64,000 nucleotides of DNA from contig CAJXYU010000004.1 of assembly GCA_913063155.1 (NCBI GenBank), positions 124,001-188,000 on the forward strand, in the 5' to 3' direction. The DNA comes from an uncultured Desulfovibrio sp. (GTDB lineage Bacteria > Desulfobacterota > Desulfovibrionia > Desulfovibrionales > Desulfovibrionaceae). This document shows positions 1 through 64,000 of the stretch, one piece after another (the stretch's first letter is position 1; each line of letters begins with the position of its first letter). The notes beneath the pieces were generated by a model. It did not search any database and was not told the origin of the DNA. It saw only the letters and a program-made list of their open reading frames with translations. A program made the translations under genes and the position numbers.

Positions 1-117
1 AAACATATTGACGCACTCGACGCCGTCCACGGCGGCGTCGCACTGCCCGTAATCGGCCAGCAACGTCGTCAAAAGCTTTCTGCTCGCGAACTCATCTTCC
101 ACAACAAGTATCTTCAT
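1..117 (-). CDS. response regulator receiver protein, 5' part only
   Basis: The first 39 codons of a CheY-like receiver domain run off the left edge of the window. The reading begins MKILVVEDEFASRK, with the hydrophobic first strand followed by the acidic E-D-E group that binds Mg2+ in receiver domains. The phosphoacceptor aspartate and anything beyond the receiver lie outside the window, so it could be a stand-alone CheY-like protein or have an output domain. The ATG at 117 is the natural start because strand beta-1 begins at residue 2. The cognate kinase is not visible. Confidence 0.8.
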   Translation of the reverse strand, partial: MKILVVEDEFASRKLLTTLLADYGQCDAAVDGVECVNMF

Positions 118-301
118 GGCTCCCCCATAAAAGTGGGCACTTTTTACCTGATAACTGTAATCACCTCAACAGACAAATGCAAACGGGAATTCCCTAGGGC
201 AACGCCAGGGACGGAAAGGCCGTATTTCTTGCCAGGACAACGGAACAAACGTAAAAGAAGACCTCAATCAGTTACAAAACTTGAGCAAAATATTCAAAAT
301 C

Positions 302-631
302 ATGATAAACAACTCCTTTTTTTCCAACTTCGGTGCAGGACTCCAGGATTTTTTCAGCCGGCCGGAATGGCGGTTATGGCCCTTCGGCCCCGGCTATGGC
401 GACACGATCCTGCCGGCCATCGCCAGACTCCTGTTCGCGGCAGCGATTCTTGGCGTCATTCTTCTGTTCCTACGCTTCCTTTTCGGCCCGGGCGGCATCT
501 GGCGCGACAAGGAGCTTGAAGCCGAAGCCGAGCAGGAGCGTCTGGCCGAGATCAGCGAGCTAAAGGAACAGCTTGCACGCAAAGAGATTTCCGAACTGGA
601 ATACAGAACCAGAATGAGGGGTTTGAAGTAA
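302..631 (+). CDS. small single-span membrane protein with SHOCT-like tail
   Basis: A 109-residue protein. An aromatic N-terminal part is followed by one strongly hydrophobic span at about residues 38-62 (ARLLFAAAILGVILLFLRFL). The charged helical tail ends in KEQLARKEISELEYRTRM, the pattern of SHOCT-type short C-terminal modules (a helix with an E-I-x-E-x-E-Y turn). SHOCT tails are usually linked to oligomerisation. The stop overlaps the next gene's ATG by one base, so the two are probably co-translated. An in-frame TTG at 281 is an alternative start; neither has a clear ribosome-binding site. Function is unknown. Confidence 0.6.
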   Translation: MINNSFFSNFGAGLQDFFSRPEWRLWPFGPGYGDTILPAIARLLFAAAILGVILLFLRFLFGPGGIWRDKELEAEAEQERLAEISELKEQLARKEISELEYRTRMRGLK

Positions 632-1407
632 TGGAACTCTCTCTCGACGACCATCGGGAACGGCTCACTTCCTTCGCCTGTTCCTTTTTGGGGGAATCCG
701 AAAAAGACGATTACAGCATCCAACTCAAAATCGACCACACAATGCGGGTTCTCGACAATGCGGCAGTCATCTGCGAATCCACCGACATGGATAATGCGTC
801 CAAACAGGCCGCGCTATTGGGCGCTCTGTATCACGACGTCGGGCGTTTCCCGCAATATCACCGATACAAGACATTCAACGACAGCATATCCGTCAACCAC
901 GCCCTTCTGGGAGTCAAGGCGCTCATTTCGCACCGCTTCCTGGCAGGCCTTCCCCCTGCGATGAAAAGGACGGTTTACGGGGCCGTCCGCATGCACAACA
1001 TGAAGGTGATCCCCCCAAATACCCCACCGGAATTGGCCACTGTCTGCAACATTGTCCGGGACAGCGACAAACTCGACATTTTTCTGGTGATGCTCAGCCA
1101 CCTGGACCTGAAAAATCCCAATCGTACCGTTGTGATGGACGCCAAACCGGATCCCGAGAAATTTACCCCGGCCCTGCTGGAAGAACTCATGCGCGGCGAA
1201 ATCGCGGATTACCGCAAAATTACCTGGACCAATGATTTCAAATTACTTATCGCCGGATGGGCATTTGACCTCAACTTCTCAAAATCATATGCTATTTTGA
1301 AATCAAAAGGCTACATCAATCAAATATTCGACTCTTTGCCCAAGAAAGAGGTTTTCAAGAAACTCCGGCATAAAATTGAAGTTCATGTAGAGAAACAAAT
1401 AATATAA
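631..1407 (+). CDS. HD-domain phosphohydrolase family protein
   Basis: A 258-residue soluble protein with the HD-superfamily metal-site pattern: H36, then H68-D69 in ALYHDVGRF, a later histidine in SVNHALLG and a distal aspartate in VRDSDKLDIF. HD proteins are metal-dependent phosphohydrolases, often acting on nucleotides or cyclic nucleotides; the substrate here cannot be inferred. There is no HD-GYP signature, so a c-di-GMP phosphodiesterase is unlikely. The start codon overlaps the stop of the preceding small membrane protein, and a two-component protein follows 27 bp downstream. Confidence 0.75.
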   Translation: MELSLDDHRERLTSFACSFLGESEKDDYSIQLKIDHTMRVLDNAAVICESTDMDNASKQAALLGALYHDVGRFPQYHRYKTFNDSISVNHALLGVKALISHRFLAGLPPAMKRTVYGAVRMHNMKVIPPNTPPELATVCNIVRDSDKLDIFLVMLSHLDLKNPNRTVVMDAKPDPEKFTPALLEELMRGEIADYRKITWTNDFKLLIAGWAFDLNFSKSYAILKSKGYINQIFDSLPKKEVFKKLRHKIEVHVEKQII

Positions 1408-1434
1408 CTGACTTGTAAGTGTTTTTCCCGAAGA

Positions 1435-2571
1435 ATGGCTCAAAATACTCAAAGAGCGATGCGTAACGATATATCCAAAACCAGCCCAGCCTACGGCTCT
1501 TTCAAACATGTTGTCATCCTTACGGATGTCGAGGTGCATGCGCGCCGTGATGGGGAAACCATCAAACGGTTCGGTGCGGACATCATCAAGATATTCAACT
1601 CGGGAACGGAAGCTATAGACTACCTGTCCGAGTTTTCCGTGGACCTTGTGCTCTGCGACAGTTCATTGAGTGACATGAGCGGTATCAAATTCACTCAGTT
1701 GGTTCGTAAAAACATGAGCCGCAAGCCGCTGCCCATCATCATGGTCACATTGGAAAACAAGAAGGACCATGTATTGGACGCCATCGCTTCCGGATGCATA
1801 GGTTACGTTCTACGCCCCTATTCCCTGGAGACCTTCGAAAAATACCTGACCCTGGCTCGCCAGCTCGACAACTACCCCGAAATTGAAGAACTGGAGCTCC
1901 AGGAAGCCAAGGACATGGTGAGCCGCGGCGACTTCGACGACGCGATCGAAGCCTTTGAGGAGCTCATCTCTTATCAAGATGAAGCCCAGAAATATTACGA
2001 TATGGGCTGCAAGTTTCTGATCCAGAAAAAATACGGAAAAGCCATCGTTTCCTTCAAAAAAGCCGTCAAAATCAACGATCTTTTTGCAGAGGCCTACAAG
2101 GGACTGGCCGATGCATACAAAGGGAAGGGTGACAGCGAATCCTGCAAATACTACCTCAAGAAGGCCGCCGACGTTTACGCGCAATTCGACAGGTTGGAGG
2201 AAACCAAGGAAGTTTTCATCGAAATCCTCAAATACGACTCCGATGTCCCCAACCCCTTCAACTCCCTTGGTGTCAAACTACGCAAACATGGTGACTACCC
2301 AGGCGCTTTGCACGCCTACAAGCAGGCCTTGGAACTGACACCTCACGACGAAAATATTTACTACAATATGGGCAAGGCCTACTATTTCATGGGGCAAAAG
2401 GAGGAGGCGGCGGAAAACGCCGATCTCGCTCTACGCCTCAACGCCAACTTCACGGAAGCGGCCAAGCTCTATCAACGGGTTCATGGACGGCCTTGGACGC
2501 CAGCCGCCGGCAAGACAGCACAGCAGCGGCCGGCATCTTCTCCGGGGCCAAAGTCGGTAAAGGACGTCTGA
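1435..2571 (+). CDS. response regulator with TPR output region
   Basis: A 378-residue protein with an N-terminal receiver domain (about 24-140) whose phosphoacceptor is probably D75 in VLCDSSLSDMSG. It is followed by at least four tetratricopeptide repeats (about 155-350, units such as YYDMGCKFLIQKKYGKAIVS and YYNMGKAYYFMGQKEEAA). No DNA-binding or enzymatic domain is present, so the output is probably protein-protein interaction. The C-terminus is a proline/alanine-rich tail. Only one acidic residue is seen in the first metal-site position (TDVE), so phosphorylation is likely but not certain. Such REC-TPR proteins are common in Desulfovibrio. Confidence 0.8.
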   Translation: MAQNTQRAMRNDISKTSPAYGSFKHVVILTDVEVHARRDGETIKRFGADIIKIFNSGTEAIDYLSEFSVDLVLCDSSLSDMSGIKFTQLVRKNMSRKPLPIIMVTLENKKDHVLDAIASGCIGYVLRPYSLETFEKYLTLARQLDNYPEIEELELQEAKDMVSRGDFDDAIEAFEELISYQDEAQKYYDMGCKFLIQKKYGKAIVSFKKAVKINDLFAEAYKGLADAYKGKGDSESCKYYLKKAADVYAQFDRLEETKEVFIEILKYDSDVPNPFNSLGVKLRKHGDYPGALHAYKQALELTPHDENIYYNMGKAYYFMGQKEEAAENADLALRLNANFTEAAKLYQRVHGRPWTPAAGKTAQQRPASSPGPKSVKDV

Positions 2572-2586
2572 CCCGGAGATTGAATC

Positions 2587-3369
2587 ATGCACTCCGAAAG
2601 CCTCATCAGACTGGGATCATTCGTTGCAATCCTGGCGATGATGTTCTGGAGTGAAGGGGCTTTTCCGAAACGCGCTTTGTCCGCCCCGCGCTTGCGACGC
2701 TACCTGAACAATCTCGCCATGGGCGGAATGTCCACCCTTGCCGTGCGCATTTTTCTTCCAGTACTCCCGATGGGTGTGGCTCTTTACTGCTCTGCCAACC
2801 AATACGGACTCCTGCACCAATTCGCTGTCCCCTACTGGGACGCCTGTATCCTGACAATCCTGCTCCTGGATTTCGCGGTCTGGCTCCAGCATATGCTGTT
2901 TCACAAAGTCCGGGCGCTGTGGCGAGTTCATCGGATGCATCATGCCGATGTGGACATCGACGCCAGCACCGCCGTCCGCTTCCATCCTATCGAAATCGTC
3001 CTCTCGTTCGCCTACAGAGGAATTCTCGTATTCATTCTCGGAGCCCCCGCTGCGGCCGTGCTCGTCTTCGACGTTCTCATCAACTGCTGCGCCGTGTTCA
3101 ACCACGCCAACGTCAGCCTGCCCCCGGCTCTTGACCGTTGGCTCCGCCTCTTCGTGGTCACCCCCGACATGCACCGGGTGCACCATTCGACCGACATGCG
3201 AGAGGCAAACACCAACTACGCTTTCAATTTTCCATGGTGGGATCGAATGTTCGGCACCTACAAGGCACACCCCGACAAAGGACATGAAAACATGTCCATC
3301 GGGCTGAATATATTCAGGGATGCCAAATACGTGTCCGCCATACGCATGTTGGCCATGCCTTTTCTGTGA
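2587..3369 (+). CDS. sterol desaturase / fatty acid hydroxylase family membrane protein
   Basis: A 260-residue integral membrane protein with four to five hydrophobic spans. It carries the histidine clusters of the diiron fatty acid hydroxylase superfamily: QHMLFH, HRMHH, a single H in FNHANV, and HRVHHSTD near residue 200. The family uses a non-haem diiron centre and O2 to hydroxylate or desaturate lipids, which is notable in an organism classed as anaerobic. In Desulfovibrio such proteins may act in oxygen defence or lipid modification; that is inference. A GGAG lies upstream of the ATG. A redox flavoprotein follows within 100 bp. Confidence 0.8.
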   Translation: MHSESLIRLGSFVAILAMMFWSEGAFPKRALSAPRLRRYLNNLAMGGMSTLAVRIFLPVLPMGVALYCSANQYGLLHQFAVPYWDACILTILLLDFAVWLQHMLFHKVRALWRVHRMHHADVDIDASTAVRFHPIEIVLSFAYRGILVFILGAPAAAVLVFDVLINCCAVFNHANVSLPPALDRWLRLFVVTPDMHRVHHSTDMREANTNYAFNFPWWDRMFGTYKAHPDKGHENMSIGLNIFRDAKYVSAIRMLAMPFL

Positions 3370-3463
3370 TCCGCCTCTGGTCTTTTTACTTGGTGGCCTT
3401 ATTCTATACCTTGGTGTTTCACAAACAAATGAACTTCGACTTCAATTACAAAAGGAGACGAAC

Positions 3464-4372
3464 ATGTCTGATATTCAACTCTACGACGTCGTCATTCTCG
3501 GCTCCGGCCCTGGCGGCATCCAGGCCGCCATCCATGCTTCACGCAAAAAAGCCAGAACCCTCATGCTTGGCCGCCTGGCCAACAGCAGTCTCTACTGGGC
3601 GCATATAGAAAACTACTGCTGCATGTTTCAGGTCACGGGCGAGGAAATTCTTCGCACCGGGCGCGAACAGGCGGAAAATTTCGGCGCACAATTCATGGAT
3701 CAGGACGTACTCAAGGTAGAAAAAAAGGGAAAACTCTTTGAACTCTCCACCGAAGGAGGAGACTGCATAACAACCAAAACCCTGATTATCGCCACGGGCA
3801 CCACACGAAACAAGCTCGGCATACCTGGAGAAAAGGACTTGCTTGGGAAAGGGGTGAGCTACTGCGTCGATTGTGATGCAGGTTTCTTCCGCAACGAGAC
3901 CGTCGTGGTGGTCGGCAACCAGAGCGCCGCCGCGGGCGGAGCCATGGCGCTGACCGAATACGCCTCCACGGTCCACCTTGTGTGCGACGAGTTGGATGTT
4001 GCCCAGTCCCTCCGCAAAAGAATCGCCGCCAGCGACATCATCGTTCACGAAGGCAGAAAGGCCACGGAAATCATCGGTGAAAACGCTGTGGAAGGCATAA
4101 GCCTGGACAACGGGGAACGCATCGAATCCACCGGCATCTTCATTGAACTGGGGGCCAAGGGGGTTCTGGAATTGGCAAGCTCATTGGGAATTCTGCTCGA
4201 CGAAAACATGCGTTATGTGGAGGTGGACAGAAAGCTGCGGACCAACGTGGAAGGGGTATACGCCGCGGGCGACATCACCGGGCCGCCCCTGCAAATGGCC
4301 AAGGCCGTTGGAGAAGGTTGCGTGGCAGGTACGGAAGCCGCCACCTATGCCAAAAAACTTAAAATCGATTGA
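3464..4372 (+). CDS. thioredoxin reductase-like flavoprotein lacking NADPH motifs
   Basis: A 302-residue protein of the low-molecular-weight thioredoxin reductase fold. The FAD site GSGPGGIQAA is near residue 12, the redox-active CVDCDAGFF is near 130, and the C-terminal FAD motif is YAAGDITGPPLQ. The start is the ATG at 3464, which has an AAAGGAG ribosome-binding site 5-6 nt upstream; a longer in-frame ORF from 3320 lacks one. The second nucleotide-binding loop reads VGNQSAAAGGA instead of GGGN(S/T)A, and the HRRxxFRA loop that grips NADPH is replaced by CDELDVAQSL. It may therefore use ferredoxin or another donor, as in FFTR/DTR-type enzymes. Its 3' end overlaps the convergent PilZ gene by 14 bp. 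Confidence 0.85.
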   Translation: MSDIQLYDVVILGSGPGGIQAAIHASRKKARTLMLGRLANSSLYWAHIENYCCMFQVTGEEILRTGREQAENFGAQFMDQDVLKVEKKGKLFELSTEGGDCITTKTLIIATGTTRNKLGIPGEKDLLGKGVSYCVDCDAGFFRNETVVVVGNQSAAAGGAMALTEYASTVHLVCDELDVAQSLRKRIAASDIIVHEGRKATEIIGENAVEGISLDNGERIESTGIFIELGAKGVLELASSLGILLDENMRYVEVDRKLRTNVEGVYAAGDITGPPLQMAKAVGEGCVAGTEAATYAKKLKID

Positions 4373-4985
4373 GATAGCCGCCTTGACACAACCCGTCCAC
4401 ATACTGGACGATCTTGTCCTTGATCTCCTCGCCGTCCTGGATCTCCAGGACGGCGAATTTTTCATATTCCTTCATAAAGAATTTGAGCACCCTGCAATTG
4501 ACCTTGTAACAGTTGGCTGGCTCGAAAATGAAGAATTCCAGACGAACATTTTCACCATCGAGCTCACCATTAATGACGGATGACGGATCATGGAACCGAA
4601 TTCGGAAAGCGCTGCGGGACATGTCAGCCACATGGGCCTCGAAGAGCTCCCCCTTCACATCGAGCATTGCCGGAAAACAGCAGGAACACCTCGGCTCTTT
4701 GCGTTCCTCAGCCGTCACAACCTCTTCGGGGTAGGCAAGCGTCACCAGTTCATCACCGCGCCGGACCTCACCAAGCACACGGGTCCTGAGCCCTTTGAGC
4801 AATCCTTCGGACACATACTTGATGACGGCGAGATTATGTTCCCTGAGGCGGTCGACGGCAATATCCGACAGCGGGGAATAAACAATAATGCAGTCGCCTT
4901 CGCGAACCTCGGTCACCACACTGAGCAACCTGTCACCCAGGGTCGAGTACTGCATCAGTACCTTGTCGCCAACCGAGAGAGCCAT
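4359..4985 (-). CDS. PilZ-domain c-di-GMP receptor, YcgR-like
   Basis: A 208-residue soluble protein in two parts. The N-terminal 90 residues resemble the YcgR-N barrel (GDKVLMQYSTLGDRL). The C-terminal PilZ domain has R-x-x-x-R as RKEPR near residue 95 and a D-x-S motif in VADMSRSAF. The canonical DxSxxG glycine is replaced by alanine. YcgR-type proteins bind cyclic di-GMP and slow the flagellar motor; motility control is inferred from the family. The gene converges on the thioredoxin reductase with a 14-bp overlap. Confidence 0.75.
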   Translation of the reverse strand: MALSVGDKVLMQYSTLGDRLLSVVTEVREGDCIIVYSPLSDIAVDRLREHNLAVIKYVSEGLLKGLRTRVLGEVRRGDELVTLAYPEEVVTAEERKEPRCSCCFPAMLDVKGELFEAHVADMSRSAFRIRFHDPSSVINGELDGENVRLEFFIFEPANCYKVNCRVLKFFMKEYEKFAVLEIQDGEEIKDKIVQYVDGLCQGGYLNRF

Positions 4986-5089
4986 TGTTCCTTCTTCCTC
5001 CTCAGCAACAAAGACTAGACGGGAACATCTGTCGAATCAATTATTGAAAACATCCTTGCGGCCAAAGCTTGATCGTGCAACAAGGCCGT

Positions 5090-5374
5090 ATGTTGCTTTC
5101 CCTGTGCATCCTTTTCTGGTCCCTGTGCCTCATCGTCCTGGCGTACCAAGGCATTCTCTGGTTTTTCCAAGGCATTTGGCCCGCCGTGACCTTGGCTGAT
5201 GCTGTCGGCAGGTTTTCCTCCCTGAATCATTTCGATCTCATCCGGCACCTGCCCTTCGAATGGACGATCAAGCTCGCTTATGTGGGCGTAACCACGGAAC
5301 TGAGCCTGGCCCTGTGGTGGACAGGAGTTTTCTTCTGCGCTCTGGAAGTGTTGTCAAAGCTGCTCCGACGCTGA
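5090..5374 (+). CDS. small two-span membrane protein, unknown function
   Basis: A 94-residue hydrophobic protein with spans at about residues 2-24 (LLSLCILFWSLCLIVLAYQG) and 60-85 (the region around TTELSLALWWTGVFFCA). An amphipathic segment lies between them. No recognised motif. In-frame TTG (5069) and GTG (5075) starts would add a few residues. The 3' end overlaps the convergent YibE/F gene by 21 bp, a compact arrangement that argues for a real gene. Confidence 0.55.
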   Translation: MLLSLCILFWSLCLIVLAYQGILWFFQGIWPAVTLADAVGRFSSLNHFDLIRHLPFEWTIKLAYVGVTTELSLALWWTGVFFCALEVLSKLLRR

Positions 5375-6526
5375 TTCGCCAACGGACTGTGCGGCCACCT
5401 TCCTTCGCGTGAACAGGAACGCACCCACCGCTGCGGTAAAAGGCGCCACAAGAACCAATCCGAAACTTCCCACAATGGTTTTAAGAACTTCGGCGGCCAC
5501 GTAAATGAAGTTGAACGTATTGGCCAGAGGTATTCCCTGAGCCATAAAGGCCATCAACAACGTGATGAAGCCGCCGGAATACGCCAGCAGCAGCGTGGTG
5601 GTCATGGTGCCGACCACAGCCCTGCCCACGCGCAACCCGGAGCGAAAGGCCTCGATGCCGCTGATGTCCGGCTTTTTGTCCACCACCTCGTTCATGCTGG
5701 CCGCCACGTCCATGGCCAGATCCATGACCGCGCCGGACGAGGCGATGAACACTGCGGCAATGTAGATTTTGGTCAGGTCGAGGTGCCCATACCCGGAATA
5801 AAGCAAGGTTTCGGCAAAAGGCATGACCGCCCCGTGCACATGAAATTTTCCGGTGAAGTAGACCGCCAGCAAGCAGCTGCTGAGCACCCCGAGAAACGAC
5901 CCGAGAAAGGCGGCGATCCCGGTTCTGGTAATGCCGGCCACCAGAAAAATGATCGCCGCGCACAGGGCAGCAACTATGCCGAGAGAAAGAAAAATAGGGT
6001 CTGCGCCTTTAAGCAACAAGGGCACCAGCACCTTCCAGATGGCCAGAGCCGTGAACAGGAAGGAAAGCAACGCCTTGGCGCCAACCCCCCCCCCGAACAG
6101 AAGGAGCAGGACAGCGAACAAGCCGAGCAGTATAAGCTCCAGGCCCAGCCGGTAATGCGCAATCGGATTAACAGTCAGCATCTCGCCGTCAGGTCCAAAG
6201 GTGATGACGACCAAGGCCGTATCGCCGATACGGAACAGCTTGTCGCGATCCAGCTGGCCGAGCAGCTGGTTGTGGGCGTCGAACCGCTTCCCCTCGAAAG
6301 GGCCATCCAGCATTTCCAGAACAACGCCCTGCTCTCCTTTGCGGATCATGCCGAACGTGCTGATGTCCGAATCGTCGGTTTCCAGCACTCTCGCCTTGCA
6401 CCGGATGGAATCCTCGTTGATATGGTCCTCAAAACCGGTGGGAATCAGATAAAGAAGAATGGTGAGCGCACAAAAAACGCCGACCAGAATAATATTCCGC
6501 TTGTTTGCTGTAAGCTGTTCGTTCAT
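5354..6526 (-). CDS. YibE/F family integral membrane protein
   Basis: A 390-residue protein: one N-terminal span, an extracytoplasmic beta-rich segment (about 35-115, with LEMLDGPFEGKRFDAHNQL), then seven to eight hydrophobic spans. The polar motif SGAVMDLAMDVAASMNEV in the membrane region is characteristic of the YibE/F family (PF07907). The family's function is not established; it is widespread in Gram-positive bacteria and present in some deltaproteobacteria. It lies 68 bp downstream of the alkaline phosphatase on the same strand, but a strong hairpin between them suggests separate transcription. Confidence 0.8.
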   Translation of the reverse strand: MNEQLTANKRNIILVGVFCALTILLYLIPTGFEDHINEDSIRCKARVLETDDSDISTFGMIRKGEQGVVLEMLDGPFEGKRFDAHNQLLGQLDRDKLFRIGDTALVVITFGPDGEMLTVNPIAHYRLGLELILLGLFAVLLLLFGGGVGAKALLSFLFTALAIWKVLVPLLLKGADPIFLSLGIVAALCAAIIFLVAGITRTGIAAFLGSFLGVLSSCLLAVYFTGKFHVHGAVMPFAETLLYSGYGHLDLTKIYIAAVFIASSGAVMDLAMDVAASMNEVVDKKPDISGIEAFRSGLRVGRAVVGTMTTTLLLAYSGGFITLLMAFMAQGIPLANTFNFIYVAAEVLKTIVGSFGLVLVAPFTAAVGAFLFTRRKVAAQSVGESASEQL

Positions 6527-6535
6527 CGTTCACCC

Positions 6536-6574
6536 AAAGAAACGGACGGGGCGGCGCTACGCCGCCCCGTCCGT
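6536..6574 (-). terminator. intrinsic terminator of the alkaline phosphatase gene
   Basis: A perfect 15-bp stem (arms 6542-6556 and 6560-6574, three-base loop CTA) is followed on the minus strand by TTTCTTT. It lies just after the alkaline phosphatase stop codon and before the YibE/F start codon. Confidence 0.8.
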
Positions 6575-6594
6575 ATGAAGGTTGTTTTTACAAA

Positions 6595-8091
6595 TTAGTT
6601 GATGTGCTGGACCTTGGGCTCGGCGCCCAGAACTGCCATGATCTTCAGACCGACATCGGTGTTGTCGTAGCTGCCGTTGAACGTCTCGGAAGCGACACCG
6701 ATGGCCGAAGTGGAAACCGGAACACCAGTATGCTTGTAGGAAGTCCAACCAAGGCCGGCCTTGTTGTTCAACACATGGGTCAGAGTCACGGTCAGGGGTT
6801 CGTACCCACCATACAACAGGTAAGTTTCAGGAGAGGAAGATTCTTCCTTCTGACCGGTCATGCTGCGTTCGAAAGCGGAACGGATCATTTCCACTTCAAA
6901 GGGTTTGAGCACCAGCTTGTCGGCCTTGGAGTCGCCACTGAACTTGAGACCGAAGTACTTGGTGATGAGAGGCTTCACCGCGGCGAAAGAGGCTTTGTCA
7001 CCATTTTCAGCCCTGAACCGCTTCATGACCTCGTCGGAGAATTTCTGGAAAGAAACTTTCTGCGCGGAAATCAGGTCATAGTTACTGGCATACTGGGTGC
7101 CTGCGAAACCGACCGTCAGTCCACCACACTCATGGTCACCGGTGACGACGATGAGGGTTTCCTTGGGGTGCTTGTTGTAGAAATCCAGAGCGATCTTGAC
7201 GGCGTCATCGAACGCCACGGTATTCTTCAGTGATGCGGCGGCGTCGTTGGCGTGACACGCCCAGTCGATCTTGCCGCCCTCGACCATGAGGAAGAATCCC
7301 TTGTCATTGTCGAGCATTTCGATGGCTTTGGAGGTGAATTCGGGGAGAGTGATGTCCTTGTTGGTCATGTCCATGACGTACGGCATGGCCTTGCCGTCCT
7401 GCAGCCAGTTATTCCAGGCGAGAACCTTGCCGTCTCCCGGCTTGAGGGCCATGAAGTCGGCCTTGTCGTCGATGATCTTGTAACCGTTCTTCTTGGCCTT
7501 TTCCAAGGCATCACCCAAAGGTTTCTTGGACTTCTTGCCAGTGGGATCCTTCAGGCCGCCTCCACCGAAGAAATCAAAGCCGCTGTCTGCCAAAGCGTGA
7601 TCTATCTCGTGGTACATCTTGCGGGTCTTCACATGCGCGTAGAAAGCGGCCGGGGTTGCGTGGTCAATGGAAACACTGGAAACAATACCGACCTTTTTGC
7701 CCTGCTGTTTGGCAATCTCGGCCACGGTCTTCACAGCCTTCAGATTGGGGTCGACTCCAATGTAATTGATATTGGTTTTCTGACCGGAGGCCAAAGCTGT
7801 AGCGGAAGCTGCGGAACCGGTGATGAAACGGTCGTTCGCATACGTGGTGGTGATTCCCTGGGCGGGCATCTTGTCGATACACAGCTCGCGGCCAAGGAAG
7901 GCGGAAGTGGCAGTACGCTGGGGTATGCCCATACCGTCACCAATGAAGAAAAACACATACTTCGCGGTTTGTTGCGGCGGAGTGGCAGCCTTGGCCTGCC
8001 GCTGCTCCTGAGCGCAGCCGGTCATCATCGTGGCTGCAACCATCAGCATGGCTATAAACATTCTCATCTGAACACCCTTCTTTTTGAACAT
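6595..8091 (-). CDS. alkaline phosphatase, predicted lipoprotein
   Basis: A 498-residue member of the PhoA/alkaline phosphatase superfamily. The start at 8091 has GGAGG 8-9 nt upstream, whereas an upstream in-frame extension has none. The N-terminus is a lipoprotein signal ending MMTGC. Metal-site motifs are FIGDGMG (about 45), the nucleophile serine in TGSAASATA, MVEGGKIDWACHANDA and TGDHECGGL. It hydrolyses phosphate monoesters outside the cytoplasm. The residue before the nucleophilic serine is glycine rather than the aspartate of E. coli PhoA (D101-S102). Direct repeats resembling Pho-box half-sites lie upstream. Confidence 0.88.
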   Translation of the reverse strand: MFKKKGVQMRMFIAMLMVAATMMTGCAQEQRQAKAATPPQQTAKYVFFFIGDGMGIPQRTATSAFLGRELCIDKMPAQGITTTYANDRFITGSAASATALASGQKTNINYIGVDPNLKAVKTVAEIAKQQGKKVGIVSSVSIDHATPAAFYAHVKTRKMYHEIDHALADSGFDFFGGGGLKDPTGKKSKKPLGDALEKAKKNGYKIIDDKADFMALKPGDGKVLAWNNWLQDGKAMPYVMDMTNKDITLPEFTSKAIEMLDNDKGFFLMVEGGKIDWACHANDAAASLKNTVAFDDAVKIALDFYNKHPKETLIVVTGDHECGGLTVGFAGTQYASNYDLISAQKVSFQKFSDEVMKRFRAENGDKASFAAVKPLITKYFGLKFSGDSKADKLVLKPFEVEMIRSAFERSMTGQKEESSSPETYLLYGGYEPLTVTLTHVLNNKAGLGWTSYKHTGVPVSTSAIGVASETFNGSYDNTDVGLKIMAVLGAEPKVQHIN

Positions 8092-8579
8092 CAGTCTATT
8101 TCCTCCATTGAGTTGTTCACAAAACAAAGCACTGGCAGGGAAATAGCAGCACCTTGTTACACCCCAATGACAGAAAGTGGCAGGCACGTGAAAAAGTGAC
8201 AGCTAAATGGCAAAAGAATCCAAAGCAATCCACCAGTTACATGGTATGAAATAATGCAGGCATTCAATAATCCGTAGAGCCGAAGAATACGCTTGCCAAT
8301 GCATGTAAGAGTTCCCCGGCGGATTCCGCCAAAAGATCCCGATCCGTTCATTTCCATAAAAATAATCCACAGAAAGGCCGGGGAAACCATATGATTCCAA
8401 AAGGAACACGAGCCAAAGGCATCCCAGACGTAAAACGTTCAATAAGTCGAAAATAATAAAGAAAATGGACAGCATCAAAAGTAGCACAGGCGCCTCTTCA
8501 AAAAAAAATTGCGTGGACTTAAAGCCGTAAACTCAGCTACAAACGTAGAATCCAAATCCAACCTGTGGGGGCTTCGACA
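8092..8579. other. intergenic region between divergent phosphatase and cytochrome genes
   Basis: About 490 bp holding the two divergent promoters. On the minus strand a 94-codon reading frame (8203-8487, GTG start) encodes a hydrophobic, tryptophan-rich peptide without a ribosome-binding site; I do not consider it a supported gene. Pho-box-like repeats lie near 8167-8202. Nothing else is recognisable. Confidence 0.5.
8167..8202 (-). promoter_or_regulatory. Pho-box-like repeat cluster upstream of alkaline phosphatase
   Basis: Three copies of CTGYCAY appear on the minus strand: CTGTCAC (8202-8196), CTGCCAC (8183-8177) and CTGTCAT (8173-8167). The E. coli Pho box consists of CTGTCAT repeats with an 11-bp period; here the periods are 19 and 10 bp, so the match is only approximate. 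The location 76-111 bp upstream of a phosphatase start codon makes PhoB control plausible. Confidence 0.35.
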
Positions 8580-9326
8580 TTGCGAAAACGTTTTCTGCCG
8601 ATCACGATCATCACGACGATTCTCGCCGTGACCGCAGTGGCCGGCTACCTCCTGCCGCAACCGACACATGCTCTTCCGCCCCGTCTCCTCCTGGTCAACA
8701 AGGGAGGAAACGTCATCTTTACTCATCAGCAGCATAGCAAGGACTTTCAATTAAAGTGCGGACAGTGTCACCATTACACGGCTTCAGCCGAGACGGCCCC
8801 ACCCAAATGCGAATCATGTCACCCGACAATTTTCGACAAACAGTATGTGGACATGCACAAGGAGCAATTTTCCAATGAAGCATACTGTAATGCCTGCCAT
8901 CACAATTCCGAGGCATCGAACTTCGACCACGACGCCCATTTGGAATATACGGACAAAGATTGTCAGGCATGCCACCATGACGCCGATATAGAGGCAAAAC
9001 CTTCCAACTGCGCGGACTGTCATGAACACAAGAGCGAAGCGGACATGCCCACCCTCCGTGACGCCGCCCACAAACGCTGCAAAGACTGTCATGAGGACAT
9101 CTTTGAGGAAGGCCTCAAGGGATGCTCCCAGTGCCATGTCCGCGATAGGAAGCCCCTCTCCCCGCCGGAGTTTGAAAAACCGTGCTCCGATTGCCATGAA
9201 CATCCGGTCAACGACCTGATACCCAACACCACCAATGCCTTCCACGGCCAATGCCGCGGCTGCCACAGAACGACGGGCAAAGGGCCTTACGGAGACGATT
9301 TCTGTTACCACTGCCATATCAAATAA
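8565..9326 (+). CDS. decaheme c-type cytochrome of the Rnf locus
   Basis: A 253-residue exported or membrane-anchored multihaem cytochrome. The basic N-terminus (LRKRF) and hydrophobic span at about 12-30 form a signal or anchor. There are ten CxxCH motifs (CGQCH, CESCH, CNACH, CQACH, CADCH, CKDCH, CSQCH, CSDCH, CRGCH, CYHCH). Sitting directly before rnfC, it matches the cytochrome that heads the Rnf operon in Desulfovibrio, thought to pass electrons between the membrane complex and the periplasmic cytochrome pool. Start choice is uncertain: GTG 8565, or TTG 8580 with a GGGGG upstream. Confidence 0.9.
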   Translation: MGASTLRKRFLPITIITTILAVTAVAGYLLPQPTHALPPRLLLVNKGGNVIFTHQQHSKDFQLKCGQCHHYTASAETAPPKCESCHPTIFDKQYVDMHKEQFSNEAYCNACHHNSEASNFDHDAHLEYTDKDCQACHHDADIEAKPSNCADCHEHKSEADMPTLRDAAHKRCKDCHEDIFEEGLKGCSQCHVRDRKPLSPPEFEKPCSDCHEHPVNDLIPNTTNAFHGQCRGCHRTTGKGPYGDDFCYHCHIK

Positions 9327-9343
9327 GGAGTGCGGATCTGCCC

Positions 9344-10516
9344 ATGACGACCTTCAATTTCAACCTGCTTTCCCGCGAGATCGGCACCGTCGACAGGATT
9401 GCTCCGCCGCCAAGACTGCGCATACCGCTCTCCTGCCAGACCCCGGTGGTGGACGCTGGCGTGGAACTGCTGGCCGGAGACAAAGTCGGCAGGGCCCTGA
9501 AACCCGAAAGTACGGATCTGCACACGCCGCTTCCCGGCAAGGTCATCGACATACGGCCCGAATCCATACTCATTGAAACGACCTCCGGCGGTACCGTAAA
9601 ACCGATCGACGCCAGCTCCGTCGGAGACAGCTCTCTGGTCGACTTCCTGGCCGACATGGGCATCTGCCCCACCCCGTTCGTCAAGGCCGGGACCATCATC
9701 ATCAACGCGGTGCCCACTGAACCCGGCATTACAGTCTTCGATGCATTGCTCCGTGACTACCGCAAGACCGTGAAACAGGGATTGGACGCGGCCAAAAGAA
9801 TCATCAGACCGAGCCGCATCATTCTTGCGGCCCCCCGGGGCGACATGGTGAATACATTCAACGGCTGTTCCGTCACCCATCTTCCCCCGGTCTACCCCAA
9901 CGGTCTTGACGCCATGGTCATCAAAGCCATCACCGGACAGGAAGTGCGCCTGGGCGAAATGCCCAGGGACGCAATCCTGCTCAACGTGCTCGATCTCTAC
10001 CTCATCGGCAGGGTCATGGAGACGGGCCTGCCGGCGACTGAAACAGTCATGACCGTGGGCAACAAAAACCTCCGAGTACCCATCGGCATGCCTGTCCGCT
10101 TCCTGCTCGACCAATTCGGCTACACGCCCAGACATGGCGACAGAATCGTACTTGGAGGCCTCATGCAAGGCCTCACAGCGGGTAACATCAAACAAGGCGT
10201 CCACCCCAAAACCATGGCGCTCAATGTTGTGAGCCAAGACAGGTATCCCCCTGTGGAGGACCGATTCTGCATGGGCTGCGGAGAATGCGTCCGCCACTGC
10301 CCCGCCCGCATCCTGCCCAACATGATCAGCCGTGCCGCCGAATTCAAACTCTTCGACCGCGCCGAACAGTACTACATCAATGCCTGCATCGAGTGCGGCA
10401 TCTGCGGCTATGTCTGCAAAACCCGCAGACCGATTCTGCAATATATCCGATTCGCCAAACAGGAACTGGCCCTGCTCAAAGGAGCATGCGAAGTGGAAGC
10501 AGGAGGCGAAACATGA
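9344..10516 (+). CDS. rnfC: Rnf complex subunit RnfC
   Basis: A 390-residue subunit of the ion-translocating ferredoxin:NAD+ oxidoreductase. The N-terminal half holds the SLBB/flavin-binding region. The C-terminus has two ferredoxin-type clusters, CMGCGECVRHCP and CIECGICGYVC. The family's FMN/NADH-binding regions put this subunit at the cytoplasmic NADH site. The start at 9344 follows AAGGAG (about 12 nt upstream); the earlier frame from 9251 overlaps the cytochrome and is rejected. It lacks the long C-terminal repeat tail of E. coli RsxC. The stop overlaps rnfD by ATGA. Confidence 0.93.
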   Translation: MTTFNFNLLSREIGTVDRIAPPPRLRIPLSCQTPVVDAGVELLAGDKVGRALKPESTDLHTPLPGKVIDIRPESILIETTSGGTVKPIDASSVGDSSLVDFLADMGICPTPFVKAGTIIINAVPTEPGITVFDALLRDYRKTVKQGLDAAKRIIRPSRIILAAPRGDMVNTFNGCSVTHLPPVYPNGLDAMVIKAITGQEVRLGEMPRDAILLNVLDLYLIGRVMETGLPATETVMTVGNKNLRVPIGMPVRFLLDQFGYTPRHGDRIVLGGLMQGLTAGNIKQGVHPKTMALNVVSQDRYPPVEDRFCMGCGECVRHCPARILPNMISRAAEFKLFDRAEQYYINACIECGICGYVCKTRRPILQYIRFAKQELALLKGACEVEAGGET

Positions 10517-11490
10517 AACCGATAGAACCTCTTCTGACCGTATCCGCCCCGCCTCATGCCCATTGCGGCCATACCATCAAGCAACACATGCGCGATCAGC
10601 TCATCGCTTTGCTGCCCGCGGCCGCGGCTGCAATGACCGTATTCGGATTCGACGCCGTTCGTGTCATGGCGCTCTCCTGTTCGGTGGCCGTGGCCAGCGA
10701 GGCCGCCTGCTGGAAGCTCCGGAAATGCGATCCGCAGGTGGACGACATGCACGCTCTGATCATCGGCCTGCTTTTCGCCTTTTTACTGCCCCCATCCGCT
10801 CCGTGGTGGCTGGTGATCGTCGGCGGTTCGGCAAGCGTTGTAGCGGGCAAGATGTTCTTCGGCGGCCTTGGAGGCTACCCGCTTTGCCCCCCGCTGGTGG
10901 GCTGGGCCATTTGCCGCATCTCATGGGGGGCGGCCATGGACACCAACGCCACCATGCTGAACAGCACGCTTCCGGCTCCGTTGCACGAACTCAAGAACAT
11001 TGGAGTTCCCTGGCTGCAAAACGTGGATATGAGCAGCCTCTTGCTGGGACAGCAACTGGGCGGTCTGGGCGCGGTTCAAATCCTGCCGATTTTGGCGGGC
11101 GGCCTTTACCTCCTGGCGCGCAGGACCATCCGCCCCACCATTCCGTTGGCGTTCCTGGCAGGAGTTTATCTGACCGCACTGATCTTCCGGTTCGTCGATC
11201 CCCATGCGCACGCCCCCGCTCTCTTCCATCTCCTCGCAGGAAGTGTGGTACTGGGCGCGTTTTTTCTGGCCACGGAAGGTTCGACCTCGCCCATGGGCCT
11301 GATCTCAAGCATCATCTACGGGCTGCTCGGCGGCGCCATGGTCATCATAATTCGGGTTTACGGCATCTACCCGGACGGAGTGCCTTTCGCCATCCTTCTG
11401 GTGAACCTGTTCACCCCGCTCTTCGACCGCATCCGCCCGAAGCCCTTCGGCGGATCACGGCTCGGCGAGCCTTACGTGGGAGGGTGCTAG
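10513..11490 (+). CDS. rnfD: Rnf complex subunit RnfD
   Basis: A 325-residue integral membrane protein with about nine hydrophobic segments, matching RnfD/NqrB. These subunits carry a covalently attached FMN on a threonine plus, in some species, riboflavin, and form part of the ion path. A candidate flavinylation threonine lies in DTNATML near residue 145, but the match to the usual S(T)GAT motif is imperfect. The ATG at 10513 overlaps the rnfC stop codon, and rnfG begins one base after the stop, so the operon is translationally coupled. Confidence 0.9.
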   Translation: MKPIEPLLTVSAPPHAHCGHTIKQHMRDQLIALLPAAAAAMTVFGFDAVRVMALSCSVAVASEAACWKLRKCDPQVDDMHALIIGLLFAFLLPPSAPWWLVIVGGSASVVAGKMFFGGLGGYPLCPPLVGWAICRISWGAAMDTNATMLNSTLPAPLHELKNIGVPWLQNVDMSSLLLGQQLGGLGAVQILPILAGGLYLLARRTIRPTIPLAFLAGVYLTALIFRFVDPHAHAPALFHLLAGSVVLGAFFLATEGSTSPMGLISSIIYGLLGGAMVIIIRVYGIYPDGVPFAILLVNLFTPLFDRIRPKPFGGSRLGEPYVGGC

Positions 11491-11491
11491 C

Positions 11492-12097
11492 ATGAAAGAA
11501 ATGATAAAAATGGTCGTCGTGCTTTCGCTCATCTGCTCTCTTTCCGGACTGACTCTTGCTTCGGTGCGCGGGGTCACCAAACCTTTCATCGAGGAACAAG
11601 TCCTGACCTATGTGCAGGGCCCGGCCATAAAAAAGGTATATACCGGCAACGACAACAATCCGGTCAGGGACCGCAAGACATTCACCCTCAAGGACGGCGC
11701 CGAATTAACGGTCTTTCCCTTCCTGAAAGGCAGCAGACTCGGCGGCGTGGCTTTCGAGAGTCACGGTAGAGGCTACGGTGGTGAAATCGGCGTCATGGTT
11801 GGTTTTTCCTACGACCCGGCCAGCGACATGGCCGACGTGTCCGGAATCGGCATCACCACCATGAAGGAGACCCCCGGCGTAGGCAGCCGAGTCAACGACC
11901 CCGAGTTCGGCGAGCAGTTCAAGAATCACCCGTTCAAAGGAATGGCCCTCAAATCCGCCGGCGGCGACATCAGCGCCGTGGCCGGAGCCACTATTTCTTC
12001 CACCGGCACGGTTGACGCCGTGAAGACGGCCATTGCCACATTCAATGAAATCAAAGGCGAATTTTCCTCAACCTGGGGATCTCAGGAGCAGCCATGA
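11492..12097 (+). CDS. rnfG: Rnf complex FMN-binding subunit RnfG
   Basis: A 201-residue protein with an N-terminal membrane anchor (about 7-25) and an extracytoplasmic FMN-binding domain. The motif AGATISSTGTVDAV near residue 165 is the S/AGAT(x)S flavinylation site, with the threonine that carries FMN via a phosphoester bond. A second family motif, ETPGVGSRV, is at about 130. Attachment requires the ApbE flavin transferase, which is not found next to this operon. The stop overlaps rnfE by ATGA. Confidence 0.93.
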   Translation: MKEMIKMVVVLSLICSLSGLTLASVRGVTKPFIEEQVLTYVQGPAIKKVYTGNDNNPVRDRKTFTLKDGAELTVFPFLKGSRLGGVAFESHGRGYGGEIGVMVGFSYDPASDMADVSGIGITTMKETPGVGSRVNDPEFGEQFKNHPFKGMALKSAGGDISAVAGATISSTGTVDAVKTAIATFNEIKGEFSSTWGSQEQP

Positions 12098-12762
12098 ATC
12101 GATTGTGGAAAGAATTCTCGAAAGGTCTCTGGAACGAACTGCCGCCCTTCAAGGTGGTTCTCGGCCTCTGCCCGGTGCTGGCGGTCACCAAAACCGCGGA
12201 CAACGGATTCGGCATGGGCCTGGCCGTCATCTTCGTGCTGACCCTGTCCAACATGCTGGTGTCCTCGGTGCGCAAGGTCATCCCCGCCAAAGTCCGCATC
12301 GCGTGTTTCATCGTCATTGCCGCGTCTCTGGTGGTCTGCGTCGAATTGCTCATGCAGGCTTTTGCCTACCCGTTGTACCAGCAGCTCGGCATCTTCGTGC
12401 CTCTCATCGTGGTGAACTGCATCATCCTGGGCCGCGCCGAAGCGTTTGCGTCCAAAAATCCGATCACCTATGCCATCGCCGACGGCCTCGGCATGGGCAT
12501 CGGTTTTGCCATGTCCCTGACCGTTCTCGGGGCCATCCGGGAAATCTTCGGATACGGCACCTTGTTCGGCGTGCAGATATTGGGAAGCTGGTTCAAACCC
12601 TTTACCTTCATGGTGGAAGCGCCCGGCGCATTCGTCTGCCTGGGCCTAGGCCTGGCAGGCATGAACGCCCTAACCAACTGGCAACGCAGGCTCAAAGGGC
12701 TGGACGCCATCGAAGGTCCCAAGCACGACTGCGCATCCTGCGGCATGTGCAACATAAAATAA
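12094..12762 (+). CDS. rnfE: Rnf complex subunit RnfE
   Basis: A 222-residue protein with six hydrophobic segments, homologous to RnfE/NqrD. It is one of the two internally related subunits (with RnfA) that hold a membrane iron centre and face each other with inverted topology. The diagnostic stretch PLIVVNCIILGRAEAFA contains the conserved cysteine. The C-terminal tail adds CASCGMC, a cysteine-rich end absent from short RnfE proteins that could bind a further metal. It is coupled to rnfG by ATGA and lies 12 bp before rnfA. Confidence 0.92.
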   Translation: MNRLWKEFSKGLWNELPPFKVVLGLCPVLAVTKTADNGFGMGLAVIFVLTLSNMLVSSVRKVIPAKVRIACFIVIAASLVVCVELLMQAFAYPLYQQLGIFVPLIVVNCIILGRAEAFASKNPITYAIADGLGMGIGFAMSLTVLGAIREIFGYGTLFGVQILGSWFKPFTFMVEAPGAFVCLGLGLAGMNALTNWQRRLKGLDAIEGPKHDCASCGMCNIK

Positions 12763-12774
12763 CGGAGAGGCGCC

Positions 12775-13350
12775 ATGGATTATTTCGTCCTCATCATAGC
12801 GGCCATCTTCGTCAACAACATCGTGTTGGCGCAATATCTCGGCAACTGCCCGTTCATAGGCACATCCAAGGAAACCGGCGTGGCCATGGGCATGGGATTC
12901 GCCGTGGTCTTCGTGGCCACCATGGCCGCAGCCATCACCTGGGTCGTACAGCGATTCCTGCTGGTCCCCAACGACCTGGGCTACCTGCAGACCATCGCCT
13001 TCATCCTGGTCATCGCATCACTGGTCCAGTTCGTGGAAATGTTTCTGAAAAAAGCCATTCCCCCACTATACAAATCACTGGGCATCTTTCTGCCTCTCAT
13101 CACCACCAACTGCGCGGTACTCGGCATCGCCATCATCTGCCAGCGCAAGCAGTTCTCGCTGCTGGAAACCGTCGTCTTTTCCATCGCTTCAGGGGTGGGT
13201 TTCCTCCTGGCCCTGGTGGTTCTGGCGGCCATCCGCGAACGCCTGGAGATGGCCCGCATTCCCCAGTCCATCCAGGGAACGCCCATTGCGCTCATATTGG
13301 CCGGACTCATGTCCCTTGCTTTTTTCGCCTTCAAAGGCATGACGTCCTAA
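12775..13350 (+). CDS. rnfA: Rnf complex subunit RnfA
   Basis: A 191-residue protein with six membrane spans, homologous to RnfA/NqrE. The N-terminal AAIFVNNIVLAQYLGNCPFIG and the middle PLITTNCAVLGIAI are hallmark sequences, the latter carrying the conserved cysteine of the intramembrane iron centre. It pairs with RnfE in the core of the complex. A GGAGAGGCGCC precedes the ATG. The length is normal for the family (about 190). Confidence 0.95.
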   Translation: MDYFVLIIAAIFVNNIVLAQYLGNCPFIGTSKETGVAMGMGFAVVFVATMAAAITWVVQRFLLVPNDLGYLQTIAFILVIASLVQFVEMFLKKAIPPLYKSLGIFLPLITTNCAVLGIAIICQRKQFSLLETVVFSIASGVGFLLALVVLAAIRERLEMARIPQSIQGTPIALILAGLMSLAFFAFKGMTS

Positions 13351-13365
13351 CCCGACGAGAACATC

Positions 13366-15465
13366 ATGATCGCGACATCAATACTCGTACTGTTCGGCAT
13401 AGGGTTTACGGCGGCGGTCATCCTGGCCGCAGCCTCCAAAGTCCTGTACGTCTACGAGGACCCGCGTATAGCCCAGGTGGAGGCGGTCCTTGCCGGCGCC
13501 AACTGCGGCGGCTGCGGCTTCCCGGGCTGCAATGCGGCCGCCGTTGGCGTGGTGGCAGGCAAGGCCGGTTCCGATGTCTGCGTCATCGGCGGCCCCGCGG
13601 TCATGGCCAACGTGGCCAAAGTCATGGGCTTGGAGCTCACGGAAATGGAACCCAAGCTGGCGTTCGTGGACTGCACGGGCGGTGAACGCGCCGAGGACGT
13701 CTACCTCTACGAAGGGGTCCAGGACTGCCGGGCCCAGCATCAGCTTTACAAAGGATCAAAAATGTGTCCCGAGGGCTGCCTCGGTTTCGGCACCTGCGTT
13801 CGGGCCTGTCCCTTCGACGCCATACGCATGGGCCCCAATGGCTATCCCGTGGTCAATCCGGAGCGTTGCGTGGCTTGCGGCTCCTGCGCCATCGTCTGCC
13901 CGCGCAACGTCATCAGCATCAACGGATTCACCGACGACATCACTCATCTCAACGAGATAAACGACTGCCTTGCACCCTGCCGCCAACGCTGCCCCGGCCA
14001 GATCAATATTCCCCGCTACATAGAACAGGCCTCTCGTGGCGACTACGCGGGAGCCCTGGAAACCATCCGCGAACGTATTCCCATGCCCTTGTCCATAGGC
14101 AGGGTCTGTCCGCGCCCCTGCGAAACCGAATGCCGCAGGCAGCACGTGGAAGCTCCCGTGGGCATCAATATGATCAAACGCTACGTGGCCGATTGGGAAA
14201 TGAACTCCGGCCAACGGCTGCCTATTTCCTGCAAACCGGATAACGGACGCAAGGTGGCAATCGTGGGCGGCGGCCCGGCCGGCATTTCCTGCGCCTTCTA
14301 CCTGCGCAGGCTCGGCTACAGACCAACCATTTTTGAACTCATGCCCAAGCTGGGCGGCCAACTCCGCTACGGCATTCCAGAGTACCGGCTGCCCAAAGAA
14401 GTTCTGAATTGGGAAATCCAAGGCATTCTTGATTTGGGCATCGGCGTGCGGGTCCAGATCAAATTCGGCCGCGATTTTACTGTGAAAACCCTGGCCGAGG
14501 AAGGATTTGAAGCCACGTTTCTCGCCTTCGGCGCTTGGGCCAACGCCCAAATTCCCATTGAGGGAGACGACGCAAGAGGCATTGCATCCGGTACTGAATT
14601 CCTGACCAAGGTCGGCTTGGGCGTGGAAACTGGCATCGGTAAAAAAGTCGTGGTCATCGGCGGCGGCAACACAGCCATCGACGCGGCGCGCACCAGCATC
14701 CGTTTCGGCGCGGACGTTACCATGGTCTACCGGCGCAGCCGCAATGAAATGCCTGCAAACGACGAAGAAATAGCCGACGCCGAGGAGGAAGGCGTCAAAT
14801 ACCAGTTCCTGGCCGCACCCAACCGGTTCATCAAGGACAAGCAAGGCCGCGTGACCCATCTGGAATACACCCAAATGAAACTGGGGAAACCCGATGCGTC
14901 CGGCAGACGCAGGCCAGTGCCCATCAAGGGGTCGGAACACCTCATAGAGTGCGATACCGTGTACATGGCCATCGGCCAAAAACCGGAGATCGAATGCCTC
15001 TACGACACCCGGGGTGGATGCCCTCTCGAAACCACCCGCTGGCGCACGGTGGAGGCCAATCCGGCCACTTTGCAGACCGCCATCCCGAACGTCTTTGTCG
15101 GTGGCGATCTGTTTACCGGTCCGGACCTGGTCATCACAGCATTAGGCGCCGGTCGCAAGGCGGCCCGATCCATTCATCAATACCTGACCACAGGGCACAT
15201 TGAAGTGCCGGACAACCTACAGCGAACCATGATTCCCTACACTATTTTCAAGGACGTGGAACGCGTAGCCCCCATTGAGCGAACGCAGATGCCACACCTC
15301 CACCATGGCGAAGAGCGCACCTGCACCTTTGTCGAGGTGGAGGGAGCAATCTCCGATGACGAATTCAAGAAGGAAACCTGCCGCTGCATGCGATGCGGCC
15401 TGACTTGCTACAACCGCACGGAACCTTTGCAGGAAGAAGTTTCGGAAACTTCAAAAAATATGTAA
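13366..15465 (+). CDS. rnfB: RnfB fused to a GltD-like FAD/NAD(P) oxidoreductase
   Basis: At 699 residues this is far longer than the RnfB core (about 190-280). Order: membrane anchor (1-25); the RnfB four-cysteine cluster CGGCGFPGC (about 46); two ferredoxin clusters (CPEGCLGFGTCVRACP and CVACGSCAIVCP, to about 185). Next comes a region like the small subunit of glutamate synthase, with CLAPCRQRCP and RVCPRPCETECRR. FAD and nucleotide sites are VAIVGGGPAGISCA (about 300) and VVVIGGGNTAIDAA (about 425). The end carries CRCMRCGLTCY. RnfB accepts electrons from ferredoxin; the fused module could add a second NAD(P)H or flavin entry point. This long form is known in Desulfovibrio. Confidence 0.92.
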   Translation: MIATSILVLFGIGFTAAVILAAASKVLYVYEDPRIAQVEAVLAGANCGGCGFPGCNAAAVGVVAGKAGSDVCVIGGPAVMANVAKVMGLELTEMEPKLAFVDCTGGERAEDVYLYEGVQDCRAQHQLYKGSKMCPEGCLGFGTCVRACPFDAIRMGPNGYPVVNPERCVACGSCAIVCPRNVISINGFTDDITHLNEINDCLAPCRQRCPGQINIPRYIEQASRGDYAGALETIRERIPMPLSIGRVCPRPCETECRRQHVEAPVGINMIKRYVADWEMNSGQRLPISCKPDNGRKVAIVGGGPAGISCAFYLRRLGYRPTIFELMPKLGGQLRYGIPEYRLPKEVLNWEIQGILDLGIGVRVQIKFGRDFTVKTLAEEGFEATFLAFGAWANAQIPIEGDDARGIASGTEFLTKVGLGVETGIGKKVVVIGGGNTAIDAARTSIRFGADVTMVYRRSRNEMPANDEEIADAEEEGVKYQFLAAPNRFIKDKQGRVTHLEYTQMKLGKPDASGRRRPVPIKGSEHLIECDTVYMAIGQKPEIECLYDTRGGCPLETTRWRTVEANPATLQTAIPNVFVGGDLFTGPDLVITALGAGRKAARSIHQYLTTGHIEVPDNLQRTMIPYTIFKDVERVAPIERTQMPHLHHGEERTCTFVEVEGAISDDEFKKETCRCMRCGLTCYNRTEPLQEEVSETSKNM

Positions 15466-15514
15466 AAAAAGGCTTGCCAGAGGGACGAAGATACGTTTAT
15501 AAGTCTCCTCCGTT

Positions 15515-15590
15515 GGTCGCATAGCTCAGTTGGGAGAGCGCAGCCTTCACACGGCTGAGGTCACAGGTTCAAGCCCTGTTGCGACCACCA
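15515..15590 (+). tRNA. tRNA-Val (anticodon CAC)
   Basis: A full cloverleaf: 7-bp acceptor stem GGTCGCA/TGCGACC, D-arm AGCTCAGTTGGGAGAGC, anticodon stem CAGCC/GGCTG around loop TTCACAC (anticodon CAC), and T-arm ACAGG-TTCAAGC-CCTGT. The discriminator A and CCA are encoded in the DNA. It lies 50 bp downstream of rnfB and marks the left boundary of the accessory island. Confidence 0.96.
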
Positions 15591-15601
15591 GCAAGACAGA
15601 A

Positions 15602-15629
15602 AAAAGCCCTGGTTTCGACCAGGGCTTTT
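15602..15629 (+). terminator. terminator of tRNA-Val
   Basis: An 8-bp stem GCCCTGGT/ACCAGGGC with a TTCG tetraloop, extended by A/T pairs (AAAA/TTTT) and a T-rich tail, 12 bp after the tRNA. Confidence 0.85.
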
Positions 15630-15645
15630 CTTTTGAATCCTAAAA

Positions 15646-15794
15646 CGCCGTGCGATAATCAAGCCCCCTTTCGCGTTGCAGGATGTGAAAGCCTTTTACA
15701 GTTCCCGAGCCTGAAGCTCACAAAGCAAAACGCCCTCCCGGGAAGTTCCGGGAGGGCGTCTTTGTTTCAGGAAGTAGTCGTGAAATCACAGCGT
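15646..15794. repeat. island-flanking direct repeat, left copy
   Basis: About 149 bp sharing extended blocks with 31977-32147 in the same orientation: CGCCGTGCGATAAT at the start, TTTCGCGTTGCA, ATGTGAAAGCCTTTTACAGTT, a GC-rich hairpin with arms ACGCCCTCCCGG/CCGGGAGGGCGT (15730-15759), then TCTTTGTTTCAGGAAGTAGT and TCACAGCGT at the end. The hairpin plus TTTGTTT could also act as a terminator. Similarity stops sharply after CACAGCGT. A truncated third copy sits at 17393-17433. Confidence 0.8.
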
Positions 15795-15827
15795 CTACCA
15801 AATAAGGATCATATTCCAGCACAGGTC

Positions 15828-15872
15828 TTCGTAATCAGTAGGTCGTGAGTTCAATTCCCATTCCTGGCTCCA
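15828..15872 (+). pseudogene. 3' fragment of a tRNA-Thr(CGT) gene
   Basis: The 45 bases begin in an anticodon loop (TTCGTAA, anticodon CGT) and continue through the 3' anticodon stem (TCAGT), variable region, T-loop (GAGTTCAATTCCCA) and acceptor 3' strand ending GGCTCCA. The sequence upstream does not supply the matching 5' anticodon stem, D-arm or acceptor strand, so no cloverleaf can form. Tail fragments of tRNA genes are the typical scars of integrase-mediated insertion at tRNA 3' ends. A terminator hairpin follows immediately, as in an intact tRNA gene. Confidence 0.7.
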
Positions 15873-15876
15873 GCAT

Positions 15877-15914
15877 AAAAAAGCGCTTACGACTTGTCGT
15901 AAGCGCTTTTTTTA
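15877..15914 (+). terminator. terminator after the tRNA-Thr fragment
   Basis: A long near-perfect stem: AAGCGCTTACGAC, loop TT, GTCGTAAGCGCTT, with flanking A and T runs (AAAAAA ... TTTTTTT). It could serve both strands and also ends the convergent methyltransferase transcript. Confidence 0.85.
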
Positions 15915-16020
15915 TACTTTATAGACTGGGATTCCAGGCGATCTTGCCTGTCTGAGCAACAGTTTCCCTGCCGCTTGCCGAGTCCTGGTCAAATTCGCCG
16001 AATATCCCAACAGCCTTATA

Positions 16021-16767
16021 TCACCGCGCCATGAGCGCGAATACACCCCATCCAAGATATTCACGACTATACGTGGCGTAGCGTTTTGGTTCCAAGGTCA
16101 GCCGGGTCCGAACCTCTTCGGCCAAGTCGTCTCCAGGATTCGCTTCGAGCCATCGGCGCATGGTCAGCCACTTTGCCGCTTCGTATCTATCCCAACCTTC
16201 TTGATCAGCCAGAACCATTTGCACAACGTCGTAACCGAGGTCGCCGAAGGACGCGATAAGCTCTGGAAGCAGGAGGTAATCGGAAACAGACTGGGCTAAA
16301 CATCCCTCGACAATGCCTTCTGTCGCCGGCAACCTTAGCCAGTAGGGTTCACCGATAAGGATGATGCCTCCGGGGCGGAGACTTTTCGCCAAAAGCGCGA
16401 TGGTGCCGGCGACGCCCCCACCGACCCACGTTGCACCGACACAGGCCGCCACATCCACCTTTTCGTCGACGACGTAGTCAGCCGCGTCGCCGTGGATGAA
16501 CTGGACCTGTCCTAGGACTCCAAGCTCTTCAGCGCGTTGTTTCGCTTGTTCACTGAACAACTGGCTCATGTCGATGCCGATGCCGGTGATTGCGTAATCG
16601 CGTGCCCATGTGCACAGCATCTCGCCCGAACCGCTGCCGAGGTCGAGCACACGGGTCTCCGGTTGCAAACGCAACACCGCACCGAGGGTTGCAAGCTTAT
16701 CTGCTGTGAATGGGTTGTGAATGCGATGATCACTTTCGGTAATGTTGAAAATCCGTGGAATGTCCAA
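16021..16767 (-). CDS. class I SAM-dependent methyltransferase
   Basis: A 248-residue protein with the class I methyltransferase fold: motif I VLDLGSGSGEMLCTWA at about 40-55, acidic ribose-binding motif II in GIGIDMSQLF, and a post-I motif in HGDAADYV. The substrate-binding segment CVGATWVGGGVAGTI follows. The family includes small-molecule methyltransferases related to UbiE-like enzymes; no DNA-methylase motif (DPPY/NPPY) is present, so it is not a restriction-modification enzyme by sequence. It lies alone at the left end of the island, next to a small HTH gene on the same strand. The substrate is unknown. Confidence 0.75.
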   Translation of the reverse strand: MDIPRIFNITESDHRIHNPFTADKLATLGAVLRLQPETRVLDLGSGSGEMLCTWARDYAITGIGIDMSQLFSEQAKQRAEELGVLGQVQFIHGDAADYVVDEKVDVAACVGATWVGGGVAGTIALLAKSLRPGGIILIGEPYWLRLPATEGIVEGCLAQSVSDYLLLPELIASFGDLGYDVVQMVLADQEGWDRYEAAKWLTMRRWLEANPGDDLAEEVRTRLTLEPKRYATYSREYLGWGVFALMAR

Positions 16768-16898
16768 GTTAAATACTCCTTTTACTACGTTATGGAATTA
16801 CGAGGCTAAGACCATACCGCACTTTGGAATATCCCGCTTTCCCCTTCTTGCTTCAGAAAAAAGAGAGCGCCCTGATGTGGTCAGAACGCTCTCAGATA

Positions 16899-17171
16899 TT
16901 ATCCGTTCTTAACGGAACTAATTATTTTGTATATAGTTTTTACGGACAAAAAATATTGTTCAGACAATTCGGCCACAGAATCACCGGCCATACGCTTGGC
17001 CAGGATCTCCCTGTTCCTTGCCTGAAGAACTTCTTTTGTGTCTGTACTCGCACCCCATGACAGCTTGTTTTCGCTTTTGCGTGGGATGTAAATATACTCT
17101 CCGTCTATATACGCCTGAACAGCACACAATAGTGCATGCGGCAGGACATCATTTGCCTTTTTATAGCTCAT
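16899..17171 (-). CDS. CD3324-family small HTH protein
   Basis: A 90-residue basic protein. The N-terminal part (SYKKANDVLPHALLCAVQAYIDGEYIYIP) matches the CD3324 family, best known from Firmicutes. The C-terminal helix-turn-helix (about 58-88) has the pattern MAGDSVAELSEQYFLSVKTIYKI. Probably a DNA-binding regulator. The upstream 90 bp contain clustered inverted repeats (17206-17259) that could be its operator. Its presence in a deltaproteobacterium suggests acquisition by transfer. Ribosome-binding sequence AGGAGG lies upstream of the ATG at 17171. Confidence 0.75.
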   Translation of the reverse strand: MSYKKANDVLPHALLCAVQAYIDGEYIYIPRKSENKLSWGASTDTKEVLQARNREILAKRMAGDSVAELSEQYFLSVKTIYKIISSVKNG

Positions 17172-17205
17172 TACGCTCCTCCTAATTGAGATCAGGACTG
17201 AGCAA

Positions 17206-17259
17206 GAGCTATTGCCTAAGAAGTTATGATGTTACGCAATAGCTCCTGCTATGCGTAAC
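17206..17259. promoter_or_regulatory. overlapping inverted repeats upstream of the HTH gene
   Basis: GAGCTATTGC (17206-17215) pairs with GCAATAGCTC (17236-17245). The second arm also belongs to another inverted repeat, GTTACGCAATAGC (17231-17243) with GCTATGCGTAAC (17248-17259). The two structures are mutually exclusive and lie 35-88 bp upstream of the HTH start codon, consistent with an operator or an alternative-hairpin leader. Confidence 0.45.
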
Positions 17260-17392
17260 GAACAAGATCCAATTGATTAAGCATCCACCATCCTCATTAA
17301 GGGTTTTCTCGTAAAAATCATATGTTCCATCGCCTCGTTCTGTCAACGCGGCCAAAGGCATCATTAAAAAAACAGCCTCCGCTTCAAACATA

Positions 17393-17433
17393 GGCCGGAG
17401 CTCGCAAACGAAAACGCCCTCCCGGGAAGCCCC
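17393..17433. repeat. truncated third copy of the island-flanking repeat
   Basis: The 41 bases (GGCCGGAGCTCGCAAACGAA to AAGCCCC) match the part of the right-hand copy that includes the first hairpin arm, then diverge before the second arm. The CRISPR array's trailer repeat begins 24 bp further on, so the array end abuts a broken copy of the same repeat that flanks the island. Confidence 0.65.
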
Positions 17434-17457
17434 ATGGGCAATCCTGCGAGGACGAGC

Positions 17458-18954
17458 CGAATTATCCCCGTGCGTGCGGGGAACACATTTCGTGAATCGA
17501 GGTATCTCCTTGGATATACGGTTCATCCCCACGTGTGTGGGGAACACCCTAGGGCCGCCACACGCTCCGCCATTTCCTGCGGTTCATCCCCACGTGTGTG
17601 GAGAACACTCTGCCAGATCGTAGAGGCCAAGCCCTTCATGCGGTTCATCCCCACGTGTGTGGGGAACACTGAACCCGATTGCGACGTCAAGCTGAATTGG
17701 CCGGTTCATCCCCACGTGTGTGGGGAACACGTCAATTTTTCCTGCGGCCTGTGTGGTCTGTCTCGGTTCATCCCCACGTGTGTGGGGAACACCGCGTGCC
17801 TGCGGTGAACGGGGATGACAAAGCCGGTTCATCCCCACGTGTGTGGGGAACACTATTGGTTTGTATGAGTATGTGCATTATGGCTCCGGTTCATCCCCAC
17901 GTGTGTGGGGAACACTTTCCAGCAAATGGCGTCCAGGGTGTCCCCGTCCGGTTCATCCCCACGTGTGTGGGGAACACTTTTCAGCAAGAATCCAAGTGGG
18001 CCGGAGCGTCGGTTCATCCCCACGTGTGTGGGGAACACAAAATAGCAGTAGGTGTCATTACAATAAAGTACGGTTCATCCCCACGTGTGTGGGGAACACG
18101 GCCTACGCTGGAGCATGTAGGCGAGCTGTTCCGGTTCATCCCCACGTGTGTGGGGAACACACATGGTCAGGACTACCTGATAAAGGCGCAGTCGGTTCAT
18201 CCCCACGTGTGTGGGGAACACCTGACCGCGTGTTTATTACTCATCATTGTTTCCGGTTCATCCCCACGTGTGTGGGGAACACTTCTTGTGCCGCCAGTCC
18301 TCAAGGGTCCGGCGCGGTTCATCCCCACGTGTGTGGGGAACACTATGAGAAGGGTACCAACGATCCAAGTGCATCCGGTTCATCCCCACGTGTGTGGGGA
18401 ACACATGGACAAGCATGAATTGCGGGAAATGCTGCGCGGTTCATCCCCACGTGTGTGGGGAACACGTCCGGAGAATCCTGGTACGCCCAGTCAATCACGG
18501 TTCATCCCCACGTGTGTGGGGAACACTACTAAAAATTTAACTGGTAAGGCAAGAGAAGCGGTTCATCCCCACGTGTGTGGGGAACACATGGACTCCCGCT
18601 GTTCGTCGAGTGCTCTACGCGGTTCATCCCCACGTGTGTGGGGAACACCAACGCTTTCTCTCTTTTCCAGGTAATTCTTGACGGTTCATCCCCACGTGTG
18701 TGGGGAACACGCGCAGCACCACGGAAAAAAACGATCATGAAACGGTTCATCCCCACGTGTGTGGGGAACACGATTGGTGTACGCACCTACGTTGCTACTA
18801 ACACGGTTCATCCCCACGTGTGTGGGGAACACTGGGACGACTTCTTGGACGAATGGAACACAAACGGTTCATCCCCACGTGTGTGGGGAACACATCAGTG
18901 CGTGCATTAAGCGTTTTTTTGTCGCCGGTTCATCCCCACGTGTGTGGGGAACAC
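17458..18954 (-). CRISPR. type I-E CRISPR array, 25 repeats and 24 spacers
   Basis: Repeats are 29 nt (minus-strand reading GTGTTCCCCACACACGTGGG then GATGAACCG) with a period of 61-62 bp. Repeat starts on the plus strand run from 17458 through 17519, 17580 and 17641 to 18926. Spacers are 32 nt, with four of 33 nt (before 17764, 17887, 17949, 18682); no two are alike. All repeats are identical except 17580 (GGAGAACAC instead of GGGGAACAC) and the far-left one (17458-17486), which is strongly degenerate. That marks the left end as the old trailer end and the cas2 side as the leader end. Repeat sequence, spacer length and the adjacent cas set agree on subtype I-E. Confidence 0.98.
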
Positions 18955-19024
18955 TCTAACCAGAACCATCCGCATTCATTAATATAAGATTGTGCTTCAA
19001 AAAAAACCAACTTTTTAGCCCATA
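18955..19024 (-). promoter_or_regulatory. CRISPR leader
   Basis: A 70-bp A/T-rich segment between the cas2 stop codon and the first repeat. On the minus strand it contains TTGGTT, 18 bp, TATATT, an acceptable sigma70-type promoter about 30 bp from the first repeat. The leader is short compared with E. coli; no clear IHF site is visible. Confidence 0.7.
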
Positions 19025-20224
<1,200 letters not shown>

Positions 20225-20228
<4 letters not shown>

Positions 20229-20881
20229 GCACGCCTCACGAGCAACAACCCAAATCCGAATCCTTTTGCTGCTCCCACACCGTGAAACAGCGCATTTTCC
20301 AGCTGCGCAACGTCGCTCACCGTAGCAAAACCGCGTGCGTCAATACAGGAAAGCACCACGGCCTTGTTGCCGCCTCCGCTGCCAAAACGGCTCTGGTCGT
20401 ATGCTTCCGCCATAACGGTCTCCTTTTCCAGAGTCAGGCCCAAAGTTTGCTGCCGTTTTTCAAGCCATTGCAATGTTACGTCCTGAGCTATTTCCAAACG
20501 TGGCTTCGTTTTTACCCCTTCTCGCATCTGGCGCATACGCTCATCCTGCACCATGTCCACGCGAACCTGTCGTCCGCGTCTGTTGCCCTCCTTGGGTTCC
20601 CTGCGCTTGACCACTGGATTGAACCGCAATGAAAACAACACTCTGTCTCCGTTCGCCAGCTTTGGAGCATATTCCTTGACCTCCAGTCTGCTCACGAACG
20701 GCCGCTTTTCCGGCTGCCGATCGGAAACCGTCAAAAACGAAGCGTTGTCCAGACGTCGATACAGAAAATCCCGACGTCGATCCGGAGAATCCGAAAACAG
20801 CCTCCAAAGAGCCTGATGCGCCTCATACACGCCCAAGCGGGAGGATTGAGCCATGTCCAATTGGATTTTACTCATGAACAT
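20225..20881 (-). CDS. cas6e: type I-E CRISPR RNA endonuclease Cas6e
   Basis: A 218-residue Cas6e (CasE). The N-terminal segment has the family pattern Y-x-x-H-x-x-L-W-x-L-F (YEAHQALWRLF), with H22 corresponding to the catalytic histidine. The glycine-rich loop GVGAAKGFGFGLLLV closes the protein. It cleaves pre-crRNA 3' of the repeat hairpin and stays bound as part of Cascade. It could equally process the solitary repeat at 25284-25311. AGGAGG lies 7 nt before the ATG, and the gene overlaps cas5 by 14 bp. Confidence 0.95.
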
Positions 20882-21635
20882 GATCTGCCTCCTTCTGTTG
20901 CGGCTGCAAAATAAAATGCCGTTCCTGCCGGATGCCGAACTGCCGCTTGGAGGAATTGGTCAGCACGTCCCGCACGGAATACAGCGTGGAGCGTTCCTCA
21001 ACTCCGGGAATGTCATGCCCAGCATCGGACCACAACTGTGTTTGCGCGAGCCGTTTGCCCTTCGCAACGAACTGTTCGCCATGCAAAGAGTCATACTGAC
21101 CGAGGGCTTCAGCCACATTGGCCGCACGCAAGGTTTCCGGCAGCAGAGGAAAACCCGGAGGGCAGGACTTTCGCCCCAGATAAAGGGTCAGCTTCGGCCG
21201 CAGCAAAGCTTCCCGCATATCCTCCGTTCCGTATCCGGCATCTCCTTCCAGCCACACGCAGACCGTAAACGCGGCATCGGCAAGATACTCGCGCCTGGAA
21301 AGAATGGTGGAAAGCTGATCCTTGCACACTTTGTTCATCAGTTCGTCGCGACGTGTGTAATAGGTCACATTGCGCACGGACGGAGGCGTCTGGATCGTAT
21401 GGTAATCGAGCATCCGCTCTCCAAAGCTGTCCGCACGGATGGCAATACGGGCGGCACCATGCAATTTTTCCAGCGCTTCCGGCCTGTCGCGACGAATTCC
21501 CAGAGCGGCAGCGACCAGCCCCATCACCCCGGATCGCCCCGGCCGTCCGGCCGTGGCCCTAACTTCGCCTACGGCCGAAGCCGTGCCCCAGCTCTGCATG
21601 GGGCCACGGAGGGTAAAAACAAGATATTCCCTCAT
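20868..21635 (-). CDS. cas5: type I-E Cascade subunit Cas5
   Basis: A 255-residue Cas5e (CasD). The N-terminus MREYLVFTLRGPMQSWGTAS and the glycine-rich PGRSGVMGLVAAALG are characteristic. It caps the 5' handle of crRNA and helps position Cas8e for PAM reading. The start at 21635 follows GGAG 8 nt upstream and lies 5 bp after the cas7 stop. Full length for the family. Confidence 0.94.
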   Translation of the reverse strand: MREYLVFTLRGPMQSWGTASAVGEVRATAGRPGRSGVMGLVAAALGIRRDRPEALEKLHGAARIAIRADSFGERMLDYHTIQTPPSVRNVTYYTRRDELMNKVCKDQLSTILSRREYLADAAFTVCVWLEGDAGYGTEDMREALLRPKLTLYLGRKSCPPGFPLLPETLRAANVAEALGQYDSLHGEQFVAKGKRLAQTQLWSDAGHDIPGVEERSTLYSVRDVLTNSSKRQFGIRQERHFILQPQQKEADHVHE

Positions 21636-21640
21636 GCCCA

Positions 21641-22756
21641 CTACTCCGAGATGAAGGTGCAAAGGTCGTCAAGCGTCTTTTTGCCGTGGCCGTATACAAC
21701 AGTCTCGGTTTCTTCGCCCAGCATGGTGTTGAAGCTCTCTCTCAGGGATTCGAGGGATTCAATGGCGGTCGAAAGAACTTCGCCACCGTCAACAGGTTTC
21801 AAAAAAGCCTCGGCCAGAGTGCGGGGATGGGCGTCGCCCTTTTCCGCCATGCAATAGGAGGCCACGGCTCGGGAGGCAAAGCTGTTCTGCTTGCCTGAAG
21901 GGCTGACAGCGACAACGGCTCGTACCAAAGCCTGCAACGCGCGGTCGCAAAGGTCGGCGTCTCCGCCCAGATTTTCTTTCAGCAGCTCGCGGTCAATGCA
22001 TACGTAAAGGTAAAACACCCCGGCGCCGAATTCGGACACGCCCATGTGCCCAGCCCCGGCGTCTTCCCGGTTCAGATCGTCCACGGCGGTAAAAAAGTCA
22101 TCTTCCACCACACCTTTGTGCACGGTCATGGCGTGTGCCACCTGCACGGCGGCTTCCACGTTAAATTCCGGGTTGCTTGCCAGCATACGCCCGAACATGG
22201 ATACGTCCACCGCGTTTCCTTCCTTGCGCAGTAAACCCAGCGCTTCCTTCTCCGGTTCCTTGCCGCTTTCGCGGCAGGCTTCCACCAGTTCACTCACTGC
22301 GTTCAACTCCACGGGATTCAGGTGAGCCATCTGCTCAGTTTCCAGCGATTCAAGAAGTTCTTTCTGATTGAAAGCGTCATCCTTGGCCTTGTATTCTTTC
22401 TTGTTCTTGGCAAACACGCCCGCGATGGCTCGCGAAATTTTTACCGCGGCCGCCTGTTTCAGGGTTTTGAGGTCTCCTGTGGCCTTGTCGTCCTTCATGC
22501 TTTCCGCAAAGGACACGCCGTTCACAAGGGCATAATATACGTACTTGCCGACCTCTTTAGTGCGTTGCCCGAACTGTTCGGCCAGCGATCCGGAGATATA
22601 TTCCGAAGTACGCCATGCGCGCTTCAGACTCTGGGAAGAAATGCGCAACCGCTGGCAACCGCCCATGCTCATGGTCTTGGGCCGTCCGAGGTCGTCACGG
22701 TTCAGGTTGCTGGCCGGATATGTGGTCAAAACGTGCAGTTGAATGAAACGGGACAT
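21641..22756 (-). CDS. cas7: type I-E Cascade backbone subunit Cas7
   Basis: A 371-residue Cas7e (CasC/Cse4) with the hallmark N-terminus MSRFIQLHVLTTYPASNLNR and the RNA-binding region CQRLRISSQSLKRAWRTS. Six copies form the helical backbone that holds the guide RNA. The start at 22756 has AAGGAG 8 nt upstream; an earlier in-frame start would overlap cse2. Full length. Confidence 0.96.
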   Translation of the reverse strand: MSRFIQLHVLTTYPASNLNRDDLGRPKTMSMGGCQRLRISSQSLKRAWRTSEYISGSLAEQFGQRTKEVGKYVYYALVNGVSFAESMKDDKATGDLKTLKQAAAVKISRAIAGVFAKNKKEYKAKDDAFNQKELLESLETEQMAHLNPVELNAVSELVEACRESGKEPEKEALGLLRKEGNAVDVSMFGRMLASNPEFNVEAAVQVAHAMTVHKGVVEDDFFTAVDDLNREDAGAGHMGVSEFGAGVFYLYVCIDRELLKENLGGDADLCDRALQALVRAVVAVSPSGKQNSFASRAVASYCMAEKGDAHPRTLAEAFLKPVDGGEVLSTAIESLESLRESFNTMLGEETETVVYGHGKKTLDDLCTFISE

Positions 22757-22767
22757 GATATATCTCC

Positions 22768-23268
22768 TTATGCTTTGGTTCGGTTGGGGTAATATTCTCT
22801 GGCCCAATTCATGCGGGCCTCATCGTTCCAATACATCGTATGCCGAATTAGTCCGCCAAGGCTGGCCGCACCGCCGCACATGCCTACAAATCGAACCAGC
22901 ATACGGTAGAGCTCGTCATATTCATTGTCGCCGATGGCCAGCAATTTGCGAAAGCGAACGTCGCGCATGACCGGGGTTCCCTTACCCTCACGAGCGAAAA
23001 CAGCGGCAAAGTGTCCCTTGCGCAAAGTTCGGGCATTGGCCAGCACGCCGGCAGCCAGAGCCAGCCGTTCCAGATCGGTCTCGTCAAACTGGTAAGAAGC
23101 CAATTTCTCCGCAAGTCCATTGCGGTAGGCCGGAGACACATATACTTCCGTGCGGCTTCTGGCCCGACGCAGCTCGGCCCGTTGACCACGATTCGAGTCC
23201 AATGACTGCCACCACGACTGGACGATTTTCCTGAAACCGTCCTCCTTGAGAGCCTGATTGAGGGTCAT
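22768..23268 (-). CDS. cse2: type I-E Cascade small subunit Cse2 (Cas11)
   Basis: A 166-residue mostly helical protein (CasB/Cse2). Family traits are ADFL-like basic residues in LRRARSRTEVYVSPAY and the C-terminal GGAASLGGLIRHTMYWND. Two copies form the belly of Cascade and stabilise the displaced strand. The ATG overlaps the cas8e stop by 4 bp (ATGA), so the two are translationally coupled. Confidence 0.92.
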   Translation of the reverse strand: MTLNQALKEDGFRKIVQSWWQSLDSNRGQRAELRRARSRTEVYVSPAYRNGLAEKLASYQFDETDLERLALAAGVLANARTLRKGHFAAVFAREGKGTPVMRDVRFRKLLAIGDNEYDELYRMLVRFVGMCGGAASLGGLIRHTMYWNDEARMNWAREYYPNRTKA

Positions 23269-24836
23269 TTTACCTCCTTGGGCGGATACATTTCCATGTC
23301 GCGCAACAATTTGATGTTGAAAGCTACCAAACGTTTGTGCGCCTCCACATAGCGTTCCATGCGCTCGGCGGGGATGCCGAATTTCCCTGCGCTTTCTTCA
23401 AATAGAGTTAATGCCGAACCTAGCAACAATCGCCCCCATTCAAGGCGCAACGAGTCACGCTCGCCCTTGTTTTTAGAGCCTTCCGGCAATGCCCCAAGCT
23501 GTGCCGCATTGTGGTAAAAACCTTCTTCCGTGCAGCCCCAGAACGAATTGCTCGCGTTTTCGAAAAGACTTTTGTCCAACGAAGCCTGTTTCTTCCCAGC
23601 CTCGTTCACCAGCGCGTCCTTGAGCGCACCCAGCACGTTGCGCCGTACCTGATCGGCCGCCGCAACCATGCCTCGTATTTCCATGCCGAAGATCTTTTCA
23701 TCTCCTGTTATGGAGTAAACCGGAAAAACATGCTCGCACCATTGGCAGGCCTTGGCGTTATCCATGTCGTATCCGGCTACGCAGACCCGGCTGCCGAGGC
23801 CTCCGGCATTATTCACGCATTTGGCAGCGTGCATATGTCGCTTGGCGTCCGGCTCACCATAAACCACCCCCAGCCAGTTGCTGTAGGCCGCAATATTACT
23901 ACGTCCCTTTATGGACAAAGGCGGCTTGTTCTGCTCCAGCGTGTAGGGCGTGAGCGGATGCACCCATTCCGGGCCGTAGTTGTAACCGTTTGGGCGCGAG
24001 AGGAATTCGCACACGGCCAGCTCATGCGTTTGGCCGCAAACGTCGCATGGAGCTTTAGCAGCTTCTTCGCGTAGCACGATGCGCCGGGGCATGCCCCAGA
24101 ACGCGTGTAACGGATGCATGTCCCGCAGGTGGGTCTCTTCGTTTTTATCGCTAGTGCGAGTGGGTGAGGCCCAGGCATACACGCTGGATGCCAGTTCATC
24201 CTTTGCAGGAGCAGGTGCGATGAAACCGCTCCCCCTGCCCGGAGCCACGTTCAGCCACACGCTTTCCCAAAGGGTGTCGCCCATGACCAAGGTGGAAAGC
24301 GGCCCCCCTCCACGCATGGAGGTGCGGTTGCCACGTCCTCCGGACGGCGCAAAGGCCTGCAAGGTGAACAGGGCCGCTGCGGCACACGCTGGGCATAAGG
24401 TCTGTATCTGCCCCCGCTTGATGAAAACATCCTTGTTTTCACGCAACGTGTTCCCACCGGGCTGCTCAATCAGCAGGGAGACGACGCCGTTGAGAACGGG
24501 CTTATCCGCGTCGCTCATGGTCAGATCCTGCAGAAACCGGGGACGTTCTCCAAAGAGGTTGAAGAACTCCCGGTGGGATTCAAAGGCGCGGCGCAGCTCA
24601 TCCTGCTCGGGCGGATTTTTGAGCACCCTGTTTCGGGCGGACATGTTCTTCGGAGCAAAGGTCGTTTGCAACAGGCCAACAAGAAACTCCATGAGCGCGG
24701 CCTTGAAATCCGCCCGTTGCGGATTAAGGCTTATGGGCGGATCATCCCCCACGATCTCCCATGGCCGTATCCATTCGGTCCGCCCATCGCCAAACAGCGC
24801 AGGGAGCCATGGTTCTTCCAACAGATTGTAGTTCAT
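23265..24836 (-). CDS. cse1: type I-E Cascade large subunit Cas8e (Cse1)
   Basis: A 523-residue Cas8e (CasA/Cse1) that recognises the PAM and recruits Cas3. The canonical N-terminus MNYNLLEEPWLPALF starts at 24836 with GGAG upstream. A zinc-site-like CDVCGQTH and a CPACAAAAL pair lie in the middle, as in other Cse1 proteins. The frame stays open for 57 more codons to an ATG at 25007 that has a strong AAAGGGAGG, so a longer protein or an upstream leader peptide in the same frame cannot be excluded. The gene heads the cas8e-cse2-cas7-cas5-cas6e-cas1-cas2 operon. Confidence 0.94.
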   Translation of the reverse strand: MNYNLLEEPWLPALFGDGRTEWIRPWEIVGDDPPISLNPQRADFKAALMEFLVGLLQTTFAPKNMSARNRVLKNPPEQDELRRAFESHREFFNLFGERPRFLQDLTMSDADKPVLNGVVSLLIEQPGGNTLRENKDVFIKRGQIQTLCPACAAAALFTLQAFAPSGGRGNRTSMRGGGPLSTLVMGDTLWESVWLNVAPGRGSGFIAPAPAKDELASSVYAWASPTRTSDKNEETHLRDMHPLHAFWGMPRRIVLREEAAKAPCDVCGQTHELAVCEFLSRPNGYNYGPEWVHPLTPYTLEQNKPPLSIKGRSNIAAYSNWLGVVYGEPDAKRHMHAAKCVNNAGGLGSRVCVAGYDMDNAKACQWCEHVFPVYSITGDEKIFGMEIRGMVAAADQVRRNVLGALKDALVNEAGKKQASLDKSLFENASNSFWGCTEEGFYHNAAQLGALPEGSKNKGERDSLRLEWGRLLLGSALTLFEESAGKFGIPAERMERYVEAHKRLVAFNIKLLRDMEMYPPKEVK

Positions 24837-25141
24837 GACTTTCTCCGGATATATGTGAAATGCGATACCGTAAACAAAAAGAGCCCGACTGACCATCCAA
24901 ATATCTGGCAGGTCAGCCGGGCTACCTAATAAGGCGACAATGATAACATTATCGCCAATGGCTACAATCTGAATTGGAATTTTCCATCTGATCAGAATTA
25001 AAGCCATACAACCTCCCTTTGAGCTAGAAGATTGACTCTTGGCCCCGAAGATCGTATGTATTGATTGTCACATCTGGTCATACGATTTATTCGGGGCCTT
25101 ATTGCAGCCGGAGGTCCAATACTTCCGGCTGCTGTTTTTTT
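24837..25141 (-). promoter_or_regulatory. long structured leader of the Cascade operon
   Basis: About 300 nt lie between the predicted promoter and the cas8e start. Seen on the minus strand in order: hairpin CAGCCGGAAG/CTCCGGCTG (25106-25132); a long hairpin with arms GGCCCCGAA..ATCGTATG and CATACGAT..TTCGGGGCC (25041-25098); AAAGGGAGG before an ATG at 25007 opening a 57-codon frame into cas8e; a palindrome GGCGATAATG/CATTGTCGCC (24932-24955); and a 13-bp hairpin AGCCCGGCTGACC/GGTCAGTCGGGCT followed by TTTTTG (24923-24876), which looks like an attenuator. Confidence 0.6.
25104..25141 (+). terminator. plus-strand terminator-like hairpin in the cas leader
   Basis: GCAGCCGGAGG, a short loop, CTTCCGGCTGC, then TG and eight T residues on the plus strand. 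It is an excellent intrinsic terminator for a transcript antisense to the cas leader; a candidate promoter (TTGACT at 25032-25037, 17 bp, TATGTA at 25055-25060) lies upstream. Confidence 0.55.
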
Positions 25142-25170
25142 TATTTACTCGTCGATATCAATCAAGTCAA
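25142..25170 (-). promoter_or_regulatory. sigma70-type promoter of the cas8e operon
   Basis: On the minus strand: -35 TTGACT (25170-25165), 17-bp spacer, -10 TAAATA (25147-25142). The start of transcription is expected near 25135, about 300 nt before the cas8e start codon. It is the best sigma70-like match in the cas3-cas8e gap and lies inside the predicted target of the solitary CRISPR unit. Confidence 0.7.
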
Positions 25171-25192
25171 GAGTGATTGCATATATACTCTT
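25158..25192 (-). promoter_or_regulatory. predicted Cascade target (protospacer plus AAG PAM) over the cas8e promoter
   Basis: On the minus strand AAG (25192-25190) is followed by AGTATATATGCA (25189-25178), identical to the first 12 nt after the solitary repeat at 25284-25311. Continuing to a 32-nt protospacer reaches 25158 and covers the whole -35 box. AAG is the classical I-E PAM. Beyond position 12 identity falls off, as expected for a guide that supports binding but not Cas3 cleavage. Confidence 0.7.
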
Positions 25193-25233
25193 ACAAAAAA
25201 TTCCAACCTATTCATAACATATTGAAATAGATT

Positions 25234-25311
25234 AAAAAAATCCCCGCACGTGCGGGGATACATTCTTCAACTGCATATATACTCGGTTCAGCCCCGCTTT
25301 GCGGGGAACAC
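25234..25311 (-). ncRNA. solitary CRISPR repeat-spacer unit (CreR/CreA-like guide RNA candidate)
   Basis: Minus strand, in order: a 28-nt repeat-like sequence (25311-25284; GTGTTCCCCGC, AAA, GCGGGG, CTGAACCG) with the I-E repeat's ends and hairpin; a spacer-like stretch starting AGTATATATGCAGTTGAAG (from 25283, about 20-24 nt); then TCCCCGCACGTGCGGGGA (25258-25241) and seven T residues. The last hairpin resembles a second degenerate repeat, shares CCCCGCACG with the array's degenerate trailer repeat, and can act as terminator. It lies 58 bp after the cas3 stop. Its 5' spacer end matches the cas8e promoter region with an AAG PAM, so it probably guides Cascade to repress the operon. Confidence 0.75.
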
Positions 25312-25329
25312 AAAGGAATACCGGCTAGC

Positions 25330-25335
25330 AGTATA
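25330..25335 (-). promoter_or_regulatory. candidate -10 element of the solitary CRISPR unit
   Basis: TATACT on the minus strand, 18 bp upstream of the solitary repeat. No good -35 is visible at 16-18 bp spacing, so it may be weak or depend on read-through from cas3. Confidence 0.35.
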
Positions 25336-25369
25336 AGAACGTAGTTTTTGCCTATATTACCCTTTACAA

Positions 25370-27994
25370 TCAGTCAATAACCAGTCCGCACCGCTCGTCG
25401 TAGCGAACTGTCACGGGCCTGTCTTTTCCATCCTTTCCGGTTCCGGTCCATATGCCGGGCGAGGTCTCCCGCATGGGCAGGCAAAGCCCCCATTTTCCTT
25501 TGTCCGGCATGGATTCAATGAGCCCGTCCACGGCATCCTTGCACGACTCGGAAATGTCGCCATCGGTCAATAATCGTACGGCCAGACGAACCTCGGAGCG
25601 CACGCAGTTGTCCATGGTCGTCCCGTTGCCGTCGTCATGCCAGAGTCGCACTCCTTCATTTCCGACACGCAGCAGGCGCACCCCGTGTGAAAGCTCTCCC
25701 AAACGCGTGGGAGCCGTAACGTCACTCCCCCAAGCACAATTATCCAAGGAATACCCCGCCAAAAAATCCAGTGCTCCGAATCGAGCCATGGCTTCATCGG
25801 CACGGTCTTTGGCAAAGGCTTTCATTTCCGGGCTGTCCAAAGCTTCCGGCGCGGCCAGAAAAAGGTCCGAATAAGCACCTTCCACCAATTCTCGTGCGTC
25901 ACGCGGCAGAACAATGGCCCCCTTGGCACACAAAAGCCGGGCCGTGCGCCATAACACGGCCGGACGAGGATATACATACTGCCCTTTTTCAAACATGGCC
26001 CCGTACCAATCCCCAGCCACATCGTTTGCCGGTTCCGGCATCAATACCTGCATAAGGGCAGATTCGTAACCTGCCGGGCGTTCGCGGTCGTGCCGATGAC
26101 AACGCCCGGCACGTTGGATCATAAGCTCCATTGGCGCGAGGTCACTCTGCAGCATGTCGAAATCCAGATCCAATGATTGTTCCACGACCTGCGAGGCGAT
26201 CAGAATTTTTCCGCTCCTGTCGGCGGAAACGCTCTCTTTGCCGAACAACCGCAGGACTTCACGCTCGATTTTCGCCCTGTCGCCGCCCGTGAAACGGGAA
26301 TGGAAAACCAGCACATTCCGAGCGGAAATCCCCTTCTCTTCCACCAAAATTCTTGCAGCCTCCAATACGTCCGCAACCGTGTTGCGAATCCAGCAGGCAC
26401 AGGCCCCAGCATCAGCGGCTTTGCACAAGGTCTCAAACATTCCGGTTTCCGTATGCATGGGGCGGATGGCTACATTCAATGATCTTTGTGTACTGACGGC
26501 CAAAGCCTCGCAACCGGTGTCGGTTATCCGGGACATCAGGGGAAACGCTGTATCCGATGCTTCCGTTGCTTCCGGCAACGGTGGCACTTCCCTGTACACA
26601 AAATCGCGTCCTTCCCGCCAAGCGCCCGTCAATTTTTCGCGCAAGGCTCCCGTCATGGTTGCAGAAAGCAGGATGGCGCAGCCTCCCATCGCCGCCTGAA
26701 AACGCAACAGATTCGTCAGAAGTTCTCCGGTATAGGTGTCATAAGAGTGTACTTCGTCCACGATTAATACGGATCGGCACAATCCAAGTAAACGCAGGGA
26801 TTGGTGTTTTGCGCCTAATATTCCGAGCAGGGCTTGGTCCACTGTGCCCACGCCGCACGGCGCCAAAAGGGCCTTTTTTCGGCTGTCCGCCAGCCAGTGG
26901 ACACAAACGCCGCGGCCGTCTGCGTCATCCTCTTTTCGTTGTGCATCAAGCCCTGCGGTGTATTTTTCGTTGAGAAACGCACTTCCATGCGCAAGCGCAA
27001 GAAAAATGTCTCGATCAAACAGAGCCTGTTTCCCCTCGGCAAGGCGCTCATACATGGCGTTTGCCGTGGCCATGGTGGGCAGTCCCACATACAGGCCGGA
27101 GGCGAAGCCAGCCCGCATCAAACGGTGCGCAGCGAGCAACGCAGCCTCGGTCTTACCTCCGCCAGTCAGGTCTTCGATAATAAGCATTTCCGGCCCGGCA
27201 GGTTCCGGCAGGTCCAGAACCGCCTGCTGCATCCCGCTCGGAGTGTATTGTTGCAAATGAGGCAGTAGATCGCCGAATTTCACCGTGTCCGTCGCGTGTG
27301 CCTCTGTAAACCCAAGTGCGGCCACAACTTCGGCTGCTTGCTTTTGCGCAATCGGCCAGTAGGTTTCAAACCCGTTCCACCGGCTAACTGGCTTGAACCA
27401 TCGCTCATTGGAGCCAATCCAGTCCGAGAGAATGATCAATCCCGCCGCAAACCATGACAATGGTTCCAACTCCACTTCGCGGAATTCTTCGTATGATTCA
27501 TGCAGGAAGTGCGCAGCCATTTCGTTTACAAACCATTTGGCATCATCCAGAACGGTGAAACAGGACGGTCCGGGATTGCACATTTCCGCAGGCAAGCCAT
27601 GGTGGCAAAGTGCGGCTGTCAGCAGCGGTTTCAATGAGAATTCGTCCGGTAGGTCCAATTGTTCCCATGGGCAAATCTCTTCCCAGATGGCAAGTCCGTA
27701 TTCCGTATGATGATGAGCATAGCCACCGTCAGGATGGCCGAGCGTTTCACCCAAAGGGAGGACCAAGCGTTGAAAACCGGGGTGAAATTTGCCCAGATCA
27801 TGACACGCGGCAACAAAAAGGAGCAATGACTGCACATGATTATGGGGCATCGGCGCGAGGTCAGCCATACGCTTGGCCCAAAGCGGATTTTCTTTCAGAA
27901 GCCGCTCGGCAACGGCCGCAACGTCAAGGCAGTGGTGTCCAAGATGGTGCCAAGCCCCATTCGGAAAGGTTTTTCCCCAATAATCATGCTGCAT
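25370..27994 (-). CDS. cas3: type I-E CRISPR helicase-nuclease Cas3
   Basis: An 874-residue fusion of HD nuclease and DExH helicase. HD part: HHLGHH (about 16-21), H65-D66 in AACHDLGKF, and distal histidines in YAHHHTEYG and CHHG. Helicase part: GGGKTEAA (Walker A), DEVHSYD (motif II), LLSATMTG (III), VVEQSLDLDFD (V) and QRAGRCHRH (VI). It is recruited by Cascade at R-loops and degrades the target. The ATG at 27994 has AGGAGG 7 nt upstream. All motifs are intact. It is separated from cas8e by a 533-bp gap holding the regulatory unit, so its expression can be uncoupled from Cascade. Confidence 0.97.
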   Translation of the reverse strand: MQHDYWGKTFPNGAWHHLGHHCLDVAAVAERLLKENPLWAKRMADLAPMPHNHVQSLLLFVAACHDLGKFHPGFQRLVLPLGETLGHPDGGYAHHHTEYGLAIWEEICPWEQLDLPDEFSLKPLLTAALCHHGLPAEMCNPGPSCFTVLDDAKWFVNEMAAHFLHESYEEFREVELEPLSWFAAGLIILSDWIGSNERWFKPVSRWNGFETYWPIAQKQAAEVVAALGFTEAHATDTVKFGDLLPHLQQYTPSGMQQAVLDLPEPAGPEMLIIEDLTGGGKTEAALLAAHRLMRAGFASGLYVGLPTMATANAMYERLAEGKQALFDRDIFLALAHGSAFLNEKYTAGLDAQRKEDDADGRGVCVHWLADSRKKALLAPCGVGTVDQALLGILGAKHQSLRLLGLCRSVLIVDEVHSYDTYTGELLTNLLRFQAAMGGCAILLSATMTGALREKLTGAWREGRDFVYREVPPLPEATEASDTAFPLMSRITDTGCEALAVSTQRSLNVAIRPMHTETGMFETLCKAADAGACACWIRNTVADVLEAARILVEEKGISARNVLVFHSRFTGGDRAKIEREVLRLFGKESVSADRSGKILIASQVVEQSLDLDFDMLQSDLAPMELMIQRAGRCHRHDRERPAGYESALMQVLMPEPANDVAGDWYGAMFEKGQYVYPRPAVLWRTARLLCAKGAIVLPRDARELVEGAYSDLFLAAPEALDSPEMKAFAKDRADEAMARFGALDFLAGYSLDNCAWGSDVTAPTRLGELSHGVRLLRVGNEGVRLWHDDGNGTTMDNCVRSEVRLAVRLLTDGDISESCKDAVDGLIESMPDKGKWGLCLPMRETSPGIWTGTGKDGKDRPVTVRYDERCGLVID

Positions 27995-28108
27995 GTGAAG
28001 GCCTCCTGCGGAGGACAGGACACAACATACAGCGTAACTTGTAAAGAAAAGCCTACATTACGCAGTTAACAATCCGAATTTATTTTCAACAAAGAAAGGT
28101 TGACCGAC

Positions 28109-31100
28109 TTAGTTGCACCTGTTGAACTGTTTCTTGGAAACTACGCGCTTTAGCGTCTTAAGAACGTCATCCCGCACGCTCTCCGCTTTGGTATTTACAT
28201 ATAGAATCGAATGCTCAACCCTGGCCATTGCTTCATCGCGACTCGCAGACAACCAGTTGAAGGAACCTTCAACCAGAGTCCGATTGTCCATTATCAAAGT
28301 CTTGTTGTGAATGCCGTCCGCAAAGACGAGCTGAACCCCCGATTCACGAATACTATATGAAATATTCTCCAGCATTCCTCTTTGATTATTACATGCCTTC
28401 AAAGCCAAACTGGAATCGGAAAACACTTTCACACCAACCCCACGCTCGATTGCACTTCTGAAATAGTCTATGATATTATCAGCTTGGATGGCATTATTAC
28501 TTAAAAATGGTGAGACTATAACAACTTCTTCCCTTGCCTCATTAAGGGCTGACACGAGCACCTCGCGATGGCGCTCAAGGGTTCTCAAATGCTCCACCTT
28601 GTCCGCCGTGATATCGCGTTGAGCAAGCTCAAACCCGGGCAAAGCATTCGCCTCATTACTGGCCAAAAGGTGATTTGCCAGAATACGCGACGGAGCACCC
28701 TTCCCTTTACGAAACAACCCCATATTGCCAAAAACAATAAAGGAGTGCTTGGCCCGCGAGACGGCAACATTCAACATGTTGACCCCTCTATCGAAAAAAG
28801 GAGTTCTAACGTCTTCAGGGCCATAAACGGGTGAGAAAATAACGATTGGCCGCTCTGCTCCCTGAAGGCGATGAACTGTGCCGATTTTCATGCCGTTTAC
28901 GTCTTTTGGCAGCATATCGTTAAGGAGCTTTTTGATGGTCCATTCCTGCGCCTTGAACGGAGTGATAATGCTCACCACATCTGAAAGAGATTTGCTTGAG
29001 TTGTAGTGCTCCAAAATATCGCTTCGATTCGCCTGAAGCCACTGTACAATGTTTTTAGCTTCATACTCATTTTTCCAACTGCCGCCGCCTTTCGAGCCTT
29101 TTGAGGGGATATGCGCGTAAGCCATGGGCGGGAAGAGCTGAGAAGAAGGAGGACTCGTATGCACCTCCAGTTGAGGATAAACAAGGTCTTTACAAAAGGA
29201 GATGATGCTTTCATGACATCGGCGGTGCTCAAGAAGGTACATCCCGCGTTCGGCAGCCTTCTGGCCTCCCACCATGCAATGATAGGGGCAGGCCGCCTGA
29301 GCCATCATCATGATGCTCCCTTTTGAGGCGGATTTCTCGTGCGGCATACCGTCCTCAGCACCGATGTACAACTTATGTTCCCTCATGTTCCCCAAATCAA
29401 CAGATGGGGGAATTTGATACACAGGCTCAATCTGATAGATATCGCCGACAACAAGAGCCTTTTTCGCCAGTGAAAACACTGCGGCTGCCTTGTCAGGTGC
29501 GGACTGACCGGCTTCATCAATAATAAGCAGGTCGATAAACTCATATTGATAATCATCAAATGACTTGAAGAACTTGGGAAGCATGAACAATGTGGAGACG
29601 ATACATGGAGTCAGCTTTGCGATACGCTTCCACCGGACATCGTCTGAAATGAATTTCTTACTGTCGCTTTGGAGAACCTCTTCCAGCCAAAGCGCTTCAT
29701 AATAATGGACAGCAAGGATAAACATACGAAAACGATTTCGCTTATCCAAATGATCCAGAAGCGAGTACAGACCTGTTCGTGAAAACTCCGGGGTTATGTC
29801 CATTGGTTTCAGTGCGTTTTCAAGTGCCTCAAAACGCTCGTCAATACGCCGAATGACATGTTCTACCCGACTTTTTTCCTCCTTGAGACCTTCCAAGGAG
29901 TTTAAGGGAGAAGCCAAATCACCCTCCGCTTCCTTGTGCTCCTCCGCTGCAATCAGCCTTTGACTCTCCAGGAAGCTCTCTATCGACTGGATGCTCTCGA
30001 ATTCATGCTCGGTGTAATGCATCCCGTTCTTAAGCAAGAAAGCTTTAGCTCGAGCAGCCTTACGTTTCTTGATCGGGCGTAAAAAGGCGATATAGTCCTC
30101 CCACCACGGCTCCCGGGACAATGCGAGCGCTGCCAGCTCAAGAGCCCTCTTTCGAGCCTCAAGCGTCTTGCCGGCTTGTGTCACAAGCTGCTTCTTTACA
30201 GCGATTTCCTCTCGTAAAGCCAATTCCCCTTCTTCGATCTCCCCCAAACTGGTTTCAGCATTTTTCCTGGCTTCAGCATCTTTGGAGCATTGTCGCCAAA
30301 GAGCCAAAATATCTTTCGCATTCTCATGGAATTGAATCATTTCATTTCGTAATTTTTCCCTGATCCTTATCAAGGATTTATCCCGCTGAGACTCTGTACA
30401 AACCTTTAACTTATCGCCGGAATACACTTCATAATTTTCAACAAAGCCATCATAAGCCCGTGAGATGAATTCCGGCTCTTCAAATTCATCGAAATACCCT
30501 TGGAGCTTCCCTTTCCGAAACACGGTGAGGAGATTCATATGAGGATCAATCTCTTTCGCGCTGGAAACAGCGTACGACCCGAGGCTCGACACCTCCTCAG
30601 GCAGCCACCGTTTGACCAAAGGATCAGAGGAGTCCTGAGATAATATCTCACCAAAATCACGAATAATATTTGTTACAGCCTGATTATTGGCCGATGTGGC
30701 AACAATGACCGGAGGGTCCGCAACGCCTTTCTCCGCATCAAGAACGGACTTCACCCACAATGAAGCAATGGCGCTTTGCAGCAGTGTGGTTTTCCCGGTT
30801 CCTGGAGGACCGTTGACAGCCAGCACCTCCCCGTCATTTACAGAAAAAAAGTGATGAATTGATTCTCGTTGGCTTCGTCCGAGACCATAATCAGCTGTCA
30901 TTTGACCCACGTGCAACGCGGCAGCGACATCAACCTCTTGCGACAAGGAAAGAAGATCCCGCTCAACTGGATGTAAACCAAGAATGGACTGGTACAGTTT
31001 CGGAGGGCTCTCTCGTTCAAGCAAATCTTCATAAAGCGACTTGATATGCATTGTGGACGAGAATTGCCCTGCGCTGGAAAATAATTGAGTTTGCCACTCG

Positions 31101-31672
31101 ACGATATACTCCACCTCACCAAAGACTATTCCCCCCTTCAAGGGGATGTCCAGAAGCGTCCTTATGAACTCTTTGCAATAAGTAAGATACTGTGGCCAAC
31201 CATTGAGTTCCGACGTCCAACCATTCTCTGTTTGATAAGTGTCGACGGCATCAACAGAAGATAGGATAATCGTTTTATCTTCAGCCAAAGGAGCAAGATA
31301 GTCTCGGGGTATCCACGGAAGTTTCTTTTCAACAGGCTCCACTCGTCCCGTATCGTCGACCTGGCAAGGCATAAGAACCGGAGTGATGGTATTTGGGTAA
31401 CCATAAAAAGTCTGGCCATGCCTGCGTTTCAGCTTCAACCGAACAGGAGCCGCAACGCCTTGGACAATCTTGATCGATGAAGCATGTTCATCAGAACTTT
31501 TTTTCTTGAAGAAATGCCGAATCAATTCCGTAGGGATATACCCACTATCAAGCATCCCTGCCTTTAGGACGGCCGACTTTGACGTGCTATTCTCCCCCAC
31601 GGATTCCAGAATCATCTCATCCGCAAGACTATCCCGATAATAACCAGTATAATTCGTTACATATTCGCTCAT
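28109..31672 (-). CDS. SF1 helicase with C-terminal PLD nuclease domain, type II Mokosh-like
   Basis: A 1187-residue protein. The helicase is of the DNA2/Upf1-like COG1112 group: GPPGTGKTT (about 290), a long coiled-coil insert (about 450-640), IIDEAGQSAPD (about 717), VVGDIYQIEPV, and VHRLQGAERPIVIFS. The C-terminus has a phospholipase-D-type nuclease domain with HNKTLIMD (about 1120) and GSFNW. A single protein joining this RNA-type helicase with PLD is the layout of MkoC of type II Mokosh, a known anti-phage system; the assignment rests on architecture only. It is visibly richer in A/T than its neighbours. It lies 114 bp upstream of cas3, on the same strand. Confidence 0.72.
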   Translation of the reverse strand: MSEYVTNYTGYYRDSLADEMILESVGENSTSKSAVLKAGMLDSGYIPTELIRHFFKKKSSDEHASSIKIVQGVAAPVRLKLKRRHGQTFYGYPNTITPVLMPCQVDDTGRVEPVEKKLPWIPRDYLAPLAEDKTIILSSVDAVDTYQTENGWTSELNGWPQYLTYCKEFIRTLLDIPLKGGIVFGEVEYIVEWQTQLFSSAGQFSSTMHIKSLYEDLLERESPPKLYQSILGLHPVERDLLSLSQEVDVAAALHVGQMTADYGLGRSQRESIHHFFSVNDGEVLAVNGPPGTGKTTLLQSAIASLWVKSVLDAEKGVADPPVIVATSANNQAVTNIIRDFGEILSQDSSDPLVKRWLPEEVSSLGSYAVSSAKEIDPHMNLLTVFRKGKLQGYFDEFEEPEFISRAYDGFVENYEVYSGDKLKVCTESQRDKSLIRIREKLRNEMIQFHENAKDILALWRQCSKDAEARKNAETSLGEIEEGELALREEIAVKKQLVTQAGKTLEARKRALELAALALSREPWWEDYIAFLRPIKKRKAARAKAFLLKNGMHYTEHEFESIQSIESFLESQRLIAAEEHKEAEGDLASPLNSLEGLKEEKSRVEHVIRRIDERFEALENALKPMDITPEFSRTGLYSLLDHLDKRNRFRMFILAVHYYEALWLEEVLQSDSKKFISDDVRWKRIAKLTPCIVSTLFMLPKFFKSFDDYQYEFIDLLIIDEAGQSAPDKAAAVFSLAKKALVVGDIYQIEPVYQIPPSVDLGNMREHKLYIGAEDGMPHEKSASKGSIMMMAQAACPYHCMVGGQKAAERGMYLLEHRRCHESIISFCKDLVYPQLEVHTSPPSSQLFPPMAYAHIPSKGSKGGGSWKNEYEAKNIVQWLQANRSDILEHYNSSKSLSDVVSIITPFKAQEWTIKKLLNDMLPKDVNGMKIGTVHRLQGAERPIVIFSPVYGPEDVRTPFFDRGVNMLNVAVSRAKHSFIVFGNMGLFRKGKGAPSRILANHLLASNEANALPGFELAQRDITADKVEHLRTLERHREVLVSALNEAREEVVIVSPFLSNNAIQADNIIDYFRSAIERGVGVKVFSDSSLALKACNNQRGMLENISYSIRESGVQLVFADGIHNKTLIMDNRTLVEGSFNWLSASRDEAMARVEHSILYVNTKAESVRDDVLKTLKRVVSKKQFNRCN

Positions 31673-32633
31673 GGTTTAAAGAACATACACAACGAAGACT
31701 CAATCACCAATACCCAAAAAATGATCATGTAAAATAAGCAAGCAGAGTTCCTACCGGCATATACCGCCAGGTCGCATCCTCGTCGTTATATAATTAGCAA
31801 CAAAATCAAAAGGATAATCAAGTAGCGAGGGCGCGTCGAATCTCCTTTTTTTCTGGCCTTGGTTACACGCCGGCATACATTTGAGTGCAGAGAATGTCCT
31901 AGGGTGACTGGAAGGCATCCTGCGCATCAACAGCCCCTACAGGACAGACCTCCGCGTAAACTCCACATGCCCAAAGCGCCGTGCGATAATTCGCGGGCAT
32001 CTGTGCGATAATTGAGCCGCTTTTCGCGTTGCAGTATGTGAAAGCCTTTTACAGTTTTCCTGGCCGAAGCTCACAAACGAAAACGCCCTCCCGGGAAGCC
32101 CCGGGCGGGCGTCTTTGTTTCAGGAAGTAGTCGTGGAATCACAGCGTATGTCAGCCCAGATCCTGAAAGTGTCGGCACGCAATATCGAAGTAAGCCCGGC
32201 CTGATGCAATCCAGGCTTTCCTTTTTTCTAACGTCGCTCAGTGGTCCAACAAAGTGGCCCCATATATCTCCGATTATCTCAGTTCCAGCCTAGACGTGGT
32301 AATTTACGCAATATTAGCCAGTATTACAGCTTTACTTGTTAGTAAAACACTGCTCTCTGAGGACACATCAACGAGACCGGGAAAAGTGGGCAATACAGTG
32401 ACTAACATCATTTGGTATATTATCCCGACATCGGCCCTTTTTTCCCTTCCTTGCAGCTCTCAAAAGACAGGATGAATTCACCTTCACCACAACCTCCCGT
32501 TGGCTGACTGATGTTGTTACAGTAAGGGAAAAACCTTTTCAGAAACGACCATCCCGATATATCCCGGATCACCCCGATAATCTCACACCCACTACCTAGT
32601 TATCCTGTACACTATTAGAATCATGAGAAAATT
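31673..32633. other. gene-poor right edge of the island
   Basis: About 960 bp without a convincing gene. It contains the right copy of the flanking repeat (31977-32147), an imperfect AAGCC/GGCTT hairpin with a T-rich tail (32190-32230), and a plus-strand 73-codon frame at 32254 (GTG start, no ribosome-binding site) coding for a hydrophobic peptide that I do not accept as a gene. Confidence 0.5.
31977..32147. repeat. island-flanking direct repeat, right copy
   Basis: A 171-bp direct copy of 15646-15794 in the same orientation. Shared blocks include CGCCGTGCGATAAT, TTTCGCGTTGCA, TATGTGAAAGCCTTTTACAG, the ACGCCCTCCCGG hairpin arm, and GTCTTTGTTTCAGGAAGTAG to CACAGCGT. It has about 22 extra bases near its start, where TGCGATAATT is repeated. 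The two copies enclose the methyltransferase, CRISPR-Cas and helicase genes. Confidence 0.8.
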
Positions 32634-33224
32634 TCATTTCAGCAACAGCTGAAACGAGACATCCCCCTCTTTACCTGTCAAAAAAACGCAAAGCTCTTTC
32701 AGGCTCACTTCATTCGTATCGACGTGTATGGACTGCACCATGTCGTTGAACGACATCTCCCTGTCGTTCAAATACGCAACAAGGTCCTTTGCAGCAATCA
32801 CAATGCCGTGCCCCAAAATATCGGCTCCGGCGGTACGAGCCACAACATTGAAAGCCTTGACCGTGACAAAGCCCAGTTCTCCAATTTCGGCGACCTCTCC
32901 AGCCGCACAGCTGATGTCGCCGCGAAAAACACCCACAGGACTCTGCCTGCCCATTGCAATCCCCACCAGCCCCGGCATAGCCCCGGCCAGGGCCAGCACA
33001 TCCCCATCATTAACCGGTGCGGTATCCACATCGTCCACAGGGCTGCCGTTGATGAAAATGGTTCTGACCACACTCTCCACATAGTCTCCATCCATGTTCA
33101 GCTGTCCCTCCAGAAAAGCAGACACGGACAACCCCACCCGGGCTTGGATGCCGACCCCCTTTTGCAGCATGGTGCTCCAAAAACCCACCCCTTTTTCAGC
33201 CATACGCATGACGATGCAATTCAT
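32634..33224 (-). CDS. conserved hypothetical protein beside the AOR gene
   Basis: A 196-residue protein of unknown function. The start at 33224 (MNCIVMRMAEKGVGFW) has AGGA about 9 nt upstream; the earlier frame lacks one. The middle (about 68-100) reads SPVDDVDTAPVNDGDVLALAGAMPGLVGIAM, which recalls the DGD.L.L turn of beta-grasp sulfur-carrier proteins (ThiS/MoaD) but lacks a C-terminal Gly-Gly. It is divergent from the tungsten enzyme gene with 199 bp between starts, so a shared promoter region and a role in the same pathway are plausible. Confidence 0.6.
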   Translation of the reverse strand: MNCIVMRMAEKGVGFWSTMLQKGVGIQARVGLSVSAFLEGQLNMDGDYVESVVRTIFINGSPVDDVDTAPVNDGDVLALAGAMPGLVGIAMGRQSPVGVFRGDISCAAGEVAEIGELGFVTVKAFNVVARTAGADILGHGIVIAAKDLVAYLNDREMSFNDMVQSIHVDTNEVSLKELCVFLTGKEGDVSFQLLLK

Positions 33225-33319
33225 TATTTTACATCCTTTTTTTGGAATGTCTTCCTTCTCCATAGCACTTCTCTTTGTCGAGAGCACTATGCCCGACTGA
33301 GCACAATATATTGTTTTTT

Positions 33320-33349
33320 TTGACATTATTTTTCAAAGGAGCGTATACT
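33320..33349 (+). promoter_or_regulatory. sigma70-type promoter of the AOR gene
   Basis: TTGACA (33320-33325), 18-bp spacer, TATACT (33344-33349), about 75 bp upstream of the AOR start codon. The -35 matches the consensus fully and the -10 at five of six positions. Confidence 0.7.
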
Positions 33350-33423
33350 CCCGCTAAAGATGGGCATCTATAAAATATGTTTCCGTCAACTGCCGGGAAC
33401 AACAAAACAAAGGTGAGGCAAAT

Positions 33424-35151
33424 ATGAGGATACTTCGAATCAACACCCGCACAAAGGAATACAAGTTCGAGGAACTTGGTGAGTATGCAGGCCTCGGCGG
33501 CCGCGCAATGACTTCCCGGCTGATCAACAAAGAGGTGCCGGCCGACTGTCATCCGCTCTCCGCCGAAAACAAGTTGGTGATCGCCGGAGGTGTGCTGGCC
33601 GGCTCCACTGCTGCAAACTCCGGCCGCGTCTCCGTGGGTTCGAAGTCCCCTCTAACCGGTGGTATCAAGGAATCCAACTCCGGCGGCCTGTTCGCGCACA
33701 AACTGCCGAAACTGAACCTGCTGGCCATTGTCTTCGAAGACAAACCTGAAACCGATGCTCCTTTCCAAAACATTTTCATCTCCACCGACAAGGTCGAGTT
33801 CAAGGACGCCACCGCCATTGCGGGGATGGACAACTACCCGGCCCACGACAAACTGTTGGCGGAATACGGGGATAAGGCCGTCATCTGCATGACCGGTCCT
33901 GTGGGGGAAAAGTGCGGCAAAACCGCGACAATCCAATTCACCGATCCGTACAAACGCCCGGCCCGCTCCGCAGGACGCGGTGGAATGGGCGCCGTCCTCG
34001 GCTCCAAAAAAGTCAAAGCGGTGATACTTGATCCGGCCGCCAGTGAATCCTACAAACCGGTGGATGCCGAGGCATTCAAGGCGGCCCGCAAGACCTGGGC
34101 CGAAATCCTCATGGGACACCCGGTCACCAGCCAGGGCCTGCCCGGCTTCGGAACATCCATTCTGGTCAACGTCATCAACGAGGCGGGAGCCCTGCCGACC
34201 AAGAACTTCCGTTACGGCCAGTGCGACCACGCAGCCGACATTTCCGGTGAAAAGATCGCCGAAGTCATCGAATCTCGTGGCGGCAAGACCAAGGAAGGCT
34301 GCCATGTGGGTTGTCTTATCCAATGTTCCCAGCAGTACAACGATAAAAAGGGCGAATACCTGACCTCCGGCTTCGAATACGAGACCGTCTGGGCTCTGGG
34401 CGCCAACTGCTTGATCAAGGATATAGACGACATCGCCACGCTCGACCGTATCTGCGACGAAAAGGGAATGGATACCATTGAGATCGGCAACACTATCGCC
34501 ATTGCCATGGAAGGCGGGATCATCCCTTGGGGCGACGGTAAAGCGGCCATCGCCCTGGCTCAGAAGTGCGGTTCCGAAGATCCCATGGGTCTGATCATCG
34601 GCAACGGTGTGGACTTTGCGGGCGGTGCGTTCGGCGTCGACCGCCTGCCCACCTGCAAAGGCCAGTCCCTGCCCGCTTACGATCCGCGTGCGGTCAAGGG
34701 CGTCGGTGTCACCTACGCAACCACCCCCATGGGCGGCGACCACACCGCCGGTTACGGCGTCTGTCAAAACGTGCTCAAAGTCGGCGGCGACGTGGACGGC
34801 CATAAAAAGGAAGGCAATGTGGAAACCTCCAAGAACCTGCAAATCGCCACCGCTTCCATCGACGCCTTGGGCATGTGCCTGTTCGTAGCCTTCGCAGTAC
34901 TCGATTCCGAAAACGGCGCACAAGTAATGGCCGACCTGGTAGCGGCGCAGACCGGCACCAAATTCACAGTGGACGATTTCCTGGCCCTTGGTGTGAACTG
35001 CCTCAAGGATGAACTTGACTTCAACAAACGCGCCGGTTTCACCAAAAGTGACGATCAGTTGCCGCGCTTCTTCTCCACCGAGGCTCTGCCGCCCCACAAC
35101 GTCACCTGGGACTTCACCGAAGACGAGTTACAGGCTGCCAAAGTGGACTAA
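33424..35151 (+). CDS. aor: tungsten-dependent aldehyde:ferredoxin oxidoreductase
   Basis: A 575-residue member of the AOR family, which oxidises aldehydes to carboxylic acids with ferredoxin as acceptor, using tungsten bound to two pterins and one [4Fe-4S] cluster. Visible: the N-terminal pterin domain (YAGLGGRAMTS; GRVSVGSKSPLTGGIKESNSGG), AGRGGMGAVLGSKKVKA, and the cluster ligands in CHVGCLIQC (about 300) with the fourth cysteine in DALGMC (about 480). The protein is slightly shorter than archaeal AOR (about 605). It has its own promoter and terminator and sits at the head of a tungstate uptake and cofactor locus. Confidence 0.92.
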   Translation: MRILRINTRTKEYKFEELGEYAGLGGRAMTSRLINKEVPADCHPLSAENKLVIAGGVLAGSTAANSGRVSVGSKSPLTGGIKESNSGGLFAHKLPKLNLLAIVFEDKPETDAPFQNIFISTDKVEFKDATAIAGMDNYPAHDKLLAEYGDKAVICMTGPVGEKCGKTATIQFTDPYKRPARSAGRGGMGAVLGSKKVKAVILDPAASESYKPVDAEAFKAARKTWAEILMGHPVTSQGLPGFGTSILVNVINEAGALPTKNFRYGQCDHAADISGEKIAEVIESRGGKTKEGCHVGCLIQCSQQYNDKKGEYLTSGFEYETVWALGANCLIKDIDDIATLDRICDEKGMDTIEIGNTIAIAMEGGIIPWGDGKAAIALAQKCGSEDPMGLIIGNGVDFAGGAFGVDRLPTCKGQSLPAYDPRAVKGVGVTYATTPMGGDHTAGYGVCQNVLKVGGDVDGHKKEGNVETSKNLQIATASIDALGMCLFVAFAVLDSENGAQVMADLVAAQTGTKFTVDDFLALGVNCLKDELDFNKRAGFTKSDDQLPRFFSTEALPPHNVTWDFTEDELQAAKVD

Positions 35152-35167
35152 CGACCATTCCGCAACG

Positions 35168-35201
35168 AAAAGGCCGGGCACGATTGCCCGGCCTTTTTTT
35201 T
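35168..35201 (+). terminator. terminator of the AOR gene
   Basis: AGGCCGGGCA, loop CGAT, TGCCCGGCCT, followed by eight T residues; 20 bp after the stop codon. Confidence 0.9.
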
Positions 35202-35322
35202 GCCTAATTGAAATCCCACCGACATATGGATGACTCCAGAAAAAATAATTGGTACTTACACTTACATAGGTTCGCGTTGAGCAATAACATTTCTTATGAG
35301 TTAGACTACCAAGGAGGGGGAA

Positions 35323-37371
35323 ATGAAGTTCAAGGACTGGAGTCTCAAGCTGAAAATCCTGATACCCACTTTCATCATCGTTTTGATAGTCCTTGTCGTC
35401 AGTGCCATGATCATGACCATGAAGGCGCAAACACTGGCCGTTACCCAGGCGGAACAACTGGCAAGGGACAAGGCCAGGGGCTACAGCCTCGACGTGGGAA
35501 AAACGCTGGACCTGGCGTTGACGGTCACTCGAACCCTGGCGTCCATGTTTGAGGAAGGCGCCAACTACAAAACCATTCCGGACCGGGAGTATCTCGACTC
35601 GATCCTTGTTCAGACACTGAAAAAGAACGACGAACTGTCTGGAGCGTGGTGCACATTTCCGGGCGGCACCTTCGACAACAGGGAAGACGAGTACCTCGAT
35701 AAATACAAAGGCGCCTACCGCAACTGGTATCACCGGGACAAAGGAAACATCGCGGAAAGTTTCGTTGGCGAGGAAGACCTCACCGGCCAGGCCTGGTTTA
35801 CAGTCCCCATGGCCGGCAATGTCGAGACGATCGGGGAGCCCTACCCCTGGGAGTCGAACGGCAAGACTTTTTGGCTGGCTTCTACGGGGCTGCCGGTGAA
35901 AAAAAACGGAAAGAACATCGGCGTGGTCGGCGTTGACTTTTATCTCAACGATCTCCAAAAAACCGTACTCGACATCAAACCTTTTGAAACCGGATACGCC
36001 TTCTTGGTGACCACCAGCGGCGCAGCTGTCGCCCACCCCGACAAGACCATTCTCGGGAAAAACATAGGTGACTACCTGAATACGGAACACCGGACCCAGG
36101 CCTTGAATGCGATCAAAAACGGCCGGGCCTACTCATTCAAGGCGCTTTCCCCGATCACCGGCCACGAAGAATATGTGACATTCTCTCCCATCAACATAGG
36201 CAAGACCACCACCCCCTGGAGCCTGGCCGTAGCCATCCCCATGGATAAGGTCCGCGAGCAGGCAGACTCATTCGTCATTGTCAGCGCCATCATCAGTGTA
36301 GTGGCCATCGCGGTCTTATTCGTCGTGCTGCTCTTTATCGCAAGCGTCATCACCGCTCCCATTTCCAAGGGGATTTCCCTGGCCAGGAGTCTGGCCGAAG
36401 GTGATCTGACCCGGACCATTGACGTAAACCAAAAAGATGAGGTGGGCCAGCTGGCCGACGCCCTACGCCGAATGACCGATCAGTTGAAGACCGTCATCGG
36501 CGATGTCCAGTCCGCAACCGGCAATGTGACATCCGGCAGCCAGGAACTCTCCTCCTCTTCGCAGAACCTGTCGCAGGGTGCCACGGAACAGGCGGCCAGC
36601 GTCGAAGAAGTCTCCGCATCCATGGAGCAGATGGCCGCCAACATTCAGGGCAACGCCGAAAACGCCATGAAGACGGAACAGATCGCGCTGCAGGCGGCCG
36701 AAAATGCAGAGGAAAGCGGTACGGCTGTCACCCAGGCAATGACCGCCATGACCGATATTGCTGAAAAAATATCGGTCGTCGAGGATATCGCCCGCCAGAC
36801 CAACCTTCTGGCCCTGAACGCAGCCATTGAGGCCGCCCGAGCCGGTGAGCACGGAAAGGGGTTCGCCGTTGTTGCCGCCGAGGTTCGCAAGCTGGCCGAA
36901 CGAAGCGGCGCCGCGGCGGCGGAGATCAGCGAACTCTCCACCTCCACAGTGCATGTGGCTCAGGATGCGGGTGAAAAACTCGACAGGCTGGTGCCGGACA
37001 TCCAGCAAACCGCCCAATTGATCCAGGAAATCGCCGCCGCCAGCAATGAGCAGAACGCCGGGGTGGAACAGATCAACGCCGCCATTCAGCAATTGGATAC
37101 AGTCATCCAGCAAAATGCGGCAGCTTCGGAAGAAGTCTCATCCACTTCTGAAACGCTCGCTGCCGAGGCCGTGCAACTGCAACACTCGGTCAGCTTCTTC
37201 AATATCGGCAACGGAGGGAACTACGTTCCCCGCCCCAAGGCTACGGTTCGTCCCGTCGCTCGACCGCAGCTGCCCTCTCCGGGCGTCGGAACGGCAGCCA
37301 GGCAACAAGCGGACGAGGGAATTGCGCTGGACATGAAGGCTGACAACGACAAAGAATTCGAGAACTTCTAA
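35323..37371 (+). CDS. methyl-accepting chemotaxis protein with dCache-type sensor
   Basis: A 682-residue transducer: membrane span (about 8-30), a periplasmic double-Cache-type domain (about 35-300; [44 protein letters not shown]), second span (about 310-335), HAMP ([14 protein letters not shown]), then the coiled-coil signalling domain. Its conserved tip is [20 protein letters not shown]. No C-terminal CheR/CheB pentapeptide is seen. dCache domains bind small molecules such as amino acids or carboxylates. The location between AOR and the moaD/tup genes is odd for a chemoreceptor. Ribosome-binding site AAGGAGGGGG. Confidence 0.93.
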
Positions 37372-37390
37372 TCAACGCCACATCGAGAGA

Positions 37391-37424
37391 GGGGGGAGCG
37401 CGTTTTCGCTCCCCCCTTCATTAT
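37391..37424 (+). terminator. terminator of the chemoreceptor gene
   Basis: A 10-bp stem GGGGGGAGCG/CGCTCCCCCC with a 6-base loop and a short T-containing tail, 19 bp after the stop codon. The tail is weak, so termination may be partial. Confidence 0.6.
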
Positions 37425-37469
37425 GTCCGCAGTTGACCGCCAATCCTTGCTCCGGGTATGGTCATCAGC

Positions 37470-37697
37470 ATGGAAATCACAGTAAAATGCTTTGCCACAT
37501 TGGCACAATTCCTTCCGGAAAATTCCGACAACTACCCTATCGAACTGGGTGACACCGTCGCCGACATTGTCAGCCGCCTGGGCATGAAGGAAGAGGACAT
37601 CAACCTCATCTTCGTCAATAGTACACGGGCGTTCATGGACACGGGGCTCAACGATGGAGACCGGCTCGGACTTTTCCCTGCCGTGGGAGGGGGCTGA
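37470..37697 (+). CDS. MoaD/ThiS-family sulfur carrier protein
   Basis: A 75-residue beta-grasp protein beginning MEITVKCFATLAQFLPENS and ending in glycines (PAVGGG). The C-terminal Gly-Gly is the site of adenylation and thiocarboxylation in MoaD/ThiS proteins. An in-frame ATG at 37458 would add four residues; neither start has a clear ribosome-binding site. The next gene, an E1-like enzyme, begins 3 bp after the stop, the classical carrier-activator pairing. In this tungsten locus it is probably dedicated to the pterin cofactor of AOR rather than to general molybdopterin synthesis. Confidence 0.85.
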   Translation: MEITVKCFATLAQFLPENSDNYPIELGDTVADIVSRLGMKEEDINLIFVNSTRAFMDTGLNDGDRLGLFPAVGGG

Positions 37698-37700
37698 TCG

Positions 37701-38540
37701 ATGAACTCTTCCCAGCAGGAACTCATCGACGGACATGCCATGGCGTTTAACCTTCCCGACGGCGCCCCCGGAAGAGTCATCAGCCTTGAAGCCGTCGCAT
37801 CCATCTCGGAACAACTCGCCCGCCCCGGCTGGCGGGTTGAGGCTGAGGCTTTGGCCATGCGCGTGATCCCCTGTCGATATCTGCGCAACATGAGTTCCAT
37901 CACGGCGGACATGCAGAAAAGCCTGCTGCGGTCCCGCGTCGCTCAGGTGGGCCTTGGCGGACTCGGCGGAACTCTCCTGGAAATTCTGCTACGCACAGGG
38001 ATTGGCCGCATCCGCGCAGCCGACGGCGACAGCTTCGAGGAAAGCAATCTCAATCGGCAGGCCCTGTCCAATCCGAGCAATCTGGGCATGCCCAAAGCCG
38101 AAGCCGCCATACACCGCTGCACGCAGATCAATCCTTCCGTAGAACTGGACGCAAAGGCAATCTTTCTGACCACCGACACTCTCCCCGCTTTTGTCAAACA
38201 CAGCGACGTAGTCATAGACGCTCTTGGCGGCCTGCAAACCAGACTTGCGCTCCAGAAGGCGGCATCCGACGCAGCTGTCCCCATGGTGACAGGTGCCTTG
38301 GCAGGCTGGACCGGCTATGTCTCGGTCGTTCTTCCCGGTGCCCCCGGCCCGGCCGAGATCATGGGAAGCAACAACGCAGCGGAAGAACAGTTGGGCTGTC
38401 CCGCCTCAGCTGTCACCTGGTTCGCATCGCTCATGGCCACCGAAGCCATCAAACTCCTGACCGGCGAGCAAAGCCCTCTTGCCGGAAAGATGCTCGTTGC
38501 CGATCTCAACGCACTGTCATTCGACATGATCCGTATCTGA
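37701..38540 (+). CDS. E1-like activating enzyme, ThiF/MoeB/HesA family
   Basis: A 279-residue adenylyltransferase. A nonstandard N-terminal 70 residues precede the ThiF fold: nucleotide loop VGLGGLGGTLLEI (about 80), AADGDSFEESNLNRQAL with the acidic and arginine-finger residues, DVVIDALGGLQTRLAL, and the C-terminal GCPASAVTWFASLMATEAIKLLTG. It activates the C-terminal glycine of its partner carrier with ATP. Only one cysteine of the usual CxxC zinc pair is evident near GCPAS, so zinc binding may be lost. It lies 3 bp after the MoaD-like gene. Confidence 0.85.
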   Translation: MNSSQQELIDGHAMAFNLPDGAPGRVISLEAVASISEQLARPGWRVEAEALAMRVIPCRYLRNMSSITADMQKSLLRSRVAQVGLGGLGGTLLEILLRTGIGRIRAADGDSFEESNLNRQALSNPSNLGMPKAEAAIHRCTQINPSVELDAKAIFLTTDTLPAFVKHSDVVIDALGGLQTRLALQKAASDAAVPMVTGALAGWTGYVSVVLPGAPGPAEIMGSNNAAEEQLGCPASAVTWFASLMATEAIKLLTGEQSPLAGKMLVADLNALSFDMIRI

Positions 38541-38651
38541 ACGCCAGGCGTCAAATCCGGCCGCATTATGTCCGTATTGACTTAGCCATGCCCTGTGATA
38601 CATTTCATATTGGTCGAGATTTGTCTGTTTCGAGCAACCTTACACTGATAA

Positions 38652-38665
38652 AACAACCAGTTGTT
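38652..38665. promoter_or_regulatory. palindrome upstream of the ModE-like regulator
   Basis: AACAACCAGTTGTT, two perfect 6-bp half-sites (AACAAC/GTTGTT) around CA, ending 4 bp before the regulator's ATG. The position fits an autoregulatory operator that would also control the downstream tup genes. Confidence 0.4.
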
Positions 38666-38669
38666 CATT

Positions 38670-39080
38670 ATGAAAAATACTCCGTGCGGGAAAAAAATGA
38701 GCAAGGGCCAAGCAGCGCTCAGGTTGCGGGTCTGGATAGAACAGGACGAGGAAATCTATGTGGGCATCGGCAGTACCCTGCTACTCCAACGAATAGAAAA
38801 GCTCGGCTCCTTAAAGAAGGCTGCCGAGGAGCTGGGAATGTCCTACCGCCGGGCATGGGGAAAACTCAAAAAAACCGAGCAACGAATCGGCAAAAAGTTG
38901 GTGGAGATGAAAAAGGGTCAAGGCCAGCGGTTCAGCCTGACGCCCTACGGCAAGGACCTTATGGAAAAATTTCTGCATTTCTATCTCGACGTGGAACGCT
39001 ACGCACTGGAACGAGCCCGCGACGTCCTGGAAATGGAAGTGGACGCATGCAGCGAGTTTTATCGTGATGATATGGAGTAA
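38670..39080 (+). CDS. ModE-like winged-helix regulator, probable tungstate-responsive
   Basis: A 136-residue protein with the ModE/LysR-type N-terminal winged helix (LRLRVWIEQDEEIYVGIG; IEKLGSLKKAAEELGMSYRRAWGKLKKTEQ). It lacks the C-terminal molybdate-binding TOBE/MopI domains of E. coli ModE, so direct oxyanion sensing is not evident. Its place 45 bp before tupA resembles TunR, the ModE-like regulator of tungstate uptake described in Desulfovibrio; that function is inferred. Starts are ambiguous (TTG 38661, ATG 38670, ATG 38697); none has a strong ribosome-binding site. Confidence 0.8.
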   Translation: MKNTPCGKKMSKGQAALRLRVWIEQDEEIYVGIGSTLLLQRIEKLGSLKKAAEELGMSYRRAWGKLKKTEQRIGKKLVEMKKGQGQRFSLTPYGKDLMEKFLHFYLDVERYALERARDVLEMEVDACSEFYRDDME

Positions 39081-39124
39081 CCGCTGCCGTCCCGGGCAGC
39101 GAAGCAACCCTTGAGGAGGCGCTT

Positions 39125-39949
39125 GTGAAGACCTTGAAATTATTTATGATCCTTGCCCTTTCCTTGTGTATCTCTCTTCCGGCCTTCGCAGGCGAAAGCC
39201 TGATGATGGCTACCACGACCAGCACCGCCAACACCGGCCTGCTCGACAAGCTCATCGTGCCTCAATTCAAACAGGATACAGGCATAGAGATCAAGTTTGT
39301 AGCCGTCGGCACCGGCAAGGCCCTTAAAATGGCGGAGAATTGCGACGTGGATGTCGTTCTCGTCCACGCTCCCGCCTCCGAAAAAAAATATGTGGACACA
39401 GGAGTGCTTATCGACCGCACCCAACTCATGTACAACGACTTCGTCATCATTGGTCCCGAATCCGATCCGGCCAAGATCAAGGGAATGAAGGTTGTTGAGG
39501 CCATGAAGACCATCGCCGAAAAACAGGCGGCCTTTGTCAGCCGCGGCGACAACTCCGGTACCAATAAGAAGGAAATCTCCCTGTGGAAGACTGCCGGACT
39601 GACTGTGCCCGACAAGGCGGATTACTATGTACAAACCGGCCAGGGCATGATCGCCACCATCAATGTGGCGGCCGAAAAAGACGCGTACACCATGACCGAC
39701 CGCGGCACATACATCAAGTATTCCCACACCCACAACGGCAACCCGCCCCTGAAGGTTCTCGTGGAAGGCGACAAAGTGCTCTTCAACCAGTACAGCGCCC
39801 TTGCCGTGAATCCTGGAAAATGCAAGGACGCCAAGTACGAACTGGCCAAGAAGTTCATCGCCTGGATGGCTTCTCCGGCAATCCAGAAAAAAATCAGCGA
39901 ATTCACGCTGCTCGGCAAGGTGCTTTTCACCCCCAACGCAGGAAAATAA
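39125..39949 (+). CDS. tupA: tungstate ABC transporter, substrate-binding protein TupA
   Basis: A 274-residue exported protein. The signal peptide ends ...LPAFA before GESL. The mature N-terminus has the ATTTSTANTGL motif (T-T-T-S) typical of tungstate-specific TupA, and a second anion-contact region SRGDNSGTNKKE near residue 140. TupA proteins bind tungstate far more tightly than molybdate. The GTG start has GAGGAGG 5 nt upstream. It is the first gene of tupABC and supplies the metal for the AOR encoded 5 kb upstream. Confidence 0.93.
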   Translation: MKTLKLFMILALSLCISLPAFAGESLMMATTTSTANTGLLDKLIVPQFKQDTGIEIKFVAVGTGKALKMAENCDVDVVLVHAPASEKKYVDTGVLIDRTQLMYNDFVIIGPESDPAKIKGMKVVEAMKTIAEKQAAFVSRGDNSGTNKKEISLWKTAGLTVPDKADYYVQTGQGMIATINVAAEKDAYTMTDRGTYIKYSHTHNGNPPLKVLVEGDKVLFNQYSALAVNPGKCKDAKYELAKKFIAWMASPAIQKKISEFTLLGKVLFTPNAGK

Positions 39950-40015
39950 AAACAGCATCCGTCAAACCGGCCGAAGGGATCAGCTCCCTTCGGTCTCTGA
40001 CTTCCAAGGGCGTAC

Positions 40016-40708
40016 ATGGACTTTCTCTTTCAAGGCTTTTTCCAAGCCTTTCATCTCCTCATCTATGGGGACCCGGAAACCTACTCGGCAATAACCACCA
40101 CGGTTTTCGTTTCCTCCATGTCCATCTGCGCCAGCCTGATCATTGGCATTCCTCTCGGCTTTTTTCTGGGCATCAACGAATTCACCGGCAAGAAGATCAT
40201 CCGAACCCTGGTGGATACCCTGCTCTCCTTTCCCACCGTGGTCATAGGGCTGCTCGTCTATGCGTTTCTTTCCAAACGAGGCCCCCTCGGCGACTTGGGG
40301 CTGCTCTTCACTTTGCCCGGCATGGCGCTGGGGCAAACCATCCTCGGATTGCCCATCATAGTCGCCATGACCGCCACGGCCGTGGAGAGTCTGGACAAAC
40401 GACTGCGCCCGACTTTGGTCACCCTTGGAGCCACTCCCGGTCAGATGCTCTCCGCCACCCTTGTGGAGGCCCGCTACAGCCTCATGCTCGCGGCCATGGC
40501 CGCCTATGGCAGAATTGTGTCCGAGGTGGGCATTTCCATGATGGTGGGCGGCAACATCAAATGGCATACGCGCACCATAACCACCGCTATCGCCCTGGAA
40601 ACCGGCAAAGGGGAATTCGCCGTAGGTATCGCGCTGGGCATTGTTCTCATGATCGTGGCCCTGACCGTCAACATCGGGGTGGCCACCCTGAAAAAAAGGG
40701 CCGGATAA
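40016..40708 (+). CDS. tupB: tungstate ABC transporter, permease TupB
   Basis: A 230-residue permease with five to six membrane spans. The cytoplasmic coupling loop (EAA motif) is visible as TLGATPGQMLSATLVEARYSL near residue 140. It forms the homodimeric channel paired with TupC. The stop is immediately followed by the tupC ATG with no gap. The start at 40016 lies behind AAGGGCG. Confidence 0.92.
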   Translation: MDFLFQGFFQAFHLLIYGDPETYSAITTTVFVSSMSICASLIIGIPLGFFLGINEFTGKKIIRTLVDTLLSFPTVVIGLLVYAFLSKRGPLGDLGLLFTLPGMALGQTILGLPIIVAMTATAVESLDKRLRPTLVTLGATPGQMLSATLVEARYSLMLAAMAAYGRIVSEVGISMMVGGNIKWHTRTITTAIALETGKGEFAVGIALGIVLMIVALTVNIGVATLKKRAG

Positions 40709-41371
40709 ATGACTCCGCTCTTCACTCTGAATAACGCATGGCAGGCTTACAACGGCCGCACCGTACTGGAAATCGACCGCCTCGAGATCCCGCAGGGAAG
40801 CATCACCGGCCTTTCCGGCCCCAACGGGTGCGGCAAATCCACACTGCTGCGCATGCTCGCATTCCTGGAAAATCCCGCCAGCGGCTGTGTACAGTTTGAA
40901 GGTCGGGAATGTGGCGCCAAGCCCAATGAAATACACCGCCAAGTAACGCTTTTGGTCCAGGAACCCTATCTGCTCAAACGCAGTGTCTTCGCCAATGTGG
41001 CCTATGGCCTCAAAGTTCGCGGTGAAACCGAAATCACGACAAAAGTTCATGCGTCGCTTGAACTTGTAGGCCTTGATCCGAACACCTTTGCCAAACGCTC
41101 ATGGTACGAGCTTTCCGGTGGAGAGGCGCAACGGGTTTCCCTTGCCTCCCGCCTTGTACTGAAACCCAAAGCCCTGCTTCTGGACGAACCCACCGCCAGC
41201 TTGGACGAAGCCAGCGCAAAACTGGTTCGGGACGCCGCCATGCAGGCGCGAACCCAGTACGGCACCACCCTGGTCATTGTCAGCCATGATCTGAACTGGC
41301 TGCGCAACTGCTGCGACACCATCCTCTTCATGCAACGCGGCCGAATTGTCGAACAACAGGAATTTTTATAA
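40709..41371 (+). CDS. tupC: tungstate ABC transporter, ATPase TupC
   Basis: A 220-residue ABC ATPase: Walker A SGPNGCGKST (about 35), Q-loop LVQEPYLL, signature LSGGEAQR, Walker B ALLLDEP, and switch histidine in VIVSHD. It powers tungstate import through TupB. It lacks the regulatory C-terminal MOP domain of ModC, as usual for TupC. Directly abuts tupB, and the MobB-like gene starts 2 bp after its stop. Confidence 0.93.
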   Translation: MTPLFTLNNAWQAYNGRTVLEIDRLEIPQGSITGLSGPNGCGKSTLLRMLAFLENPASGCVQFEGRECGAKPNEIHRQVTLLVQEPYLLKRSVFANVAYGLKVRGETEITTKVHASLELVGLDPNTFAKRSWYELSGGEAQRVSLASRLVLKPKALLLDEPTASLDEASAKLVRDAAMQARTQYGTTLVIVSHDLNWLRNCCDTILFMQRGRIVEQQEFL

Positions 41372-41372
41372 A

Positions 41373-42089
41373 ATGGGTGCCATGCGCGCCATATCCATCA
41401 TCGGGCCCAAAAAATCCGGCAAAACCACCCTGGGTATCCAACTGGCCAGGGAACTCCAACAACGGGGAGTCCGCGTCGCTGCGGCAAAATCCACTCACCA
41501 CGGCTTTGACGGTCAAGACACAGACACCGACAGATACGCCAAGTACTGCACAGGGGTCATCGGCATAGGGCCGAACGAAAGTTTCGTGCGCTGGCCAGAA
41601 AACCGGGATCTCGTCAACCTGCTGCCCCTTGTAAATGCCGACATTCTGCTGGTGGAAGGTGCAAAGCAGACATGCCGGCTCCCCCGCATCCTTGTTCTGG
41701 ACAGGGAACCGGAAGAAGGTATGGAGTGGCTTGTGCCGGAACTCGCCGTCGCTGTTTTCGGCTCCCTGAAAATCAAGGGAATCCCCAACATAAAATCCGT
41801 AAAAGAACTCGCGGACATAGCCCAGGAACAGGCCTTCATGCTCCCGGGCCTTGACTGCGGCGCATGCGGCTATCAAAGCTGTCGAAATCTGGCTACAGCC
41901 ATTGTTGCCGGAACCGCCGCCAGCGAAGAGTGCGTCTCTCTCGGCACTGAACTGTGTCTGGAGATCAACGGTGAAAAACTGATGCTCAATCCTTTCGTGC
42001 AAGGCTTCACCACAGCCGTCATCCGGGCCCTGCTCCAGCAACTCAAAGGAGACTCCGACGGGAAAGCGGTCATCAAACTGGACGTTTGA
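41373..42089 (+). CDS. MobB-like P-loop protein with C-terminal Fe-S domain
   Basis: A 238-residue protein. The N-terminal half matches MobB of molybdopterin-guanine dinucleotide synthesis (SIIGPKKSGKTTLGIQLA, P-loop; later DILLVEGAK). The C-terminal part adds DCGACGYQSCRNLA and EECV, the four-cysteine Fe-S motif also found in RnfB. MobB binds GTP and assists cofactor maturation; the Fe-S addition suggests a redox or metal-delivery role. It begins 2 bp after tupC, so it belongs to the tungsten operon. An alternative start is ATG 41382. Confidence 0.75.
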   Translation: MGAMRAISIIGPKKSGKTTLGIQLARELQQRGVRVAAAKSTHHGFDGQDTDTDRYAKYCTGVIGIGPNESFVRWPENRDLVNLLPLVNADILLVEGAKQTCRLPRILVLDREPEEGMEWLVPELAVAVFGSLKIKGIPNIKSVKELADIAQEQAFMLPGLDCGACGYQSCRNLATAIVAGTAASEECVSLGTELCLEINGEKLMLNPFVQGFTTAVIRALLQQLKGDSDGKAVIKLDV

Positions 42090-42127
42090 GGCTTCTGTCC
42101 GTAAGGTGCCGCCGAAAGGCGGTCACC

Positions 42128-42577
42128 ATGCAAATAGTACTCTACCAACCGGAAATACCACCCAATACAGGCAACATAGCCCGACTTTGTGCCGCAACCA
42201 AAACGCAGTTGCATCTCATTGAGCCGTTGGGATTCAAAATAGACGACAAGCACCTGAAGCGGGCCGGGCTGGATTACTGGCCCCATGTATCCGTAACCGT
42301 ACATCCGAATTGGGATCATTTTCTATCCACCGACCCGAAACGCATCGTGCTCACCAGCGCCCGGGAAGGTGCCCGGTATTGCGATTTCCAATTCAGGGAA
42401 GACGATTGCATTGTGCTGGGGCCGGAAACAACTGGCCTGCCCAACAACATGCTGGACCGGTACGAGCACAAGATCAACATCCCCATATGGGGTAAGGTCC
42501 GCAGCCTGAACCTGTCGACAGCCGCAGGCATCATGCTCTATGAGGCCTTCCGACAGACGGACAGCTTTGGCCGTTAG
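42128..42577 (+). CDS. trmL: tRNA (cytidine/uridine-34 2'-O)-methyltransferase TrmL
   Basis: A 149-residue SPOUT methyltransferase: MQIVLYQPEIPPNTGNIARLC at the N-terminus, LGPETTGLP in the knot, and IPIWGKVRSLNLSTAAGIMLYE at the C-terminus. These are the three motifs of TrmL, which methylates the wobble ribose of tRNA-Leu isoacceptors. The reading frame is open from 42086, but the ATG at 42128 gives the canonical N-terminus. Its position after the tungsten genes is probably accidental. Confidence 0.92.
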   Translation: MQIVLYQPEIPPNTGNIARLCAATKTQLHLIEPLGFKIDDKHLKRAGLDYWPHVSVTVHPNWDHFLSTDPKRIVLTSAREGARYCDFQFREDDCIVLGPETTGLPNNMLDRYEHKINIPIWGKVRSLNLSTAAGIMLYEAFRQTDSFGR

Positions 42578-42663
42578 CCTGCTTGCTTTGACGTTTACCA
42601 ACCGGTATATATTGTCAATCTTCGAAAACCAGCCGTCTCCGGCGGCATCACAAGGATACTGAC

Positions 42664-43686
42664 ATGAGACTTCTCGTAACAGGCGGGTGCGGCTTCATCG
42701 GCACAAACTTCATATACCTCATGCTGGAGCGCCATCCGGACTGGACAATCTTCAACCTCGACAAGCTCACCTATGCGGGCAACCGCAAAAATCTGCTCCC
42801 CGTGGAACAAGGCAAGGACAAGAAACGCTACCACTTCCTGCACGGTGACATCTGCGACCGTGAATACATTGAGGAAACTATGCTCAAGCACCGCATAGAC
42901 GCTGTGATCAACTTTGCGGCGGAATCCCATGTGGACCGTTCCATCAACGATCCTTCTCCCTTCGTGACCACCAATGTGCAAGGCGCCCAGAACCTCATGG
43001 AATGTGCCCGCCGAATCGGAATCGGTCGCTTTGTACATGTTTCCACCGATGAGGTTTACGGAACCCTCGGCCCGGAAGGGAAATTCATGGAAACCACTCC
43101 GCTGGCACCCAACAGCCCCTATTCCGCCAGCAAGGCTGGAGCCGACCTCATGGCCCGCGCCTATTTCGAAACCTACGGACTCCCCGTGGTCATCACTCGA
43201 TGCTCAAACAACTACGGCCCTTACCAGTTCCCGGAAAAACTGATCCCGCTCGTGTACCGAAACGCAAAAACAGATAATCCACTACCTGTTTACGGCGACG
43301 GACTGAACGTCCGCGACTGGATCTATGTGGACGACCACTGCACCGGTGTGGAACTGGCCCTGCTCAAAGGACGTGAAGGCCAAGCATACAACTTTGGCGG
43401 TGACGCGGAAAAGCCCAACATAGAGGTGATCAAAACAATCCTCTCAATCCTGGGCAAACCAGAATCCCTCATCACCTTCGTCAAGGATCGCCCCGGCCAT
43501 GACAGGCGCTATGCCATGGACTTCTCCCTGGCCCGGAAAGAGCTTGGGTTTGCACCATCCCTGAACTTTGAGCAGGGACTCAAGAAGACCGTCGAATGGT
43601 ACGAAGCGAATGCAAACTGGCTTGAAGACGTCCAAAGCGGAGCCTATCGCGATTTTATGGACGAATGGTACAAGGAGCGAAAATGA
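42664..43686 (+). CDS. rfbB: dTDP-glucose 4,6-dehydratase
   Basis: A 340-residue extended short-chain dehydrogenase. NAD site VTGGCGFIGTNF (about 5-16), active-site HVSTDEVYG (Thr, Asp, Glu triad), catalytic YSASKAG, and TRCSNNYGPYQFPEK. It converts dTDP-glucose to dTDP-4-keto-6-deoxyglucose in the dTDP-rhamnose pathway. The stop overlaps the next gene's start by ATGA. rfbA and rfbC are not in the window. Confidence 0.93.
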   Translation: MRLLVTGGCGFIGTNFIYLMLERHPDWTIFNLDKLTYAGNRKNLLPVEQGKDKKRYHFLHGDICDREYIEETMLKHRIDAVINFAAESHVDRSINDPSPFVTTNVQGAQNLMECARRIGIGRFVHVSTDEVYGTLGPEGKFMETTPLAPNSPYSASKAGADLMARAYFETYGLPVVITRCSNNYGPYQFPEKLIPLVYRNAKTDNPLPVYGDGLNVRDWIYVDDHCTGVELALLKGREGQAYNFGGDAEKPNIEVIKTILSILGKPESLITFVKDRPGHDRRYAMDFSLARKELGFAPSLNFEQGLKKTVEWYEANANWLEDVQSGAYRDFMDEWYKERK

Positions 43687-44552
43687 TCGACCTGAGAGGC
43701 AAGAAGGCCGTTGTTTTCGGTGGAGGCACCGGACTGCTGGGGCAGGCTTTGGTCAGGACGCTCATTGAAGCGGGCGTAGAAACGACGGGATATTCCAGCG
43801 CGGACTTGGACATCCTAGACCTGCGAAAAGTTGAAGAGGTCCTGGCTCAAGACACCCCCGACTACATTTTCAACGCCGTGGCCTATACCCAGGTCGACCT
43901 CGCTGAGGAGGAAGAAGAGCAGGCATTCACGCTCAACGCGACCCTCCCTCCGCTCCTGGCGGCCCATGCCGCCAGACTCGGCGTGCCCTTCATTCATTAC
44001 AGCACGGATTTCGTATTCAAAGGCGCCAGCAACATCCCTTACCAAGAGAATGAAAAACCGAATGCAAGCTCGGTCTATGGTGTCAGCAAGGCTGCAGGCG
44101 AAAAGGGCCTGCAGGAATTCGGATACGCAAAAACCCTGATCATCCGTATCTCCTGGCTCTTCGGTCCGGATAAGACCAATTTCGTGGACAAAATTCTCAC
44201 CTTGGCCAAGGAACGCGAAAAGCTCACCGTGGTCAGCGACCAGACCGGTTCTCCGTCCTACGCCCCGGACATTGCGAAAAACACCTTGGAATTGCTGCGC
44301 AGGGAACGTTACGGCATCTATCACCTGAGCAACAGCGGCTCCGCCTCCTGGTTTGATCTGGCGGATGCGGCAGTGAAAATCGCCGAGCTTCAGTGCGATG
44401 TGATACCGATCTCCACGAACGAATACCCGACCAAGGCTGTCCGTCCAGCATATTCGGTTCTGGATCTTTCCGCATTCCGGGAAGCCACCGGCATCACTCC
44501 TCGCCACTGGCTCGACGCCTTGCGGGAATATGTGAACGGACGGCCGGACTGA
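43683..44552 (+). CDS. rfbD: dTDP-4-dehydrorhamnose reductase
   Basis: A 289-residue SDR protein with NAD(P) site VFGGGTGLLGQAL, substrate region HYSTDFVFKG, catalytic YGVSKAAGE (Y-x-x-x-K) and LRISWLFGP. It reduces dTDP-4-keto-rhamnose to dTDP-rhamnose for surface polysaccharides. The start at 43683 has AAGGAG 5 nt upstream and overlaps the rfbB stop. The stop lies only 6 bp from the convergent SulP gene. Confidence 0.88.
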   Translation: MIDLRGKKAVVFGGGTGLLGQALVRTLIEAGVETTGYSSADLDILDLRKVEEVLAQDTPDYIFNAVAYTQVDLAEEEEEQAFTLNATLPPLLAAHAARLGVPFIHYSTDFVFKGASNIPYQENEKPNASSVYGVSKAAGEKGLQEFGYAKTLIIRISWLFGPDKTNFVDKILTLAKEREKLTVVSDQTGSPSYAPDIAKNTLELLRRERYGIYHLSNSGSASWFDLADAAVKIAELQCDVIPISTNEYPTKAVRPAYSVLDLSAFREATGITPRHWLDALREYVNGRPD

Positions 44553-44558
44553 CCCGGG

Positions 44559-47240
44559 TCACATCATCAGGTCGTTGACCTTCCTGTTGGAATCCGCCAA
44601 CCGATCGGCAAGCATATTGATAAGGAACCTGTTGACGGCGGAAACCAGCATTGGGACCTTCCTTTCCAGGAGTTCGAGCTTGTCCCTGGTCATCAGATAA
44701 ACGATGCTCCGTTCCGCAGCCCGCACAGTGGCAGACCTCGGCGCACTGGTATAGATCCCCATTTCCCCGAAAACCGCCCCCGGTCCAACCTTTTTCAAAC
44801 GTAACGTTTTACCTCCCTCCAACTCTAGTTCCACATTGAGCGTGCCGGACTCCACGAAATACATGGTGTCCGACGAGTCTCCCTGGCGAAAGACCGCATC
44901 TCCCTTGATGTAGATACGCTTCTTAAGAACCTTCATAAGCGCCGGGATATACCTGGGCTCGGGAAACACCGGTTCCAGCAGGCTCGGAAGGGACTGCTGA
45001 CGGAGATCCATGAAGTTTTCCGCGTCAAGAATCTGATTTTCACACCATTCCAGAGCATAATCCAGATTCATGAACATCTTGAAGGAGCCTTCCATGTCGT
45101 TGAGCGCATAGCCGCCCTTTTCCAGGTGTTCTTCCAACTCGAGAGGGGAACTGGTGAAAATGATCTCCAATTCTCGATCAAGGGCCAGGTCCCGCAACAT
45201 CGAAAAACCGATGTGCGTTGCCGAAGCAAAGCCCGTCACCAGTTTGAAATCGATGACGATATACTCAACCGGAAGTTGTTCCGAATCTTCGACCCTACGC
45301 TGGACGCGAGTGATGAGGTCATACATTGTGCCCAAGAAGACAAACCCTTGCAGCCGTACGATGAAGATATGGTCGCCTGCCTCCTTGAGCACGCGAAGTT
45401 GAGTTGGAGCACGGTCGACGTTGCTGCGATAAACGGCTCCGGAAAGCACGTTCTTGACTGCCCCACCCCGACTGTAACGGCTGACGGTGATCATCATCGC
45501 AAGGCCCACACCGACTCCGATGCCGAGCAACATGCCGAAGCAAATGGTCAGCAGAAAAGTCAGCACGACCAAGCGGCTGTCTTCCTTGCGGGTAAAAGCG
45601 GTCTTGGTTCTGAAGACCCAATCACGAACAAGGTTAAATCCCACATAAATGAGTATCCCCTCCGGCACAAAACGGGGAATCATTGTCAGAACGTCATGAA
45701 AAAAGAACAGCAGAGCACAGCAAACGACTGCTGCGATACAGCCCGACAATCCCCCCCGAGCTCCGACAGCATAGTTACCTATGGTGCGGCCATAAGAAAT
45801 AGTAGCCGGCATTCCTCCGACCAGAGAAGAGACAACGCCGCCGAATCCAACGGCTCTGAATTCTCCATCCAGATCGGCCCTGGTGTCGAACATAGCCTCT
45901 ACACAGGTGTTTCGGTACATGATACGCATCATGGACAGAACAATCATAGCCCCAAGAAACAGGCTATGCTCGACAAGAACTTCCCAGCGAATCCTGGTAA
46001 AAAAGCCAGGCTCCATGAACACGCTGAAATAATTACCTTCATACCCTAAGGGCATGTCGATCCCTGCGGCCACTCCTTGAAACAGGTCCGGCATGGGCCA
46101 AAAAGAGCCGAGATGGGAAATGCCCACACCGGCCAGGATGACGGCCAGCAGAACAAGACTGTGCTTGATGCGGTAGAGACCGACGAAAAGAACGAGACCA
46201 AAAATCACGCTGGGCAGCCAGCGCATCAATTCCACCGGATTGTTGACGCAGTTCACCAGATATTGGACGGCCACGAATCGATTGGTATCCGGGGACGCCC
46301 CTGTGGAGACTAAGTCCCATACCCCGAGCAGCACGTAGACGCCCACAGCCCCGAACACACCGCCAAGGATCTGGACAGGAATGTAGCGGACCCAACGTCC
46401 GGCCTTGAATACCCCGAGCATCCACATGGCCAGGCCGGTAGTGAACGCAGCCAGGGCAACGCCCGTGATGATGGTGGGCACAATGGTGTCCACCGTGTAC
46501 CCCGAACTCATGGAGCGGTAGATGGCCCCCACATAAAGGAAAAGAACCGCAGTCAACACTGCGTCGGGCGCCCCGATGGCGAAAGGAATTCGACTGCGAA
46601 ATGCGACGACCGCTCCCACGACGGCCGATGAGACCAGGGCCATGCCCACAGCCTGGACAAAAAGACCGTTGAGCCCGGCCTGGGCCATTGTCAACTGGCC
46701 GTATGCGACGGCAAAGAAGAAAGTCAGAAGACCGGAAACAAGCCCAGCGTACAGATTGGGGAAAAAGCCGCCCGCCCAAAACGACCTGCTCTTCTCCCGA
46801 ACCGCCGACTCCACTGTGGCGAAGCCTTCCTGCGGCGCATCCTCGTCAAAACCTTCATCCCATATTTCCGGCTCAGCCGGTGTTTCGACAAGGTCATCAA
46901 GTTCCAGGTCGTCAAAAGCAGCGTCAAGCTCCGCAGCGACGGACTTCAGCTCCGCACCGCACTCGACACACTTCAAATGTGAGACACCGGGAACCGAGCT
47001 GGTAGCTCCGTTACAATACGGACAAAGCACATCCATATCATCCTTGTGACCGGGGTCGGGAGGTGAAATGCTCCTCCCCTTGGGCACCTTGGGCACTGCA
47101 TCCAGATCCATAAGATCCGGCGAACCTTCCGAACGAATGGCAACCACTCGGGAGCACCCGGGGCACCGGGCCTTGCGCCCTACCAGTTTATCTGGAACTT
47201 CCTTGGAATAACCGCATTGGTCACATTTGAATATCGCCAC
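44559..47240 (-). CDS. SulP anion transporter with zinc-ribbon, STAS and cyclic-nucleotide-binding domains
   Basis: An 893-residue multi-domain protein. Two N-terminal zinc ribbons (C6/C9/C26/C29 and C73/C76/C91/C94), an acidic linker, a SulP/SLC26 membrane domain of about 12 spans (about 155-560), a STAS domain (about 590-720; VEYIVIDFKLVTGFASATH), and a C-terminal Crp-type cyclic-nucleotide-binding domain (about 770-885; GDAVFRQGDSSDTMYFVESG, GAVFGEMGIY, RSATVRA). SulP proteins move sulfate, bicarbonate or other anions. The cytoplasmic sensor domains suggest control by cAMP-like signals and possibly zinc or redox. Substrate unknown; sulfate is plausible in a sulfate reducer. Confidence 0.85.
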   Translation of the reverse strand: MAIFKCDQCGYSKEVPDKLVGRKARCPGCSRVVAIRSEGSPDLMDLDAVPKVPKGRSISPPDPGHKDDMDVLCPYCNGATSSVPGVSHLKCVECGAELKSVAAELDAAFDDLELDDLVETPAEPEIWDEGFDEDAPQEGFATVESAVREKSRSFWAGGFFPNLYAGLVSGLLTFFFAVAYGQLTMAQAGLNGLFVQAVGMALVSSAVVGAVVAFRSRIPFAIGAPDAVLTAVLFLYVGAIYRSMSSGYTVDTIVPTIITGVALAAFTTGLAMWMLGVFKAGRWVRYIPVQILGGVFGAVGVYVLLGVWDLVSTGASPDTNRFVAVQYLVNCVNNPVELMRWLPSVIFGLVLFVGLYRIKHSLVLLAVILAGVGISHLGSFWPMPDLFQGVAAGIDMPLGYEGNYFSVFMEPGFFTRIRWEVLVEHSLFLGAMIVLSMMRIMYRNTCVEAMFDTRADLDGEFRAVGFGGVVSSLVGGMPATISYGRTIGNYAVGARGGLSGCIAAVVCCALLFFFHDVLTMIPRFVPEGILIYVGFNLVRDWVFRTKTAFTRKEDSRLVVLTFLLTICFGMLLGIGVGVGLAMMITVSRYSRGGAVKNVLSGAVYRSNVDRAPTQLRVLKEAGDHIFIVRLQGFVFLGTMYDLITRVQRRVEDSEQLPVEYIVIDFKLVTGFASATHIGFSMLRDLALDRELEIIFTSSPLELEEHLEKGGYALNDMEGSFKMFMNLDYALEWCENQILDAENFMDLRQQSLPSLLEPVFPEPRYIPALMKVLKKRIYIKGDAVFRQGDSSDTMYFVESGTLNVELELEGGKTLRLKKVGPGAVFGEMGIYTSAPRSATVRAAERSIVYLMTRDKLELLERKVPMLVSAVNRFLINMLADRLADSNRKVNDLMM

Positions 47241-47490
47241 CAGGAGACTCCGATCGATGATGGTTCGGGCCCAGTCTGGAGCCCATCCAGATATTTTGAT
47301 GCATTTTGCTTGTTATACGTGAAGGTTGAACCCTGCGCAAGCAAGCCATCTTTTTCAAAGACAGCTTTTTGAGGGCATACCCTAAAGACACCCGCACAAC
47401 TGCCGATAAGACGTACACGAGGGAGCAAAATTGTACACACGGACCGTGTACTCCCCTCGAAAACCACGGTATCCCATGGAAGGGCATGCG

Positions 47491-48390
47491 ATGAGAAACA
47501 ATCATGTTTCGATTATTATTCAACTGACTGAGCATGATGCTCGGCTCCCCCGACTGCTGCACTCCCTTGCGCAGCAGAAGAAACAGGTCGACCGTGCCGA
47601 AATCCTGATCGCCGCCCCCGAAGACCTCCCCGTCCGGGACATCGTCCTCTGGAACGATATTCTGCACGACGGCTCCATCCGCATCACCCCTCTGCCGCCG
47701 GGCACCGCACCGGGCGAAAGCGCCAACAAGACCATCCGCAGCTCCACCGGATCGTATCTGCTCTGCCTGCGCCCGGACTATAGGGTCGACCCTAATTTTT
47801 TCTCCACGGTACTGCAGACCATGGCCGACAATCCAGATATCGACGTGGCCTATCCAGACTACATTCGCTTGCCATACAAGGGAAACCGCTCCGTGAAAAA
47901 CGGCTACACTCCCCTGCCGGACTTCAGCCACGACCTGCTCAGGACTGGTAACTTTCTCGGACCGGCCGTCATGTTCCGGCGGGAGGTTTGGGACGCAAGT
48001 GACGGCTTCAGAGACAACACGACGTATTCACAATGGGACTTCTGGGTTCAGGCGGCGCTTCGCGGCTTTGGATTCGAGCATATACCCTATCCCCTCGCCT
48101 CCTGTGACCATAGGCCCGTCACATTCAGGGAGCGGGCCGAGGACGCCAGGAACAAGGCCATGATCGTCGTCAACAACCAAGCCTACTTTCACTTGCACAC
48201 GGTGCGCTGGGCCCTGGCCCACCTGCGAGGGGACGCCTGGGCCGCCTCATGGGATTTCATGCACCTTCCCGGCCCCGTGGACGTCTCGAAAATGATGTTC
48301 GAACATAATGTCCGACGTATGAGAGGCGGGGCCATGACTCAAAAGGCAGTGAAGACTTTCCCTGGTGATCGAAACGCCAGGACAATATAA
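47491..48390 (+). CDS. family 2-type glycosyltransferase
   Basis: A 299-residue soluble GT-A-fold protein. The N-terminus HVSIIIQLTEHDARLPRLLHSL, the segment TGSYLLCLRPDYRVDPNF (in the place of the D-x-D nucleotide-sugar site) and SQWDFWVQAALRGFGFEHI fit the GT2 pattern. The canonical DxD is changed to PDYRVD, so activity is not certain. Starts at 47431 (TTG) and 47476 (ATG) are in frame; 47491 gives the conserved beginning. Acceptor unknown. Confidence 0.65.
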   Translation: MRNNHVSIIIQLTEHDARLPRLLHSLAQQKKQVDRAEILIAAPEDLPVRDIVLWNDILHDGSIRITPLPPGTAPGESANKTIRSSTGSYLLCLRPDYRVDPNFFSTVLQTMADNPDIDVAYPDYIRLPYKGNRSVKNGYTPLPDFSHDLLRTGNFLGPAVMFRREVWDASDGFRDNTTYSQWDFWVQAALRGFGFEHIPYPLASCDHRPVTFRERAEDARNKAMIVVNNQAYFHLHTVRWALAHLRGDAWAASWDFMHLPGPVDVSKMMFEHNVRRMRGGAMTQKAVKTFPGDRNARTI

Positions 48391-48420
48391 AAGGCCGCTT
48401 CCTGCGAAGCGGCCTTTTCT
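48389..48420. terminator. bidirectional terminator between glycosyltransferase and aminotransferase genes
   Basis: Perfect 10-bp stem AAGGCCGCTT/AAGCGGCCTT with a CCTGCG loop and A/T-rich flanks on both sides, between two convergent genes. Confidence 0.85.
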
Positions 48421-48438
48421 TCTCTTGTATGGGACCGG

Positions 48439-49386
48439 CTAGATAGCCAGCCCGTTTTCACTGATATCCCGTTGAATCAGTTCCCGCATTCTCTTCTGAA
48501 TGGGACCGGGCTTGACGTTGTGAATGGGCTTTCCCTTGAAGCGGACCACCGGAACCGCATCTCCCGAGGTGCCCACAATGATGACTTCGCGGGCTTCGAG
48601 AATTTCTTCCTCGCGGATGCCTCGAAACACGATACTTACCTCGTCCTTGATCAAGTCGATGCCCCGCATGAGCGTGGTCCCGACCAGGGCGTTGGTGAAT
48701 TCGGGAATCACCAGCTTGCCGTCCGGGGCTACAATGCAGACGTTTTCCGTGGCGCCTTCGGCCAGGAATCCGTGCCGATCGAAGCAGAACGGATAGTCGT
48801 ACCCCTTTTCCAGCGCCTCGCGCTTCATGAGCACGTTGGGCAGATAGTCGATGGACTTGATGGAGGCCAGGTACGCCTGTTTGGCCGGGATCGAGGTCTT
48901 GAAGGCAGTAGCCCCCTTTTCATATAGGGATTCCGGCCTGGGGTGCAGGTCATAGGAGACCACGTAGAGGCTCGGTAGCGGGCACTCCTCGGGAGCAATA
49001 CCGAAGCCCCCCGGCCCACGCCCCAGCAGCACTCGAACAAGGCCGCTGTCCTTGCCCCCTGCACGGGCCACATCCACAATAATGTCGGCCAACTCCTCCC
49101 AGGAACAAGGAGGTTCAAGATGGATGGCCTTGCCGGAGCGTTTCATGCGTTCGATGTGCGGCTCAAGCTGGTAGAGCTTGCGATCCACAAATTTCATGGT
49201 TTCAAAAACGCCGTCACCGCGATGCACCAGATGGTCGTCCCACGGCATGAGCATGAGCTTGGGACTCTTGCAGATGGCCCCGACCCTGTGTTCGTAAAAG
49301 GCCTGCACGTCGGAGATGCCGGGCCTGTATGCGTCCAGCATCCTGCCGAGATAGGTCTCGAAATCCACGACCTCTTTCACGTCCAA
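48439..49386 (-). CDS. class IV aminotransferase (branched-chain or aminodeoxychorismate-lyase type)
   Basis: A 315-residue PLP enzyme of fold type IV. The pattern HRGDGVFETMKFVDRKLYQLEPHI at the N-terminus, the PLP lysine in ASIKSIDYLPNVLMKREA (about 185), and the phosphate-binding LAEGATENVCIV are clear. The class includes IlvE, D-amino acid aminotransferase and PabC; the exact substrate cannot be told. It lies 9 bp downstream of asd on the same strand, so an amino-acid biosynthetic role such as IlvE-like transamination is likely. Confidence 0.85.
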   Translation of the reverse strand: MDVKEVVDFETYLGRMLDAYRPGISDVQAFYEHRVGAICKSPKLMLMPWDDHLVHRGDGVFETMKFVDRKLYQLEPHIERMKRSGKAIHLEPPCSWEELADIIVDVARAGGKDSGLVRVLLGRGPGGFGIAPEECPLPSLYVVSYDLHPRPESLYEKGATAFKTSIPAKQAYLASIKSIDYLPNVLMKREALEKGYDYPFCFDRHGFLAEGATENVCIVAPDGKLVIPEFTNALVGTTLMRGIDLIKDEVSIVFRGIREEEILEAREVIIVGTSGDAVPVVRFKGKPIHNVKPGPIQKRMRELIQRDISENGLAI

Positions 49387-49395
49387 TCCCTCGCC

Positions 49396-50421
49396 TTACG
49401 GTACCCGGACCAGATCCCGCTCGATGAGCGTTTCCGCGATCTGCACCGTGTTCAGGGCAGCGCCCTTGCGGATATTGTCGGAAACGACCCACAGGTTCAA
49501 ACCATTGGCGATGGTCTCGTCCTCGCGGATGCGGCCCACATAAGTGGCGTCCTCGCCTGCGGCGTCAATCGGCATGGGGTAGGCGAGCTTCTCGGGGTAG
49601 TCCAGTACCTCGATGCCAGGAGCGGAAGCCAGCAAAGTGCGACATTCCTCCACGGTCATCTTTTCTTCGGTCTCGATGTTCACGGATTCGCTGTGGCCAT
49701 AAAACACGGGCACACGCACGCACGTTGCCGTGACCCGAATGCTTTCGTCGCCCATGATCTTCTTGGTCTCGTGGACCATTTTCATTTCTTCCTTGGTATA
49801 GCCGTTGTCCAGGAACACGTCGATGTGCGGCAGGCAGTTGAAAGCTATCTGATGCGGATAGACGTCGGCCACCACAGGCTGTCCATTCATGAGGCGCTGC
49901 ACCTGACTTTCCAGTTCGGCAATGGCCTTCTGCCCGGTACCGGAAACGGCCTGATAGGTCGAAACCACCACCCGTTTGATCCTGGCTTCGTCATGAATGG
50001 GCTTCAAGGCCACCATCATCTGGATGGTGGAACAATTGGGGTTGGCAATGATCCCTTTGTGCCAATCCAGGTCATGCGGATTCACTTCGGGAACCACCAA
50101 GGGAATTTCAGGATCCATGCGCCAAGCGCTGGAGTTGTCCACCACAACGCAGCCGGCCTTGGCGGCGAACGGAGCGAAGTGCTTGGACGGAGAGCCACCG
50201 GCCGAGAAAAGCGCGATATCGATGCCCTCAAAAGAATCTTCCTTCATTTCGATGACAGTGAGCTCGTCATCCCTGAAAGGCACCTTGGTGCCCGCGGAAC
50301 GGGAGGAGGACATGGGAATCACTTCGGAGCACGGAAAATCACGCTGCTCAAGAACCTTCAACATTTCACGGCCTACGGCGCCCGTGGCGCCGCAAACAGC
50401 AACTCGGTACTGCTTACTCAT
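49396..50421 (-). CDS. asd: aspartate-semialdehyde dehydrogenase
   Basis: A 341-residue enzyme: NADP site VAVCGATGAVGREML, phosphate site SSSRSAGTKV, catalytic cysteine in NPNCSTIQ (about 130), and substrate motif near RVPVFYGHSESV. It reduces aspartyl phosphate to the semialdehyde, leading to lysine, threonine, methionine and diaminopimelate. The start at 50421 has GAGGT 8 nt upstream; the ORF upstream of it is only open by chance. Located between metF and an aminotransferase gene, probably one operon. Confidence 0.95.
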   Translation of the reverse strand: MSKQYRVAVCGATGAVGREMLKVLEQRDFPCSEVIPMSSSRSAGTKVPFRDDELTVIEMKEDSFEGIDIALFSAGGSPSKHFAPFAAKAGCVVVDNSSAWRMDPEIPLVVPEVNPHDLDWHKGIIANPNCSTIQMMVALKPIHDEARIKRVVVSTYQAVSGTGQKAIAELESQVQRLMNGQPVVADVYPHQIAFNCLPHIDVFLDNGYTKEEMKMVHETKKIMGDESIRVTATCVRVPVFYGHSESVNIETEEKMTVEECRTLLASAPGIEVLDYPEKLAYPMPIDAAGEDATYVGRIREDETIANGLNLWVVSDNIRKGAALNTVQIAETLIERDLVRVP

Positions 50422-50441
50422 TTCAATTACCTCTGAAAATT

Positions 50442-51314
50442 TTAAAGCTTCAGGCTCGTGCCGATTTCCAGGCAAGCCTTGGCCCGGTTCAGGGTGTACA
50501 GATGCACCCCCGGAGCTCCCTTGTCGATGAGCTCCTGGGCCTGTTCCTTTGCGTATTCCATGCCGACCTCGTACACCAGCTCGTCTCCGCCTTCCTCGTG
50601 GGCCTTTTCCAGAGCGCTCAGGAATTTGCCCGGAATGCTCGCCCCGCACAGGGAAAGAATGAACTTGGCGGATTTGATGCTCATGATGGGGAGGACGCCG
50701 GGAATAACGGGAATGTCCACCCCCACAGCCTTCATACGGTCCACAAAGTCAAAATAAATCCTGTTGTCGAAAAAGAGCTGCGTGACCATGAACTCGCCGC
50801 CCATCTCATGTTTGAGCTTGGACATGGCCAGATCGAAACTGACGGAGGGAGACTCCGGGTGCGCCTCTGGATAACAGGCCACCCCCACGCACATCCTCTT
50901 GAAATGTCCGCGAATGAACTGCACCAGATCCGAGGCGTAGCGGAATTCCTGGGTACTGAAGTCGAAATCGGGATCGTCCTTGGGGGCGTCGCCTCGCAAC
51001 GCCAGAACGTTCTCGATTCCGGAGTCCTCCAGTTCGGACAGAAAGTCCTTTATCTTCCCGGGAGTGGCTCCCACGCTGGTCAAGTGGGTCAACGGCTCGA
51101 GGCCATGGTCCCGCTTGATGCGTTTGGCGATCTCCAAGGTGTTGTCCTGGGTTCCGCCGCCGGCTCCGTAAGTCACTGAAGCAAAAAGCGGATTCAGTTC
51201 CTTGAGTTCCTTCACCACCTCAAAGAACTTGGGCCAGGCCTTCTGCTCCTTTGGCGGAAAAAACTCCAGGGAAATGAATGGAGATTTCTGCTTGATCAAA
51301 TCAACAATACGCAA
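50442..51314 (-). CDS. metF: 5,10-methylenetetrahydrofolate reductase
   Basis: A 290-residue TIM-barrel flavoprotein: SLEFFPPK at the N-terminus, ASVTYGAGGG, ALRGDAPKDD, EAHPESPS and TQLFFDNRIYFDF. It reduces methylene-THF to methyl-THF for methionine synthesis, and in anaerobes also for the methyl branch of C1 metabolism. Length is normal for the E. coli type. It lies 20 bp upstream of asd on the same strand. Confidence 0.95.
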   Translation of the reverse strand: MRIVDLIKQKSPFISLEFFPPKEQKAWPKFFEVVKELKELNPLFASVTYGAGGGTQDNTLEIAKRIKRDHGLEPLTHLTSVGATPGKIKDFLSELEDSGIENVLALRGDAPKDDPDFDFSTQEFRYASDLVQFIRGHFKRMCVGVACYPEAHPESPSVSFDLAMSKLKHEMGGEFMVTQLFFDNRIYFDFVDRMKAVGVDIPVIPGVLPIMSIKSAKFILSLCGASIPGKFLSALEKAHEEGGDELVYEVGMEYAKEQAQELIDKGAPGVHLYTLNRAKACLEIGTSLKL

Positions 51315-51433
51315 TGTGCACTCCTTACAAAAAACTGCAAGATTCGAAGGGAATCAATGTAAGAGTGAAAACGTATCTTTATTCAGTAAAACCTTCAACG
51401 ATTGAAATAGGGGAATCCCGAAAAAAAGCGCTG

Positions 51434-51823
51434 TTAAAAGACCTTGAGCGCCTCAACAATCTCGATATCCGCAGGAAGAAAGTTCAAAACGGCGGGTTCT
51501 CCGGGCATTACCCACTCCATGCGCTGCCCTTCAAGTGCCGCCGGCTGTCCTGTAAAATCAGTCACATGGAAAAAATGCAGATGCACGGAAAACTCTTCAT
51601 AATCGTGCATCAGGTCACGCCAGAATTCAAACTCGCAACATCGGATGCCCAATTCCTCCTCCAACTCGCGAACCAAGGCCTGCTCCCGGGTTTCGCCCGG
51701 TTCGATCTTGCCGCCGGGGAATTCCCACCAACCGGCCATGGGCATTCCTTCCGGACGCTCAACGGCCAGATATTTCCCATCCCGCCAGATGATCCCGGCC
51801 ACAACATTGAGGGTGTAACGCAT
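51434..51823 (-). CDS. Nudix hydrolase, MutT-like
   Basis: A 129-residue protein with the complete Nudix box GGKIEPGETREQALVRELEEELGI (G-x5-E-x7-REVxEExGI) at about residues 37-60, and the MutT-like N-terminus VAGIIWRDGKYLAVERP. Probably an 8-oxo-dGTP diphosphatase that cleans the nucleotide pool. The ATG overlaps the stop of the upstream ABC-F gene by one base. Confidence 0.9.
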   Translation of the reverse strand: MRYTLNVVAGIIWRDGKYLAVERPEGMPMAGWWEFPGGKIEPGETREQALVRELEEELGIRCCEFEFWRDLMHDYEEFSVHLHFFHVTDFTGQPAALEGQRMEWVMPGEPAVLNFLPADIEIVEALKVF

Positions 51824-53790
51824 TATTCCGCCTCCAGCACTTCCTGTTCCTGTTGAATGGACTCTATCTCGGCTTCAAGCCCGGCCATGCGTTCCATCAA
51901 ATTCTCGATCCAGCTTTCCACATCCTTGTACTGGGAATTGAGCTTGAGTGCCTGCTCCGGCATTTCGTACGTAGCGGGATCGTTCATTCTCTCTTCCAAC
52001 ACTGCCTGTTCATGCAGATTCTTCTCCAACTCGGACTCAAGCTTTTCGTACTCTTTCCGCAAAGGCTTGAGCCTACGGTAAAGCACGTTGCGCAACTCGG
52101 CCTGACGCCGCTTGTCCTCCTTGCTGAGCTTGCGCTTCTCCGGAACCTCCTTTGCAGGCGCTTCACACACATCGTTCGTCTTGCGGCAAGCGTCATACTG
52201 AGAAAAACCACCGAGAAAAACTTCAAAGCCGTCATCCCCCAAAGACCAAACCTCTTCAGCGACCTCTCCCAGCAGATACCTGTCGTGTGCCACAAAAAGC
52301 AAAGTGCCTTCATAGTCGCGAAGCGCGCTGACAAGTCCCTCGCGGGATTCTATGTCCAGATGGTTGGTGGGTTCGTCGAGCACCAGCAAGTTCGCACCCG
52401 ACAAAAACAGGGTGGCCAGCAGCAGTCGGCTTTTTTCCCCTCCGGAAAGCTCGGAAACCTTGCGCTCGAAAAAAGACTCGCCCAAGAGAAACAGCCCGAG
52501 CACGCTCATCAACTGCTCTTCGGTCAATTTGGGGTCACACAGGCGACGAATTTCACCGATGACCGTATTGTTGACCTCCAATATTTCGGCTTGGTGTTGG
52601 CTGAAGTAAGCCAGCCTCGTATTGCCGCCAACCTTGGTATAGCCGCCGGTAGGAGTGAATTCGCCGGTGATGAGCTTGAGCAGTGTGGATTTCCCTGCTC
52701 CGTTGGGTGCGGCCAAAGCGATCTTCTTGCCGCGGTAAAGCTGGAAGTTGAGCTTGGGCCAGACGCTCTTTTCCCCCACATAGGAAAACTCCAGGTCTAC
52801 GGCGGCAATGGCCACCTTGTCCCCACGGGAAGGCTGCGGCAGCTTGAAACTGAGAGTTTTTCCCGCACGGGAGAGCTGCTGGACCTCCTTGAGCTTGGAA
52901 AGCTCGGCCTCCATCTTCTCGACCTTCTTGATCTTGCTCTGGGCCTGAGCCGCCTTGCGCGCCTTGACCCTGAAGCGACGAATATAGTCCTGCTCGTGCT
53001 CGATACGGCTGGAAAGTTTTTCAACCTCCCTGCCCAACTGTCTGGAATTTTCAGCCTCCCATTCCAGAAATTCGTCAAAGGACCCACGGCGAACCTGGGG
53101 CTTGCCCCTGCCGAGAAAAAGCACATGGGTGCCCACCCTGTTCAAGAAAATCCTGTCGTGGGCCACAAAAAGGAGAGCACCTCGGAAATTGAGCAGGTAT
53201 TCCTCAAGCCACTCCACCGCCTCCAGGTCAAGGTGGTTGGTGGGTTCGTCCAGCAGCAAGACGTCCGCACCCTGCAGCAGGACGCGGGCAAGTTTGGCGC
53301 GTTCGCGCCAGCCGCCCGAGAGCTCCCGGATGTTCTTGAAAAAGCTTTCCTCGGAAAAACCGAGTCCTGTCAATATTGTCCGAGCCTTGTGGTCCGGATT
53401 GTAACCGTACTTCTGCTCAAACTCGGCCTGCTTATGGGAAAGGCTGGTTATGGCTGCATGATCTTCCCGGGCGACTGCGTCTTCCCACTCGCTCCAGAAT
53501 TCGTTCCAGGAAGGCAAAGCCGAAAGGACCCACGAGAGGAGGTTGTTGGACAAGACGTCCTCGGAAAACTCCTGGGCCACATAGCCCAGTTGGGAACCAC
53601 GCTCTATATTGACGGTTCCGCTGTCGCTTTCCTCGGTACCGGCGATGACCTTCAGAAGAGTGCTCTTTCCGCAACCGTTCGGGCCGGCCACCGCCAGGCG
53701 CATGCCTGGCACAACCTCGAACGAAAGGTCGTGAAACAGGGCGTCGCCTCCATGGGCCTTTGTCAGGGATTGTATGGTGATTCGAGACAT
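51823..53790 (-). CDS. ABC-F family ATPase (Uup/YheS type)
   Basis: A 655-residue protein with two ABC domains and no membrane span: Walker A VAGPNGCGKST and LAAPNGAGKST, signatures LSGGWRERA and LSGGEKSR, Walker B LLLDEPTNHLD and LVLDEPTNHLD. A linker of about 80 residues (with KARKAAQAQSKIKK) lies between, and a C-terminal coiled coil (about 555-650) follows. ABC-F proteins act on the ribosome to resolve stalling or give antibiotic resistance. The start at 53790 gives the family N-terminus MSRITIQSLTKAHGG. Confidence 0.92.
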   Translation of the reverse strand: MSRITIQSLTKAHGGDALFHDLSFEVVPGMRLAVAGPNGCGKSTLLKVIAGTEESDSGTVNIERGSQLGYVAQEFSEDVLSNNLLSWVLSALPSWNEFWSEWEDAVAREDHAAITSLSHKQAEFEQKYGYNPDHKARTILTGLGFSEESFFKNIRELSGGWRERAKLARVLLQGADVLLLDEPTNHLDLEAVEWLEEYLLNFRGALLFVAHDRIFLNRVGTHVLFLGRGKPQVRRGSFDEFLEWEAENSRQLGREVEKLSSRIEHEQDYIRRFRVKARKAAQAQSKIKKVEKMEAELSKLKEVQQLSRAGKTLSFKLPQPSRGDKVAIAAVDLEFSYVGEKSVWPKLNFQLYRGKKIALAAPNGAGKSTLLKLITGEFTPTGGYTKVGGNTRLAYFSQHQAEILEVNNTVIGEIRRLCDPKLTEEQLMSVLGLFLLGESFFERKVSELSGGEKSRLLLATLFLSGANLLVLDEPTNHLDIESREGLVSALRDYEGTLLFVAHDRYLLGEVAEEVWSLGDDGFEVFLGGFSQYDACRKTNDVCEAPAKEVPEKRKLSKEDKRRQAELRNVLYRRLKPLRKEYEKLESELEKNLHEQAVLEERMNDPATYEMPEQALKLNSQYKDVESWIENLMERMAGLEAEIESIQQEQEVLEAE

Positions 53791-53895
53791 ATATTCTTTG
53801 TTTGCTGTGTTGTGGTGGCAGAGAAATATAATGGGTGCGCGGGAATGGCAAGGCCGGTTTTGACGCCCGGCGCCGGAAGGAAGTATGATGGCGGC

Positions 53896-54156
53896 ATGCA
53901 AACATGGCACGTATACCTGTTGGAGTGTTCCGACGGCACCTATTACTGCGGCATCACCACCAATCTGGAACGAAGGCTTCGGCAGCACAACAATGGAACA
54001 GCCTCGAAATACACCCGCACGCGCACCCCTGTCCGCTGCATCGCCTCCTGCCGGGTCAAGGATAAATCCGAAGCGCTCAAAGTGGAGCTTTTCGTCAAAA
54101 AGTCACCGAAAGCTCAAAAACGCTCCATAATCCAAAACAAATCATGGAAGATTTGA
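53896..54156 (+). CDS. GIY-YIG domain protein, YhbQ/UPF0213 type
   Basis: An 86-residue single-domain protein: VYLLECSDGTYYCGITTNLERRLRQHN holds the GIY-YIG core (Y..L, YCG) and catalytic arginine, followed by ARG-type basic stretch KYTRTRTPV. YhbQ-like proteins are small predicted nucleases with DNA-repair links. It is divergent from the ABC-F gene. The reading frame opens far upstream opposite the ABC-F gene, but only this part is conserved. Confidence 0.85.
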   Translation: MQTWHVYLLECSDGTYYCGITTNLERRLRQHNNGTASKYTRTRTPVRCIASCRVKDKSEALKVELFVKKSPKAQKRSIIQNKSWKI

Positions 54157-54230
54157 CATTTTCCATGTAAAGGCAATCACAAGGGAGTTTTCCCGACCGA
54201 CTCATCAATCAAAACAAATGGTAAAAGCAT

Positions 54231-54461
54231 ATGGACCAGACCGAGACACTTTTCCTTGCCTTGGTGGTTTTTGTTGAAATCACCGTCCTGGTCATTCACA
54301 ACCAACACTGCAGCGAGACGGTTCGCAAGATGCGCAACTTTGTGGCGGGAAAAAAAGATCGTTTCACCCAGAAGATAGAAGCCATAGAAGCGGAAAACAC
54401 TCTTCTCGTGGAACAAACCGACAAAATGCGCAACCAGCTGGAAGCAACGCGAGGACCATAG
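54231..54461 (+). CDS. small membrane-anchored coiled-coil protein
   Basis: A 76-residue protein with an N-terminal span (about 7-22, LFLALVVFVEITVLVI) and a charged helical tail likely to form a coiled coil (FTQKIEAIEAENTLLVEQTD). The next gene starts 4 bp later and has the same layout, so the two may form a complex. No family recognised. Confidence 0.6.
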   Translation: MDQTETLFLALVVFVEITVLVIHNQHCSETVRKMRNFVAGKKDRFTQKIEAIEAENTLLVEQTDKMRNQLEATRGP

Positions 54462-54464
54462 GAC

Positions 54465-54938
54465 ATGTGGTTCGCCCTCACGCTCATCATCATTTCCATC
54501 GTGGTCATGTTCCTGTTGATCAAATCCATGCGGGCCGCCATGCGGACCAAGCTCAAGCAACTGCTGCAGGAAGAGCAGAAAATCGAGGAAAAGCTGCTTT
54601 TTGCCCAGCGACGCAACAAAGAGCTCAAAAAGGAAATAAAGGATCTTGAACTGCAAATCACCCTGGCCGAGCATGAGATGCGGCCCGTGGACATGCCCCC
54701 CATAGAAAAGGAAAGGCCACCCAGCCACAAAGAGGAGGCGGAACGCGTCAGTCAATACATGCTTTCACACGGGCTGCTGACCGTGGAACAGAACGAAAAG
54801 GCGATGCAGAAAATGAGCACCCTGCGCATGGACTTTCTGGGCGTCTGCCTGACCCTGGGGTACATCGACCTCAACAAGGCCAAAGGAATCGTCAAATCTC
54901 TGAGCCTCTATCATTCCCCGCTATCAGCTGAAAAATAG
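54465..54938 (+). CDS. membrane-anchored coiled-coil protein, unknown function
   Basis: A 157-residue protein: one N-terminal span (about 2-19), a long basic coiled coil (about 25-75), a proline-rich hinge (PVDMPPIEKERPP), and a C-terminal helical domain (about 90-150; SQYMLSHGLLTVEQNEKAMQ) resembling the short N-terminal helical module of type II secretion/GspE-like proteins. That resemblance is weak. Probably co-expressed with the 76-residue protein immediately upstream. Confidence 0.6.
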   Translation: MWFALTLIIISIVVMFLLIKSMRAAMRTKLKQLLQEEQKIEEKLLFAQRRNKELKKEIKDLELQITLAEHEMRPVDMPPIEKERPPSHKEEAERVSQYMLSHGLLTVEQNEKAMQKMSTLRMDFLGVCLTLGYIDLNKAKGIVKSLSLYHSPLSAEK

Positions 54939-54944
54939 CTACCT

Positions 54945-55571
54945 TCAGGCAGAGACACCAAGAATATCCATCAACTCCAATACGCGAGGATCATTTTCAA
55001 TGCGCTCGGCCATACTCTGGCGAACCTTTTCGCTGCCCGCAGCATCCTTGACCACAGAGTCGTAGTATTCCTGAGAAGAATTGATCCCGTTTTCTTCCAA
55101 GGATGCCCTGAAATGCCCGTCGAGTAGCGTGAAATACTCATGGATTTCGTTTCGGTTTTTTTGGCGATAAGCTATCTTTTCAAGTTCGGCTTGATGCTTA
55201 GGGTCATTATCCAGGTAAGAGCCAAGCTTGCTTCTTTCATCGTCCGACAAGAAACCGTCCGCAGTGTACTCTTCCACCAAATCCCAATATTCATAATCAA
55301 TCTCCGGACTGAGGATACAAGCGTCCGGAACATACTCTCCATACCAATCCGGCATTGAATAGGCTTCAAGGGGCAGATCTCCCTCTTCGTTGAAAACCTC
55401 AGTTCCCTTGCCTGCCTGCGCAACCGCAGACAATTCTCGGGCTTCCTTGGAGATGGTTACGGAATCTCCGCCAGCCCTTGAGGAGGCTGACAGTTCGGTT
55501 GCCTTGGAACTACTTTGGGTGCGTGAAATTTCATAAGCGTTTTGGCCAGACTGGATCCCGGATATGCTCAT
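54945..55571 (-). CDS. conserved hypothetical protein with GGDSVTISKEA-type N-terminus
   Basis: A 208-residue soluble protein. The N-terminal 60 residues are serine-rich and contain GGDSVTISKEARELSAVA, a motif seen at the start of several uncharacterised and flagellum-linked proteins. The C-terminal 130 residues are acidic and helical (EYWDLVEEYTADGFLSDDER, with an EF-hand-like acidic patch). The start at 55571 (MSISGIQSGQNAYEIS) is chosen over 55637 because homologous N-termini begin this way. Function unknown; export or surface location is possible. Confidence 0.55.
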   Translation of the reverse strand: MSISGIQSGQNAYEISRTQSSSKATELSASSRAGGDSVTISKEARELSAVAQAGKGTEVFNEEGDLPLEAYSMPDWYGEYVPDACILSPEIDYEYWDLVEEYTADGFLSDDERSKLGSYLDNDPKHQAELEKIAYRQKNRNEIHEYFTLLDGHFRASLEENGINSSQEYYDSVVKDAAGSEKVRQSMAERIENDPRVLELMDILGVSA

Positions 55572-55642
55572 AAAAACTCCTGGGTAATATCTTCCTGCCC
55601 CCAAAAAAATGCAAATACCCCTCCAAAAAGTACGCAATTACG

Positions 55643-55675
55643 AAAAAAGCCGCCCCGGATAACCGGGACGGCTTT
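55643..55675 (-). terminator. terminator of the leu operon
   Basis: A 13-bp stem AAAGCCGCCCCGG/CCGGGACGGCTTT with an ATAA loop; on the minus strand it is followed by TTT. It lies 22 bp after the leuB stop. Confidence 0.85.
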
Positions 55676-55697
55676 CATGTTTCGAACTCCTGTCAGG

Positions 55698-56765
55698 CTA
55701 GATTGCGGCCAGGACAGCCTCACCCATCTCGGTGCAGCCCACCAGTTTGCAGCCTTCGGCCATGATGTCGCCGGTACGCAGTCCCTTTTCCAAGGTCGCC
55801 TGCACGGCGTTCTCAATGCAGTCGGCTTCTGCGGCCATATCGAAGGAATGACGCAGCATCATGGCCACGGACAGGATAGTGGCCAGGGGATTGGCCTTGT
55901 CCTGTCCGGCGATGTCCGGAGCCGAACCGTGGATTGGCTCGAAAATGCCGGGATTGCTTGCGCCCAGGGACGCGGACGGCAGCATACCGATGGAACCGGT
56001 GATGGCTGCGGCCTCATCCGAGAGGATGTCTCCGAAGAGGTTGCCCGTGACAATCACGTCGAACTGGGACGGATCGCGCACCAGCTGCATGGCGGCGTTG
56101 TCCACGTACAAGTGTTCAAGTTCCACATCCGGGTAATTCTTGTGCTCGTCGATGACGATCTCGCGCCAGACGCGGGAGACGTCGAGCACGTTGGCCTTGT
56201 CCACGGAGCAGACCCGACCGTTGCGCTTGCGGGCGGCCTCGAAAGCAACCTTGGCGATGCGGCGGATTTCCTTTTCATAATAGACCATGGTGTTGAAGCC
56301 GTAGCGTTGCCCGTCCTTTTCACCATCGGCACGCGGTTCGCCGAAATAGATACCTCCGGTCAATTCGCGCACCACCATGACATCAAGCCCCTTCTCCACG
56401 ATGTCCGGGCGAAGGTAGCAGGCGTCCTTGAGCTGCGGGAAAAGCGTGGCGGGCCGGACGTTTGCAAACAGTCCCAGCGCCTTGCGGATGCCGAGCAATC
56501 CTTTTTCCGGACGAATGGCCGGATCAAGGGTGTCCCACTGGGGACCGCCCACTGCACCAAGCAGTACGGCGTCGGCCGCCTTGCACTTCTCAACGGTTTC
56601 CTCGGGCAGAGGGCCGCCCGTGGCGTCGATGGCGGCGCCACCGATAAGAGCTTCACTGTATTCAAAGGTACGGCCGAACTTTTCGCCGACCTTGTCGAGG
56701 ACTTTGATTGCCTGGGCTACGATCTCCGGGCCGATACCGTCACCGGCCAATACACATATCTTCAT
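55698..56765 (-). CDS. leuB: 3-isopropylmalate dehydrogenase
   Basis: A 355-residue isocitrate/isopropylmalate dehydrogenase family enzyme: [54 protein letters not shown], and the metal site in [15 protein letters not shown]. It oxidises and decarboxylates 3-isopropylmalate in leucine synthesis. The start at 56765 gives the normal N-terminus and has GGAGAAG upstream. Last gene of leuACDB. Confidence 0.95.
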
Positions 56766-56807
56766 TCTCTTCTCCGTATTACAAACGATCTGCAAACTCC
56801 AACAACA

Positions 56808-57299
56808 CTACGACAATTTCTTTTTGGCGTAGGAAACCAGGCCGCCTGCATTCAGGATTTCCTGCATAAACGGCGGTACCGGAGCACACTTGATGGTTTC
56901 ATCGGTCGTAAGGTTTCTGATTTCACCCACGACCACGTCCACTTCGATTTCATGGGTGTCGCCGATCTTGTCTATCTCTTCGCCGACTTCCAGCAACACC
57001 AGCCCCATGTTGAAGCCGTTGCGGTAGAAAATGCGGGCAAAGCTCTTGGCCACAACGACCGGGACACCCGCGCCGAGAATAGAGATGGGGGCATGCTCGC
57101 GGGAAGAGCCGCAGCCGAAGTTCTCGCCGGCCACGATGACATCATTCTTCTTGAGGCGCTTGCCCCAACCTTCCTCATGGCCTTCCATGCAATTGGCCCC
57201 CAGTTCCTCGGGATCGGTGGTCACCAGAAAACGGGCCGGGATAATTGCGTCGGTATCTATGTGGTCACCCACTCTGTGGGCGGTTCCTTTGACTTTCAT
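56808..57299 (-). CDS. leuD: 3-isopropylmalate dehydratase small subunit
   Basis: A 163-residue LeuD of the short (archaeal/Thermotoga-like) type: [28 protein letters not shown] and [17 protein letters not shown]. It forms the swivelling domain that pairs with LeuC. Located between leuC and leuB. Confidence 0.95.
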
Positions 57300-57310
57300 G
57301 GTTCTCGCTC

Positions 57311-58570
57311 CTACAGCTTGGCGGGGTTGATGATTTCACCGGCGACGGCGCTGGCAGCCGCCACGGCCGGGTTGGACAGGTACACTTCACTTTCCAGGCT
57401 GCCCATGCGGCCCCGGAAGTTGCGGTTGGTGGTGGCGATGGCGCGCTCGCCACCGGCCAGTATACCCATATGTCCGCCAAGACAGGGACCGCAGGTGGGA
57501 GGTCCGACAATACAACCGGCCTCCATAAAGATTTCCATAAGTCCTTCCTGCAGGCACATCTTCCATATGGTGGGGGTGGCGGGCAGGATGATGCAACGCA
57601 CCTTGGGATTGACCTTGCGTCCCTTGAGGATGGCTGCGGCCTCTCGCATGTCCTCGATGCGACCATTGGTGCAGGAGCCGACCACGGCCTGATGGATCTG
57701 CAGTCCTTCGGTTTCCTGCACGGGCTTTACATTGTCGGGAAGATGGGGACAGGCGATCTGCGGTTCCATGTCGGAAACATCGATCTTCACAACACGATCG
57801 TACTCGGCACCGGCATCGGCGGCCAGAGTTTCATCACCGCTGCGCCCGGCATTTCTGGTGTACTCCAGAGTCTTGGCGTCGGAGGCAAACAAGCCGACCT
57901 TGCCGCCCGCCTCAATGGCCATATTGGCCATGGTCATACGTCCTTCAATGCTCAGATCGTCAACGGCCCCACCGCTGAATTCCAGAGCCTTGTACAAACC
58001 GCCGGCCACGCCGATGCGGCCGATGAGATTGAGCATGTAATCTTTTGCTCCCACATGTTCCCTGGGCTTGCCCTCTATCTCGACCTTGATGGTGGGCGGA
58101 ACCTTGAACCACGTTTCTCCCAAGGCCATTGCACCAGCGATATCCGTGGAACCCATGCCCGTGGCGAACGCGCCCAGGCCGCCATAGGTGCATGTGTGGC
58201 TGTCCGCACCCACAACAATGTCGCCGGGGCCGACAATGCCCTTTTCCGGCAGCAGTGCGTGTTCCACGCCAACCTCACCGCATTCGTAATAATGGGTGAT
58301 ACCCATTTCCTGGGCAAAATCACGAACGACCTTGACCTGCTCGGCGGATTCAATGTCCTTGTTGGGCGTGAAATGATCACACACCAGGGAAACCTTGTCC
58401 TTGTCAAAAACCTGCTTTGCCCCCATGGCCCGAAACGACTTGATGGCCAGCGGAGCGGTAATGTCGTTGGCCAAGGCCATGGATACACGGCACTGGACAA
58501 TCTGTCCCGCGCCGCTCACCTCCTGATCGGTGTGCTTCTGCAATATCTTCTCAGCGAGAGTCTGAGGCAT
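57311..58570 (-). CDS. leuC: 3-isopropylmalate dehydratase large subunit
   Basis: A 419-residue aconitase-family protein of the short LeuC type. [4Fe-4S] ligands are in VGSCTNGR (about 300) and [10 protein letters not shown] (about 360). Other motifs: [20 protein letters not shown] and [10 protein letters not shown] (as [10 protein letters not shown]). It isomerises isopropylmalate. Start at 58570 with AGAGGAGA upstream; it begins one base after the leuA stop. Confidence 0.95.
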
Positions 58571-58571
58571 T

Positions 58572-60107
58572 CTATCTCTCCTCTTTGGCTTTTTCCAACC
58601 GGTTGAGCGCATTGACCATGGCCAAGGCGCTTGCTTTCACTACGTCTCCATCGTTTGCCCGTCCCACGGCGCTGACGCCTGTATCCTCGATGTGCACGGC
58701 AACACCTGCCAGAGCGTCGGAGCCCTCGGTAACGGCATTGACGGAATATTTGACGAGCTTGGGTGTTACGCCAACCAATGCGTAAATGGACTTGAACACG
58801 GCGTCAACACATCCTTCACCAAATGAGGATGTGGTCTGCACATCCGCTTCGTTCCCCTCGGAGCCGAATTCCAGCACCATGGCGGCGTGCGGCGGAACAT
58901 CCCCAGCTCCAGAGAACACACTCATGTCCTTGAGGCGGAACTTGTCGCGGCGGCGATAGACCTTTTCCAGGATAAGGGCTTCCACATCCTCGTCATAGAC
59001 CTGCTCTTTTTTGTCGGCCAGGCCCTTGACCGCTTCAAAAAGCACGGCAAGCTGGTCGGCGTCAAGAGTATACCCAAGCTCCTCCACCTTTTTGCTGATG
59101 GCGTGGCTGCCGGAATGCTTGCCGATGACGATTTCGGTGCCGGCCCGACCAATGGATTCCGGGGTCATGATCTCATAGGTCAAACGATTCTTGATCACAC
59201 CGTCCTGGTGCACGCCTGATTCGTGGGCAAAGGCATTGGGCCCCACAATGGGCTTGTAGGAAGGAATGGGTTGGCCGATGATCTGAGAAAGACGGCGGCA
59301 GGACGGGAAAAGCTGCTCGGTGACGATGCCGGTTTCCACGTTGTACTGATCCCGACGGGTGTTGATGGCCATGACCACCTCTTCCAAAGCGGCATTGCCT
59401 GCCCGTTCGCCAATGCCCGAAACCGTGACTTCAGCCTGTCTCGCACCGGCTCGGAGGGCGGCCAGTGTATTTGCCACAGCCAGGCCGAGGTCATTGTGAC
59501 AATGCACCGAGAAAATGGCCTTGTCGCTGTTTTTCACGTTTTCGATCAGATATTTGATCAACTCGTAATACTCATGGGGCTGAGTATACCCCACGGTATC
59601 GGGGATATTGACAGTAGTGGCTCCGGCGGCGATCGCCGTTTCCGAGACCTTGACCAGGAAATCCCAGTCGGAGCGGGAAGCATCCTCAGCCGAGAACTCC
59701 ACATTGGAGGTGTATTTGGCAGCATGTTTCACGGCGGCCTCGGCCATCTCCAGTACCTGCTCAGGAGTCTTGTTGAGCTTGTACTTCATATGAATGGGGC
59801 TGGTCGCCAGGAATGTATGGATGCGTGGAGTGGCGGCATCTTTCACGGCATCCCAGCACCGATCGATGTCCTTTTGCACCGCACGGCACAGCCCTGCGAT
59901 CTGGGCCTCCTTCACCACAGCGGCAATGGCCCGCACGGACTCGAAATCCCCCTGGCTGGCAATGGGGAATCCGGCCTCAATGATATCCACGCCGAGTGTC
60001 TCCAGTTGGTGGGCCATGCGAATCTTTTCATCAAGGTTCATGGTCGCGCCGGGAGACTGTTCACCATCACGCAAGGTCGTGTCGAAAATATACACGCGGT
60101 CAGACAT
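58572..60107 (-). CDS. leuA: 2-isopropylmalate synthase
   Basis: A 511-residue enzyme. TIM-barrel domain with FDTTLRDGEQSPGATM (metal and substrate residues), HCHNDLGLAVAN, and GERAGNAALEEVVMA; then linker and a C-terminal LeuA regulatory domain (about 390-505) that binds leucine for feedback inhibition. Start at 60107 has GGAGGAAACC upstream; the longer frame to 60209 has no such signal. First leu gene, following pssA after 145 bp that include two GGCTTGAAGGCC-like inverted repeats. Confidence 0.95.
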   Translation of the reverse strand: MSDRVYIFDTTLRDGEQSPGATMNLDEKIRMAHQLETLGVDIIEAGFPIASQGDFESVRAIAAVVKEAQIAGLCRAVQKDIDRCWDAVKDAATPRIHTFLATSPIHMKYKLNKTPEQVLEMAEAAVKHAAKYTSNVEFSAEDASRSDWDFLVKVSETAIAAGATTVNIPDTVGYTQPHEYYELIKYLIENVKNSDKAIFSVHCHNDLGLAVANTLAALRAGARQAEVTVSGIGERAGNAALEEVVMAINTRRDQYNVETGIVTEQLFPSCRRLSQIIGQPIPSYKPIVGPNAFAHESGVHQDGVIKNRLTYEIMTPESIGRAGTEIVIGKHSGSHAISKKVEELGYTLDADQLAVLFEAVKGLADKKEQVYDEDVEALILEKVYRRRDKFRLKDMSVFSGAGDVPPHAAMVLEFGSEGNEADVQTTSSFGEGCVDAVFKSIYALVGVTPKLVKYSVNAVTEGSDALAGVAVHIEDTGVSAVGRANDGDVVKASALAMVNALNRLEKAKEER

Positions 60108-60252
60108 GGTTTCCTCCGGGTATGGTCCCTTTATTACAAGGGAGTATATTGTTGCGGACGGGCTTTCAAGCCTGTGGATGCCTATTACGCACCCCGCAAC
60201 GGCCTTCAAGCCGCAATCAATTAAAACCTATGGGATAAAAAACAGGAGCGAA

Positions 60253-61029
60253 CTATTGTTTTGATAGTTCATTGGAGGAGGAATCGCCTAGTAGTCGATT
60301 GCTCCGACGGGAAAGGATAAAAATGGTGTAGATGAGTCCGGAAGCAAGGTATCCGATAAAGAACACAAAACCGAGAAGCTTCGGCTTGGAGGCCACGAGC
60401 ACGAACAAGAGAATAGCCGTGACCATGGCGCTGAACGGATGGGCCTTGAGGACTCCAAACTCCTTGAAGGAGTAAAAGCGTACGGTGCTGACCATGAAGA
60501 AGGAGACTGCATAGACCAGCACGAGCGTGGCTACCGGCACGACGGTTTCGAAGAAACTCTGCGGCAGGTAGGAAGAGAAAAGGACAAAGGTCGCCAAGGT
60601 GCATCCGGCCGCCGGAATCGGCAAACCAGTAAAGAATTTCTTGGACGAAATTTTCGTCTGCACGTTGAAACGCGCCAGACGAAGCGCCCCACAGGCGATC
60701 ATGAGGAACGAGGCCGTGAGGCCAAGCCGGTTGAAATCCTGCAACTGCCAAAGATAGGACATAACAGCCGGGGTGACGCCGAAGGCCACCAAATCGGCCA
60801 GTGAGTCCAACTGAATGCCGAACTCGCTGGTGGTCCCCGTAAGGCGCGCGACCTTGCCGTCAAGACCATCGAACACACAACTCACCAGGATACACAGGGC
60901 GCAGGCTTCAAAGTCACCTTTGATGGCCAGCGTAAGCCCAAGGAATCCTGTGAACAGGCTTGCCGTGGTCAGGAGATTCGGCAGGATGTACACGCTCTTA
61001 TGGCGCGGCAATTTCTTTTCCTCAGCCAT
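60253..61029 (-). CDS. pssA: CDP-diacylglycerol--serine O-phosphatidyltransferase
   Basis: A 258-residue integral membrane enzyme with about seven hydrophobic segments and the CDP-alcohol phosphotransferase signature in VFDGLDGKVARLTG followed by FGIQLDSLADL (D-G-x2-A-R-x8-G-x3-D-x3-D). It makes phosphatidylserine, the substrate of the decarboxylase encoded 32 bp upstream; together they produce phosphatidylethanolamine. Confidence 0.93.
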   Translation of the reverse strand: MAEEKKLPRHKSVYILPNLLTTASLFTGFLGLTLAIKGDFEACALCILVSCVFDGLDGKVARLTGTTSEFGIQLDSLADLVAFGVTPAVMSYLWQLQDFNRLGLTASFLMIACGALRLARFNVQTKISSKKFFTGLPIPAAGCTLATFVLFSSYLPQSFFETVVPVATLVLVYAVSFFMVSTVRFYSFKEFGVLKAHPFSAMVTAILLFVLVASKPKLLGFVFFIGYLASGLIYTIFILSRRSNRLLGDSSSNELSKQ

Positions 61030-61061
61030 TTCTTGTCAGTCGCAATTTCTTTTAAATTCCG

Positions 61062-61706
61062 CTACGCCTTCTTGGCCGCCACGGTCGTCTCGCCAGCAAC
61101 AACCTTGTCCCCGACGTGGACAGATGGAACATAGCCATCTGGAATGTAAAGGTCAACACGCGATCCAAACTTTATCAAACCATAGCGTTCGCCGCGCTTG
61201 AGCTTGTCACCGGACTCGGCCCAACAGACGATTCGGCGAGCCAGCAGCCCGGCGATCTGGACCATGGTGAAGCGTTGGTTGCCCTTGCCCACAATCTCCA
61301 AAACGTTGCGTTCATTGGCCTTGCTGGCCTTGTCCAGCGAAGCATTGAAAAACTTACCGGGAATGTAACGAATACGTTCAACTTTGCCCGATACGGGCAT
61401 GCGGTTCACATGGACGTCGAGAACATTCATGAATACGCAAATAACCTGGCGCATTTCACCGGTCATGGGATCTTCCTCGCGAGACACCTTGCAAATTCGT
61501 CCGTCGGCCGGGGAACACACTGAATCGGCATTTTCAGGCGGCACCCTTTCCGGGTCGCGGAAAAAATGCCCCACGAAGGCGGCGACGCCGAGGGAAAGAA
61601 CGGCAATGACATCCCACCCCAACAAGGCGAAAATCAGAGTCGCAAACAGGGCGAAAAAAATATAGGGGCCCCCTTCCAGAGCCACCCCAACGGAAGGTTT
61701 ACGCAT
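61062..61706 (-). CDS. psd: phosphatidylserine decarboxylase proenzyme (short type)
   Basis: A 214-residue decarboxylase of the short, archaeal-like class. Two N-terminal hydrophobic spans (about 14-50), then SPADGRICKV, NVLDVHVNRMPVSGKVE and the self-cleavage site IKFGSRVDLYIP, whose serine becomes the pyruvoyl cofactor. The start at 61706 is an ATG; a TTG at 61727 is less likely. It forms an operon with pssA. Confidence 0.92.
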   Translation of the reverse strand: MRKPSVGVALEGGPYIFFALFATLIFALLGWDVIAVLSLGVAAFVGHFFRDPERVPPENADSVCSPADGRICKVSREEDPMTGEMRQVICVFMNVLDVHVNRMPVSGKVERIRYIPGKFFNASLDKASKANERNVLEIVGKGNQRFTMVQIAGLLARRIVCWAESGDKLKRGERYGLIKFGSRVDLYIPDGYVPSVHVGDKVVAGETTVAAKKA

Positions 61707-61828
61707 AAATAATTCCGTCCTCTTCAAATATCATTTCTGGAAAGGTACTTATCTCCGACTCTCAGGTCAACTTGGGAAAACTTAATATTTCTTTTTACAT
61801 CAACCTGCCGAGTACGTATATCGGAAAT

Positions 61829-62830
61829 ATGGATCCGATTACCCATATCGCATCCGGCGTCCTCGGCGCGCAGGCCTTCCGCAGGCACTTCCCCGAAGCC
61901 CGTCTGTTCACGCCATTCTGCCTGCTTGCGGCCTGGATTCCCGATGCCGACATATTCTTCAATCGCGGCAACCCGGAATGGAGCCTGCTCTACCATCGAG
62001 GCATCAGCACATCCTTTTTCGGCGGCTTCATCATGGCCCTGGCTCTGGCAGGAATCTACAAACTGATTTCAAGAAAAACGGCCTATTGGAAGGCATGTGC
62101 GCTGGCTTTTGGACTCATTTGCGTCCATATCTGGCTCGATCTGGCCACTTCCTACGGCACCCAGTTGCTGGCTCCGTTTTCCGATCATAGGTTCACCCTG
62201 GACGCCCTCTTCATCATCGACCCCATTTTTACTCTCGGAGTAATTACGTTCATTCTTTTCTCCCTATTCAAAAGTTCCAAAAGCAATATGATAGCAACCT
62301 GGGGATTGATCTTCATCTTCGCCTACCCCGTCGCGACCATGGCAATAGGCAGCACTCTGGAAGCGCTGGTCAAAAAACAGTATGAACGAAGCGGGTTCAC
62401 TTTTAACGAGTACGAATTCATTCCTGACGCCTTTACCCCGCTCTATTGGAAAGTCATCTCCCGGGAAGGCGAAGAATACACCTTGACCTTGGTAAACACT
62501 TTCATCCCCGGCAAAGAATATCCCATGAAAAAAGGAAGCCATGCCGACCATGCACTCCTCGAAAAGCTGGGACGGCAAGACTCCATATTCACCACTTGGG
62601 AATGGTTTGCCCGCTATCCTGTTCAGGAAACCCTCCAAACCGGCCAAGGCACCACCATCCTTTTCCGGGACCTGCGGTTCAGCAGTGTGCATCCCATTTT
62701 ATCCAGCCTGTTCAACAGGGGGCAAGATACGCCCTTCACCCTCAAAGCCGAGTTGGATGAAAACGGAGATCTGGTCAGCTGGGAGCTCAACAGGACCACA
62801 CGCCGATTCGTACGGCAGGCCATGGAATGA
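61829..62830 (+). CDS. YdjM/YfhO-type membrane-bound metal-dependent hydrolase
   Basis: A 333-residue protein of the LexA-regulated/YdjM-like hydrolase family (PF04307). The N-terminus MDPITHIASGVLGAQAF and WIPDADIFFNRG...LLYHRGISTSF carry the conserved H, D-x-D and H-R-G residues, followed by four hydrophobic spans and a soluble C-terminal half. The activity is unproven. Start at 61829 chosen because the family begins M-D-x-x-T-H. The stop overlaps the next gene by ATGA. Confidence 0.85.
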   Translation: MDPITHIASGVLGAQAFRRHFPEARLFTPFCLLAAWIPDADIFFNRGNPEWSLLYHRGISTSFFGGFIMALALAGIYKLISRKTAYWKACALAFGLICVHIWLDLATSYGTQLLAPFSDHRFTLDALFIIDPIFTLGVITFILFSLFKSSKSNMIATWGLIFIFAYPVATMAIGSTLEALVKKQYERSGFTFNEYEFIPDAFTPLYWKVISREGEEYTLTLVNTFIPGKEYPMKKGSHADHALLEKLGRQDSIFTTWEWFARYPVQETLQTGQGTTILFRDLRFSSVHPILSSLFNRGQDTPFTLKAELDENGDLVSWELNRTTRRFVRQAME

Positions 62831-63702
62831 TCGAATCCTTTTGGTTTCCTCTTTCCCTGGCCACTGCAATCCTCTCGGCGGGCGAAGCCACAGTGCTCCG
62901 CCACTTCTTCTCCGACTTGCGCGCCTGGGAAATGACCGCCAAGCCATTCGTGTTCTCAACGCCTTTGTTCATCCTGGCCATCGTACTCATGCCCCTGCCG
63001 GAACTGAAGCCGGGCTTCTGGCCGCTCATGGCCATCACTGCTCCCCTGACGACGGTGGGCATCTTCTTCAACCTGAACGCCTTCCGACTGGCCCCCATTT
63101 CCCTGACCATGCCGATGCTTTCCTTCACCCCGGCATTCGCTGTCATCACCGGCTTGCTTTTTCTCGGGGAAATGCCTTCTCCCATAGGTCTTGTCGGCAT
63201 TCTGCTCATCATCTCCGGCAGCTATATCATCAACATGAACTGCCGAAACGATGGGATTACCGGCCCTTTCAAAGCCATCCTCCGCGAACGCGGCACCCGC
63301 TACATGCTTTTCGCCGCACTCCTTTACGGAATCTGCTCGGTACTTGGAAAAATGATGGGCCTGCGTTCCTCTGCGGTGTTCACCGGATCTTCCATCTTCG
63401 TCGCCATCGGCTTTTTCGTCATCATCACTTCTCTCATCACCGGACGGGCCAGCACAAAAGCCCTGCTGTCCAGCCCCTTGGCGACCCTGCTGGCCGGAAT
63501 CATGATCTTCCTCGAAATTCTCTGCCACAACGTCGCCATATCTCTCATCGATGCCGCCTACATGATTTCCATCAAACGGCTCAACGGCATCTTCGGAGTC
63601 CTGTTCGGCTGGCTGTTTTTCAAGGAAGACAACATCGGTTCACGCCTTGCCGCAGCCGCTCTCATGAGCGCCGGCGCAATCATGATCGTACTTTTCAGAT
63701 AA
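62827..63702 (+). CDS. EamA/DMT-family transporter
   Basis: A 291-residue protein with ten predicted membrane spans in two repeats of the EamA domain. Typical sequences are LAPISLTMPMLSFTPAFAVITGLLFLGE in the first half and a matching MISIKRLNGIFGVLFGWLFFKED at the end of the second. It is probably a metabolite exporter; substrate unknown. Coupled to the upstream hydrolase gene by a 4-bp overlap. Confidence 0.88.
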   Translation: MIESFWFPLSLATAILSAGEATVLRHFFSDLRAWEMTAKPFVFSTPLFILAIVLMPLPELKPGFWPLMAITAPLTTVGIFFNLNAFRLAPISLTMPMLSFTPAFAVITGLLFLGEMPSPIGLVGILLIISGSYIINMNCRNDGITGPFKAILRERGTRYMLFAALLYGICSVLGKMMGLRSSAVFTGSSIFVAIGFFVIITSLITGRASTKALLSSPLATLLAGIMIFLEILCHNVAISLIDAAYMISIKRLNGIFGVLFGWLFFKEDNIGSRLAAAALMSAGAIMIVLFR

Positions 63703-63784
63703 ACTGCACTTCGTTCCTGTTTTCTGCTATGATCCATCAACTCCGTAATGAGGGGATTTTTCGACCTCGTGAAAAGGAATACTC

Positions 63785-64000
63785 ATGCAGCAATACGACG
63801 TCGTTGTAATAGGAGCAGGACCTGCAGGAGGCGGAATAGCTGTTTCCCTGGCCCAGGCAGGTAAGCAGGTTGCCATGATAGAGGCCGACGGTGTCGGCGG
63901 CGTTTGCCCCCTCCGAGGATGCAACCCCAAAAAAGTACTCATGTCAGGCTCCGAGGCGGTTGAAACGGCCCGACACCTGGAGGGAAAAGGGATCACAGGG
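63785..64000 (+). CDS. pyridine nucleotide-disulfide oxidoreductase, 5' part
   Basis: The first 72 codons of a class I flavin disulfide reductase: FAD site VVVIGAGPAGGGIAVSLAQAG, then GGVCPLRGCNPKKVL in the position of the redox-active cysteine pair (usually GG-T-C-x4-C-x-P-(S/T)K). Both cysteines are present. Whether it is a glutathione, mercuric or lipoamide-type reductase cannot be decided, since the gene runs off the window. AAAAGGAA precedes the ATG. Confidence 0.88.
   Translation, partial: MQQYDVVVIGAGPAGGGIAVSLAQAGKQVAMIEADGVGGVCPLRGCNPKKVLMSGSEAVETARHLEGKGITG

Follow-up and report, generated by a model that had tools for sequence, protein, structure and literature searches.

Between the cas3 and cas8e genes of a type I-E CRISPR-Cas locus from an uncultured Desulfovibrio sp., a short CRISPR-like unit stands apart from the cognate array, and the beginning of its spacer recurs beside a neighboring promoter. 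What might such a unit control? We address this question in the window, meaning the whole stretch of 64,000 nucleotides analyzed here, and in related cas8e loci. Pfam matches to the neighboring genes correspond to type I-E, comprising Cas3, Cse1, Cse2, CT1975-like (which we take to be Cas7e), Cas5, CRISPR_assoc (presumably Cas6e) and Cas1. All elements of the CRISPR-cas locus given below by coordinate lie on the minus strand, on which the order from cas3 (25370..27994; Cas3_HD and Cas3-like_C_2 domains) to cas8e is repeat, spacer, hairpin-terminator, AAG with a copy of the seed, promoter, about 300 nt, and cas8e. The cognate array, with 25 repeats of the consensus GTGTTCCCCACACACGTGGGGATGAACCG, occupies 17458..18954.

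The unit begins behind a possible −10 element (TATACT, 25330..25335), proposed from its sequence. Its first repeat (25284..25311), placed by coordinates and by repeat alignment, is 28 nt long and aligns to the 29-nt array repeat with four mismatches and one gap. Specifically, its 8-nt handle, CTGAACCG, is identical to the array handle, ATGAACCG, at 7 of 8 bases. A spacer-like sequence of 23 nt follows (25261..25283), compared with 32-33 nt in the cognate array, and then a repeat-like hairpin (25234..25260) that is fused to an intrinsic terminator. A preliminary description of this DNA had spoken of a lone repeat; that repeat is real, but it is not alone, as the second hairpin is also repeat-like. 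Degenerate repeats, a terminator inside the second repeat and a 23-nt spacer rule out an ordinary CRISPR array. This anatomy is that of a creA-like gene with degenerate repeats of the cognate CRISPR, as found in the CRISPR-regulated toxin-antitoxin modules called CreTA, and in two-repeat creA genes the second repeat likewise lies on the 3′ side of the unit.

The first 12 nt of the spacer (from 25283) recur immediately after an AAG PAM (25190..25192), just upstream of the −35 element of a candidate repressed promoter. Within the corresponding 32-nt target (25158..25189), the seed match (25189-25178) is 12/12 from position 1 with no extended match thereafter, in agreement with the earlier claim that identity stops after the seed. 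The promoter (25142..25170) has the form TTGACT-17-TAAATA, with its −35 at 25170-25165 and its −10 at 25147-25142. The repeat, the AAG, the 12-nt copy and both promoter hexamers that had been described before are thus all present, although TAAATA is weak (3/6 consensus bases) and the promoter was not listed by a consensus scan. CreTA likewise has a partial seed match beside a PAM in the promoter of a neighboring gene; here that promoter is a weak match to consensus. Dinucleotide shuffling of the downstream gap (20000 replicates) produced the 12-mer once, counting both strands, never produced it behind an AAG, and produced AAG with positions 1-5 and 7-11 once. In the 4.3-Mb genome, AAG followed by AGTAT.TATGC occurs a single time, at the target site.

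Among 348 genomes of the class, a profile built from four Cas8e proteins of the same genus located cas8e in 26; a contig scan with a single Cas8e as query gave no matches. We searched upstream of each cas8e by eye, aided by a repeat pattern, and removed by eye those repeat-like matches that fell within coding sequence or true arrays, which left 16 of the 26 class loci with a solitary unit. The other ten (L004, L005, L010, L012, L014, L015, L017, L020, L023 and L024) carry no unit; L012 and L014 have true arrays upstream of cas8e, and in L020 a ParE-like toxin and a possible antitoxin are visible by eye at about −640 to −200 of cas8e. The set of 17 loci used below comprises the 16 class loci plus L008, from extra genome contigs. 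The L008 record, which has a unit, is titled Spirochaetia, and that of L007, which has none, is titled Verrucomicrobiota; either may be mis-binned. Nine cas8e loci of the phylum outside the class (L034-L042) revealed no unit by eye in the upstream stretch, which in L042 covered 508 bases. A DNA search of the gap against 60 relatives returned the genome itself and one 35-nt piece only, which lies in G017 on a different contig from that genome's cas8e.

If the unit guides Cascade, then spacer and target should have changed together. The preliminary description had named such covariation as a check on its mechanism, in which a crRNA-like RNA with a partial seed places Cascade at a promoter, and independent drift as the refuting outcome. 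We scored spacer positions 1-5 and 7-11 against every plus-strand PAM site (canonical PAMs AAG, AGG, GAG and ATG) in the roughly 700 nt upstream of each cas8e. In 16 of the 17 loci the spacer scores at least 9/10 at its own locus with a canonical PAM, whereas none of 272 pairings of a spacer with a foreign locus reaches 9/10, the maximum being 8, attained four times. The own scores sum to 155, against a maximum of 122 in 20000 random pairings, none of which reaches 155. The exception, L006, scores 5/10 with canonical PAMs and 9/10 solely with an AAA PAM. The score of L030 is 10/10 when the mask covers the spacer alone; a wider mask hid its target (best 6/10). The spacers differ between loci, yet each still pairs with its own promoter region (16/17), so that seed and target stay paired while their sequences diverge, and the independent drift is not seen. 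This covariation strongly supports the mechanism first proposed. The shuffles and the locus pairings together rule out a chance origin of the seed copy, and we regard guide-target pairing by Cascade as very highly probable.

The distribution of mismatches is consistent with the same conclusion. Matches at positions 1 to 18 number 17, 16, 16, 17, 17, 6, 17, 17, 14, 16, 12, 3, 13, 15, 10, 10, 14 and 4 (n=17); at 1-5 and 7-11, the scoring itself accounts for part of the high values. Mismatches are concentrated at positions 6 (6/17 matching), 12 (3/17) and 18 (4/17), compared with 10-17 matches at the other positions up to 17, and these low values are informative because the three positions were unscored. 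Type I-E Cascade flips out the bases at positions 6, 12 and 18, and the dips fit this property (for type I-B, see PMC8501985). Moreover, a TTGAC follows the target start by no more than 40 nt in 11 of the 17 loci (at 13-34 nt; absent from L021, L026, L027, L029, L030 and L031), compared with a background of 11.8% among all 40-nt windows of these stretches, and Cascade would therefore cover or abut the −35 element in most loci. Two loci carry more than one copy of the target, with three in L013 (at −481, −445 and −410 relative to cas8e) and two in L006 (at −356 and −323). These copies, spaced 33-36 nt apart, are candidates for multiple Cascade operators.

What, then, does the promoter drive? 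The preliminary description had named cas8e through cas2, and it held no mention of a structured RNA, of a reading frame with a Shine-Dalgarno (SD) site and an ATG at 25007, or of a terminator before cas8e. In the window, the presumed transcript carries a stable hairpin near its 5′ end (25104..25132), a second long leader hairpin (25041..25098), and an SD site (25012..25018) that is paired in the predicted fold. Next is a toxin-like mini reading frame (24924..25007), which runs for 28 codons to ALLG, reads MALILIRWKIPIQIVAIGDNVIIVALLG, and continues without a stop in the frame of cas8e. An adjacent transcript with an SD site, a start codon and a mini-frame is likewise found in CreTA, with the window copy lacking the stop codon. 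Given the absent stop and the frame shared with cas8e, the window copy of the mini-frame may have decayed, or may form part of an extended Cas8e.

Mini-frames led by an SD site occur in 13 of the 17 loci, with start codons 138-217 nt upstream of cas8e. In several loci there are two or three candidates, and the 13 were chosen by eye; when frames behind the target are ranked by a fixed rule (first the longest SD match, next an ATG start, last the spacing), the choice agrees in 12 of 13, falls on a different frame in L026 (hydropathy −0.25), and adds one in L029. Ten of the 13 frames have 27-36 codons with a stop, a group that the window frame resembles apart from its missing stop, and those of L006 and L021 have 16 and 12 codons. 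In most of them, a basic start leads into two hydrophobic segments separated by an acidic turn or a glycine turn; L031, L006 and L021 are poor examples of this pattern. The 14 frames picked by the rule average 0.92 in hydropathy, as against 0.25 ± 0.12 (maximum 0.59) in 1000 base shuffles, and the 13 chosen by eye average 1.08, as against 0.28 ± 0.13 when shuffled. In all six pairs of frames that are more than 40% identical, which share members and so are not independent, it is the second codon position that differs least; L025 and L027, for example, show 10, 3 and 19 differences at the three codon positions.

The RNA itself is also unusually structured. Compared with 100 shuffles each, the 13 stretches of leader plus frame, whose ends were set by hand from a visible hairpin, fold with z scores from −4.3 to −10.3, and the window stretch folds with a z score of −11.1 in a standard tool, with its SD site paired. 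Stable toxin mRNAs whose translation is guarded have such a structured look, and the mRNAs of type I toxin-antitoxin systems are structured as well.

Counting L028, where the place is taken by a protein, a mini-frame (13 loci) or a weakly RelE-like protein lies behind the target in 14 of the 17 loci. The L028 frame encodes 98 amino acids, has no SD match of 4 nt, and gives sub-threshold matches to RelE/StbE (E 0.02) and YafQ (E 0.019); a PDB search with it returned one hit (E 0.58) and no credible solved structure. Pfam and NCBIfam scans of the mini-proteins gave sub-threshold hits alone and no curated family. Specifically, ten mini-proteins searched against Pfam yielded one sub-threshold FokI_D3 hit (the L013 frame) and no match to a curated type I toxin family, and the window frame had no Pfam hit, hence no KilA-N domain.

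These features lead us to propose that the unit serves as the creA-type gene in a CRISPR-regulated toxin-antitoxin module of type I-E, and that the window holds a toxin module rather than a circuit for cas8e autorepression. From the sequence evidence at hand, we give this reading a probability of roughly 0.68. Given a toxin, we lean toward a peptide rather than an RNA as the toxic agent, and the product of the mini-frame is perhaps a membrane-peptide toxin.

The alternative to be taken most seriously is that the unit acts as a CreR, guiding Cascade to a promoter that drives cas8e through cas2 and thus limiting the amount of Cascade itself. Autorepression of this kind is in print for type I-E, according to a review (PMC13131331). 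The boundary between the mini-frame and cas8e bears directly on this proposal. In the window, the match to CRISPR_Cse1 covers the 580-aa frame only from residue 61 onward, on which ground we reject a cas8e start at 25007 and place it instead at 24836 (cas8e, 23265..24836). An intrinsic terminator (24872..24923, stem 24923-24882), formed by a hairpin of −31.4 kcal/mol and a T-tract, stands between the mini-frame and cas8e and ends about 41 nt before the cas8e start. The unit-less loci L004, L010 and L005 also have hairpins with T-rich tails there (−25.0, −21.4 and −18.9 kcal/mol, respectively). After the hairpin comes a promoter-like stretch, TACGGTATCG.ATT...ATAT, which together with the cas8e ribosome-binding site spans 24841..24873 and in which 12 positions, TA.GGTATCG.ATT, are invariant among the window, L004, L010 and L005. 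Since relatives that have no unit conserve this stretch as well, a separate promoter for cas8e most likely lies here, after the terminator, as far as conservation can indicate function.

Outside the window, the separation of the two genes is less uniform. Of the 13 loci with a mini-frame, eight (L006, L008, L009, L011, L013, L018, L027 and L031) have a hairpin with a T-rich tail no more than 61 nt from cas8e, the tail being poor in L008, L013 and L027. No T-rich tail before cas8e was found in the remaining five (L016, L021, L022, L025 and L026), though the hairpin is present, and for this reason shared transcription with cas8e is possible there by read-through, as a CreR would require. The targets of L019 and L030 start 116 and 139 nt, respectively, before cas8e, and neither is followed by an SD-led frame; this is a CreR-like autorepression layout, in which the target would be at the promoter of the cas operon. 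In the window, a terminator and a toxin-like frame intervene between the matched promoter and cas8e. With this terminator, the conserved stretch after it, and the toxin-like frames that recur behind the target in 14 of 17 loci, cas8e through cas2 become less likely as the target first proposed, and we consider a CreR in the window unlikely.

Several smaller observations concern this same region. In two loci from which the unit is gone, tails of mini-frames are visible by eye within about 150 nt upstream of cas8e, namely DNGIIALL-stop in L004 and the similar VLGLILILIILPA-stop in L007, as though the guide and promoter had been lost by deletion together with the first part of the frame. The homologous stretch of L010, also without a unit, keeps no open frame tail by eye. 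The stretch 24875-24950 of the window matches the Rfam RybB family below the gathering threshold (29.2 bits versus 40, E 0.023), probably because of the terminator hairpin.

A second alternative is leader-peptide attenuation, in which the repressed promoter would drive cas8e while the mini-frame and hairpin couple translation to read-through. A small frame followed by a hairpin, a similar position upstream of cas8e in 13 of 17 loci, and the fact that the window frame is in frame with cas8e are all compatible with this scheme. Yet the frame is constrained at the amino-acid level toward hydrophobic residues, by eye it has no run of codons for one amino acid, a 98-aa protein stands at that place in L028, and 10 of the 26 class loci have cas8e without the unit, all of which makes attenuation improbable. 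Least credible is a decayed remnant, an old mini-CRISPR whose function is lost in the window genome, since degenerate repeats, a 23-nt spacer and a mini-frame without a stop would suit it but a genome-unique 12/12 seed from position 1 and intact terminators and RNA fold do not.

We return to the toxin-antitoxin module as the preferred reading. From the anatomy of the unit, the coevolution of seed and target, the folded RNA, the recurring hydrophobic frame and the terminator in the window, we infer how such a module may be transcribed, processed and repressed, and how it would be toxic. The unit transcript would be trimmed by Cas6e to yield a crRNA-like RNA that loads Cascade, which would bind AAG+AGTATATATGCA and cover the −35 element of the neighboring promoter. 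Because just about 12 bases pair, Cascade would presumably not trigger cleavage of this target. The repressed transcript, predicted to run from about 25135 to 24872, would be an extensively folded mRNA carrying a small hydrophobic frame and a ribosome site. Loss or inhibition of Cascade would then allow production of the peptide (or of the RNA itself), to the harm of the cell.

How does this module compare with known systems? CreTA has been characterized in type I-B (PMC8501985) and type I-F (PMC10097628). With type I-F CreTA the window shares a location between cas3 and the first of the Cascade genes, a pair of degenerate repeats, a partial seed beside a PAM, and a repressed transcript with an SD site and a mini-frame (PMC10097628). 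It differs in being type I-E and in having the guide and the repressed gene on the same strand, whereas they are divergent in type I-F (PMC10097628). The type I-F system of Acinetobacter has a mini-frame, yet its toxin acts as an RNA, and the stop codon of that frame is dispensable (PMC10097628). Type I-B CreTA of haloarchaea resembles the loci described here in that positions 1-5 and 7-11 match the target while 6 and 12 are free, the toxin promoter is repressed by Cascade, and the usual form has two divergent repeats; its toxins sequester rare tRNAs (PMC8501985). In contrast to both, the frames found here look selected as hydrophobic peptides.

Other relatives share some of these properties. 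CreR has been reported for types I-B, I-E and V-A, and it too is a crRNA-like RNA in the cas locus with a partial match to a promoter, serving autorepression by Cascade (PMC13131331); in the window, by contrast, a toxin-like frame and then a terminator separate the matched promoter from cas8e. CrePA likewise has a crRNA-like antitoxin, which represses a protein toxin, but CreP is typically a KilA-N protein that interferes with FtsZ, as opposed to the tiny hydrophobic peptides or the weakly RelE-like L028 protein seen here (PMC12737573). Type I toxin-antitoxin systems similarly have an mRNA for a tiny hydrophobic peptide (PMC11997105). However, the antitoxin here would be a Cascade guide acting on DNA and not an antisense RNA.

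Because the subtype, the same-strand layout and the hydrophobic-peptide-like frames differ, the module is probably a new variant of CreTA with a putative toxin. We found no report of type I-E CreTA with hydrophobic mini-proteins in the open-licence literature, and a review of December 2025 leaves open whether CreTA-like mechanisms are widespread in other CRISPR types or whether other toxins exist (PMC12737573). A broader proposal, to which we would give even odds, is a type I-E CreTA family in which Cascade represses an exchangeable toxin, mostly a membrane peptide like those of type I systems and RelE-like in one locus, with guide and operator coevolving under the rule of a flipped base every 6 nt, and with two or three tandem operators in two loci.

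If this is true, then toxin addiction would keep many type I-E systems of the class in their genomes, and the health of the cell would be tied to a working CRISPR. The 17 loci would also supply naturally matched guides and operators, which show how few base pairs may suffice for Cascade to repress without cleavage, and loci with and without a toxin-like frame would open addiction to comparison.

The wider surroundings of the locus provide additional observations. A direct repeat of 145 nt (15650-15794 and 32003-32147, 88% identical), with a partial copy at 17393-17433, brackets the whole CRISPR-cas region and may mark the ends of a mobile island. A tRNA gene (15515-15587) adjoins this repeat. 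Just upstream of cas3, a minus-strand gene (28109-31672) encodes a large AAA/helicase-like protein with a PLD-like domain, possibly a further defense gene.
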